In this document: positions 1 to 40,773 of the stretch, in pieces
How positions within the stretch are numbered: the stretch's first letter is position 1
Layout: every line of letters begins with the position of its first letter
Assembly (NCBI RefSeq): GCF_004348535.1
Contig: NZ_SMJX01000039.1
Coordinates: 1-40,773 of the forward strand
DNA: 40,773 nt
DNA from: Actinomadura sp. KC216
GTDB taxonomy: Bacteria > Actinomycetota > Actinomycetes > Streptosporangiales > Streptosporangiaceae
Direction of reading: 5' to 3'
Program-made: the position numbers and the translations under genes
Notes under the pieces: model-generated
What the model was told of the DNA's origin: nothing
What the model saw: the letters and a program-made list of their open reading frames with translations, nothing else
The model's database searches: none

Positions 1-84
1 GGCCACGGACAGCACCAGCGCGGAGAGGATGACCAGGAGCCCTATGGAGCGCGATCGCGCGCGCGGGAGTCGGAGGGAGTTCAT
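1..84 (-). CDS. N-terminus of an exported or membrane-anchored protein (partial)
   Basis: The reverse strand starts with ATG at 84 and runs off the left edge of the window, giving only 28 residues. They form a basic N-region (MNSLRLPRARSRS) followed by a hydrophobic stretch (IGLLVILSALVLSVA), which is the layout of a secretion signal or a first transmembrane helix. No function can be assigned because the mature protein lies outside the window. An AT-richer stretch at about 110-140 could hold its promoter. Confidence 0.5.
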   Translation of the reverse strand, partial: MNSLRLPRARSRSIGLLVILSALVLSVA

Positions 85-309
85 CGGAGCGGGCCCTTCA
101 GCGGCGGGGGGAATTGAAAGGTTTGTTGCCAGTTAGAACGCTTCCCGCCCCGCTGTCAAGGGGCGCCGACGCCCGAGTGGACATCTGCGGTGCGCAGGCC
201 GACGGCTACCATCGACGGTGATCGTTCCCGTCAGCCGACCCACCGCCTGACCAGGGCGACGTGGTGCCCCGCACAACACGCACCCGCCCATCACGCACGA
301 GAGAGCACC

Positions 310-846
310 ATGCCCCTCCTCCACCAGCACCACGGCACCGGTATCGACATCCGCGCCATGTCGGCTTCGGACGCCGGCCAGGTCCTGGCGATCTACCGGC
401 AAGGCCTGGCCACCGGGGACGCCAGTTTCGAGACCACCGTCCCCACTTGGGCCGAGTTCGACGCCGCCAAGCTCGACAGGTACCGGTTCGTCGCCACCGA
501 CGCCGCCGCGGCCCCGGGCACCGACGTGCTCGGCTGGATCGCGGCCAGCCCGGTCTCCGACCGCTGCTGCTACGCCGGAGTCATCGAGCACAGCATCTAC
601 GTCAGCCCGCGGGCACGTGGCCGGGGCGTCGGCGCTTCGCTGCTGGACGCGTTCATCGCCGCCACCGAGGCCGGCGGCGTCTGGACCATCCAAGGCGGCG
701 TCTTCCCGGAGAACACTCCGAGCCTGCGGCTGCACGCCAAAGCCGGATTCCGCACCGTCGGCACCCGCCGGCGCCTCGGCCGGTTGCACGGCACGTGGCG
801 CGACGTCGTCCTCATCGAGCGCCGCAGCTTCACCGCCGGCGCCTGA
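310..846 (+). CDS. GNAT-family N-acetyltransferase, phosphinothricin acetyltransferase-like
   Basis: This is a 178-residue GNAT protein that would transfer acetyl from acetyl-CoA to a small amine. The acetyl-CoA pyrophosphate-binding loop is visible as RARGRGVGASLL, and the C-terminal half has the PSLRLHAKAGF pattern typical of the phosphinothricin acetyltransferase/ArsN branch. The opening segment (IDIRAMSASDAGQVLAIYRQG, FETTVPTWAEFD) also matches that branch. I chose ATG 310 because it places the GNAT core right after a short leader; the frame is open back to 190, but that extension is not GNAT-like. It ends convergent with the MarR gene. The substrate is unknown: phosphinothricin, arsinothricin, methionine derivatives and others are all acetylated in this branch. 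Confidence 0.8.
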   Translation: MPLLHQHHGTGIDIRAMSASDAGQVLAIYRQGLATGDASFETTVPTWAEFDAAKLDRYRFVATDAAAAPGTDVLGWIAASPVSDRCCYAGVIEHSIYVSPRARGRGVGASLLDAFIAATEAGGVWTIQGGVFPENTPSLRLHAKAGFRTVGTRRRLGRLHGTWRDVVLIERRSFTAGA

Positions 847-852
847 GCGCCC

Positions 853-880
853 GGCGGGCGGACCTGGAGGCGTTCCCGCC
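853..880. terminator. Possible weak bidirectional terminator between convergent genes
   Basis: GGCGGG (853-858) can pair with CCCGCC (875-880) across a 16-nt loop in the 51-nt gap between the convergent GNAT and MarR genes. There is no U-tract and the stem is short, so this rests mainly on position. Confidence 0.3.
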
Positions 881-897
881 CCTCGACATCTGCTGGA

Positions 898-1362
898 TCA
901 GCACTCGATCGAGCGGATCCGGTCCATGACGGTGCACGCGACCGATACGAACCCCGCCAGGTCCTCGGCGGAGACGCCGTCGAACAGCCAGTTGTAGCCG
1001 TCCTCGTACTCGCTCGCCAGGCCGTCCATCGTCTCGGTCCCCTGGGCGGTGAGGGCGACCAGGACGGCGCGCCGGTCGGTCGGGTGTCGGCCGCGCTCGG
1101 CGAACCCGTCGGCTTCCAGCGCGTCCAGCAGCCCGGTGATGTTGCGCGGGGTCACGCCGATCAGATCGGCCAGCGCCCGCTGCGTCATCGGGCCGCGCTG
1201 GTGCAGCGCCCACAGCACCGACGCCCGCGCCCGCGTGAGGCCACGCGCGGCCATCCCGCGCTCCATGAACTCTGACGTCATCGCGGCCAGCTCGAACAAC
1301 CGCTCCAGCGCGCCGGGCCCGGCCGCAGCTTCGGCATCAACTTCATTGTGTACATACTTCAC
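898..1362 (-). CDS. MarR-family transcriptional regulator
   Basis: The 154-residue protein has the MarR winged-helix layout: an N-terminal helix (LERLFELAAMTSEFMERGMAARGLT), a helix-turn-helix (TQRALADLIGVTPRNITGLLDALEADGFAERG), a wing with the hallmark DRRAVLVALTAQG, and a C-terminal dimerisation helix. The frame is open far upstream, but I chose GTG 1362 because AGGAGG (1378-1373 on this strand) lies 10 nt before it and the residues match the usual family start. It diverges from the methyltransferase at 1414 with a 51-nt gap and so probably controls that gene and itself. The effector cannot be read from the sequence. Confidence 0.87.
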   Translation of the reverse strand: MKYVHNEVDAEAAAGPGALERLFELAAMTSEFMERGMAARGLTRARASVLWALHQRGPMTQRALADLIGVTPRNITGLLDALEADGFAERGRHPTDRRAVLVALTAQGTETMDGLASEYEDGYNWLFDGVSAEDLAGFVSVACTVMDRIRSIEC

Positions 1363-1366
1363 TATG
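1344..1366. promoter_or_regulatory. Candidate MarR operator (imperfect inverted repeat)
   Basis: CATTGTG (1344-1350) and CACTATG (1360-1366) form an inverted repeat with one mismatch and a 9-nt spacer. This AT-rich patch spans the MarR start codon and faces the divergent methyltransferase gene. MarR proteins commonly bind palindromes of about this size in their own promoter region. Assignment to this regulator is inference. Confidence 0.35.
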
Positions 1367-1413
1367 TCGTACCCTCCTGAAAGGAGGCTAGCCCGAGTCT
1401 CGGGAGGGACGCC

Positions 1414-2058
1414 ATGAGCCACCACCATCCGCTGTTCGCCCGCTTCTACGCCCGCACCAGCCTGCTGATGGAACGCGGCCTCGGTCCGCACCGCCGTGCC
1501 CTGCTCGACGGCCTGGCCGGACGCGTCCTGGAGGTCGGGGCAGGCAACGGCCTCAATTTCGCGCACTACCCCGGCACCGTCACCGAGGTCATCGCCGTCG
1601 AGCCCGAACCCCACCTGCGCGCCCTCGCCCAGACCAGAGCCGCCCAGGACAACGGGCAGATCAAAGTGCCGGTCAAGGTCGTCGACGGCTGGGCGGACCG
1701 GCTCCCCGCCGACGACGGCTCGTGCGACGCCGCCGTCGCCTCCCTCCTCTTGTGCTCGGTGCCCGACCAGGCCACCGCCCTTGCCGAGATCGCCCGCATC
1801 CTCAAGCCCGGCGGCCGGCTGCGGTTCCTCGAACACGTCCGCAACCCGCACACCGGACGGCGGCGCCTCCAGCAGGCCCTGGACGCCACGGGAGTCTGGC
1901 CGTGGTTCGGAGGCGGCTGCCATTGCTCCCGCGACACCCTCACCGCCATCGAGAACGCCGGCTTCACCACCGGCCATGTCGACACCTTGACCAGCGCCGA
2001 CACCGGCATGCCGTTCCCGGCGGCCCCGCAGATCCTCGGCACCGCCACGCGCGCGTGA
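1414..2058 (+). CDS. Class I SAM-dependent methyltransferase, METTL7/thiol-methyltransferase-like
   Basis: The 214-residue protein is a Rossmann-fold methyltransferase. Motif I is EVGAGNGLNF (residues about 32-41), followed by AVEPEPHLR, the acidic residue that would hold the SAM ribose. Motif IV is CDAAVASLLLCSV, and LKPGGRLRFLEHV is the usual post-IV strand. The N-terminus (FARFYARTSLLMERG) and the C-terminal segment with WPWFGGGCHCSRDT and AGF resemble METTL7-like/UbiE-related enzymes that methylate thiols or small molecules. GGGAGGG lies just before ATG 1414. The MarR gene diverges from it and a thioredoxin-like gene follows after 23 nt, so the group may handle a thiol-reactive compound. 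The substrate is not known. Confidence 0.8.
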   Translation: MSHHHPLFARFYARTSLLMERGLGPHRRALLDGLAGRVLEVGAGNGLNFAHYPGTVTEVIAVEPEPHLRALAQTRAAQDNGQIKVPVKVVDGWADRLPADDGSCDAAVASLLLCSVPDQATALAEIARILKPGGRLRFLEHVRNPHTGRRRLQQALDATGVWPWFGGGCHCSRDTLTAIENAGFTTGHVDTLTSADTGMPFPAAPQILGTATRA

Positions 2059-2081
2059 CCCCGGGACAGAACGGATCCATC

Positions 2082-2441
2082 GTGAACACGACCCCGTTGA
2101 TCCCGTTGACCGAGGCCGACTTCGACGCCGAACTGGCCCGCACGGCCGAACCGCTCCTGGTCGGCTTCTGGGCCGAAAGCTGCGGTCCCTGCCGGGCCCT
2201 GGTCCCCGTGCTGGAACAGATCGCCGCCGAGCACGCCGGACGGCTGCGCGTCGCCACCGTCCGCCTCGATGACAACCCCGGCCTTGCCCGCCGCTTCCGG
2301 ATCATGGCACTGCCCACCGTGATCATGTTCATCGGCGGGCGCGAGGCCAAACGCATCACCGAGGCGACCACCAAAGCCGCACTCCGCCACGAACTCGCCT
2401 CGACTGGCACGTCCCCATCGTGGTGGGGCCTGGTCGAGTAG
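2082..2441 (+). CDS. Thioredoxin-fold protein
   Basis: The 119-residue protein carries a thioredoxin fold with the redox site CGPC in the context FWAESCGPCRALVPVLEQIA, the strand VATVRLDDNPGLARRFRIMALPT with the conserved cis-proline, and the closing GGREAKRI segment. The Trp that normally precedes the first active-site Cys (WCGPC) is Ser here, which could shift redox potential or partner choice. The start is GTG 2082; no ATG occurs in this frame nearby. It sits 23 nt after the methyltransferase and is probably cotranscribed. It would act as a cytoplasmic disulfide reductase with an unknown partner. Confidence 0.82.
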   Translation: MNTTPLIPLTEADFDAELARTAEPLLVGFWAESCGPCRALVPVLEQIAAEHAGRLRVATVRLDDNPGLARRFRIMALPTVIMFIGGREAKRITEATTKAALRHELASTGTSPSWWGLVE

Positions 2442-2638
2442 TTCTGCGGGCACGCGCTGCGCCGGCCGTGCGTGCGTGCTGACGGCGCCCGCGATCGTGA
2501 TCGGCACCTGTTGGCGCGGCCAGATGTGGCCTGTGCCGTGAGGGTGGGACCGGCACCAGCAGGGCCAACGCGCTTTGGGGCGAGATGTTGCGCTATGTCG
2601 AGAGGCTTTCGCGCTCTCCGGCTCGGTGCTAACGTCCA

Positions 2639-2651
2639 CACTGATTCAGTG
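2639..2651. promoter_or_regulatory. Perfect palindrome upstream of selD
   Basis: CACTGA-T-TCAGTG is a perfect 6-bp inverted repeat with a one-base centre, 25 nt before the selD start and next to the AT-rich TATAGA (2656-2661), which could serve as a -10 element. It may be an operator or a small hairpin in the leader. The other 235 nt between the thioredoxin gene and selD show no gene. Confidence 0.35.
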
Positions 2652-2676
2652 ATCTATAGAAAGTTGGAGAAGCGTG

Positions 2677-3741
2677 ATGAGCACTCCAGCCGAGCAGATC
2701 GTCCGACTCACCTCCCTCTCACCTGGCGCGGGGTGTGCGTGCAAACTTCCGCTGGCCTCGCTCGAGGAGCTCATCCGTGAGTTCGGGGAGTCGGTGCAGC
2801 CGGCCAACACGGACCTGCTCATCGGGATGGCGGAGGGCGACGACGCCGCGGTCCTGCGGCTCGACGACGACCGTGCCCTGATCCTGACGACCGACTTCTT
2901 CACGCCGATCGTCGACCGGGCCTACGACTGGGGACGCGTCGCCGCGGCGAACGCCCTCTCGGACGTCTACGCGATGGGCGGCCGCCCGCTCATCGCGCTG
3001 AACCTCGCGGCATGGCCCGGGGCGGACCTGCCGATCGAGCTGCTGGCCGAGGTGATGCAAGGGGCCGCCGCGGTCGCGAGCGAGGCCGGGTGCATGGTCG
3101 TCGGCGGTCACACCATCGACGACCCGGTGCCCAAGTACGGGATGGCGGTCGTGGGCATGGCCCACCCTGACCGGCTCTTCGCGATCGACAAGGCGATGCC
3201 CGGCGACGAGCTCGTCCTGACCAAGCCCCTGGGCACGGGAGTGATCGCCACGGCGCTCAAGCGGGGGGCGGCGGAGGAGGAGCAGGTGAAGGCGGCGGTC
3301 GATTCGATGACCACCCTCAACGCCTCGGCCTCGGAGGCGGCGCTCGCCGCGGGCGCCCGGGCCGCCACCGACGTCACCGGGTTCGGCTTACTCGGACACC
3401 TGCACAGGATGCTCCGGGCCAGCGGCGTCAGCGCCGAGATCCACGCGCGGGAAGTACCGCTGCTGCCCGGGGCGTTGGAGCTGGCCTCGGCGGGCTTCGT
3501 CTCGGGGGGAACGCGCGCCAACATCTCCTTCCTCGCCGACGCGGTTCACGTCGACGACGGCGTCAGCGAGGACCTGTCGGTGCTGTTGCACGACGCGCAG
3601 ACATCCGGCGGCCTGCTGATCGCTTGCCCCGGTCCCTCGGCCGGGCTTCTCGCGGACTTGCGTGAACGCGGGCTGCCCGCGGTCGCGGTGGGGCGGGTCA
3701 CCGAAGGCGCGGCGGGCGAAGTCGCGGTCGGGAACGGCTGA
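2677..3741 (+). CDS. selD: Selenophosphate synthetase SelD
   Basis: SelD makes selenophosphate from selenide and ATP, the activated selenium donor for SelA. The 354-residue protein has the full family layout. GAGCACK near the N-terminus contains catalytic Cys20 and Lys23 (GAGCGCK in E. coli). The glycine-rich and acidic ATP/metal elements DDAAV, TTDFFTPIVD, YDWGRVAAANALSDVYAMGG and GGHTID follow, and TDVTGFGLLGH and DAQTSGGLL mark the C-terminal domain. The active site uses Cys rather than Sec. ATG 2677 is preferred over the overlapping GTG 2674 because GGAG (2666-2669) is 7 nt upstream of ATG. selA follows after 9 nt, so the two form an operon that continues towards the tRNA. Confidence 0.96.
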   Translation: MSTPAEQIVRLTSLSPGAGCACKLPLASLEELIREFGESVQPANTDLLIGMAEGDDAAVLRLDDDRALILTTDFFTPIVDRAYDWGRVAAANALSDVYAMGGRPLIALNLAAWPGADLPIELLAEVMQGAAAVASEAGCMVVGGHTIDDPVPKYGMAVVGMAHPDRLFAIDKAMPGDELVLTKPLGTGVIATALKRGAAEEEQVKAAVDSMTTLNASASEAALAAGARAATDVTGFGLLGHLHRMLRASGVSAEIHAREVPLLPGALELASAGFVSGGTRANISFLADAVHVDDGVSEDLSVLLHDAQTSGGLLIACPGPSAGLLADLRERGLPAVAVGRVTEGAAGEVAVGNG

Positions 3742-3750
3742 GCATCGATC

Positions 3751-5133
3751 ATGAACACCGATCCCCGCCGGGCACTGCCGAAGATGGACGCCCTTCTCGC
3801 GCACCCGGACGTCTCGGCGCGCCGGAGGACGTGGGGCCACGACGCCGTCGCCGACACGGCCCGCAAGGTCCTCGCGAACGCGCGGTCGAACCTGAAGGGG
3901 GATCCGGCGCCCTCGCTGGACCAGCTCGCCGCCAACGTCTCGAAGGAGCTCGACGGTCTCGCGGCCGGGCGGCTTCGCGGCGTCATCAACGCCACCGGGG
4001 TCGTGCTCCACACCAACCTCGGACGCGCTCCTTTGTCCCGCGCCGCGCGCGAGGCGATCGAGGCGGCGGCGGGCTACTCGACCGTCGAGTTCGATCTCCG
4101 GACGGGGGGCCGGGGCAAGCGCGGGACCGCGGTCAACGCGCTGCTGCGCACGTTGACCGGCGCGCCTGCCGGGCTCGTTGTCAACAACGCCGCCGCCGCG
4201 CTGATGCTGACGCTGGGGGCGCTCGCCCGGGGCGGAGAGGTCGTCGTATCACGTGGGGAACTGGTCGAGATCGGAGGCGAGTTCCGGATACCGGCCATCA
4301 TGCAGGCGGCCGGAGTGGACCTCGTCGAGGTGGGCACCACGAACCGCACTCATCTCAGCGATTACGCCAACGCCATCACCGACCGCACGGCCCTGCTGCT
4401 GGTCGTTCACACCTCGAACTACCGGATCGAGGGGTTCACCGCGCGCCCCGGACTCGACGCGCTGGTGAGGCTCGCCCGGGAGCACTCGATACCGCTCGTC
4501 CATGACGTCGGGTCGGGCCTGGTCAGTGGCGCGCTCGGGGACGAGCCCACCGTGCTGGAGAGCCTGCGCGAAGACGCCGACCTGGTCATCTTCTCGGGCG
4601 ACAAGCTGCTCGGCGGTCCCCAGGCGGGCCTGGTGGTCGGCCGGGCGGAACTCGTGGGGCGGCTCGCGAGGCATCCGATCGCGCGCGCGGTGCGCATCGA
4701 CAAGCTGACGCTGGCCGCGCTCGAGGCCACGCTGATGACCCATCTCGCGGGCACCCTCGACGATCTCCCGGTGTGGCGGGCGTTGCGGTTGACCCCCGAG
4801 GAGATCCGCCCCCGGGCGGAGTCGCTCGCCCAGCGGCTGGGCGGGCCCGCCATCGTGCGAGAGGGAACCAGCATGGCCGGCGGGGGAAGCCTGCCCGGCG
4901 AGGGCCTCCCCAGCATTCTGGTGGAGATCGATCCGCGTCCGGCCCGCGAGAAGACGCTGCTGGAACGGCTGCGCGCCGCCGAGCCGCCGGTCATCGCCCG
5001 AATGGAAAAGGGCAGGGTGATCGTCGATTTGCGCACGGTTCCCGTGGAGCAGGACGAGGAGCTTTCGCGCATCATCCAGAATGCCCTGAAAGAGTCGTTG
5101 GAGTCCCTTCCCGAGAAACGAGATAAATGCTAA
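3751..5133 (+). CDS. selA: L-seryl-tRNA(Sec) selenium transferase SelA
   Basis: SelA is the PLP enzyme that converts Ser-tRNA(Sec) to Sec-tRNA(Sec) using selenophosphate. The 460-residue length is normal for the bacterial decameric enzyme. The N-terminal domain (LPKMDALLAHPDVSARR..., about 1-70), which in the family contacts the tRNA D-arm, is present. INATGVVLHTNLGRAPLS, the phosphate-binding LVVNNAAAALMLTL, and LVHDVGSGL follow. Lys285 in SGDKLLGGPQAG is the PLP Schiff-base lysine. Nothing suggests inactivation. The stop codon TAA (5131-5133) overlaps the likely -10 box of the tRNA gene that starts 21 nt later. Confidence 0.96.
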   Translation: MNTDPRRALPKMDALLAHPDVSARRRTWGHDAVADTARKVLANARSNLKGDPAPSLDQLAANVSKELDGLAAGRLRGVINATGVVLHTNLGRAPLSRAAREAIEAAAGYSTVEFDLRTGGRGKRGTAVNALLRTLTGAPAGLVVNNAAAALMLTLGALARGGEVVVSRGELVEIGGEFRIPAIMQAAGVDLVEVGTTNRTHLSDYANAITDRTALLLVVHTSNYRIEGFTARPGLDALVRLAREHSIPLVHDVGSGLVSGALGDEPTVLESLREDADLVIFSGDKLLGGPQAGLVVGRAELVGRLARHPIARAVRIDKLTLAALEATLMTHLAGTLDDLPVWRALRLTPEEIRPRAESLAQRLGGPAIVREGTSMAGGGSLPGEGLPSILVEIDPRPAREKTLLERLRAAEPPVIARMEKGRVIVDLRTVPVEQDEELSRIIQNALKESLESLPEKRDKC

Positions 5134-5136
5134 TAT
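5131..5136 (+). promoter_or_regulatory. Candidate -10 element of the tRNA gene
   Basis: TAATAT at the end of selA stands out in a very GC-rich region. It lies 17 nt before the first base of the tRNA, which would leave a leader of about 10 nt. No convincing -35 is seen (TTCCCG at 5108-5113 is the best spaced). Confidence 0.4.
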
Positions 5137-5153
5137 GAATATGTAAGTCACCT

Positions 5154-5246
5154 GGAGGTGTTGAGTTCCTGGTGGGCTCTCTGTGATTGCGAGATCGCAG
5201 AAGGCGCATAGCGCCTGGCGGGTTCGATTCCCGGCCGCCTCCGCCA
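5154..5246 (+). tRNA. Selenocysteine-type tRNA lacking a UCA anticodon; anticodon arm closed by a tetraloop
   Basis: The 93-nt gene has Sec-tRNA hallmarks: 5' GGAGG pairing with 3' CCTCC, G73 and an encoded CCA (5244-5246). It also has a 6-bp D-stem (5163-5168 with 5174-5179) around CTGGT, a long variable arm (AGGCGC/GCGCCT, loop ATA, 5202-5216) and the T-loop TTCGATT (5223-5229). TCA does not occur anywhere in the 93 nt. The anticodon arm pairs 5181-5188 with 5193-5200 (8 bp including two G-U pairs), leaving GCGA (5189-5192), a GNRA tetraloop. A 5- or 6-bp stem with an 8- to 10-nt loop is the alternative; its best U33-type reading would be GCG. The acceptor/T junction is also odd: U5161 faces C5235 and G5218 faces G5234. 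Host SerRS and SelA should not need the anticodon. It sits between selA and a MetRS paralogue. It could also be a decayed selC. Confidence 0.85.
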
Positions 5247-7064
5247 ATGTCGATCGTTGCCGACAAGGAAGAAGTGGCCTTGCGTTCTTCTGACCTCCAC
5301 GGAACGCTCAGATACGCGGTGTCGTTATGGCCGCAGTCCTGGTCGGCGGCGACCCCACGGGAGCCGGGTGTCGGAGAGCTCTACGCAGGCCTGTTCGCCG
5401 ATGTCATCGCCGGTTATCAGCGTCTCCTCGGCCATGATTCCAGCGCGTCGACCGTCGTTCCCGGCGATGAGGCACCGGTCTATGAGCACATTTCGTCGCC
5501 GCTGGGGCTCGCCGTCGACCGGGGAGGCGCCGGACGGTCCCTCGGGGAGGATCCGCGATGGCGGGGCTGCAGGGAGAACGGCGATCTGTACATCGGCGAG
5601 TACGACGGATGGTACTGCGAAGAATGCGGCCTGTTCTATGAACACCATGAGGTCTACGACGGTCCCAGCTGCCGTGTGCACCGGCGATCGCTTTCGCGGA
5701 TAAAGGCCGACTGCTGGCTCTTTCGTCTCTCCCGGTATCAGGAGAGACTGTCCGACCTTTACGACGAGTTCGAACGGCGGTGCGGTCGGCCATTCGTCAC
5801 GTCGGCCGGCCGGTTGGAGGATATCCGCAAGCGGCTCGCTTCGGGAGTACGGGACGTCCCCATCGAAGCCGTCCCCCGGAGCGCGGATCCGGCCGGTGAA
5901 AGCAGCTCCGCAAGGCGTTGTGAGCCCATCCTGGCGCTGGCGGGTTCACCCCGGGCGCCGGAGGTCACGTACGTTGTCACCGCTGATCGCGTCTGGCACT
6001 GCGCCGCCGTCTGGCCCGCGCTGCTCATGGCCGCCGGTGAGCGGCCACCGGCGGGCGTCGTCGCGTGCGGGCCCTCAGACGGGCTACCGCGCGGCGATGT
6101 ACCCGCGTGGACGAGCCTGCCGCCTCAAGTGATCGCACAGGAAATCGGAGCAGAGGAACTGCGGTACCTGCTGCTGCGGGCGCCCGCCCTCGCCGTGAAC
6201 GGCGTCTGCTCGGCCGAAGCGCTCCTCGACTGCTACGACGACGAGCTGGCCAGGGGCATCGGGAACCTCGCGGCCCGTGCCATCGCCCTGGCCGCGGGAC
6301 CCGGAGGCGCGGGGGCGGTCCCGCGGCCGGAGATGGTCGAATTCCCCTTCGACGCACGGCTTCCCGAACCTCATCAAGGCGCGCTCCGGCCGGAGTCCCT
6401 GCTGGGGGAGATCGCCTCATTGGTGAAGGCGGGCAACGCCTTCATGGACGAGCGCCGTCCCTGGGAGTCGGAGGGGGACGAGCGCATGTGGGTCCTCTGG
6501 CACGTACTCGAACTCTGCCGCGTCGCCGGGCATCTCCTCAGCCCGGTGCTCCCCGCACGGTCACGTCGGCTCCTGGACCTGATCGGGGCGGCCGGCCAGC
6601 CGCGCTGGCCCCGTTGGGGCGGCCACGACGGGGAGTTCCATGTGCGCGGCGAGTCCGAGCCGCTGTTCCCAGGTATCCCTGGCCGGCGACGGCGGAGGCT
6701 GCTGGAGGACTGGTCCCTGCGCGGGCCGCGACGCCCCGAGATCACGGGGGAGGACTTCGGCCGGCTCGACCTCCGCGTCGCGAGAATCGCCGAGGCCGAG
6801 ACCGTCGAAGGCAACGGTGGGCCGGTCCTGAGAATCAGGCTCGACCTGGGCGACACCCCGACGACCGTCTTCAGCACCAAACTGCTACCGGCGTTCGAGT
6901 CCGGGGCCCTGATCGGGCGGATGGTGGTCTACCTGGCGAACCTCGAAGAGGTCGAGATCGCGGGGTTCACATCGAAGGGAATGGTCCTGACGGCGACGGA
7001 CGCGCGAGGCGAAGCACTGCTCACATTCGACCGCGTGCACGAGCCTGGAACGGTGATGTTCTGA
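5247..7064 (+). CDS. Degenerate methionyl-tRNA synthetase paralogue with C-terminal tRNA-binding domain
   Basis: The 605-residue protein aligns with MetRS from end to end but lacks its catalysis motifs. Where MetRS has PHIGH..Y..I.ADV.ARY.RL, this has P-GVGE-LYAGLFADVIAGYQRL (40-60), so both HIGH histidines are gone. The KMSKS loop is replaced by AWTSLPPQ (287-294). The knuckle is kept (GWYCEEC at 121-127, then C142-X2-H145), as is LFRLSRYQERL. The anticodon domain keeps Asn340, Arg344 (GNLAAR) and PW (405-406), the positions that read the Met anticodon in E. coli MetRS. Residues about 503-605 are a Trbp111/EMAPII-type OB-fold. It probably binds RNA without aminoacylating. ATG 5247 touches the tRNA CCA end with no Shine-Dalgarno site. 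TTG 5280 behind AAGGAAG (5265-5271) is an alternative start. Confidence 0.82.
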   Translation: MSIVADKEEVALRSSDLHGTLRYAVSLWPQSWSAATPREPGVGELYAGLFADVIAGYQRLLGHDSSASTVVPGDEAPVYEHISSPLGLAVDRGGAGRSLGEDPRWRGCRENGDLYIGEYDGWYCEECGLFYEHHEVYDGPSCRVHRRSLSRIKADCWLFRLSRYQERLSDLYDEFERRCGRPFVTSAGRLEDIRKRLASGVRDVPIEAVPRSADPAGESSSARRCEPILALAGSPRAPEVTYVVTADRVWHCAAVWPALLMAAGERPPAGVVACGPSDGLPRGDVPAWTSLPPQVIAQEIGAEELRYLLLRAPALAVNGVCSAEALLDCYDDELARGIGNLAARAIALAAGPGGAGAVPRPEMVEFPFDARLPEPHQGALRPESLLGEIASLVKAGNAFMDERRPWESEGDERMWVLWHVLELCRVAGHLLSPVLPARSRRLLDLIGAAGQPRWPRWGGHDGEFHVRGESEPLFPGIPGRRRRRLLEDWSLRGPRRPEITGEDFGRLDLRVARIAEAETVEGNGGPVLRIRLDLGDTPTTVFSTKLLPAFESGALIGRMVVYLANLEEVEIAGFTSKGMVLTATDARGEALLTFDRVHEPGTVMF

Positions 7065-7423
7065 TGTCGCACCCGGCCCCGGCCTCCGCCAAGCCCGACA
7101 TCACTTACGAGACGTTCTCAGAAATCGAGCTGCGCACCGCCGACGTCATAGGCGCCGAGTATTTCAGGGGAAAACCCAACCTGATCCTGCTCTCCGTCGA
7201 CCTCGGGTACGAGCAGACGCAGATGATCGTCGGGAAGGGGCTCCCGGACCTTTACGAGCCCGCCGACATCATCGGCCGGCAGGTGATCTGGATGGCCAAT
7301 CTGAAACCGAAGAAGATCATGGGAGGCATGTCCAAGGGGATGATCGTCGCGGTAGGTGACAACCGGGTCGACGGCTTGGTCGTTCCCGAGCGCCGCGCCG
7401 ATCCGGGGGCCCGCGTTCAATGA
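7064..7423 (+). CDS. Stand-alone tRNA-binding OB-fold protein (Trbp111/CsaA/MetRS-beta type)
   Basis: The 119-residue protein is a single tRNA-binding domain. It starts with YETFSEIELRTADVIGAEYF (the usual 'F.kvDlRVg.I..aE' strand), continues with GYEQTQMIVGKGL and IIGRQVIWMANLKPKKIMGGMSKGMIVA, and closes with VVPERRADPGARV. These match the Trbp111/CsaA and MetRS C-terminal families, which dimerise and bind the outer corner of tRNA without sequence reading. ATG 7064 overlaps the previous stop (ATGA), so the two are translationally coupled. A MetRS-like body with its own tRNA-binding domain plus this free copy next to a tRNA gene suggests a ribonucleoprotein around that tRNA; this is inference. 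Confidence 0.85.
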   Translation: MSHPAPASAKPDITYETFSEIELRTADVIGAEYFRGKPNLILLSVDLGYEQTQMIVGKGLPDLYEPADIIGRQVIWMANLKPKKIMGGMSKGMIVAVGDNRVDGLVVPERRADPGARVQ

Positions 7424-7485
7424 TGCGCCGGGCGAGCGCGCGGGCGTCACCCGATCCGGCCGGCGCCGTAGAAGCAGGCGGAAAC

Positions 7486-7836
7486 ATGAAGGTGCTGTTC
7501 GTCTTTCACGATTCACCGTACGGAACAGAACGTACCTACAACGGGCTGCGCTGGGCGAAACAGCTCGCTGAGCGTGAGGACACCGAGGCTCGGATCTACC
7601 TCTTCGGTGATGCCGTCATAGCGGCTGCCGCCGAACAGAGAACCCCTACCGGTTCCCACAACATCGGCAAGATGGTCGACCAGTTCGCCTCACTGGGCGG
7701 CGAGGTCGGAAGCTGCAAGACCTGCCTCAACGCCCGCGGGATCATGAGCGAGCGGCTCCGGGATTCCACCCGCCTCGCCTCGGTGGCGGATCTCGGCGAA
7801 TGGACGGTCTGGGCGGACAAAGTCATCAACGTGTGA
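7486..7836 (+). CDS. DsrE/YchN-family sulfur (or selenium) relay protein
   Basis: The 116-residue protein opens with MKVLFVFHDSPYGTERTYNGLRWA and YLFGDAV, the beta-alpha start and nucleotide-like loop of the DsrE/DsrF fold. GSCKTCLNARG carries the cysteine pair at the site where DsrE-like proteins hold persulfide. DsrE-type domains occur in selenium-linked proteins such as YedF beside selD, which fits this neighbourhood. ATG 7486 is chosen because a purine-rich AGGCGGAAAC precedes it and it gives the normal family start; an overlapping ATG at 7420 would add a non-homologous 22-residue leader. It may pass S or Se between carriers in the cytoplasm. Confidence 0.8.
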   Translation: MKVLFVFHDSPYGTERTYNGLRWAKQLAEREDTEARIYLFGDAVIAAAAEQRTPTGSHNIGKMVDQFASLGGEVGSCKTCLNARGIMSERLRDSTRLASVADLGEWTVWADKVINV

Positions 7837-7842
7837 CCCTGG

Positions 7843-8505
7843 ATGCGGGCGATGGAGGATCTGGCGCGCAAGGCCGCGCTGTACGAGCAGTTCGCCCGGG
7901 TGGGCAAGGCGCTGGCGAGCCCCGTACGCCTGGAGCTCCTGGACCTGCTCGCCCAGACCGAGCGCAGCGTGGAAGAACTGGCCGGCGCGGCGGGCATGAA
8001 GATCAGCAACACCTCCGCCCAGCTGAAGCTCATGGCGTCGGCGGGCCTGCTCACGGCCCGGCGCTCCGGTACCCGGGTCTACTACCGGCTCGCGGACGAG
8101 CAGGTGATCAGCCTGATGAACCAGGTGAAGGAGTTCGCCGGCGCCAGGATCGCCGAGGTGGAGCAGGCCGCGCGCGAGTACCTGGGTGACATCGCCGCCC
8201 TGGAACCGATGGCCTGCGACGAGCTGGCCAGGCAACTGGCCGGAGGCGATGTCGTCGTGCTGGACGTCCGCCCCGAACCCGAGTACGCGGCGGGGCACAT
8301 CCCCGGTGCGATCAGCGTCCCCCACGACCAGCTGGCCGCGAGGCTGGCCGACCTGCCGGTCGGCACGGAGATCGTCGCGTACTGCCGGGGCCGCTATTGC
8401 GTTCTCGCGCCGGACGCCGTCCGGACGCTGCGCGATCACGGATACGCCGCTCGCGTGCTGGACGGCGGGCTGCCCGAGTGGCGGCGGTCGCAGGCCCTGA
8501 CGTAG
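7843..8505 (+). CDS. ArsR-type HTH regulator fused to a rhodanese domain (copy 1)
   Basis: The 220-residue fusion has an ArsR winged helix at about 12-95 (GKALASPVRLELLDLLAQTERSVEELA, ISNTSAQLKLM, wing RRSGTRVYYRL). A rhodanese domain follows at about 122-215 (VVLDVRPEPEYAAGHIPGAISVP). The active-site loop is YCRGRYC with catalytic-position Cys181 and a second Cys186. The family is known as persulfide/sulfur-responsive or redox repressors; with selD and selA nearby it could sense a selenium or sulfur species on the rhodanese Cys. It lies 6 nt after the DsrE gene, so it belongs to the selD-to-here operon. A paralogue sits at 16545-17204. ATG 7843 is used; ATG 7852 is also possible. Confidence 0.88.
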   Translation: MRAMEDLARKAALYEQFARVGKALASPVRLELLDLLAQTERSVEELAGAAGMKISNTSAQLKLMASAGLLTARRSGTRVYYRLADEQVISLMNQVKEFAGARIAEVEQAAREYLGDIAALEPMACDELARQLAGGDVVVLDVRPEPEYAAGHIPGAISVPHDQLAARLADLPVGTEIVAYCRGRYCVLAPDAVRTLRDHGYAARVLDGGLPEWRRSQALT

Positions 8506-8529
8506 GGGAGAGGAGCCGGGGAGCGGCGC

Positions 8530-8549
8530 GTGGCCGCCAGGCGGGCCAC
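8530..8549. terminator. Candidate bidirectional terminator
   Basis: GTGGCC (8530-8535) pairs with GGCCAC (8544-8549) over an 8-nt loop, and the whole stretch is nearly palindromic. It lies in the 71-nt gap between the convergent ArsR-rhodanese and PhnD-like genes. Confidence 0.4.
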
Positions 8550-8576
8550 AGGAGGTCGAGCCGCCGCCCGCGAGGG

Positions 8577-9476
8577 TCAGACGCCCAGGCCGAATCTCTC
8601 GGCGTATCGGCGGATCTCGTCATAGTCGGACGGGCTCACCTTGGCATAGCTCTTCGCACGCAGCAGATCGAGCAGTGCGGGGTCGTCGATCCTGGTGAAG
8701 GCTCCGGTGATCTCCTGAATCGCCCGGGACCCGACCTCGGTCCGGACGACCCAGGGGTATCCGGTGACCCGGCGAGTCTCGATCGCCCGGAGCGCGCCCT
8801 TGGGGACCGATCCCTCTCCTTCGAGGCGATGGAGAATCCGGAGCTCGATTCCGCCGGCCTCCGTGGCACCGGTGAGGACCGACTGGGCCACCGCGTCATG
8901 TCCGCCCGTGAAGCTGACCTTCGACAGGGGCGGGCACGAGGCGGGGTCCCGCGAGTCGGCTTTCACGCCCGCGTCGGCCAGCATTGCGCGGGGATACAGG
9001 CTGCCGGACGTCGAGCTGATATCGCCGAAGGCGAAGGACGCCTTCGCCGCGACCAGGTCCGCGGTGGTCCGGTAGGCGGAGCCGCTCTTCACGACGACCG
9101 CGGAGAGGTATTCACGTGTTCCCGTTTCCCGGTCGATCTCGGTGACGACCGGTGTGAGCTTCACCTTGCGTTCGGCCTGGACGTAGGTCAGACCGCCGAG
9201 ATAGGCCAGGTCAAGGCGATCGGAGGCCAGTGCCTCCACCACTCCGGAATAGTCCGTGGCGACGAACAACTCGATTTCGGCATCGAGTTCGCGCTCCAGG
9301 TATGCCTGGAGCGGCTTGTAGCGCGCACGCTGCTTGTCAGGTGCGATGTTGGGTATGAGGCCGACCCGCAGCTTCTTCGGCACGCCCTTCTCGTTGACCG
9401 AAGCGCCGCCGGCCGAGCAGGCGACGAGAACGAGCAGAGATACCACGGCGGCAAGCGTGGCTAAGACGCGTTTCAT
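8577..9476 (-). CDS. PhnD-like oxyanion-binding lipoprotein of an ABC importer
   Basis: The 299-residue protein has a lipoprotein signal (MKRVLATLAAVVSLLVLVAC, lipobox ending at Cys20). A PhnD-type periplasmic-binding fold follows: LRVGLIPNIAPDKQRARYKPLQAYLEREL, then ATDYSGVVEALASDRLDLAYLGGLTYVQAE, FAFGDISSTSGSLYPRAML, and FTGGHDAVAQSVLTGATEAGG. PhnD relatives bind phosphonate, phosphite or other oxyanions, and a selenium-linked clade occurs beside selD in other bacteria. Uptake of selenate or selenite is therefore a fair guess here. It is transcribed away from the matching ATPase and permease genes (10080-11773) across a 603-nt regulatory gap. The start ATG 9476 gives a normal signal peptide. 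Confidence 0.85.
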   Translation of the reverse strand: MKRVLATLAAVVSLLVLVACSAGGASVNEKGVPKKLRVGLIPNIAPDKQRARYKPLQAYLERELDAEIELFVATDYSGVVEALASDRLDLAYLGGLTYVQAERKVKLTPVVTEIDRETGTREYLSAVVVKSGSAYRTTADLVAAKASFAFGDISSTSGSLYPRAMLADAGVKADSRDPASCPPLSKVSFTGGHDAVAQSVLTGATEAGGIELRILHRLEGEGSVPKGALRAIETRRVTGYPWVVRTEVGSRAIQEITGAFTRIDDPALLDLLRAKSYAKVSPSDYDEIRRYAERFGLGV

Positions 9477-10079
9477 GATGACCCCCGGTCACCCCGATTT
9501 TTTGAGTCCGCAGTCCGCCGTCATCGGCAGAGGACACGTCAATGCGAGTGCATCGGGGCTTCCAGGCCGGCAACCGCACAGTAACAAGGCACTGAACGAT
9601 CCAAAAGAGCCTACTTTTGCGTGGGCTGTCACGGACGGTGCATCTCTGCAGTTACGCGGCCTGACGGATGCACCGAAACCGGTATTAGTTGATCACCGAT
9701 TGGGCTCCGCTTCTGTTCGTGCCGTGCATCGTCCGTCACCCTGTGCTGACCTTCTTCATCCCTGGCTCCGGTACTGAAGAAGGACCGAGCCGAGACCTCC
9801 CGGCGAGGCCCGGGCCTCGCCGGCCGCCAATCCGCCGTGATCATGGCCGCCATCGGCCAACGTTATATAGTTCTTTAGATTACTGCTATGGTGACGCTCG
9901 GGTAGATCGGGATCGTCCTGGCCGGCGCCAGTATCCGACCCCTGTCTTCGGAGCCTGCATGAGCGGCACATCACGACCGCGCCACCACTTACCGGGCGAC
10001 CCGGGCCGCCCAGGCCCTCCTCACCGCCACCGCCCAGATCGCTTCCGCCATCGCGCGTGCGGTTCGGGGGGCTGACACG
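9477..10079. other. 603-nt intergenic region between divergent transporter genes
   Basis: No convincing gene is seen. It holds a palindrome at 9602-9619, an 8-bp inverted repeat GGTGCATC (9637-9644)/GATGCACC (9667-9674), and an AT-rich stretch around 9862-9893 (TTATATAG, TTTAGATTACT) that may be a promoter for the PhnC-like operon. Between 9963 and 10079 the PhnC frame is open back to a TGA at 9960 but has no start codon before GTG 10080. A short ATG frame at 9959-10075 is Pro/His/Arg-rich and not protein-like. Confidence 0.5.
9602..9619. promoter_or_regulatory. Candidate ArsR-type operator
   Basis: CAAAAGAGCCTACTTTTG has 6-bp perfect outer arms (9602-9607, 9614-9619). Its right half CTACTTTTG nearly equals the half-site CTACTTTTC (reverse strand, 17235-17243) in front of the second ArsR-rhodanese gene, so one regulator may act at both places. 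Confidence 0.4.
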
Positions 10080-10829
10080 GTGCGCCTCGAACTGACGAAC
10101 GTGACCGTGGAGCTCGGCACGCAGCGCCTGCGCGTGCTCGACGACTTATGCCTCGACGTCGGAGAGGGCGAGAGGGTCGCGTTGCTCGGCCCCTCCGGCG
10201 TCGGCAAGAGCACCTTGCTGCGGCTCATCGTCGGAGCACCGGCCGTCGCCCCCCGCACGGGCGCGGTCCGCGTCGACGGTGTCGACCCGTTCGGGCCCGA
10301 GCGCGAAGCCAACGTCGTCCGGCGGCAGACGGGGTTCGTCCGGCAGAGGGACGACCTGGTGCTCGGGCTCAGCGGCCGGACCAACGCCCTGATGGCGACC
10401 ACACCCGGCTGGAAGGCGGGGGACTGGCTCTCGGTGTTGCGGGGCAGAGCACCCCGTGACCTCGAAGCCGCGCTCACCGACCTCGCTCGCCACTACGGGA
10501 TCGAATCGCGCTTGAACGCCCGGGTCGAGGACCTCTCCGGAGGCCAGCGGCAGCGCGTCGCACTGGTGCGGGCGCTGCTTCCGCGTCCACGGCTGCTGCT
10601 TGCGGACGAGCCCACCTCCGGGCTGGACCCGGGGAACACCGACGTCGTCATGAGCGCGCTGCTGCGCCCCGGCGGCCCGACCCTCGTCCTCGCCACTCAC
10701 GACCTCGCGGTGGCGCGGAGACTTCCCCGGATCGTCGCGCTGCGGGACGGCCACATCGTCCATGACGGATCGCCTCCGGACGACGAGTCCTTGGCGCGCA
10801 TCTACGACCTCGAAGCCGAGGTGGGATGA
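10080..10829 (+). CDS. PhnC-like ABC transporter ATPase
   Basis: The 249-residue protein is a complete ABC ATPase: Walker A GPSGVGKST (37-45), Q-loop region TGFVRQRDDLVLGLSGRTNALM, signature LSGGQRQR (152-159), Walker B RLLLADEPTSGLD (171-183) and the H-loop THD. The VLGLSGRTNAL segment after the Q-loop and the general layout are like PhnC, the ATPase of phosphonate-type importers. It starts at GTG 10080. The permease gene follows after 80 nt, and the binding protein gene is divergent at 8577-9476. It would power uptake of the island's oxyanion, possibly selenate or selenite; this is inferred from context. Confidence 0.88.
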   Translation: MRLELTNVTVELGTQRLRVLDDLCLDVGEGERVALLGPSGVGKSTLLRLIVGAPAVAPRTGAVRVDGVDPFGPEREANVVRRQTGFVRQRDDLVLGLSGRTNALMATTPGWKAGDWLSVLRGRAPRDLEAALTDLARHYGIESRLNARVEDLSGGQRQRVALVRALLPRPRLLLADEPTSGLDPGNTDVVMSALLRPGGPTLVLATHDLAVARRLPRIVALRDGHIVHDGSPPDDESLARIYDLEAEVG

Positions 10830-10909
10830 GCGCCCGCGCGAGAGGCCATCACCTCGCGTAGCGAATCGCCAACGGCCGGCCGTCCCGGCGAACCCAGGGA
10901 GCACAAGGC

Positions 10910-11773
10910 GTGCCGAAGAGACAAGACACAGAGGCCAGCCGGGTACGCCGGATTCCAGCCGCTGAACCTCTGGCTCCTTCCCCGCCACCGCCGCGTACCC
11001 GGCATCGGCGGTTCCGCTGGTGGGCCGGGCTTCTCACCGTGGTCGCCGTCGTCTGGTCCCTGCGAGGCACCGACGTCGGTCTCGGGTCGCTCGTGCAAGG
11101 GCGGGAGGGCGCCGCCCGGCTCCTGACCGGCCTCGTTCCGCCCGACCTCAGCGAGCCCATGCTCAGGATGGTGGCCCAGGCCGCCTTCGAGACCCTGCAG
11201 ATATCGATCGCCGCGCTCTTCCTCGGCGCCCTGATGGGGCTGCCGCTCGCCGTCCTCATCGCCGGCAATGTTCGCGGCCCTCGCTGGCTCTCCTCGTCCG
11301 CGAGGGTCACCGCGGCGTTTCTCAGAGGGGTTCCCGAACTCCTCTGGGCGCTCCTGTTCGTCGCGACCGTCGGCCTCGGCCCGGCGGCCGGCGTCTACGC
11401 CGTCTCCCTCCACGCCGCCGGTCTCCTCGCGAAGCTCTGCTCGGAGCAACTGGAGGCCGTCGACCCGGCCCCGGTGGAGGCGATGAGACTGACCGGGGCC
11501 TCCCGGCACGCGACCATGCTGCTGGCCATCCTCCCTCAGGCCCGCAACGGGATCGTTTCGATCCTGCTCTACCAGTGGGAGTGCAATATACGCAGCTCGG
11601 CGATCATCGGTTTCGTCGGTGCCGGTGGCATCGGGCAGGCGCTCGGGATCTCATTGCGATTGTTCCGGTACGAAGAGCTCGCCACGCTGCTGGTGGCCGT
11701 GCTCATCCTGATTCTCGGTGTGGACCGCATTTCCCGTGGACTCCGCAGCCGCATGGGTGCGGCGACACGCTAG
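10910..11773 (+). CDS. PhnE-like ABC transporter permease
   Basis: The 287-residue membrane protein has a charged, proline-rich N-terminal tail (about 1-38) and then about six hydrophobic helices. The permease contact loop is visible as EAMRLTGASRHATMLLAILPQARNGIVSILLYQWECNIRSSAIIGFVGAGGIG, which is the EAA-type motif and exit segment of the PhnE family. The start is GTG 10910 with CAGGGA upstream. It lies 80 nt after the ATPase and 16 nt before the FeS subunit gene, so importer and oxidoreductase appear to share an operon. It is the membrane channel of the PhnCDE-like importer. Confidence 0.87.
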   Translation: MPKRQDTEASRVRRIPAAEPLAPSPPPPRTRHRRFRWWAGLLTVVAVVWSLRGTDVGLGSLVQGREGAARLLTGLVPPDLSEPMLRMVAQAAFETLQISIAALFLGALMGLPLAVLIAGNVRGPRWLSSSARVTAAFLRGVPELLWALLFVATVGLGPAAGVYAVSLHAAGLLAKLCSEQLEAVDPAPVEAMRLTGASRHATMLLAILPQARNGIVSILLYQWECNIRSSAIIGFVGAGGIGQALGISLRLFRYEELATLLVAVLILILGVDRISRGLRSRMGAATR

Positions 11774-11789
11774 CTGAAGGAGGTTTCGT

Positions 11790-12401
11790 ATGGCACGTTT
11801 GGGAATGCTCATCGATCTCAATACCTGTATCGGCTGCCACGCCTGCTCCGTAGCCTGCAAGGCGGAATTCGACGTTCCCCTGGGCAGCTTCCGGGACACG
11901 GTCAAGTACGTGGAGGACGGCGCCTACCCGAATGCCACCAGGCATTTCATTCCGGTCCTCTGCAATCACTGCGAGGACGCGCCCTGCCTCAACGCCTGCC
12001 CGACGGGTGCCGTCGTGCGGCTGGACGACGGTGAGATCACCATCGACGAAGGCGACTGCAATCTCAACCGCTTCTGCATGTCCGCCTGCCCCTATGGCGC
12101 GATCTACGTTGACGAGGACAAGAGCGCCGCCCAAAAATGCACCTTCTGTCAGCACCGGACGGAGGAGGGAAGGCAACCGGCATGCGTGGACGCCTGCCCC
12201 ACTGGTTGCCGGATCTTCGGGGATCTCGACGATCCCGACAGCAAGATCGCCAAAAAGGCGGCCCGGAGTGAGACCCGGTCCTGGAAGGAGGAGAAAGGTA
12301 CGCGGCCGCGCGTGCTCTATATCGATCCACGCGGAGCCCTCGACCTGATCGCGGACGAAGGCGTTCAGGTGGACACGTCCGGCGAGATGAGCGGTGACTA
12401 G
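11790..12401 (+). CDS. Four-cluster ferredoxin-type subunit of a molybdenum oxidoreductase (PsrB/SrdB/DmsB-like)
   Basis: The 203-residue electron-transfer subunit carries four cysteine groups: C13-C16-C19-C23, C58-C61-C66-C70, C90-C96-C100, and C117-C120-C132-C136. In the third group the usual second Cys is Asn93 (CNLNRFCMSACP), so one cluster has lost a cysteine ligand and may be 3Fe-4S or Asn-ligated. AAGGAGG precedes ATG 11790. The order FeS subunit, NrfD anchor, catalytic subunit is the same as srdBCA, the selenate reductase operon of Bacillus selenatarsenatis, and is also seen in polysulfide reductases. It would pass electrons between the membrane quinone pool and the catalytic subunit. 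Confidence 0.9.
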   Translation: MARLGMLIDLNTCIGCHACSVACKAEFDVPLGSFRDTVKYVEDGAYPNATRHFIPVLCNHCEDAPCLNACPTGAVVRLDDGEITIDEGDCNLNRFCMSACPYGAIYVDEDKSAAQKCTFCQHRTEEGRQPACVDACPTGCRIFGDLDDPDSKIAKKAARSETRSWKEEKGTRPRVLYIDPRGALDLIADEGVQVDTSGEMSGD

Positions 12402-12403
12402 CG

Positions 12404-13312
12404 ATGGCCTTCTCGGCCGCGAACGGCCATCCGCTCCCAGAACCGCCCTGGGGCGTTCTCCTCGCCGTCTACTTCGTCATGGTCGGCATCCCGAGTGGGA
12501 TCACGCTCTACGCCTGGTGGATCAACGTCCAGGGCGCAGCGGTCGCCGCGCCCGTCGAGCGCTATGGCTCGTGGGCCGCGCTCGGCATCCTCGCCGCCGC
12601 GAGCCTGTTGCTGGTCATGGACCTGGGGCGCCCGAGCCGCTTCTACCTCACGCTCACTCGCTTCGACAATCTCGGCTCTCCGATATCCGTCGGTGCGAAG
12701 CTCATAACGATCAAGATGGTGCTGCTGGCCATCGCCGTCTATGCCGTCGAACAGCGAAGACGTCGGCCCGAGCCTTCTGAAGGCCAGGTGCCGTCCCGCT
12801 TCGGTACGTGGTGCATGAAGGCGGTGCCCTACCTGCTCCTGGCCACGAGCTTCGCGCTCGCGATCTATCCGGTGTCCGTGCTGTCACGATCGTGGGCGTC
12901 CCCGCTGGCGCACACCAGCGGGGCGGCGCTCATCTTCCTTCTCACCGCGCTCCTGATGGGCGCGGCCGTCGTGATGCTGCTCTCGTCCCTCTTCCCGCCG
13001 GCGCCCGGCACCCGGGCCGACCGCCGATTCTGGAGGCGCGATCCGCTGGTCCTGCTCGGCTTCTACTGCGCGGCCCTGCTCTTCGAGGGCCTGTCCCTGC
13101 ACGGTGACCCCCCGAACCGCAGGCTGCTGGCCGAACTCCTGACAGGCGGCCTCGCGCCCGCGTTCTGGGGACTCGTGGTCTTCGTGGGCATCGCCGTCCC
13201 CGCGGCCGGCACCGCGCTCCGCTCCCGGCGCGCGGCCTGCTTCGTGGCCGGCACGGCGCTGCTCGTCGGCACCGCCGCGGCCCGCTACCTGGTCTTCGCG
13301 GCGGGGAGGTGA
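12404..13312 (+). CDS. NrfD/PsrC-type membrane anchor subunit
   Basis: The 302-residue integral membrane protein has about eight hydrophobic helices, starting with WGVLLAVYFVMVGIPSGITLYAW and later LGRPSRFYLTLTRFDNLGSPISVGAKLI, which matches the NrfD/PsrC 'LgRP.R......SpiS.Ga' pattern. This family exchanges electrons with menaquinone or ubiquinone for a DMSO-reductase-type enzyme. It begins 2 nt after the FeS subunit stop. Its own stop lies in the Shine-Dalgarno region of the catalytic subunit, so the three are tightly coupled. Confidence 0.9.
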   Translation: MAFSAANGHPLPEPPWGVLLAVYFVMVGIPSGITLYAWWINVQGAAVAAPVERYGSWAALGILAAASLLLVMDLGRPSRFYLTLTRFDNLGSPISVGAKLITIKMVLLAIAVYAVEQRRRRPEPSEGQVPSRFGTWCMKAVPYLLLATSFALAIYPVSVLSRSWASPLAHTSGAALIFLLTALLMGAAVVMLLSSLFPPAPGTRADRRFWRRDPLVLLGFYCAALLFEGLSLHGDPPNRRLLAELLTGGLAPAFWGLVVFVGIAVPAAGTALRSRRAACFVAGTALLVGTAAARYLVFAAGR

Positions 13313-13317
13313 ACCCC

Positions 13318-15870
13318 ATGCCCGATCCGTCCTCTCCCGATCCGGCGCAGGGCTGGACCCCGACCCGTCGCGACGTGCTGCGCGCGGGGCTCGTTCTGGG
13401 CGCCGCCACCAGCGGATTGGCGACGATCGACGTCATCGACCGGATGCGGGAGCGGCCCGCCGCGACCGGCACCCTCGCTGCGGGGGTGCGGCGCATCCCG
13501 TCGATGTGCCAGATGTGCACCACCGCCTGCGGGATCATCGCCAACGTGCGCGATGGGAGGCTCCTGACCATCGAAGGCAACCCGGAGGACCCCAACAGCC
13601 AGGGCTCCGTGTGCGCGAAAGGAGTGGCCGGTCCGTCCGTGCTCTATGACCCCTATCGCCTTCTCTATCCGCTCCGCCGGGTCGGCAGGCGAGGGGAAGG
13701 GCGATGGCGGCGCATCACCTGGGACGAGGCGTACACGGAGATCGCGTCGCATCTGCGTGCGATCCGGGAGAGCGGGCGCCCGGAAGAGTTCGCCTTCCAG
13801 CAGGGGCGCAACCGGTCCAAGGACGTCGTGCGCCGGTTCCTCAACGCCTTCGGCACGCCCTCCCATTTCACGCATCGGGCTCTGTGCTCCCTGAACCGCC
13901 GCGCCGCCATCCTGGCGACGATCGGAGAGTCCGACTGGGACCTCGGTGACTACGAGCACAGCCGCTACATCCTGAACTTCGGCTGCAACTGGGCCGAAGC
14001 CCACCAGGGCCATATTCCGGTCGCCATTCGGATGATGCGCGCCCGCGAGAACAACGCCGCCAAGATCGTGACGTTCGACGCGCGCCTGTCGAACACGGCC
14101 GCGCTGTCCGACGAGTGGTTCTGCATCAAGCCCGGGACCGACGGGCTGGTCGCCCTGGCCATGTCGAACGTGATCTGCAGCGAGGGCCTGTGGAACAAGT
14201 CATGGTTCGACACCTGGTGCAACTATCCGGCCGACGACTATGCCGAACACCTTCGCCCCTACACTCCCGAGATGGCCGCCCAGGAGAGCGGCATTCCCGC
14301 CGAGGTCATCCGCCGACTCGCACGGGAGTTCGCCGAGGCGGCGCCCCGCTGCACGACGATCTGCAACCGCGGATCCCATGCTCACCGCAATGGCTTCTAC
14401 AACGACCGGGCCATCACACTGCTGAACGCCCTGGTGGGAAACATGGGACAGGTCGGCGGATGGTGCTGGCATCCGAAAGCCGAGTGGGATGACGACCAGT
14501 TTCCCGAACCCGGACCGGTTCCACCGAAGCCCACGGCGCGAAGCGTCATCGCCGAGGCCAAGGACTGGCCCCTCGCCAACGCATGGCAGGGCAGGGAGAT
14601 GAAGGTCAGCCAGATCGTCTACCAGTGGATCAAGGAGCGGAGGCAGCGGGTCTCCGCGCTCATGACCTACAACTGCGATCAGGCGTGGGCGTGGCCGGAG
14701 GCGCGGCTGGTCCGCGAGGTGCTGACCGACGAGAACCTGATCCCGTTCCACGTGTGCGTGGACGTGATGTACTCCGAGACGGCGCATCTCGCCGACATCG
14801 TCCTTCCCTGGACCACCTACCTGGAGCGATGGGACATCGATGCCAGGCCGCCCCAAGGACTCGTGGACTATGTGGGGCTCCGCCAGCCGGTGGTGAAGCC
14901 GCTGGGCGAGTCGAAGGACATTCGCGAGATTTTCCCGGCCCTCGCTCACCGGATCGGTGGCGGCATGGAGCGCTACTTCCCATGGCGCACCGCCGAGGAG
15001 TACTTCGCCGAGTACTTCCGGCCCGTCCCCGGCGGGGGCCTCGGCTACATGCGCCGGCATGGCGCGTGGCAGGACCCCGCGAAGAAGCCGCGCTACAAGC
15101 CGTACGAGCGGCGGCTGACCGCCGCCGAGCTCAAGGGCGCCGAGACCGACCCCGAAACCGGGATCATCTACAAGGGGACCGACCCGAAGACCGGACGGCG
15201 TCTGGGCATCGGAATCATGATCGACGGCGTCCCCAGGCACGGCTTCGAGACACCGTCCCGGAAGGTCGAAGTTCGTAGCGAGTTCGTCGCCGACAAGGGG
15301 AGGGCGGTCGACAGGACCGTCGATCCGCTCCCGGTCTACGACCCCATTCCCAGCCACCGAGCCGGCCTGGGCGATGACCGGCTGATAATGATCAGCTTCA
15401 AATGGAACGTCCACAACGCGCACCGCACCGGCCAGTCGAAGTGGCTTCAGGAAATCGTCCACACCAATCCCGCGTGGATCAACAGGGCCACCGCCGAGCG
15501 GCTCGGCCTGGCGGAGGGCGACTGGATCGAAGTGACGAGCTTCCGCCCGAATGACCCGATGGTCCCCAACGGCGACGGCTCGGTGCTCGGGTCACTGCGC
15601 ACGCGTGTGCATATCACCGAAGGAGTGCACCCTTCGGTGATCGCCATCTCACATAACTTCGGCCGGCAGTATGGTGGCCCGATCGCCACGAACGGACGGG
15701 ATCAGGCCCGAAACCCCGGGTACGGGCAATCAGCGGATGGCGATGCGGAAAACTGTTGGTGGGCGGGAACTCTCAGCGTCCCCCAGAACGACATCATGCC
15801 GATCTACCCTGACCCAGTATCGGGTCAGCAGGCTTACCATGACACGGTCGTGCGAGTTCGCAAGGCGTAA
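13318..15870 (+). CDS. Tat-exported molybdopterin oxidoreductase catalytic subunit (PsrA/SrdA-like)
   Basis: The 850-residue protein belongs to the DMSO-reductase superfamily. It starts with a twin-arginine signal (TRRDVLRAGLVLGAA, 16-30), so it works outside the membrane. A [4Fe-4S] motif follows (C64-X2-C67-X3-C71, C99), then molybdopterin segments (LNFGCNWAEAHQGH, GNMGQVGGWCW, MYSETAHLADIVLPWTTYLER) and the C-terminal MolyDop-binding domain (NPAWINRATAERLGLAEGDWIEV). Cys190 in THRALCSLNRR sits where formate dehydrogenases carry Sec/Cys and where polysulfide-type enzymes use Cys as Mo ligand; its codon is TGC (13885-13887). ATG 13318 is chosen because GGGGAGG is 8 nt upstream; GTG 13309 overlaps that site. 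The substrate could be selenate, polysulfide, thiosulfate or a related oxyanion. Confidence 0.92.
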   Translation: MPDPSSPDPAQGWTPTRRDVLRAGLVLGAATSGLATIDVIDRMRERPAATGTLAAGVRRIPSMCQMCTTACGIIANVRDGRLLTIEGNPEDPNSQGSVCAKGVAGPSVLYDPYRLLYPLRRVGRRGEGRWRRITWDEAYTEIASHLRAIRESGRPEEFAFQQGRNRSKDVVRRFLNAFGTPSHFTHRALCSLNRRAAILATIGESDWDLGDYEHSRYILNFGCNWAEAHQGHIPVAIRMMRARENNAAKIVTFDARLSNTAALSDEWFCIKPGTDGLVALAMSNVICSEGLWNKSWFDTWCNYPADDYAEHLRPYTPEMAAQESGIPAEVIRRLAREFAEAAPRCTTICNRGSHAHRNGFYNDRAITLLNALVGNMGQVGGWCWHPKAEWDDDQFPEPGPVPPKPTARSVIAEAKDWPLANAWQGREMKVSQIVYQWIKERRQRVSALMTYNCDQAWAWPEARLVREVLTDENLIPFHVCVDVMYSETAHLADIVLPWTTYLERWDIDARPPQGLVDYVGLRQPVVKPLGESKDIREIFPALAHRIGGGMERYFPWRTAEEYFAEYFRPVPGGGLGYMRRHGAWQDPAKKPRYKPYERRLTAAELKGAETDPETGIIYKGTDPKTGRRLGIGIMIDGVPRHGFETPSRKVEVRSEFVADKGRAVDRTVDPLPVYDPIPSHRAGLGDDRLIMISFKWNVHNAHRTGQSKWLQEIVHTNPAWINRATAERLGLAEGDWIEVTSFRPNDPMVPNGDGSVLGSLRTRVHITEGVHPSVIAISHNFGRQYGGPIATNGRDQARNPGYGQSADGDAENCWWAGTLSVPQNDIMPIYPDPVSGQQAYHDTVVRVRKA

Positions 15871-15882
15871 TGGAGACATGAG

Positions 15883-16515
15883 ATGAGCGGCTTCGACGAT
15901 GCCGACCTGGGGGCCGCGCGCAACCTCTACGCTTTGGCATCCCGGCTGTTCGCCGCAGAGATCGACCAGCCCCTGTATCGCGGTCTGCTCGCCGCGGGCG
16001 AGGACCCGCGCCTCCGGCCGATGGGATTCGTCCTCATTGAACCGAGCCTCAGGGCGATGGGGGAGGAACGGGCGATGCTCGAACTGTCGGTGGAGTACTG
16101 CCGGCTGTTCATCGGTCCACGCCCCGCCTGCCCGCCCTACGGATCACTGCGGCGCAATGAGGCCATGGTCGGAGGGCGCGCCGAGCGGGGGATCAACCAG
16201 TTCATGCTTCGGCACGGGCTGTCCGTCCGGGTACCGGCCGCAACGCCCATGATCGCGAACGACCATCTGGCGGTGGGCCTGGCCCTGCTCTCCTACCTCC
16301 ACCACATTCAATCTGCCGAGGCGACGGACCCAGACGGCGCCGCCAGGGCGAGAGACGCCGCAGAGGAGTTGTTGACCCGGCATCTGCTTCCATGGGTACC
16401 GGACTATCTCGCCGAGCTTCAGGCCAAGGCGCTTCTGGCCCCCTACAGCTCGGTCGCGCAGGTGACGGAGTTCTGCCTGCGCACCGAGGAATCGGCACTT
16501 CGTCCGTCGGGATGA
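15883..16515 (+). CDS. TorD/DmsD-family assembly chaperone
   Basis: The 210-residue helical protein resembles TorD-type chaperones, which bind the Tat signal of a molybdoenzyme and hold it until the cofactor is inserted. Recognisable parts are ARNLYALASRLFAAEIDQPLYRGLL, the core MLELSVEYCRLFIGPRPACPPYGSLRR (family 'Y..LF.gP...ppyeS'), and NDHLAVGLALLSYLHHI. It starts 12 nt after the catalytic subunit stop with GGAGACATGAG before ATG. It ends convergent with the second ArsR-rhodanese gene. Its client is almost certainly the protein at 13318-15870. Confidence 0.86.
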   Translation: MSGFDDADLGAARNLYALASRLFAAEIDQPLYRGLLAAGEDPRLRPMGFVLIEPSLRAMGEERAMLELSVEYCRLFIGPRPACPPYGSLRRNEAMVGGRAERGINQFMLRHGLSVRVPAATPMIANDHLAVGLALLSYLHHIQSAEATDPDGAARARDAAEELLTRHLLPWVPDYLAELQAKALLAPYSSVAQVTEFCLRTEESALRPSG

Positions 16516-16544
16516 AAGGGCCGGAGCGGGGCGATGCCCACCGG

Positions 16545-17204
16545 TCAAGCCGTGGACGTCTCCACCGGCAGTTCGTCAAGGCGCCATTCGAGAAAACCGT
16601 CCTCCAGGCAGAATGCCGGATACCCCTGCTCGCGCAAAAGCCGTACGGCCTTGGGGGCGAGCACGCAGTAGGCGCCACGGCAATAGGCGACGATTTCGAG
16701 ATCGGAGGGAAGTTCGGCCAGACGGTCCGGCAGCTGGTGGAGCGGGATGGAGACCGCCCCGGGGATGTGCGCGGCCGCGTACTCGGGCTCGGGGCGCACG
16801 TCGAGGACGACCACCTCACCCGTCCTGGCGCGCTCCAGCAGGTCATCTCTGCGGACGTGCTCGACGTCCTCGCCGAGGTAATCGGTCGCGGCGCGGGCGG
16901 CGGCGGGGTAGCGATTGATCGCGGTGACCCGCAGCTCCCTCAGGAGCGCCGCGACGTCGTCGCCGGCGAGGCGGTAATAGATGCGATTCCCGTCCCGCCG
17001 GGTCGTGACCAGCCCGGCGGAGCGCATGCGCTGCAGCTGCGCGGAGGTGTTGCCGAGCCGTGCGGACGCGGAGTCGGCCAGCTCTTCCACGCTGCGCTCA
17101 CCCTGCGCGAGTATGTCGAACAACTCCAGTCGCAGGGGGCTCGCCAGGGCCTTGCCGACGACGGCGAACGCGGACAGGAGAGCCTGCTTCTCCTCGCTTG
17201 ACAT
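16545..17204 (-). CDS. ArsR-type HTH regulator fused to a rhodanese domain (copy 2)
   Basis: The 219-residue protein is a close paralogue of the one at 7843-8505. Its HTH is at about 10-85 (GKALASPLRLELFDILAQGERSVEELADSA, LGNTSAQLQRM, wing RRDGNRIYYRL) and its rhodanese domain at about 115-210 (VVLDVRPEPEYAAAHIPGAVSIP, YCRGAYC with Cys175 and Cys180). It diverges from the cysteine desulfurase gene, and the gap holds a 9-bp-arm inverted repeat (17214-17243), so it probably controls itself and that gene. Two such sensors bracketing the transporter/oxidoreductase block suggest graded or dual-signal control of the island. Confidence 0.88.
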   Translation of the reverse strand: MSSEEKQALLSAFAVVGKALASPLRLELFDILAQGERSVEELADSASARLGNTSAQLQRMRSAGLVTTRRDGNRIYYRLAGDDVAALLRELRVTAINRYPAAARAATDYLGEDVEHVRRDDLLERARTGEVVVLDVRPEPEYAAAHIPGAVSIPLHQLPDRLAELPSDLEIVAYCRGAYCVLAPKAVRLLREQGYPAFCLEDGFLEWRLDELPVETSTA

Positions 17205-17213
17205 AGAGCTATT

Positions 17214-17243
17214 CTACTGTTCAAAATCTATCTGGAAAAGTAG
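17214..17243. promoter_or_regulatory. Candidate ArsR-rhodanese operator between divergent genes
   Basis: CTACTGTTC (17214-17222) and GAAAAGTAG (17235-17243) form an inverted repeat matching at 8 of 9 positions with a 12-nt spacer. It starts 10 nt upstream of the regulator's ATG and faces the cysteine desulfurase. The AT-rich spacer AAAATCTATCTG may include promoter elements. The half-site CTACTTTT recurs at 9611-9618. Confidence 0.45.
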
Positions 17244-17342
17244 CGAAATGTGAGATCGGCCGCCCAGCGTCGCGGATCGCTCCTTCGCCGCGCACGTCCC
17301 CCGAATCGGGGCAGTGGGGCGCGGACACGGACGGAGGAGCTC

Positions 17343-18488
17343 GTGATCTACCTGGACCATCAGGCCACCACGCCGGTGGACCCTCGCGTGCTGCAGGCCA
17401 TGCTGCCCTACCTGACCGGAGAGTTCGGCAACCCTTCCAGCTCCCATGCCCACGGCCGGCGCGCCGCCACGGCCATCGAGCGGGCCCGCGAGCAGGTCGC
17501 GCACGCCATCGGCGCCCGGCCCACCGAGATCGTGTTCACCGGCTCCGGGACCGAGGCCACCTATCTGGCCCTGCTCGGTCTCCCCGCCGCGCGGCGAGAC
17601 CACGGGGATCACATCGTCACCACGGCTCTGGAGCACCCCGCCACCGCGGGCGCGTGCGGGGTGCTCGCCGATGCGGGCTACAAGGTGACGACGGTGCCGG
17701 TGGGGCCGGACGGTCTCGTCGATCCCACGGACGTCGAGGCCGCGGTCACGGACCGGACCGTCCTGGTCACCATGATCCACGCGCAGAACGAGATCGGTAC
17801 CGTCCAGCCGGTCACCGAGGTCGCGGAATTGGCCCATCGGCACGGCGCCCTCCTGCATATCGACGCCGCGCACAGCCTGCCGGCCATGCCCGTCGACGTG
17901 GCCGCACTCGGTGCCGACCTGGTGACGGTGGTCGGGCACAAGATGTACGCCCCCAAAGGCATCGGCGCGCTCTATGTTCGCGAAGGCGTCGACTTGGTGC
18001 CGCAGTTCCTGGGCGGCGGCCAGGAGCGTGGCCTGCGCGCCGCCACCGAGAACGTGCCCGGGATCGTGGGCCTCGGCCGGGCGGCGCAGCTTCTCGGTGA
18101 GCAGCGCGAGGCGGACGCCGCTCGGATTCTTCGCCTGCGCGATCGTCTCCATGAACGGCTCGAAGAAGCCATACCCGAGTGCGCGGTGAACGGTTCACTC
18201 ACGCAGCGCATCCCGGGCAACCTGAATGTCCGCCTGCCCGGCGTTCCGGCCGACCAGCTCATGGAGGCGGTCCCCGACGTCGCCATCTCCGCGGGCGCCG
18301 CATGCCACGCGGGCAGCACCGAGCCCTCCGCGGTGCTGCTGGCCATCGGCCTCAGCCCCGAGCAGGCGCGCTGCAGCGTACGCATCGGTATCGGGCGCTT
18401 CACGACCCAGGCGGAGATCGACGAAGCCGGAGGCCTTCTCGCCGACGGCGCTCGCAAGCTCCTCCCGGCGGCCGGGAGAGGCCGGTGA
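17343..18488 (+). CDS. NifS/IscS-type cysteine desulfurase (possible selenium-mobilising role)
   Basis: The 381-residue PLP enzyme would strip S from cysteine, or Se from selenocysteine, as an enzyme-bound persulfide or perselenide. Visible are IYLDHQATTPVDPRVLQAMLPYL, GNPSSSHAHGRRA, FTGSGTEATYLAL, HIDAAHS (Asp174), the PLP lysine Lys200 in VVGHKMYAPKG, and catalytic Cys321 in SAGAACHAGSTEPS. His178 replaces the Gln usual in H.DA.Q. GTG 17343 follows GGAGGAG. NifS-like enzymes can feed Se to SelD, which fits this island, but a plain sulfur role cannot be excluded. Its stop overlaps the next gene start (GTGA). Confidence 0.9.
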   Translation: MIYLDHQATTPVDPRVLQAMLPYLTGEFGNPSSSHAHGRRAATAIERAREQVAHAIGARPTEIVFTGSGTEATYLALLGLPAARRDHGDHIVTTALEHPATAGACGVLADAGYKVTTVPVGPDGLVDPTDVEAAVTDRTVLVTMIHAQNEIGTVQPVTEVAELAHRHGALLHIDAAHSLPAMPVDVAALGADLVTVVGHKMYAPKGIGALYVREGVDLVPQFLGGGQERGLRAATENVPGIVGLGRAAQLLGEQREADAARILRLRDRLHERLEEAIPECAVNGSLTQRIPGNLNVRLPGVPADQLMEAVPDVAISAGAACHAGSTEPSAVLLAIGLSPEQARCSVRIGIGRFTTQAEIDEAGGLLADGARKLLPAAGRGR

Positions 18489-18892
18489 CGACAGATCCGG
18501 CCACCGCCGTCCGCGTCCTCGCTTTAGGTGCGACACCGTTCCTGGCGGCCGCCGACACCGTGAGCATCGGTATTCAGGTCGTGGAGAACCTGCGCCACCC
18601 CGACGATCTGATTCCGGCCGCCTTACGCGCGATGCCGGACGTGCTCGTCATCGACACCGCAGTTCCCGACCTCGACCTGCGGGGTGCCGTCGAAGAACTT
18701 CACCGTGCGCTTCCGGCTTGCTGCATTCTGGCCCTCGTTCGTTTCGACAACGACGACGATCTCGACGCGGCGCTCGGCGCCAGAGCATGCAGCCTTGTCA
18801 GCAAGATGATCTCGCGCGAAGAACTCGAACACACCGTGAGGCGGCGGTACGAGGATCACGGCCGGTTCATGAAGCTGGGCGGGTGCAGCTAG
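18485..18892 (+). CDS. Stand-alone receiver-like (pseudo-receiver) protein
   Basis: The 135-residue protein has the response-regulator receiver pattern: VRVLALGATPFLAAADTVSIGIQVV, then AMPDVLVIDTAVPDLDLRG with Asp57 at the phosphoacceptor place, ILALVRFDNDDDLDAALGARACSLVSKMISREELEHTVRR with the conserved Lys. There is no output domain. The acidic pair that normally binds Mg2+ near residue 10 is absent (VLALGATP), so phosphorylation is doubtful. The GTG start overlaps the desulfurase stop by 4 nt, implying a linked role, perhaps as a protein partner. It ends the selenium island. Confidence 0.65.
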   Translation: MTTDPATAVRVLALGATPFLAAADTVSIGIQVVENLRHPDDLIPAALRAMPDVLVIDTAVPDLDLRGAVEELHRALPACCILALVRFDNDDDLDAALGARACSLVSKMISREELEHTVRRRYEDHGRFMKLGGCS

Positions 18893-19013
18893 CCTCCATG
18901 GCTCTCGCCGGGCGTGCCCGCGACGCGTGGCCGTCCGCCGGCAGTTCGGGGATCATCTGGTGGTCGCTGCTCACCTTGCGTGGTGAGGAAGGGCCAGCGC
19001 CAGTGGCGGGACG

Positions 19014-19373
19014 ATGATGATCGCGACGACGATGTGGCTGATCGACAGGACGACTTTGGTCGCGGTGCTGCCGTCGCTGACGGCGGGCAGAACGAAGGAC
19101 ATCGCGCTCAGCCTGCTCGGTGCCGGAACCGCCATGGTCTACCCCACCCTCTTGGCCGCCATCGGCGACGTCACCCACCCCACCTGGCGCGCCAGTGCCG
19201 TAGGCGTCTACCGCCTCTGGCGCGACGGCGGCTTCGCCATCGGTGCCCTGCTCGCCGGGCTGATCGCGGACGCCTACGGCATCAGACCCGCCATCTGGAC
19301 CATCGCCGTACTCACCGCCGCCACCGGCCTGCTCGCCGCGGTCCGGATGTACGAGACCCACCCCCGAACATGA
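19014..19373 (+). pseudogene. C-terminal fragment of an MFS transporter
   Basis: The 119-residue reading frame covers only the last three or four helices of a major facilitator protein (ALSLLGAGTAMVYPTLLAAIGDVTHPTWRASAVGVYRLWRDGGFAIGALLAGLIADAYGIRPA). Full MFS proteins are about 400 residues, so at least two thirds is missing. The 121 nt upstream (18893-19013) holds no matching N-terminal part, only a small hairpin CTCACC/GGTGAG (18970-18987). It looks like a relic at the border between the selenium and catabolic islands. Confidence 0.65.
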
Positions 19374-19389
19374 CGGGGTGAACACTGAG

Positions 19390-19417
19390 CCCGCCGCGTC
19401 CAGGGATCCGCGGCGGG
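19390..19417. terminator. Strong bidirectional terminator-like hairpin
   Basis: CCCGCCGCG (19390-19398) pairs perfectly with CGCGGCGGG (19409-19417) over a 10-nt loop, and flanking CTGA (19385-19388) and TCAG (19420-19423) can extend the stem. It lies between the MFS fragment and the convergent aldolase gene and touches the aldolase stop codon. Confidence 0.6.
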
Positions 19418-19419
19418 GT

Positions 19420-20454
19420 TCAGCGCGTGGTCAGGGAGCGGATGGTCCTGGCGGCGGCCGTGTGGACGTCCGCCTTGGAGTGGCCGAGGTGGGTGACGGC
19501 GCGCAGGAGCGTGGGGTGGTGCGAGTTGGACCACAGGACGCCGCCGGCGCGCAGCCGGTCCCGGGCCGCGTCGCGGGCGAGGCCGAGCGGCGCGACGTCG
19601 AGGAAGACGAAGTTGGTGTCGGTTCCGGCGGGATCGACGGGCAGGCCGCCCTCGGCGAGCAGGGCGGCGAGGGTCCGCGCGTTGGCGTGGTCGTCGGCGA
19701 GCCGGGCGACGTTGTTCCGGAGCGCGTAGCGGGCGGCGCCCGCCAGGACCCCGGCTTGGCGGAGCGAGCCGCCGAGCATCTGGCGGATCCGGCGGGCGGG
19801 GGCGAGCACGTCGGCGCGGCCGGCGAGGGCCGCCCCGGCGGGGCAGCCGAGGCCCTTGGAGAAGCAGATGGCGACGGTCCGCGCCCGCGCGGTGATCCGG
19901 GCGGCCGGGACGTCGAGCGCCACGGACGCGTTGAAGAGCCGGGCGCCGTCGATGTGGACGGCGAGCCCCAGCTCGCCGCAGGTGTCGTAGAGGTCGTCCA
20001 GGGCGGGGAGGGGCCAGACCCGCCCGCCGGAGACGTTGTGGGTGTTCTCGACGAGGGCGAGCGCGGTGCGGGGCCGGTGCTCGGAGTCCCGGAGCTGGGC
20101 GATCTCGCGGACCTGGTCCCCGGTGAACACTCCGGCCGTCCCCGGCAGGCCGGTGACGACGGCGCCGGCGAGGAAGGCGGGGCCGCCCGCCTCGTACCGG
20201 AACATGTGGCTGTGCCGCTCCCCGACGATCTCCTGGCCGCGCTCCACCAGGCACAGCGCCGCGATCTGGTTGGCCATGGTCGCGGAGGGGACGAACACGG
20301 CCGCCTCCTGGCCGAGCAGCTCGGCGAGGTCGTCCTCCAGGGCGAGGACGGTGGGGTCCTCGCGCTCCTGCTCGTCGCCGAGCGGGGCGGTGGTCATCGC
20401 GCGCAGCATGCCCTCGGTGGGCAGCGTCTTGACGTCGGAGCGAAGGTCGATCAT
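19420..20454 (-). CDS. L-threonine aldolase-like PLP lyase
   Basis: The 344-residue fold-type I PLP enzyme matches the beta-eliminating lyase/threonine aldolase family, which cleaves L-threonine or other beta-hydroxy amino acids to glycine and an aldehyde. MIDLRSDVKTLPTEGMLRAM, GDEQEREDPTVLALEDDLAELLG, VPSATMANQIAAL, VENTHNVSGGRV, VHIDGARLFNA and the PLP-lysine segment CFSKGLGCPAG are all diagnostic. It is the last gene of the minus-strand operon, 8 nt after the SDR gene. With the D-threonine-aldolase-like enzyme at 22891-24021, the operon covers both configurations at the alpha carbon. Confidence 0.88.
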   Translation of the reverse strand: MIDLRSDVKTLPTEGMLRAMTTAPLGDEQEREDPTVLALEDDLAELLGQEAAVFVPSATMANQIAALCLVERGQEIVGERHSHMFRYEAGGPAFLAGAVVTGLPGTAGVFTGDQVREIAQLRDSEHRPRTALALVENTHNVSGGRVWPLPALDDLYDTCGELGLAVHIDGARLFNASVALDVPAARITARARTVAICFSKGLGCPAGAALAGRADVLAPARRIRQMLGGSLRQAGVLAGAARYALRNNVARLADDHANARTLAALLAEGGLPVDPAGTDTNFVFLDVAPLGLARDAARDRLRAGGVLWSNSHHPTLLRAVTHLGHSKADVHTAAARTIRSLTTR

Positions 20455-20462
20455 GAGGGCCC

Positions 20463-21212
20463 CTATCCGGCGAGGTATCCGCCGTCGACGACGATCTGGG
20501 CGCCGGAGACGAACGAGGCGCCCGGCGAGCAGAGGAACGCGACCACCTCGGCGATCTCCTCCGGCCGCCCGCGGCGGCCGAGCGGCGGCAGGCCCGAGAC
20601 GCCCGAGCGCGCCCGGTCGGTCTCGACCAGCTCGACGAGCCGGTCGCTGCGCGGGGTGCTGATGTCGCCCGGGTCGACCTGGACGACCCGGACGCCCGAC
20701 GGCCCGAGCTCGATGGCGAGCGCCCGGGTCAGCCCCGTCATCGCGGACTTGCTGACGGTGTAGGCGGAGGCGTCGAGCTGGCCCCGGTGCGCGGCGATCG
20801 ACCCGATGTTGACGATCGTGCCGCCGCCCGCCGCGACCATGTGCCGCGCGGCCTCGCGGGCGCAGGCGAACGGCCCGGCGGTGTTGACCGCGAGGATGCG
20901 CGCCAGCAGCTCGTCGGACGTGTCGAGCAGCGGCGCCTTGGCGGGGGCGCCGGTCACGGCCGCGCAGTTCACCAGGATCTCCGGCGGGCCGTGCGCGGCG
21001 GCGGCCTCGGCGACGGCCGCGCCGATCGCGGCCGGGTCGCCCGCGTCGACGGCCATCACCTCGGCGGCGCCCGCGAGGTCGGCGCGGGCGCGTTCGGCGG
21101 CGTCCGGCCCGGCCTCGAAGACGACGACGGTACGGCCGGGTGCGGCGAGCCGCCGGGTGATGGCGGATCCGATGCCGCCTCCGCCGCCGGTGACGATGGC
21201 GCTTCTGCTCAT
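20463..21212 (-). CDS. Short-chain dehydrogenase/reductase
   Basis: The 249-residue SDR has the NAD(P) motif TGGGGGIGSAI at 7-17, NCAAV in place of NNAG, the catalytic Ser in NIGSIAAHRG and the YxxxK pair in AYTVSKSAMTGL, and ends with GGYLAG as classical SDRs do. GGAGGA precedes ATG 21212 by about 7 nt inside the palindrome GGAACGTTCC (21213-21222). It would oxidise or reduce a hydroxyl or keto group of a pathway intermediate, perhaps a beta-hydroxy acid; this is not determinable from sequence. Confidence 0.87.
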   Translation of the reverse strand: MSRSAIVTGGGGGIGSAITRRLAAPGRTVVVFEAGPDAAERARADLAGAAEVMAVDAGDPAAIGAAVAEAAAAHGPPEILVNCAAVTGAPAKAPLLDTSDELLARILAVNTAGPFACAREAARHMVAAGGGTIVNIGSIAAHRGQLDASAYTVSKSAMTGLTRALAIELGPSGVRVVQVDPGDISTPRSDRLVELVETDRARSGVSGLPPLGRRGRPEEIAEVVAFLCSPGASFVSGAQIVVDGGYLAG

Positions 21213-21228
21213 GGAACGTTCCTCCGGG

Positions 21229-21948
21229 TCAGGTGAAGGAGGCGGGGAGCCGCCCCAGGTCGAAGGCGGCGAGGGCCTGCTCGATGTGCCAGGACGCGTC
21301 CGCCATCACCGGCGTGCCGTGCCCGGGGAGCAGGACGTCGGGCCGCGCGTCGCGGAGCCGTTCCAGCGACCGCCGCAGCTCCTGGACGTCGGCGTCCGCC
21401 GCGCCCGGCAGGACGATCCGTCCGCGGCTGAAGAGCAGGTCGCCCGTGCAGGCGTAGGTCGTGCCGCCCGCGGTGAACAGGTAGGCGGTGTGGTCGGCGC
21501 TGTGCCCCGGCGCCGGCAGCTCCCGGAGCGGGCCCAGGTCCGCCGCGTCCGGCGTCAGCACGTCCGGGCAGGACGGGAACCGGTAGCCGGGCGGGTAGAT
21601 CCCGGCGCGCAGCGCGGCGTCGAGGCCCAGCGGGCCCGGGTCGGCGGCGCGGACCAGCTCGGCCGTGCGCGCCCCCGCGATGATCGGCGTGCCGAGCGCG
21701 GCGAGCCCGGCGGCGCCGCCCGCGTGGTCGGCGTGCGCGTGGGTGAGCACGCCGCCGCGCAGCGGAAGATCGCCGAGCGCCTCGCGGACGCGGGCGAGCA
21801 GGACCTCCTGGTCGAGGCCGCTTCCGGTGTCGGCGAGCCAGGCGCCGTCCGCGCCGCGCAGCAGGTAGACGTTGCTGTCGTAGGCGTTGCTGAGCCCGGC
21901 GCCGAGCCGCCCGCCGCCGACCAGGTCGACGTTCGCGTCAAGCCGCAC
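21229..21948 (-). CDS. Metallo-beta-lactamase-fold hydrolase
   Basis: The 239-residue protein has the MBL signature THAHADHAGG, a second ligand in PAPGHSADHTAYL, the bridging Asp in CTGDLLFS and the last His in LLPGHGTPVM, so two metal ions can be bound. The layout is that of the glyoxalase II-like/quorum-lactonase branch, which hydrolyses thioesters, lactones or esters. GTG 21948 overlaps the 3' end of the upstream deacylase gene by 11 nt, so they are cotranscribed. The substrate is unknown. Confidence 0.85.
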   Translation of the reverse strand: MRLDANVDLVGGGRLGAGLSNAYDSNVYLLRGADGAWLADTGSGLDQEVLLARVREALGDLPLRGGVLTHAHADHAGGAAGLAALGTPIIAGARTAELVRAADPGPLGLDAALRAGIYPPGYRFPSCPDVLTPDAADLGPLRELPAPGHSADHTAYLFTAGGTTYACTGDLLFSRGRIVLPGAADADVQELRRSLERLRDARPDVLLPGHGTPVMADASWHIEQALAAFDLGRLPASFT

Positions 21949-22876
21949 GGCGGTCCGCCCCGGCGACGATCGCGGCCACGTCGCCGGGCGCCACGCGCAG
22001 CTCGTGCCGCAGCATCATGACGATCCCGGACGACGAGGCCCGCACGACCTCCGCCCGCCGCCCGCCGTCGTCGTACACGGCGCCGATCCGCTGCCCGGAG
22101 CTCACCGCGTCCCCGGCCGAGACGGACGAGGCGAACGACCCCGCGACGGTGACCAGGACGCCGGTGTCGGTGTCGCCGTCCCCGCCGGTCACGACCGTCC
22201 GGCGTCGCGGCGGCGGGCCGGCGAACGACACGGGCTCGACGGCGCCCGCCACCTCCAGCAGCCGCATGGCGCCCCGGACGTAGAGGTCGAGGTCGGCCTC
22301 GCGCAGCGCGCCGCCCCCGCCGCTCTCGAAGTAGGCCCACGGCTTCCCGAGCGCGTCGGCGTGGCTCACGGACCGGCCCGGCGCGACCGACGCGTGCGCC
22401 CACAGGTACGGGAACGGCGTCGTGCGGGCCGCGTCCAGCAGCGGGCGGCCGCCGAGCGTCCGGCCCGCGCCGAACCCGCACATCGGGGGCATCCGGTAGC
22501 GGCGCCCGGCGGAGTGCAGGTCGATGAGCAGGTCGCAGGGCTCGATCAGCTCGCGGGCGATCGCGTGGGCGATCCGCGCGCTGAGGTCGCCGCCGGGGTC
22601 GCCGGGGAAGACCCGGGCGAGGTTCACGCCGCCGTCGCCGTGCCGCGTGCCCGCCGCGAGGGCGGGCGGGTTGGCGCGGGGCAGCACCGTCACCGTGCCG
22701 TGGACGTGCGCCGACGCGAGCGCGTCCGCGACGCGGTACGCGGCGAGGACGCCTTCCGGCTCGTCGCCGTGCACGCCGCCGAGGATCGTCACGGCGGGCC
22801 CGCCGCCGGAGCCGAACCGGACGGTGTCGAGGTCCAGGTCCGGTCCGGCCGCGAGCCGTTCCTTCACCGCTGTCAT
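21938..22876 (-). CDS. Succinylglutamate desuccinylase/aspartoacylase-family deacylase
   Basis: The 312-residue protein belongs to the M14-like AstE/AspA family of zinc amidases that remove acyl groups from N-acyl amino acids. The zinc site is visible as GGVHGDEPEG (His36, Glu39) and LLIDLHSAG (His121). A C-terminal barrel (about 225-312, VAPGDVAAIV) follows, as in the family. ATG 22876 has GAAGGGAA upstream. It follows the D-threonine-aldolase-like gene by 14 nt. Together with the D-aminoacylase on the other strand it suggests N-acylated amino acids as substrates. Confidence 0.85.
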   Translation of the reverse strand: MTAVKERLAAGPDLDLDTVRFGSGGGPAVTILGGVHGDEPEGVLAAYRVADALASAHVHGTVTVLPRANPPALAAGTRHGDGGVNLARVFPGDPGGDLSARIAHAIARELIEPCDLLIDLHSAGRRYRMPPMCGFGAGRTLGGRPLLDAARTTPFPYLWAHASVAPGRSVSHADALGKPWAYFESGGGGALREADLDLYVRGAMRLLEVAGAVEPVSFAGPPPRRRTVVTGGDGDTDTGVLVTVAGSFASSVSAGDAVSSGQRIGAVYDDGGRRAEVVRASSSGIVMMLRHELRVAPGDVAAIVAGADRRAA

Positions 22877-22890
22877 CGCGTGTTCCCTTC

Positions 22891-24021
22891 TCAGTTCCGG
22901 CGTGCCCGGATCGGCCAGGTGTCGACGAAGGCCGTCCCGTCGTGCACCGAGTACCGGCCGAACAGGTTCACCGCGGTGCAGGCGTGGTTGGGGATCACGG
23001 CGACGCGGTCGCCGGGCGCGATGCCGTGCGGCTCCGCCGACGCGGCGAGCCCGTGCTCCTCGTACAGCTTCTCGATGACGATGCCGGGATGCCCGTCCAC
23101 CAGGCCGAAGCCCGGCGTCAGGGGGGTCATCCGCTCTGCGGGCAGGCTCTTGGAGCCGGCGTCCAGGACGAGCCGGTCCGGGGCGGGGACGTCCACCACC
23201 GTGCTGATCACCGCGAGCGCGCACTCGGCCGCGTCCGGGCCGCCGAGCGCGACCTGGGTGGCGTCGTAGAAGACGTAGTTGCCGTAGCGGTACTCGTCCG
23301 CGCGGCCGGATTCCAGGCGGGCGAGCGGGGTGACGCCCGCGCTGAGCACGGGGGCGCCGATCCCGCGCTCGGCCAGCGCCGCGCGCGTGCTCACCAGGGC
23401 GTCGTCCTGCTGGTCGCGGACGGCGGCCAGCCCCGCGGCGCCGGTGGCGGCGTAGGCGTGCCCGGCGAAGGTCATCAGCCCGCGCAGCCGGACGCGCCCG
23501 CCGAACGGGGCGGCCGCGACCGCGTCGGCGGTCGGACGGCCCGGCGCGGTGCCGAGCCGCCCCGTCCCGGAGTCGATCTCCCAGTAGACGTCGAACTCCG
23601 CGCCGGCCGCCGCGAGCGCGCCGACGTGCTCGGGGCGCGAGCAGGTGACGGCGACCCCGCCGCGCCCGGTCAGCGCGGCCAGCGCCCCGGCGCGCTCGCC
23701 GGGGACGGGCGGGTAGGCGACGAGGACGTCCTCGAACCCCGCGTCGAAGGCGAGCCCCGCCTCGGCGGCGGTCGCGACGGTCGCCCGGGTCGCGCCCGCC
23801 GCGACCTGCGCACGCGCGATCTCGACGGACTTGTGGGTCTTCAGGTGGGGCGTGGAGCGCCCGCCCTGCGCGGTCACGCGTTCGGCCATGCCGCGGACGT
23901 TGGCGAGGAGCCGGGGATGGTGGACGGCGAGGAACGGCGTCGGCGGCCCGCCGTCCGCGCACACCGCGGCCCAGCCGTCGCCGCCCGCCACGCGCTCGCC
24001 CGTCTCGCGCCCGCCCGTCAC
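22891..24021 (-). CDS. D-threonine aldolase/D-serine dehydratase-like PLP enzyme (fold type III)
   Basis: The 376-residue protein has an alanine-racemase-type barrel with PLP Lys61 in TPHLKTHKSVEIA, and the C-terminal metal pair His-X-Cys in VIPNHACTAVNLFGRY that marks the D-threonine aldolase/D-serine dehydratase family. GYP-like and GLMTFAGHAY segments also fit. It would cleave D-beta-hydroxy amino acids to glycine plus aldehyde, or deaminate D-serine-like substrates. GTG 24021 overlaps the IclR stop (GTGA). The frame stays open far upstream, but that part is the antisense of the D-aminoacylase gene and not real. Confidence 0.88.
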   Translation of the reverse strand: MTGGRETGERVAGGDGWAAVCADGGPPTPFLAVHHPRLLANVRGMAERVTAQGGRSTPHLKTHKSVEIARAQVAAGATRATVATAAEAGLAFDAGFEDVLVAYPPVPGERAGALAALTGRGGVAVTCSRPEHVGALAAAGAEFDVYWEIDSGTGRLGTAPGRPTADAVAAAPFGGRVRLRGLMTFAGHAYAATGAAGLAAVRDQQDDALVSTRAALAERGIGAPVLSAGVTPLARLESGRADEYRYGNYVFYDATQVALGGPDAAECALAVISTVVDVPAPDRLVLDAGSKSLPAERMTPLTPGFGLVDGHPGIVIEKLYEEHGLAASAEPHGIAPGDRVAVIPNHACTAVNLFGRYSVHDGTAFVDTWPIRARRN

Positions 24022-24764
24022 GCGTCCGCCCCGGGCAGGGCCGTCCTGCCGTTGATCTCCCGCGCCAGCTCGGACACCGCCCGGCCCATCTCGCGCTCCA
24101 GGTCGGGCGACATCCGCTCGACCGACACGATCAGGCTGAGGGCGGCCGCCGGCGCGCCCGGCGGGCCGAGCGCGGACGCGACCCCGGCGATCCCGTCGAA
24201 GAACTGGCCCCGGTCCACCGAGTAGCCGCGGGTGACGGACTCCTCGACGTCGCCGGTGATCAGGGCGCGAACGTCCTCGGGCAGCGCCGACCAGCGGGGC
24301 CCGGTGCACAGGTCCCGCCTGCGGCCGGGGTCCAGCCGGGCCAGGACGGCGCGTCCGGCCGCGCCCTCCCAGATCGGCGCGGTGCTGCCGAGCCGGGCGC
24401 TCGGCGCGAACGGGATGCTGCTGTCGGTGCGCTCCACGTAGACCATCTCGTCGCCGTTCGGGACGGAGAACGCGGTGGCGGCGTCGAAGCGCCGGCCCAG
24501 CTCGACCAGCGCGGTCACGGCCTCCCGCCGCATGGTGCGGTGCGAGAGCCGGATCGCCGCCAGCCGCAGCGGCAGTTCGCCGATCTGCCAGTTGCCGGCC
24601 TGGTCGCGCTCCACGAGCCCGATCTCGGCGAGCCCGGTCAGCAGCCGGTGCGCCGAGCTCTTGCTGAGCCCCGCCCGCTCGGCGCATTCGGCGAGGCCGA
24701 GGACGGGTTCCTCCTGACTGAACGCGGCGAGCAGCGCACCGACGCGATCGACCACTTGCACCAC
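24018..24764 (-). CDS. IclR-family transcriptional regulator
   Basis: This regulator has an N-terminal winged HTH (VVDRVGALLAAFSQEEPVLGLAECAERAGLSKSSAHRLLTGLAEIGLVERDQ) and an IclR effector domain (DEMVYVERTDSSIPF, APIWEGAAGRAVLA, GYSVDRGQFFDGIAGVASAL). The frame opens at TTG 24776, but GGAGG lies inside that extension (24774-24770), so GTG 24764 or GTG 24761 is the likely start. It is first in the minus operon and diverges from the D-aminoacylase operon. Tandem repeats in the gap are its probable operator, so it likely senses a substrate of the pathway and controls both operons. Confidence 0.88.
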   Translation of the reverse strand: MVQVVDRVGALLAAFSQEEPVLGLAECAERAGLSKSSAHRLLTGLAEIGLVERDQAGNWQIGELPLRLAAIRLSHRTMRREAVTALVELGRRFDAATAFSVPNGDEMVYVERTDSSIPFAPSARLGSTAPIWEGAAGRAVLARLDPGRRRDLCTGPRWSALPEDVRALITGDVEESVTRGYSVDRGQFFDGIAGVASALGPPGAPAAALSLIVSVERMSPDLEREMGRAVSELAREINGRTALPGADA

Positions 24765-24824
24765 GAACGCCTCCAAGAATGCCTTGACCGGGGAGCGGCA
24801 GCGAGATTAGGTTGCCACAACATC

Positions 24825-24858
24825 CCATTGAGTGGAACTCCAAACCATAGAATGGAAC
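24825..24858. promoter_or_regulatory. Tandem repeat operator candidate for the IclR regulator
   Basis: CCATTGAGTGGAAC (24825-24838) and CCATAGAATGGAAC (24845-24858) match at 12 of 14 positions and start 20 bp apart, about two helical turns, in the divergent IclR/D-aminoacylase gap. The second contains the perfect inverted repeat CCAT-AGA-ATGG. Confidence 0.55.
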
Positions 24859-24867
24859 GCAGAAACC

Positions 24868-26427
24868 GTGGTGAAGATCATCCGTGGCGGCCGCGTCGTC
24901 GACCCCGGCACCGGGACCGACGCGGTGCTCGACCTGCTCATCGAAGGCGAGCGGGTGACGGCGCTGGCGGCGCGGATCGAGCCGCCGGCCGGCGCGGCGG
25001 TGTTCGACGCCACCGGCCTGCTGGTCCTGCCGGGCTTCGTGGACATGCACACCCACAGCGACTTCACGCTCCAGCACGACCCGTCCGCGCCGTCGCGCCT
25101 GCACCAGGGTGTGACCACCGACGTCACCGGGAACTGCGGCTTCTCGCCGTTCCCGCTGCCGCCGTCGAGCATCGGCTTCGGCTCCTTCTTCAGCTCCCGG
25201 CTCGACCGCGGCTTCCCCGACCTCGCGTCCTACGCGGCACACCTGGAGTCGCTCGGCACCGGCGTGAACGTCGCCCCGCTCGTCGGGCTCGGCGCCGTCC
25301 GGGAGCACGTCGCGGGCTCCGACCCGCGCCCGCCGTCGGACGAGGCCATGGCGGAGATGCGGCGGCTCGTGGCCGAAGGGCTCGACCAGGGGGCGTTCGG
25401 TGTCTCCAGCGGCCTCGTCTACACCCCGGGACGGTTCGCCGCCGCCGACGAGCTGCGCCGGATCATCGCGCCGCTGCGCGGGACGGGCCGGTTCTACGCC
25501 ACGCACCTGCGGGACGAGCGGGACGGCCTGGTCGCGTCCGTGGCCGAGGCCATCTCCACCGCCGAGGACGCGGGCGTCGACCTGCAGATCTCCCACCACA
25601 AGGCGCTGGGCAGGGCCAACTGGGGGCGCACCGAGGCGACCCTCGCGATGGTCGACGAGGCCAACCAGCGCGGCGCCATCGACGTCGCCGTCGACTACTA
25701 CCCCTACACCTCGGGCAGTACCGGCGTCTCCAGCCTGCTCCCGCCCGGCTCGCTGGACGGCGGCTGGAAGCTGCTGCGCGAGCGGGCCGGGGAGGGCGCC
25801 GAACGGCTCCGGCTGCTCCGCCACCTGGACGGCGCCGCGCAGTTCCGCCCGGACGAGATCATCGTCGGCCGGTCGGGGGCGCGGCCCGAGGCGTCCGGGC
25901 GGGCGCTGCCGGAGTACGCCGCCGCGCTCGGCCGGGACGCCGTGGACGTGCTGCTGGAGCTGATCCTCGCCGAGGGGGAGCGCCTCACCATGATCGTCCC
26001 GGCCGCGTCGCGCGACGACCTCGCCCGCGTGTCGGCGCACCCGGCGGCCATGCACGGCAGCGACGGCTGGCTGATGACGGCCGAGCAGGCGCGGCACGAG
26101 CATCCGCGCAACCTGGCGAGCACGGCCGAGGTCCTGGTCCCCGCGCTGCTCGGCCGGACCTCGCTCGACCGAGCGATCCGGCACCTGGCCACCGTCCCCG
26201 CCCGGCGCCTGCGCCTGGACGATCGTGGAACGTTCCGAGCCGGGTGCTACGCCGACATCGCCGTCGCCGACCCGGCCCGCGCGGCGGCCTACGAGAACGA
26301 CGGGGGACCGGAGGCCCGGCGCGGCTACCCCGACCTCATGCGCTGGGTCTTCGTCAACGGCGAGACCGCCATCGAGGACTTCCGCCCCACCGGTCGGCGC
26401 GCAGGCAAGGTCCTGCGGGCGGCATGA
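24868..26427 (+). CDS. D-aminoacylase/N-acyl-D-amino-acid deacylase (amidohydrolase)
   Basis: The 519-residue amidohydrolase would release D-amino acids from N-acyl-D-amino acids. VDMHTHSDFTL gives metal ligands His61 and His63, TTDVTGNCGFSPFP holds the family's metal-ligand Cys90, and YATHLRDERDGL and LQISHHKALG supply further histidines. HLATVPARRLRLDDRGTFRAGCYADIAV is the usual C-terminal beta-domain. The frame extends to 24832, but that would run through the operator, so GTG 24868 or GTG 24871 (V/M-KIIRGGRVVDPGTG) is preferred, though no clear Shine-Dalgarno site is present. It leads the plus-strand operon, and its stop overlaps an alternative ATG (26424) of the next gene. Confidence 0.9.
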   Translation: MVKIIRGGRVVDPGTGTDAVLDLLIEGERVTALAARIEPPAGAAVFDATGLLVLPGFVDMHTHSDFTLQHDPSAPSRLHQGVTTDVTGNCGFSPFPLPPSSIGFGSFFSSRLDRGFPDLASYAAHLESLGTGVNVAPLVGLGAVREHVAGSDPRPPSDEAMAEMRRLVAEGLDQGAFGVSSGLVYTPGRFAAADELRRIIAPLRGTGRFYATHLRDERDGLVASVAEAISTAEDAGVDLQISHHKALGRANWGRTEATLAMVDEANQRGAIDVAVDYYPYTSGSTGVSSLLPPGSLDGGWKLLRERAGEGAERLRLLRHLDGAAQFRPDEIIVGRSGARPEASGRALPEYAAALGRDAVDVLLELILAEGERLTMIVPAASRDDLARVSAHPAAMHGSDGWLMTAEQARHEHPRNLASTAEVLVPALLGRTSLDRAIRHLATVPARRLRLDDRGTFRAGCYADIAVADPARAAAYENDGGPEARRGYPDLMRWVFVNGETAIEDFRPTGRRAGKVLRAA

Positions 26428-26453
26428 GCATCCCGACGCGAACGGAGCAATCC

Positions 26454-27806
26454 ATGGCAACCAGCAACCCCTCCGCGGTCACCTCGCGCGTGACCAGGCG
26501 TTCCTTCCTCCGTGGCGGCGTGGCGCTCGGCGTCGTCGCCGGTCTCGGCGGTTCGGGACTGCTCACCGGCTGCGGGTCCGGCGACGACGGCGGCGGCGAC
26601 CCCAACGACCTCCAGATGCACCACGACGCGGCGGTCGGCCCGCTGTTCAAGCCGTACGTGGACCACTTCAACCGCAGCTACGCGCCGCTCAAGCTGGGCA
26701 CGTCGTACGTCGCGCAGGACTACCTCACCGTCACCAACCAGCAGCTCGCCGGCGGCAACGCGTCCTACGACGTGCTCTTCGCGGACGAGGGCTACCTGGA
26801 GTCGTGGTCGAAGAACCAGTGGGTGCGCTCCCTCAAGGACCTGCCCGGCCTGGACAAGCTGGTCGCGAACATGAACCCCGGTGTGGCCGAGGCGCTCAAG
26901 GGCCCCGACGGCGACATCTACGCCCTGCCCTACTTCCAGGGCGCGGAGCTGTTCGTGGTCAACACCGACCACCTGAAGAAGATCGACGCGTCCCCGCCCG
27001 CCACCTGGGAGGAGTTCCTGGAGCAGGCGCGGGAGCTGAAGTCGAAGGGGATCAGCCAGACGCCGTACTCGCCGTACTGGATCAAGTACGCGTTCCTGAT
27101 GTGGCACCAGTTCGCGGCCGAGGTGGCGTCGGAGGGCGGCGGCTCGCTGTTCGACCCGTCCGGCAAGCCGGTCCTCGTCGGCAACGCCGCCGCGCGCGCC
27201 ACCCTGGAGCGCTGGCGGACGCTCTACTCCGAGGGCCTGGTCCCGAAGGACCTGTTCACCACCGACTACGGCGGCGTGACCAACATCTTCGGCGGCGGCA
27301 AGAGCAGCTTCTCGATGCGCTACCAGGCGCAGGTCGTCGGCTGGAAGGACCCGAAGCAGAGCTCCGCGGCCAAGGCCGTGAAGAATATCGCCATGCCCGG
27401 CAAAACACACCAAACGCATAGTTTCGGCGCATACTGGATGCTCTCCTACGAGACCGAGGGCGACAAGAACGCCGGGACGCTCATCGACTACCTCGGCGGC
27501 GCGGGCAAGGACGGCTCCTACCACGTGCCGAAGAACCTCGTCGCCACCGAGCTCGGGCTCTCCAGCGGCTACAAGAGCGTCGACTCCGACCCGGCCGTCC
27601 TCAAGTCGTGGGCGAAGTGGGCCGACGTGGACGCCCTGACCGCCCAGCTCGCGAAGACCGTGGCCCTCGGCCCGGTCACCACCCGGACCTGGTACCCCAA
27701 GTTCGCCGACAAGGCGTGCGCCGTGCTGCAAGAGGTCGTCCTCGGCAAGAAGTCCTCTGATGAGGGCCTCAAAGAGCTGAGCGACTTCGCGGGCGCGCAG
27801 AAGTAG
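26454..27806 (+). CDS. ABC importer substrate-binding lipoprotein (family 1, Tat-type signal)
   Basis: The 450-residue extracellular solute-binding protein begins with a twin-arginine lipoprotein signal (VTRRSFLRGGVALGVVAGLGG then LLTGC). The body shows the type 1 (MalE-like) pattern: YDVLFADEGYLESWSKNQWVRSL, GPDGDIYALPYFQGAELFVVNTDHLKK, PPATWEEFLEQARELKSKGI, and FGGGKSSFSMRYQAQVVG. GGAG is 8 nt before ATG 26454, which is better than the overlapping ATG 26424. Its substrate may be a peptide, glycan or N-acyl amino acid conjugate, judging from the flanking D-aminoacylase; sugars are the commonest ligands of this family. Confidence 0.88.
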   Translation: MATSNPSAVTSRVTRRSFLRGGVALGVVAGLGGSGLLTGCGSGDDGGGDPNDLQMHHDAAVGPLFKPYVDHFNRSYAPLKLGTSYVAQDYLTVTNQQLAGGNASYDVLFADEGYLESWSKNQWVRSLKDLPGLDKLVANMNPGVAEALKGPDGDIYALPYFQGAELFVVNTDHLKKIDASPPATWEEFLEQARELKSKGISQTPYSPYWIKYAFLMWHQFAAEVASEGGGSLFDPSGKPVLVGNAAARATLERWRTLYSEGLVPKDLFTTDYGGVTNIFGGGKSSFSMRYQAQVVGWKDPKQSSAAKAVKNIAMPGKTHQTHSFGAYWMLSYETEGDKNAGTLIDYLGGAGKDGSYHVPKNLVATELGLSSGYKSVDSDPAVLKSWAKWADVDALTAQLAKTVALGPVTTRTWYPKFADKACAVLQEVVLGKKSSDEGLKELSDFAGAQK

Positions 27807-27808
27807 CC

Positions 27809-28822
27809 GTGGCGACGACGCAACGAAGCGAGCCCGCCGCCGGCGGGGCGGCCAAGCCCCGCCGGCCGCGCTGGAACGGTCCGAAAGGCCGGCCGGGCGG
27901 ATCCGGCCGGTCCGGCCGGACCGGCTACGGGCGCGGCGAGGCCAGGTTCGGCATCGCCATGGCCCTGCCCGCCCTGATCGTCACGCTGGTCCTGCTCGCC
28001 TACCCGCTGGCGTACTCGTTCTGGGTCAGTCTGCACGAGCAGACCCTCGGCAGCCGCGCCCCGGCCCGCTGGGTCGGCTTCGACAACTACACCGCCGTCC
28101 TGAGCGACCCGGTGTTCCTGCCGTCGCTGACCCGGACCGTCCTGTTCGCGGCCGTCGTCGTCGTGGGCACGCTGGTGCTCGGCACGGTGTTCGCGCTGGC
28201 CCTGAACCAGGACTTCCGCGGCCGGTCGGTGGTGCGGGGCGTGCTGATCCTGCCGTGGTCGCTCTCCCAGATCACGCTGGCGCTCACCTTCGGCTGGATC
28301 TTCAACTCCACCTTCGGGCCGCTGAACGGGGCGCTGAAGCAGGCCGGGCTGATCGACAAGTACGTCGCCTGGTTCGCGTCCGGGCAGGTCGCGCTGGCGG
28401 TGATGGCGGTGGCGTTCGTGTGGAGCCTGGTGCCGTTCGCCACGCTGCTGATCCTGGGCGCGCTCCAGACCGTCCCGGAGGACCTGCACAAGGCGGCGCG
28501 GATCGACGGGGCGGGCCCGGTCCGGCGGTTCTTCTTCGTCACGCTGCCCTGGATCCGCGACACCATGCTCGTGGTGTCCGTGCTCGCCCTCATCAACGCG
28601 TTCCTGGCGTTCGCGCTGATCTACATCCTTACCGGCGGCGGCCCCGGCACCGAGACGACGCTGCTGTCCTGGTGGGGCTACACCACCGCGTTCCGCGACC
28701 TCGACCTGGGCAAGGGCGCTGCGATCTTCTACCTGATGACCCTGGCGATGGTGCTGCTCGCCGCGCTGACCGCGCTCGGCATCAGGGGCCCGCGCCGCAG
28801 GCGCGAAGGGAGGACCGCGTGA
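27809..28822 (+). CDS. ABC importer permease, MalF/UgpA type
   Basis: The 337-residue protein has a basic, Gly/Pro-rich cytoplasmic tail (1-48) and six helices starting at FGIAMALPALIVTLVLLAYPLAYSF. The EAA loop is visible as DLHKAARIDGAGPVRRFFFVTLPWIR, followed by LTGGGPGTETTLLSWWGY, typical of the first permease of carbohydrate-type importers. GTG 27809 starts 2 nt after the binding-protein stop, and its stop overlaps the next start (GTGA). Confidence 0.9.
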   Translation: MATTQRSEPAAGGAAKPRRPRWNGPKGRPGGSGRSGRTGYGRGEARFGIAMALPALIVTLVLLAYPLAYSFWVSLHEQTLGSRAPARWVGFDNYTAVLSDPVFLPSLTRTVLFAAVVVVGTLVLGTVFALALNQDFRGRSVVRGVLILPWSLSQITLALTFGWIFNSTFGPLNGALKQAGLIDKYVAWFASGQVALAVMAVAFVWSLVPFATLLILGALQTVPEDLHKAARIDGAGPVRRFFFVTLPWIRDTMLVVSVLALINAFLAFALIYILTGGGPGTETTLLSWWGYTTAFRDLDLGKGAAIFYLMTLAMVLLAALTALGIRGPRRRREGRTA

Positions 28823-29706
28823 CCGCCGCCGCGAACCGCGCGCGCCTGGCGAAGCGGATCGGGGTGCGCGCGCTGCGCACCGGGATCGTCCTGGCGCTGC
28901 TGGCCTGGGTGCTGCTGCCGTTCTACTTCCTGCTGCTGGTGGCGCTGACGTCGCGGGCCGACTCGCTGCGCACCCCGCCGCGGTGGATCCCCGCCATGGA
29001 CTTCGGGAGCTTCCAGCAGATCTTCGACTCGGCGTTCAGCGGCGCGCCGCCGAGCAACCCCAGCGACCTGATCGTCCCCGGCATGCAGAACAGCGCCGTC
29101 GTGGCCGTCTGCGTCGCCGCGCTGAACATCGTGATCGCCGCCACCGCGGGCTACGCGTTCGCGCGGTTCCGGTTCCCCGGTTCCCGCGCGATGCCGGGCC
29201 TGATGCTCGGCAGCCAGCTCGTCCCGGTGTTCGCCCTCGTCGTGCCGTTCTACGTGATGCTCCACTCGATGGACCTCGACGACACCAGGACGGGCGTCAT
29301 CATCGCGCACCTCGGCTTCACGGTGCCGTTCTCGGTGTGGATGATGCGGGCCTACTTCAACGGGATCCCCGTCGAGGTGGACCGGGCCGCGATGATCGAC
29401 GGCTGCACCCGCTGGCAGGTCTTCGCCCGCGTGGTGCTGCCGCTGGCCCGCCCCGGGATCATCAGCGTCGGCCTGTTCTCCTTCATGGTGTCGTGGAACG
29501 ACTTCCTGTTCGCGCTGGTCCTGAACTCGCGGACGGACGCGATGCTCATCCAGCCGGCCATCTCCGGGCTCTACAACGTGCGCGAGCAGTCCTTCGGCAT
29601 CATGGCCGCCGGCACGCTGCTGGCGGCACTGCCCACCATGCTGCTCGCCCTCGTCTCGCAGCGGTTCCTCGTACGCGGCCTGACCTCAGGCGTCGGAAAG
29701 GTGTGA
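28819..29706 (+). CDS. ABC importer permease, MalG/UgpE type
   Basis: The 295-residue partner permease has a first helix GIVLALLAWVLLPFYFLLLVALTS, a periplasmic segment with RTPPRWIPAMDFGSFQQIF, and the EAA loop EVDRAAMIDGCTRWQVFARVVLPLARPGI. It ends with LLALVSQRFLVRGLTSGVGKV, as MalG-type permeases do. GTG 28819 overlaps the stop of the first permease by 4 nt. The ATPase gene follows 3 nt after its stop. Confidence 0.9.
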   Translation: MTAAANRARLAKRIGVRALRTGIVLALLAWVLLPFYFLLLVALTSRADSLRTPPRWIPAMDFGSFQQIFDSAFSGAPPSNPSDLIVPGMQNSAVVAVCVAALNIVIAATAGYAFARFRFPGSRAMPGLMLGSQLVPVFALVVPFYVMLHSMDLDDTRTGVIIAHLGFTVPFSVWMMRAYFNGIPVEVDRAAMIDGCTRWQVFARVVLPLARPGIISVGLFSFMVSWNDFLFALVLNSRTDAMLIQPAISGLYNVREQSFGIMAAGTLLAALPTMLLALVSQRFLVRGLTSGVGKV

Positions 29707-29709
29707 CGC

Positions 29710-30810
29710 GTGTCCAGTATCGAACTCCGGCAGGTCACCAAGCGGTTCGGTGACACGCTGATCGTCGACTCCATCGACCTGACCATCGAGGACGGCAGCT
29801 TCACTGTCCTGCTCGGCCCGAGCGGGTGCGGCAAGACCACCACCCTGAACATGATCTCCGGGCTGGAGGAGGTGACGTCCGGGACGATCCTGTTCGACGG
29901 GAAGGAGATGCAGGACGTCCCGCCGCACCGGCGCGACGTCGCGATGGTGTTCCAGTCGTACGCGCTCTACCCGAACCGCAGCGTCCGGGAGAACATCTCT
30001 TTCGCGCTCAAGCTGCGCAAGCAGCCCGCCGCCGAGATCGCCGCGCGGGTCGCCGAGGTCGCCGAGATGCTCGACATCAGCGCGCTCCTCGACCGCAAGC
30101 CGCGGCAGCTGTCCGGCGGCCAGCAGCAGCGGGTGGCGCTGGCGCGGGCGATCGTCCGCCGCCCCAACGTCTTCCTGCTGGACGAGCCGCTCAGCAACCT
30201 CGACGCCAAGCTCCGCGCCGACATGCGGATCAGCCTGCGCGAGCTGCAGCGCGAACTCGGCGGCACCTTCGTGTACGTCACGCACGACCAGGGCGAGGCG
30301 ATGAGCATGGCCGACCAGGTCGTCGTCATGAACGGCGGCGTGGTGCAGCAGGAGGCGCCGCCGCTCGACCTGTACCGGCGGCCCGCGAACCGGTTCGTCG
30401 CCGGGTTCGTCGGGACGCCGGGGATGAACTTCGTCCCGGGCGCCCTGGAGGACGACGGCTCGTTCGCGCACGGCGACTGGACGGTCCCGATCGGCTGGAC
30501 CGGGCCCGCCAGGCCGGGCGTGACGCTCGGCGTCCGTCCCGAGGACGTCACCCTGGAGCCGGACGACGGCCCCGACGCGGCCGGCAAGGTCCGGCTGATC
30601 GAGCGGCTCGGGGTCGAGGCGATCGTCGTGGCCTCGTTCCCGTCCGGCGACGTCATCGCCCGCGCCGACCCGGACATCGAGCTGGACCCGGGCACCCGGG
30701 TGGCTATGCGCGTCCGTCCGGGGAAGGTCCATCTGTTCGACGCCGAAGGCGGCGACGCGCTCGCGTGGACGCCCGCCCCGAAGATCGCCAAGGAGGTCGG
30801 GAGTGGCTGA
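29710..30810 (+). CDS. ABC importer ATPase, UgpC/MsmK/MalK type
   Basis: The 366-residue ATPase has Walker A GPSGCGKTT (36-44), VFQSYALYPNRSVRENI, signature LSGGQQQR (134-141), Walker B VFLLDEPLSNLD (154-165), the H-loop YVTHDQ and the MalK-type sequence LYRRPANRFVAGFVGTPGMNF leading into a C-terminal TOBE/MOP domain (about 235-366). The pair of permeases and the family 1 binding protein directly upstream complete the importer. Its 3' end overlaps the aldehyde dehydrogenase start by 8 nt. Confidence 0.92.
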   Translation: MSSIELRQVTKRFGDTLIVDSIDLTIEDGSFTVLLGPSGCGKTTTLNMISGLEEVTSGTILFDGKEMQDVPPHRRDVAMVFQSYALYPNRSVRENISFALKLRKQPAAEIAARVAEVAEMLDISALLDRKPRQLSGGQQQRVALARAIVRRPNVFLLDEPLSNLDAKLRADMRISLRELQRELGGTFVYVTHDQGEAMSMADQVVVMNGGVVQQEAPPLDLYRRPANRFVAGFVGTPGMNFVPGALEDDGSFAHGDWTVPIGWTGPARPGVTLGVRPEDVTLEPDDGPDAAGKVRLIERLGVEAIVVASFPSGDVIARADPDIELDPGTRVAMRVRPGKVHLFDAEGGDALAWTPAPKIAKEVGSG

Positions 30811-32260
30811 CGAGCTCGCGCTGCGGATCGGGGGGCGCGCCGTGCCCGCCACCGGGGGAGCGGTGTACGACGCGGTGAGCCCGGCGACCGGGGAGCGGAT
30901 CGCCGCCATCGCACGGGCCGCCGAGCCCGACGTCGACGCGGCGGTGGCCGCCGCCGGGCGGGCGTTCGAGGCGCACCGCCAGGAGAGCGCGTTCACCCGC
31001 GCGGACTGGTGCCACCGGATCGCCGCCGTCGTTGAGGAGCGGGCTCCCGAGATGGCCCGGCTCCTGGCCCTCGAACACGGCAAGCCGGTGGGCCAGGCCG
31101 AGGGCGAGATCCGGCTGGCGGCCGAGGGCTTCCGGCTCGCCGCCGAGGAGGGCAAGCGGCTCGGCGGCGAGACCGTCCCGGTGCGCGACGGCGCCAAGCT
31201 GGTGCTGACCACCCGCAAGCCGCGTGGCGTGTGGGCCGTGATGACCCCGTTCAACTTCCCGGTGAACATCCCCGTGGAGTACCTCAGCCCGCTGCTGGCC
31301 TGCGGCAACGCGGTCGTGTGGCGTCCGGCGCCCAGCATGGCGGCCGTGGCCGGCGCGCTGTACGACTGCATCGAGGCCGCGGACGTCCCGCCGGGCCTGG
31401 TCAACCTGGTCACCGGGCCCGACCTCGGCCCGGCGCAGCGCCTGGTGTCCCACCCCGCCGTCAACGGCGTCGGGTTCACCGGCAGCTCGAAGGCGGGCGC
31501 CGAGATCGCCCGGCTCGCCGCCGGCAAGGCGCAGGTCATGGAGCTGGGCGGCAATGGGCCGATCGTCGTCCTTCCCGACGCTGACCTGGACCGCGCCGCT
31601 CCGGCGATCGCCTCGGCCGCGTTCGCCAACGCGGGCCAGTCCTGCTCCGCCGCCGGACGCATCATCGCGGCGGAGCCGATCGCGGCCGAGCTGGAGGACC
31701 GCCTGGTCGAGGAGGCCCGCCGCGAGGTGGTCGGGTCCCCCTTCGACGCCGCTACGACCATGGGCCCGGTGCACACCCGCGGCGTCGCCGACACGATGGC
31801 CAGGCACATCGCCGACGGGAGGGCCCGGGGAGGCCGGACCGCGTTCGGCGGCGCCCCGCTGCCCGGCCGCCCCACGGACCTGTACTGGAACCCCACCGTC
31901 CTGGTCGGGCTGGACGAGGACGCCGCCGTCATGAGCGAGGAGACATTCGGCCCCCTGGCGCCGGTGCTGCGCGTCGCCGACGACACCGAGACGATCATCG
32001 CCGCCGCGAACCGCGGCCGGTACGGGCTCAGCTCGGCGGTCTTCGGCCGCGACCTGGACCGCACGCTGGCGGTCGCCGGACGGCTCCGCGCCGGGCAGGT
32101 CACCGTCAACGACACCAGCAACTACTGGGAGCTGCACCTGCCGTTCGGCGGCGCGCCGGGCACCGACAGCGGCCACGGCAGGCTGGGCGGCCGGCACATG
32201 GCCGAGGCCGTCACGGAGATCCAGTCGATCTCCATCGACCTGACCCCGCCCTGGCGCTGA
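30803..32260 (+). CDS. NAD(P)-dependent aldehyde dehydrogenase
   Basis: The 485-residue ALDH has Asn151 (TPFNFPVN), the cofactor loop GFTGSSKAG, the general base Glu247 (MELGGNGP), the nucleophile Cys281 (AGQSCSAAGR) and EETFGPLAPVLRV. It would oxidise an aldehyde to the acid. In this operon the likely source is the aldehyde freed by the two aldolase-type enzymes encoded on the opposite strand. GTG 30803 overlaps the ATPase gene, so translation is coupled. The specific aldehyde cannot be read from sequence. Confidence 0.9.
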   Translation: MADELALRIGGRAVPATGGAVYDAVSPATGERIAAIARAAEPDVDAAVAAAGRAFEAHRQESAFTRADWCHRIAAVVEERAPEMARLLALEHGKPVGQAEGEIRLAAEGFRLAAEEGKRLGGETVPVRDGAKLVLTTRKPRGVWAVMTPFNFPVNIPVEYLSPLLACGNAVVWRPAPSMAAVAGALYDCIEAADVPPGLVNLVTGPDLGPAQRLVSHPAVNGVGFTGSSKAGAEIARLAAGKAQVMELGGNGPIVVLPDADLDRAAPAIASAAFANAGQSCSAAGRIIAAEPIAAELEDRLVEEARREVVGSPFDAATTMGPVHTRGVADTMARHIADGRARGGRTAFGGAPLPGRPTDLYWNPTVLVGLDEDAAVMSEETFGPLAPVLRVADDTETIIAAANRGRYGLSSAVFGRDLDRTLAVAGRLRAGQVTVNDTSNYWELHLPFGGAPGTDSGHGRLGGRHMAEAVTEIQSISIDLTPPWR

Positions 32261-32276
32261 GGCAAAGGAGCCGACG

Positions 32277-34583
32277 ATGAACGATCAGCTGGCGACCGCC
32301 ACGCACTCCGGCGTGCTGGACGAGGTCGAGCGGCGGGTGCTCTGGCTCGCGACGGCCATCGTGGACCACGCCAACCGGGTGCGGCCCAACCCGTCCGGGC
32401 TGAAGGTGGGCGGGCACCAGGCGTCCTCCGCGTCGATGGCGACGATCATGACGGCGCTCTGGTTCCGGCACCTCGGACCGGACGACCGCGTCTCCGTCAA
32501 GCCGCACGCCTCCCCGGTGCTGCACGCGATCAACTACCTGCTCGGCGAGCTGGACGAGCGGTACCTGACGTCCCTGCGCGAGTTCGGCGGCCTGCAGAGC
32601 TACCCGAGCCGCACCAAGGACCCGGACCCCGTCGACTACTCCACCGGCTCGGTCGGCATCGGCGCCACCGCGCCGATCTGGGGCGCGATCGCCCGCCGGT
32701 ACGTCGACCGGGCGTCCGGCGGGCGGCCCGCCGGACGGCAGTACTCGCTGGTCGGCGACGCCGAGCTGGACGAGGGCGCGGTCTGGGAGGCGATCCTCGA
32801 CCCCGGCGTGGCCGAGCTGGGGGAGATCGTGTGGATCGTCGACCTCAACCGGCAGTCCCTCGACCGGGTCGTCCCGTACCTGGCCGCGCACCGGCTCAAG
32901 GGCATGTTCGCCGCCGCGGGCTGGCAGGTGGTGACGCTGAAGTACGGCCGCCTGCTGACCGAGCTGTTCGACCGGCCCGGCGGCGACGACCTGCGCGCCC
33001 GCATCGACGCGATGCCCAACCCGGAGTACCAGCGGCTCCTGCGCTGCGACGCCGCCGAGCTGCGCGAGCGGCTCCCCGGCGGGAGCGAGCCCGTCGCCCG
33101 GCTCGTCGCGACGCTGGACGACGCGACGCTCCTGGCCGCCCTCCGCAACCTCGGCGGGCACGACCACGGCAGCCTGGCCGACGCGTTCGCGTCCATCGAC
33201 GACACCCGCCCCACCGTGATCTTCGCCTACACGGTCAAGGGCCACGGCCTGCCCAGCGAGGGCCACCCCCAGAACCACTCCTCCCTCCTCACCGGCGACC
33301 AGATGGCCGGCCTCGCGACGAGGCTGGGCATCGACCCCGCCGACCCGTGGGCCCGCTTCCAAGACGGATCGGCCGCCGCCCGTCTCTGCGCCGACACCGC
33401 CGTCCGCCTGCGCCGCACCCCCGCCGCACCGCAGCTCCCGCCCGCGCTGCCGACCGACATCGGCCGCACCCCGAAGGGCACTGCGACCACCCAGGCCGCG
33501 CTGGGCCGCCTGCTACTGGACCTGACCCGGGAGGCGCCCGAGGCCGCGGCGCGGGTCGTCACCGTCAGCCCGGACGTCAGCTCCACCACCAACCTCGGCG
33601 GCTGGGTCAACAAGGTCGGCGTCTGGTCGACCGCCGAACGCCGCGACTGGTTCGCCGACGACGGCGAGACGATCCTGCACTGGCGGGAAGGCCCGGCGGG
33701 ACAGCACATCGAGCTGGGCATCGCCGAGACCAACCTGGTCGGGCTGCTCGGCGAGCTCGGCGCCACCTGGAGCCGCTGGAACAGCCCGCTGCTGCCGATC
33801 GGCGTGCTGTACGACCCGTTCGTCGGACGCGCCCTCGAACCGTGGTCGTTCGGCATGTACGCGGGCGGCCAGTCGATCCTGATCGGCACGCCGTCCGGGG
33901 TCACGCTGGCCCCCGAGGGCGGCGCGCACCAGTCGATCGTGACGCCGTCGATCGGGATCGAGCAGCCGGGCTGCGTCGCCTACGAGCCCGCGTTCGCCCT
34001 CGACACCGAATGGACGCTGCTCGCGAGCATGGCCCGCCTCGGACGTCCGGACGGCGGCTCGGCCTACCTGCGGCTGTCGACCCGCCCGGTGGACCAGACG
34101 CTCGCCGCGGTCCCGGCCGACCCGGCGGCCCGCGAGCGCCGCCGCCGGCAGGTGGTCGCCGGCGCCTACCCGCTCCGCCGCGCCGAACGCCCCGCCGTCA
34201 CCGTGGCGGCGATGGGCGCCCTCGTCCCCGAGGCGCTCGCCGCCGCCGACCGCCTGGAGCAGGCCGGCGTCGGCACGGACGTGGTGTGCGTGACCAGCCC
34301 CGGCCTGCTCTTCCAGGCCCTCCGCTCCCGCCAGGGCCAGGACGACGGCCCCAACTGGATCCTGGACCAGGCGTTCCCAAGCTCGCGCGCGACGCCGCTC
34401 GTCACCGTCCTGGACGGCCACCCGCACACCCTGGCCTTCCTCGCCGGGGTGAACAACGTCCCCTGCGTCACCCTGGGCGTCACCAGCTTCGGCCAGTCGG
34501 GCTCGATCGACGACGTCCACCGCCACCACGGCATCGACACCGACTCGATCGTCCGCGCGGCCCTGGACGTCCACGCCGGGTAA
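32277..34583 (+). CDS. AceE/transketolase-like thiamine-diphosphate enzyme
   Basis: The 768-residue protein resembles homodimeric pyruvate dehydrogenase E1 (AceE) and transketolase. GGHQASSASMATIMTALWF, VKPHASPVLHAINYLLGELD, FGGLQSYPSRTKDPDPVDYSTGSVGIG and the ThDP motif GDAELDEGAVWEAI...VDLN are in the first half. Phosphate/ThDP-contacting IELGIAETNLVGLLGELG and the transketolase C-terminal domain follow. GDG is GDA here, and the AceE-type length (near 890) is shortened. AAAGGAG precedes ATG 32277. It would transfer or oxidise a 2-oxo acid or ketose unit; the exact reaction is open. It closes the plus-strand operon. Confidence 0.85.
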   Translation: MNDQLATATHSGVLDEVERRVLWLATAIVDHANRVRPNPSGLKVGGHQASSASMATIMTALWFRHLGPDDRVSVKPHASPVLHAINYLLGELDERYLTSLREFGGLQSYPSRTKDPDPVDYSTGSVGIGATAPIWGAIARRYVDRASGGRPAGRQYSLVGDAELDEGAVWEAILDPGVAELGEIVWIVDLNRQSLDRVVPYLAAHRLKGMFAAAGWQVVTLKYGRLLTELFDRPGGDDLRARIDAMPNPEYQRLLRCDAAELRERLPGGSEPVARLVATLDDATLLAALRNLGGHDHGSLADAFASIDDTRPTVIFAYTVKGHGLPSEGHPQNHSSLLTGDQMAGLATRLGIDPADPWARFQDGSAAARLCADTAVRLRRTPAAPQLPPALPTDIGRTPKGTATTQAALGRLLLDLTREAPEAAARVVTVSPDVSSTTNLGGWVNKVGVWSTAERRDWFADDGETILHWREGPAGQHIELGIAETNLVGLLGELGATWSRWNSPLLPIGVLYDPFVGRALEPWSFGMYAGGQSILIGTPSGVTLAPEGGAHQSIVTPSIGIEQPGCVAYEPAFALDTEWTLLASMARLGRPDGGSAYLRLSTRPVDQTLAAVPADPAARERRRRQVVAGAYPLRRAERPAVTVAAMGALVPEALAAADRLEQAGVGTDVVCVTSPGLLFQALRSRQGQDDGPNWILDQAFPSSRATPLVTVLDGHPHTLAFLAGVNNVPCVTLGVTSFGQSGSIDDVHRHHGIDTDSIVRAALDVHAG

Positions 34584-34654
34584 GGGGGTACGGGAAGACA
34601 CCGCGGGCCGCTTGCAGAATCTCGCCCGCCAGGACATGCCCGATCACTACGCTC

Positions 34655-35233
34655 GTGCCGTGGAGACGGCAGACGGGGTGGACGAGCCCCCAGCCCCCCC
34701 AGCAGGTCCGTGAAGCGCTGGTCTTGCTCGACCCAGAACTCGATGACGACCTGCCTGACGAAGTGTCCTGGGACGACTGGCCCGAACTGCTCGGTCGGCT
34801 CCTGGGCGAGGCGTTCCGGCAGCTCAGGCGCGGTAGTTTCGAGGACCTCGATGAGGCCCCCGCGGAGAACGCCCGGATAGTGGCCGCCTACCAGGAGACC
34901 ATCGACCCGGAGAGGGAGAGCAGCGGTGCCGCCTTCGACGCCACTGTCATAGCAGCGGGGCATTTCCGGGACGTACTGACGTCGCTAAACGAGATCGACG
35001 ATGCCTCCCCGGACGGCGACAGGTTTGACGCCGAGAGCAAGCGTCTTCTTCCAGTAGTTGTTCAACTCCTCAAGGTGACAGAACTGGCGTGTGGCCTGGC
35101 GGCATATCGGAGTTTGCTGACCGCCTTTCCGGGCCAAAACTTCGGCCGGACGATCCCGGAACACGTAAACGAGGCCCGCGCGGCGCTCAAGGTGCTCGAG
35201 CAGACAGCCATGGACCTGATCCCGGACGAGTAG
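34655..35233 (+). CDS. Hypothetical acidic helical protein, possibly frameshifted at its 5' end
   Basis: I do not recognise this protein. The frame gives up to 192 residues that are acidic and helix-rich (VREALVLLDPELDDDLPDEVSWDDWPELLGRLLGEAFRQLRRGSFEDLDEAP, VVQLLKVTELACGLAAYRSLLTAFP). In this frame GTG 34655 is the only early start, and its first 15 residues are unlike the rest. A second ATG (34636) in another frame gives MPDHYARAVETADGVDEPPAP and runs into a seven-C tract (34694-34700). Removing one C would join it smoothly to QQVREALVLLD. Either a base is inserted (mutation or sequencing error) or slippage is used. Confidence 0.55.
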   Translation: MPWRRQTGWTSPQPPQQVREALVLLDPELDDDLPDEVSWDDWPELLGRLLGEAFRQLRRGSFEDLDEAPAENARIVAAYQETIDPERESSGAAFDATVIAAGHFRDVLTSLNEIDDASPDGDRFDAESKRLLPVVVQLLKVTELACGLAAYRSLLTAFPGQNFGRTIPEHVNEARAALKVLEQTAMDLIPDE

Positions 35234-35361
35234 CCCACGCCGCGCCTGCCCGGCGCCCCCAGTCACGGCTTGCCACGCCAGACACATCCGAATGAAGAGT
35301 CACGCCAACGCGATGCCGCGGGCCGCCTGACATGCCATGCCGCGACTGCAACAATCCGGCT

Positions 35362-36174
35362 ATGGCCGATGACTCCGAAGCGCCCGGCTGGCCGCGGATC
35401 GACAGCTCCGTTCCGCATTCGGCGCGGATCTGGAACTACTGGCTGGGCGGCAAGGACAACTATCCGATCGATCGGGCGGTCGGCGAGGAAATCAAGAAGG
35501 TCTTCCCCGGCATCGTCCTGACCGCTCTCGCCGACCGGGCATTCCTCGGCCGCGTGGTGTGGCATCTCGTGCACGAGGTGGGCGTCCGGCAGTTCCTGGA
35601 CATTGGCACCGGCTTGCCGACCGTGGACAACACCCATGAGGTCGCCCAGCGGATCGCTCCGGAATGCCGGATCGTCTACGTCGACAACGACCCGCTCGTG
35701 CTCACGCACGCTCGCGCCCTGCTGACCAGCAGCGCCGAAGGCGCCACCTCGTACATCGACGCTGACGTGCACGACCCCGAGCACATCCTGGCCCAGGCGC
35801 GCGAGACCCTCGACTTCGACCGGCCGGTCGCCATCATGCTCCTGGGGATCGTCCATTTCATCCTGGACGACGAGGAAGCTCAGGCGGTCGTCAAGTGCCT
35901 CGTGGACGCCGTACCCTCCGGCAGCTATCTCGCCATGACGCACGCCTGCGACTTCGTCAACGCCGAAGAGATCCACGCCAACATCAGGGAATGGAACAAG
36001 CACGGCACCCCGAAGATGACCGTGCGCTCCTACGACCAGGTCAGCCGCCTGTTCGCCGGCCTGGACCTGGTTGAGCCGGGACTGGTGTCGCTACCGCGGT
36101 GGCGCCCCGAGGCCAGCCCGTGGGGCGAGCCTCCAGAACTACCCGGAATCTGCGCCCTCGCAAGAAAGCCGTGA
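35362..36174 (+). CDS. SAM-dependent methyltransferase of the Methyltransf_19 (DUF574) family
   Basis: The 270-residue protein matches the actinomycete family PF04672: PRIDSSVPHSARIWNYWLGGKDNYPIDRAVGEE at the N-terminus, motif I QFLDIGTGLPT, the acidic strand IVYVDNDPLVLTHARALL, and LDFDRPVAIMLLGIVHFI. These proteins occur in many copies in Streptomyces and relatives, and their substrates are mostly unknown. ATG 35362 begins the conserved part; an in-frame ATG at 35332 would add ten cysteine-containing residues (MPCRDCNNPA). No Shine-Dalgarno site precedes ATG 35362, so leaderless translation is possible. Confidence 0.85.
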   Translation: MADDSEAPGWPRIDSSVPHSARIWNYWLGGKDNYPIDRAVGEEIKKVFPGIVLTALADRAFLGRVVWHLVHEVGVRQFLDIGTGLPTVDNTHEVAQRIAPECRIVYVDNDPLVLTHARALLTSSAEGATSYIDADVHDPEHILAQARETLDFDRPVAIMLLGIVHFILDDEEAQAVVKCLVDAVPSGSYLAMTHACDFVNAEEIHANIREWNKHGTPKMTVRSYDQVSRLFAGLDLVEPGLVSLPRWRPEASPWGEPPELPGICALARKP

Positions 36175-36505
36175 GACAGCCTGGCTCAGCGCTGCTGGAA
36201 AGGGTGGAGGGCCAGCCGGCGTGCTGAATGACCGCGCAGTTCACGGTGTTGCCGGACGAGATCGCGGACGGTGGTGCAGGCGTGGCCGGGCGGGAAACCG
36301 GTCGCCCGGCTGTTGAAGGGCCCCTGAGGTCTGCTGGTCCTGGCAGCGCCGGCAGATGACCCGCGAGCCGACCGGTCCCGTCTGGTGGGCGTTGTGTGGT
36401 GGTTGGTCTTCGGGTGAGCTGTTTGTCACATGCCGGCCTCCCTTGACAGGCCCTAACTGCATGTCCTTAGTTGTTGCACATTAGATGCATTAACGGAGGG
36501 GATGC
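36175..36505. other. 331-nt intergenic region upstream of the FecCD-type operon
   Basis: No convincing gene is found; short open frames on both strands are low in protein character. The right end holds a promoter-like sequence (36443-36472) and the GGAGGGG ribosome binding site (36495-36501). I looked for a cobalamin riboswitch and saw no recognisable B12 box. Confidence 0.5.
36443..36472 (+). promoter_or_regulatory. Sigma-70-type promoter candidate for the FecCD operon
   Basis: TTGACA (36443-36448) is an exact -35 consensus, followed 18 nt later by TTAGTT (36467-36472) as a -10. CTAA (36453-36456) and TTAG (36467-36470) form a short inverted repeat across this spacer and could be part of a metal-regulator site. 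Confidence 0.45.
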
Positions 36506-37612
36506 ATGGCTTCGTCATCGGTGGTCCGGTCGGCCGTGGTTCCGGAGACCGACGACGATGATCTGGGCGCGTCCTCCCGCCGGCGCCGGTACGTGCTGCT
36601 GCTGGCCGGGCTGGTCGCGGTCTTCTGCGGCACGGTCGTCGCGGCGGTCGGGATGGGGGCGGTGTCGGTGTCGCCGCTGACCGTGCTGGACATCGTGGGC
36701 CATCACCTGATCGGCAGCCCGGCCGAGGTGACCTGGCGGCCGTCGCACGACGCGATCGTCTGGCGGGTGCGGTTGCCGCGTGTGCTGCTGGGTGCGGCGG
36801 TGGGGGCCGGGCTCGCGGTGACCGGGATGGCGTTGCAGGCGATGGTGCGCAACATGCTCGCCGATCCGTACCTGCTGGGGGTCAACTCCGGTGGCTCGAC
36901 GGGGGCCGCGGCCGCGATCCTGTTCGGGTTCGGTGTGGGGTGGGGCGAGCACGCGCTGCAGATCGCCGCGTTCCTGGGTGCGCTGGCGGCGTCGCTGCTG
37001 GTGTTCGTGATCGCGCGGACGGCCGGGCGGATCACCTCGACGCGGCTGCTGATGACGGGGGTGGCCGTCGGGTACGCGCTGTACGCCCTCACCAGTTTCT
37101 TGATCTTCGCCTCCGACTCGGCCGAGGGGTCCAGGTCGGTGCTGTTCTGGTTGCTGGGCACCCTGGCGCTGGCGCACTGGTCGGCGCCGCTGGTCGTGGT
37201 CCTGGCCGCCGTCGCCGTGGTGGTCGCGCTGCTCACGGTGTGGGGGCGGCAGCTGGACGCGCTGGCGATCGGTGACGAGACCGCGCACACCCTGGGCATC
37301 TCGCCGACGCGGTTCCGCCTGGTGCTGCTGGTCCTGGTGTCCCTGGCGGTCGGGGTGCTGGTGGCGGCGTCGGGCAGCATCGGCTTCGTCGGGCTGGTGA
37401 TCCCGCACCTGGCCCGGCGCATCGTGGGGGCCGCGCACCGCCGGGCCGTCCCCGTCGCCGCGCTGATCGGCGCCATCTTCCTGCTGTGGGCCGACCTTGC
37501 CGCCCGCATGCTGCTGAGCCCGCAGGAGCTGCCGATCGGCATCATCACCGCGATGGTCGGCGCGCCGTTCCTGCTCATCCTGGTCCGCCGCCTGCACGCC
37601 GGAAGCGAGTGA
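36506..37612 (+). CDS. FecCD-family ABC transporter permease
   Basis: The 368-residue protein has about ten hydrophobic helices and the FecCD pattern: IVWRVRLPRVLLGAAVGAGLAVTGMALQAMVRNMLADPYLLGVNSGGSTGAA near the N-terminus, LLMTGVAVGYALYAL in the middle, and SIGFVGLVIPHLARRIVGAAHRR followed by ELPIGIITAMVGAPFLLILVRR at the end. Such permeases move siderophores, haem, corrinoids or related metal complexes. ATG 36506 lies 4 nt after GGAGGGG. It heads a four-gene operon with ATPase, binding lipoprotein and methyltransferase. Confidence 0.92.
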   Translation: MASSSVVRSAVVPETDDDDLGASSRRRRYVLLLAGLVAVFCGTVVAAVGMGAVSVSPLTVLDIVGHHLIGSPAEVTWRPSHDAIVWRVRLPRVLLGAAVGAGLAVTGMALQAMVRNMLADPYLLGVNSGGSTGAAAAILFGFGVGWGEHALQIAAFLGALAASLLVFVIARTAGRITSTRLLMTGVAVGYALYALTSFLIFASDSAEGSRSVLFWLLGTLALAHWSAPLVVVLAAVAVVVALLTVWGRQLDALAIGDETAHTLGISPTRFRLVLLVLVSLAVGVLVAASGSIGFVGLVIPHLARRIVGAAHRRAVPVAALIGAIFLLWADLAARMLLSPQELPIGIITAMVGAPFLLILVRRLHAGSE

Positions 37613-37619
37613 GGCATTC

Positions 37620-38414
37620 ATGATCGAAGGACGCGGGCTCACCTACGCCTACGGCGCGACGACCGTGGTGCGCGACGTCGACGTGCGGGCCGAGTCCGGC
37701 CGGGTCCTCGGGCTGCTCGGGCCCAACGGCAGCGGCAAGACCACGGTGGTGCGGATGCTCACCGGGATCGTGACCCCGCGCCGCGGCGAGGTCCTGCTCG
37801 ACGGGAGCCCGCTGGGCTCCCTCACCCACCGCGCGCTCGCCCGGCAGGTCGCCGTCGTGCTCCAGGAGCCGGTCGGCGACCTGCCGATGACGGTGGCCGA
37901 CATGGTCATGCTCGGCCGGGCGCCGCACCAGACGACGTTCTCCCGCAACAGCGCGGAGGATCACCGGATCGCGGCGGCCGTGCTGCGCAGGGTCGGCGCC
38001 CGGCATCTCGCCGACCGGGTGTTCGTCGGGTTGTCCGGTGGCGAGAAGCAGCGGGTGCTGATCGCGCGGGCGCTGGCGCAGGAGCCCACCCATCTGGTCC
38101 TCGACGAGCCGACCAACCACCTCGACATCCGGTTCCAGCACGAGCTGCTCACCATGATCCGCGGGCTCGGCATCACCACGGTCATCGTGCTCCACGACCT
38201 CAATCTGGCCGCCCGCTACTGCGACGACGTGCTGGTCCTCCAGGAGGGCGACGTCGTCGCGCACGGGCCGTGCGCCGACGTGCTGACCGCCGAGCTCCTC
38301 CAAGGCGTCTACGGCGTCGGCGTCGAACGCCTCGACACCTCCCGCGGCATCCAGTTCCTCTTCCACCCGCTCGACGAGCACGAATCCGCACCGGCGTCCA
38401 CCGCCACCGGCTGA
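37620..38414 (+). CDS. FecE/HmuV-type ABC transporter ATPase
   Basis: The 264-residue ATPase has Walker A GPNGSGKTT (34-42), the Q-loop LQEPVGDLPMTVADMVMLGR, signature LSGGEKQR (138-145), Walker B LVLDEPTNHLD and the H-loop VLHDLNLAARYCD, a set typical of siderophore/haem/B12 importer ATPases. It starts 7 nt after the permease stop. The transported metal complex cannot be told from this subunit. Confidence 0.92.
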   Translation: MIEGRGLTYAYGATTVVRDVDVRAESGRVLGLLGPNGSGKTTVVRMLTGIVTPRRGEVLLDGSPLGSLTHRALARQVAVVLQEPVGDLPMTVADMVMLGRAPHQTTFSRNSAEDHRIAAAVLRRVGARHLADRVFVGLSGGEKQRVLIARALAQEPTHLVLDEPTNHLDIRFQHELLTMIRGLGITTVIVLHDLNLAARYCDDVLVLQEGDVVAHGPCADVLTAELLQGVYGVGVERLDTSRGIQFLFHPLDEHESAPASTATG

Positions 38415-38456
38415 CCCGCGCCACCACGCCGATCACCGCAAGGAGAAGTCCGCCCG

Positions 38457-39443
38457 ATGAACAGATGCCTCGCCTGGTTCACCACCGGCCTGCTGGCCGC
38501 CACGCTCACCGCTTGCGGCTCGACCGGCTCCGGAGACGGCGGCCGGGGAGACGGGGCGGCGAACTTCCCCTTCACCGTCAAGAACTGCGGGGTGGACGTC
38601 ACGCTGGACAAGGCGCCCTCCCGCGTCATGATCGTCAACAGTGCTCCGCTGCAGTACCTGTCCGCGCTCGGAGCGCTGGACAAGCTGTCCTCGCGGGCCG
38701 GGAAGTTCCCGCCGGAGTACTACTCCAAGGAGACCCTCGCCGCGGTCAACAAGGTCCCCTCCCTCACCGACCGTCTCGGCTCCGACGGGCACCTGAAGAT
38801 CTCCACCGAGTCGATCATCGCGGAGGAACCCGACCTGGTGCTCGGCCTGCCGGACGGCGTCTCGCGCGAGTCCCTGGCCGCCGTCGGCATTCCGGTGCTG
38901 AACGAGCCCAGCTTCTGCCCCGACGGGATCAAGAACCCCGGCTACGAGACGATCTACCAGCAGATGCGGCTGTACGGCAGGGTCTTCGACCGGCGGGCCA
39001 AGGCCGAGCAGGCCGTCAGGGACCTTCAGAAGCGTATCCAGACCGTCCGGGCCGGCCTGCCCGACCAGAAGGGCCGCAAGGTCGCCGTGCTGTGGCCCTA
39101 CCGGGGCGAGGGGACCGTCGGGGCCTACGGCGGCCAGAGCATGGCCACACCGCAGCTCAAGACGCTCGGCGCCCAGAACGTGTTCGCCGACACCGACAAG
39201 CGCGTATTCGAGGTCTCGATGGAGGAACTGCTGGGCCGCGATCCCGACACCATCATCCTGCTGCACACCGACGGCACCCAGCAGGAAATCAAGCAGGCGC
39301 TGCTGGACATCCCCGGCGCCATGGATCTGCGCGCGGTCCAGAACGACGCGATCCATGTCCAGCTGTTCAACTTCACCGAACCGCCATCGCCCCTGGTCCT
39401 GGACGGCCTGGAGCGCCTGGCGGCCTACTTCAAGGGGAAGTGA
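38457..39443 (+). CDS. FecB/BtuF-like metal-complex binding lipoprotein
   Basis: The 328-residue protein has a lipoprotein signal (LAWFTTGLLAATLTAC) and a Gly-rich linker, then the type III binding fold. FTVKNCGVDVTLDKAPSRVMIVNSAPLQYLSALGALDKLSSRAG and ESIIAEEPDLVLGLPDGVSRESLAAVGIPVLNEPSFC form lobe 1. The long helix FDRRAKAEQAVRDLQKRIQTVRAGL and the lobe 2 elements VSMEELLGRDPDTIILLHTDGT follow. AAGGAG precedes ATG 38457. It captures the ligand for the permease and ATPase encoded just upstream. Confidence 0.9.
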   Translation: MNRCLAWFTTGLLAATLTACGSTGSGDGGRGDGAANFPFTVKNCGVDVTLDKAPSRVMIVNSAPLQYLSALGALDKLSSRAGKFPPEYYSKETLAAVNKVPSLTDRLGSDGHLKISTESIIAEEPDLVLGLPDGVSRESLAAVGIPVLNEPSFCPDGIKNPGYETIYQQMRLYGRVFDRRAKAEQAVRDLQKRIQTVRAGLPDQKGRKVAVLWPYRGEGTVGAYGGQSMATPQLKTLGAQNVFADTDKRVFEVSMEELLGRDPDTIILLHTDGTQQEIKQALLDIPGAMDLRAVQNDAIHVQLFNFTEPPSPLVLDGLERLAAYFKGK

Positions 39444-39448
39444 CCTCC

Positions 39449-40171
39449 ATGTCTCCGGACTCGCCGGTCCAGGACCGCATCACCCGGTACTGGGACCAGC
39501 ACGCCCCCGCCTACCAGCGGTTCCAGGAACAACGGCTCGCACACCCCGACTACGACGCCGCATGGACCCGCGTCTGGCGGGACGCACTGCCCGACGACGC
39601 CGAAACCGTGCTCGACGTGGGCACCGGCACCGGCCACGCCGCACTGACCATCGCCGCCCTCGGCCGCCGGGTGACGGGCATCGACATCGCACCCGCCATG
39701 CTGGACCACGCCCGCGCCAACGCACGGCGCCGAGGACACGACATCGCCTTCGTCCAAGGCGACGCGGTCAGGCCCGCAGCGCCAGGCGCCCCGTTCGACG
39801 CGCTCGTCAGCCGCTACCTCCTCTGGACGCTGCCCGACGTCGACACCGCGCTGCGCAACTGGCGCCGCCTGCTCCGGCCGGGCGGCCGCCTGGCCGTCGT
39901 GGACGCCCCCTGGCACGCCGGCGGAATGCGGCACTCCGACACCGACCCCCGAGCCCGCGCCTACGACGCCGAAGCCCGCCGCGCACTGGCGCTCGCCGAA
40001 GCGGACGACATCACCGCCTGGCAGGAGAGGATCATCGCCGCCGGCTTCGCGGACGTCGAGGTCACGCCCCTGACCGAGCTCTACGAACTCGACGGCGTCC
40101 ACGGCGTCGCGACCGACCACCACCGCACCCTGCAGCACCTGATCACCGCCCGGAACCCCGACACCCCATGA
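39449..40171 (+). CDS. Class I SAM-dependent methyltransferase linked to a metal-complex importer
   Basis: The 240-residue protein has an N-terminal helical segment (RITRYWDQHAPAYQRFQEQRLAHPDYDAAWTRVW), motif I VLDVGTGTGHAAL, the ribose-binding acid in VTGIDIAPAMLDHARANA, and LLRPGGRLAVVDAPWHAGG. It starts 5 nt after the binding-protein stop and is the last gene of the operon, so its substrate may be the imported complex or a precursor of it. Such methyltransferases are also found next to FecCD-type operons elsewhere, without a settled role that I know of. Confidence 0.85.
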   Translation: MSPDSPVQDRITRYWDQHAPAYQRFQEQRLAHPDYDAAWTRVWRDALPDDAETVLDVGTGTGHAALTIAALGRRVTGIDIAPAMLDHARANARRRGHDIAFVQGDAVRPAAPGAPFDALVSRYLLWTLPDVDTALRNWRRLLRPGGRLAVVDAPWHAGGMRHSDTDPRARAYDAEARRALALAEADDITAWQERIIAAGFADVEVTPLTELYELDGVHGVATDHHRTLQHLITARNPDTP

Positions 40172-40177
40172 CCGGCC

Positions 40178-40224
40178 CCAGGGCACGGGACAGCGGGGCG
40201 GAGCGGAGCCGTCACGTGCCCTGG
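40178..40224. terminator. Bidirectional terminator-like inverted repeat
   Basis: CCAGGGCACG (40178-40187) pairs perfectly with CGTGCCCTGG (40215-40224) over a 27-nt loop, just after the methyltransferase stop and before the convergent anti-sigma gene. No U-run follows. Confidence 0.5.
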
Positions 40225-40361
40225 CCGCTTCGCCCCGGAGGGACGAGGCAGGCTTGGCCCGGTCGGCGGAACTGAGGACAGGGCGGCGCAGGCGGAACTG
40301 GTCGGCTTCGGGCGGTCGACTCCACACCGCGTTCATGTCCGATGCGTCGGTTCGGCCGTGG

Positions 40362-40773
40362 TCAGCCGAGGGCGAGGGTCAGGAGCGGGGGGCTGGTCGG
40401 CCGGGGGGAGCCGCCCGCGGGTTCGATGGTGACCCCGAAGCGTTGCGCGTCCCCGAGGCCGACCGTGATGACCGGACGTGGCCGTCCCGATGGGGTCAGG
40501 GTTCCGGCGGAGCGCGGCCCGGTCGGGCCGAGCCACCACATCTGGTACGTCTTGGCTCCTGGCAGGTGCCCCAGCCGGGCTGTGGTGACAACGGCCTTGC
40601 CGAGCGAGCGGGACGACACGACGGTGACGGTGGCGGCTCCTTGGGCGCGGGCTGTGGAGGTGTGCGCGTCCGGTGCCGTCATCACTGCCGTGACCTGGCG
40701 GTTCAGGGCTTGTGCGTGTTCGGCGGAGCGGTGGAAGTGCCAGGTCGTGCCGCCGCCGATGAGCGCCACGACC
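40362..40773 (-). CDS. RskA-like anti-sigma factor, C-terminal domain (partial)
   Basis: The visible 136 residues match the extracytoplasmic RskA/anti-sigma-K C-terminal domain: ARLGHLPGAKTYQMWWLGPTGPRSAGTLTPSG and then FGVTIEPAGGSPRPTSPPLLTL ('Yqlwli.....aG.l', 'vtvEPaGGS.qPT'). The preceding VTAVMTAPDAHTSTARAQGAATVTVVSSRSLGKAVV also fits. The gene continues beyond the right edge, where the membrane helix and the sigma-binding domain should lie. It would hold an ECF sigma factor, probably of the SigK type, inactive at the membrane. Confidence 0.8.
   Translation of the reverse strand, partial: VVALIGGGTTWHFHRSAEHAQALNRQVTAVMTAPDAHTSTARAQGAATVTVVSSRSLGKAVVTTARLGHLPGAKTYQMWWLGPTGPRSAGTLTPSGRPRPVITVGLGDAQRFGVTIEPAGGSPRPTSPPLLTLALG

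Follow-up and report, generated by a model that had tools for sequence, protein, structure and literature searches.

An anticodon-less tRNA-Sec-like RNA adjoining selA in Actinomadura sp. KC216: a possible carrier of selenocysteine outside translation

The selenocysteine tRNA (tRNA-Sec) is the scaffold on which selenocysteine (Sec) is made for the decoding of UGA. It is read by SerRS and SelA via its acceptor, variable arm and D-arm (PMC7609411). Recoded tRNA-Sec are already known in general; according to two papers citing Mukai et al. 2016, they depart from UCA but still decode, and come with selB (PMC10778597, PMC5330540). The stretch of DNA analysed here (the window, 40,773 nt) contains a tRNA-Sec-like RNA which shares this departure from UCA; however, it has no anticodon, and there is no selB at the locus, so that an anticodon fitting a selenoprotein codon together with selB was not found. 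The selC* tRNA-Cys and CysRS* pair (PMC7609411) likewise combines a tRNA-Sec-like RNA with an extra aminoacyl-tRNA-synthetase relative. CysRS* is nevertheless active and its tRNA carries UCA, whereas the synthetase relative of the window, here called pMetRS, has lost the catalytic motifs; no active paralogue of CysRS stands beside a selB* here, the partner gene being MetRS-like and devoid of HIGH and KMSKS. tmRNA (PMC2481249) offers another charged tRNA-like RNA without an anticodon, but the window RNA has neither an mRNA part nor an Rfam tmRNA match, and its fold is of the Sec type and not the Ala type. Peptide tailoring by TglB with Cys-tRNA (PMC9016710) would be comparable as use of a tRNA-borne amino acid off the ribosome; it relies on ordinary tRNA-Cys and another enzyme, and a ligase of that kind was not recognised among the genes of the window. 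Finally, bacterial tRNA-Sec (selC, RF01852) has in common with the window RNA the acceptor end, G73, the 6-bp D-stem with its 4-nt loop, the long variable arm and the adjoining selA, and differs from it in that the window RNA lacks an anticodon loop, carries a 9-bp stem closed by GCGA, has a shorter T-stem and scores below the cut-off. No description of an anticodon-less tRNA-Sec was found in the literature among the matches listed.

The RNA gene lies on the + strand at 5154-5246 (93 nt), with G73 at 5243 and an encoded CCA at 5244-5246, as read directly from the sequence. The selA stop is at 5133, the RNA gene begins 20 nt further, and the next ATG abuts its CCA. The Rfam tRNA-Sec model aligns over its full length to 5154-5242 with 43.9 bits (E 6.6e-7), less than the gathering score of 47, so the tRNA-Sec cut-off is not reached. 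ARAGORN called no tRNA over the window, and tRNA-Sec was the sole Rfam match at 4000-6500, with no tmRNA. RNAfold predicts a 7-bp acceptor, a 6-bp D-stem, a 9-bp stem, a 6-bp variable arm and a 4-bp T-stem at -47.2 kcal/mol (z -3.28; 0 of 200 shuffles were as good). The D-arm (5163-5179, + strand) has one bulged U in its 6-bp stem and a UGGU loop of 4 nt; a bulge of like kind is predicted in tRNA-Sec loci L001 and L130. The variable arm (5202-5216, + strand) consists of 6 bp and an AUA loop. An earlier note made from the letters alone had described the 6-bp D-stem, long variable arm, G73 and CCA of a gene just 3' of selA, and had named the elements that SerRS and SelA use to recognise tRNA-Sec; reading and folding bear out the former, and the latter are present in the predicted fold.

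The arm at the anticodon position (5180-5201, + strand) is where the RNA departs from its class. Pairing tests and RNAfold agree on pairs of 5180-5188 with 5193-5201 that leave over GCGA; the closure by GCGA is thus as the earlier note had it, and the stem, given there as 5181-5188 with 5193-5200, is one pair longer. The absence of TCA from the whole 93 nt, also noted earlier, was verified by direct reading, and neither UCA nor any other anticodon is presented in a 7-nt loop, the ordinary loop which RNAfold gives for the genome's other tRNA-Sec and for those of two relatives. Since it has no anticodon, the RNA would decode no codon. The acceptor and T-stem form 7 + 4 clear pairs, compared with the 8 + 5 of tRNA-Sec. 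By RNAfold, position 8 is unpaired in the window RNA and in L089 alike, and the 3' side of the T-stem base is G, where 35 of 35 compared tRNA-Sec genes have U, so that the pair reads G-G.

Upstream, in one run with the RNA gene, lie selD1 (2674-3741, + strand; selenide water dikinase, TIGR00476, 381 bits) and selA1 (3751-5133, + strand; L-seryl-tRNA(Sec) selenium transferase, TIGR00474, 508 bits). Downstream, pMetRS (5247-7064, + strand, start codon inferred) is a MetRS-derived protein of 605 aa with a C-terminal tRNA_bind domain, and is followed by a free-standing, Trbp111-like tRNA_bind protein of 119 aa (7064-7423, + strand; PF01588, 61.9 bits), for which the nearest solved chains are the MetRS beta subunit and Trbp111. 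pMetRS is similar to MetRS in its zinc-knuckle insert, in its helical domain and, at the C-terminus, in its tRNA_bind domain (PF01588); neither the HIGH nor the KMSKS motif is present. Its predicted model, built with 35 sequences (pLDDT 85; a 3-sequence model with pLDDT 35 was discarded), has the MetRS fold, with a Foldseek match to 2x1l at E 4.9e-25. The N, R and W of the helical domain that contact the anticodon in MetRS are retained in pMetRS as N335, R339 and W401; their retention may be structural. The N-terminal half has a GC3 of 0.74-0.77, somewhat below the 0.85 of the remainder, and the public gene call (P0033, 311 aa) begins at an internal codon of the 605-aa frame. The pMetRS ATG at 5247 stands immediately 3' of the encoded CCA, and a pMetRS message from which the RNA had been processed would therefore be leaderless.

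The pMetRS homologues found are P0001, P0002 and the C-terminal piece P0034, at 44-55% identity. P0002, encoded on a contig of 8,082 bp, is without HIGH and KMSKS; P0001 is without KMSKS and does not extend to the HIGH region. No pMetRS was detected in 296 other genomes of the order (single-protein search, E 1e-30), 297 of the family (profile, 1e-40) or 393 of the class (profile, 1e-60), three samples that overlap, nor was there a match in plasmids and phages. A scan of genome contigs with pMetRS yielded eight MetRS-like loci of Saccharibacteria at 22-25% identity. Three genomes of f23 whose SelA is 62-65% identical have selB after selA, and their MetRS-like matches are ordinary only.

Further downstream follow genes for a DsrE-family protein of 116 aa with a CKTC motif (7486-7836, + strand; PF02635), which is 48% identical to a DsrE of the cluster in the relative G695, and, by domain matches, an ArsR-type regulator fused to rhodanese (7843-8505, + strand). 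A PhnD-like substrate-binding protein (8577-9476, - strand) matches TIGR04553, a putative selenate transporter model, with 137 bits, below its cut-off of 250, and is 53-59% identical to the substrate-binding proteins of the relatives' clusters. It is followed by an ABC ATPase (10080-10829), 54-59% identical to those of the relatives' clusters, and a permease (10910-11773), both on the + strand and assigned by domain matches. Whether the iron-sulfur, NrfD, molybdopterin oxidoreductase and TorD-like chaperone genes at 11790-16515 (+ strand) belong to the system is uncertain; judged by sequence, they possibly encode a selenium or sulfur oxyanion reductase. Models for thiosulfate reductase and for DMSO/selenate reductase matched the large subunit, with scores short of the cut-offs.

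When 340 further genomes from the family were searched, seven proved to encode a SelA close to SelA1 (E 1e-150 or better), and in all seven the cluster has selD, selA, selB and a recoded tRNA-Sec. The anticodon is ACA in G050 (Nonomuraea polychroma, SelA P0045), G147, G136, G029, G092 and G100, and AUA in G695; all seven tRNA genes score above the Rfam cut-off (66.8-71 bits). Because every one of them has ACA or AUA, the lineage of this selD-selA pair had already left UGA. The selD of this second operon is 62-70% identical to selD1. A UCA tRNA-Sec was additionally found by whole-genome search in six of the seven genomes, while G136 yielded the ACA gene only; this genome may lack a tRNA-Sec for UGA, or its draft assembly does not include the copy. 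The gene order is selD-selA-selB-tRNA on a single strand in G050 and G695; in G147, G136, G029, G092 and G100, selB and the tRNA are on the opposite strand. Behind them lie five conserved genes, X1-X5, including DUF6073, ABC1 kinase-like and acyl-CoA dehydrogenase-like genes. Loci reaching far enough also contain the substrate-binding protein and ABC transporter, which are common to the window. Where the relatives have selB, the window has pMetRS with the free tRNA_bind protein, DsrE and ArsR-rhodanese, and then this common transporter.

The original use of the relatives' operon can be read from eight genes compared across the seven genomes (2352 aligned codons; X5 is partial in G029 and G092). 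A single column tracks the anticodon, the PIKD-X site of DUF6073, where each of the six ACA genomes has the codon TGT and the AUA genome has TAT. This provides good evidence, at the level of a prediction, for insertion of Sec by the cluster at the UGU or UAU codon of DUF6073. Just 3' of the site, CCTCGGTTCGAGG occurs in all seven genomes; a hairpin is possible there, and the predicted outer pairs differ. The DUF6073 (PF19550) genes are those of loci L129, L130, L131, L132, L134, L135 and L136, and no mention of DUF6073 was found in the literature searched.

The source genome (G000) possesses other selenocysteine genes. The normal UCA selC that the earlier note had suggested looking for is present on contig C653, scoring 73.5 bits, with selD and fdhD close by. 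A second, very different selA, on a long branch in the SelA tree, is located on C163 beside a formate dehydrogenase gene. Two SelB-like genes were found, a piece of canonical type at the start of contig C125 and another on C241. The genome's own UCA tRNA-Sec would free the window RNA from decoding, and the separate Sec set makes Sec decoding independent of it, within what can be shown by a draft assembly that has 667 contigs and 5.2% contamination. The C241 gene (L067:3662-5386) is sister to the relatives' selB2 (99/99). Among 33 distinct SelB N-termini it alone lacks GHVDHGKS, the RGxT switch and DVPGH, all three of which are present in the other 32, and it scores 163.5 bits against a SelB cut-off of 242.25. 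It adjoins an RtcB-family gene and is not near the window. We infer that, if it is a displaced partner of the window system, it may also be disabled for work on the ribosome.

We give about an even chance to the proposal that the RNA at 5154-5246 is a non-decoding derivative of tRNA-Sec, a dedicated carrier for the conversion of serine to selenocysteine that is used off the ribosome. After recoding to a sense anticodon, selB and the selenoprotein gene would have left the locus, and pMetRS, with the active-site motifs lost but with the anticodon-domain helices, zinc knuckle and tRNA_bind domain kept, would have become the receiver of Sec-tRNA. The RNA would be serylated by SerRS, and the serylated RNA converted by SelA1 using selenophosphate from SelD1. 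The missing anticodon and missing selB would keep the charged RNA off the ribosome, and pMetRS and the free tRNA_bind protein would bind it and hand on Sec or selenium, for which DsrE could perhaps be an acceptor. A tRNA-Sec with the features for synthesis but no anticodon would separate the making of Sec from decoding in nature, and would point to aminoacyl-tRNA-fed selenium chemistry outside translation. It would also complete a testable series within one bacterial family, which starts at UCA, passes through ACA or AUA with a selenoprotein codon to match, and ends without any anticodon. More tentatively, and with considerable doubt, one could hypothesise a Sec pathway detached from the ribosome as a whole, comprising a non-decoding tRNA, a dead MetRS acting as Sec-tRNA binder and the C241 SelB without GTPase motifs; if this were true, three parts of translation would have been disarmed together, and Sec-tRNA would be a metabolic selenium donor.

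The same genes could be the relic of a second Sec operon that lost selB and its selenoprotein, with a drifting tRNA and with selA and selD as young, undecayed remnants. The recoded relatives show what the operon was originally for, one T-stem pair of the window RNA is lost, and selB2 and X1-X5, including DUF6073, gave no tblastn match in the 40.8-kb window at E 0.01. Moreover, a search for other tRNA genes with this arm, as advised in the earlier note, provided no second case: all 35 compared tRNA-Sec genes have an anticodon loop (28 UCA, 6 ACA and 1 AUA). These were drawn from searches near selA and from whole-genome tRNA-Sec searches of 6 and 27 genomes, leaving out L002, L004, L093 and L124 (tRNA-Ser by ARAGORN), repeat loci and weaker Rfam matches. 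Near selA, Rfam found one tRNA-Sec, with UCA, in 12 loci of the phylum and none within 1.5 kb in 7 loci of the family; in the whole-genome search, G309 had no match and G338 only tRNA-Ser.

Against such a relic stands the arm itself, which agrees with the arms of two relatives at no more than 6 of 20 positions in one case and 8 of 20 in the other, and hence is much changed, with pairing nonetheless kept. All nine positions were paired in 155 of 500,000 shuffles of the 22-nt arm, and 3 of 200 dinucleotide shuffles folded as well by energy. When neutral decay was simulated from the two relatives' arms by random substitution and a two-base insertion, full pairing arose in 0.0001 to 0.0004 of trials, which makes random decay, held in the earlier note to be the main alternative, improbable and simple decay of the RNA unlikely. 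The D-arm and variable arm also differ in sequence from those of other tRNA-Sec while their pairing is kept. SelA1 departs from 8 of 184 invariant columns (relatives, 0-9) and SelD1 from 14 of 184 (relatives, 0-15), the SelA1 columns being those invariant among ten relatives without the partial G695 row. Comparison of selA1 with G050 gives a dN of about 0.26 and a dS of about 0.97 (dN/dS about 0.25). Both proteins look functional and under purifying selection as far as sequence comparison goes. Finally, an independent contig appears to carry SelA together with pMetRS: P0001 (a pMetRS homologue, 46%) and P0038 (SelA, 72%) are both on jgi metagenome contigs of 30,655 bp, and this identical length indicates that they are probably on one contig. 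The SelA tree did not join the window SelA with P0038, and neither supports nor opposes a selB-less common descent. On balance, we regard the relic as unlikely.

The synthesis of E. coli threonyl-tRNA synthetase is controlled by the enzyme itself via a tRNA-like leader. By analogy, the tRNA-like fold could be the leader of the pMetRS mRNA, a translational operator through which pMetRS binding would control its own synthesis, and the RNA-binding domains of pMetRS and the lack of any gap between the CCA and its ATG would be in keeping with this. However, the G73-CCA end, the Sec-type D-arm and the adjoining selA would all be needless for an operator, which makes it decidedly unlikely. Nothing resembling a promoter or a terminator was found at 4900-5400, a result that also counts against it but tells little.

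It is very unlikely that the RNA is instead an odd decoder, whose arm would open to leave a stem of 5 bp with the 10-nt loop ATTGCGAGAT and read some codon with a SelB. The relatives are predicted to decode sense codons by recoded tRNA-Sec, the genome has two SelB-like genes, and DUF6073 was sought in the window and part of the genome only, all of which leave room for a decoder. Yet the 9-bp hairpin alone folds at -10.1 kcal/mol, the SelB nearest to the relatives' selB2, that of C241, lacks the GTPase motifs, and a tRNA anticodon loop has 7 nt (PMC7609411). Direct charging of the RNA with an amino acid by pMetRS, in the manner of CysRS* on selC* tRNA-Cys, would fit the shared outline, in which the gene for a tRNA-Sec-like RNA is accompanied by an additional synthetase gene (PMC7609411), but is highly improbable given that HIGH and KMSKS are missing from both pMetRS and P0002, and that P0001 is without KMSKS and the HIGH region.

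Artefacts of sequencing and assembly were also considered. No single error explains an arm that matches the relatives' arms at 6-8 of 20 positions, and a sequencing or assembly error was therefore ruled out. The tetranucleotide composition of the right half of the window correlates with that of the genome at r 0.94, and that of the window overall at 0.956. The values for 2.6-17 kb, 0.83-0.86, are under those of pieces of like size and indicate a slightly foreign composition. Although contamination of the assembly is 5.2%, these compositions make a contaminant contig less likely, and an island at 2.6-17 kb within a native contig likelier.

Among the genomes with ordinary tRNA-Sec, G321 has two UCA genes (L091 and L092) on the same contig, separated by about 9 kb; their Rfam scores are 74.7 and 58 bits, so that one is much the weaker.
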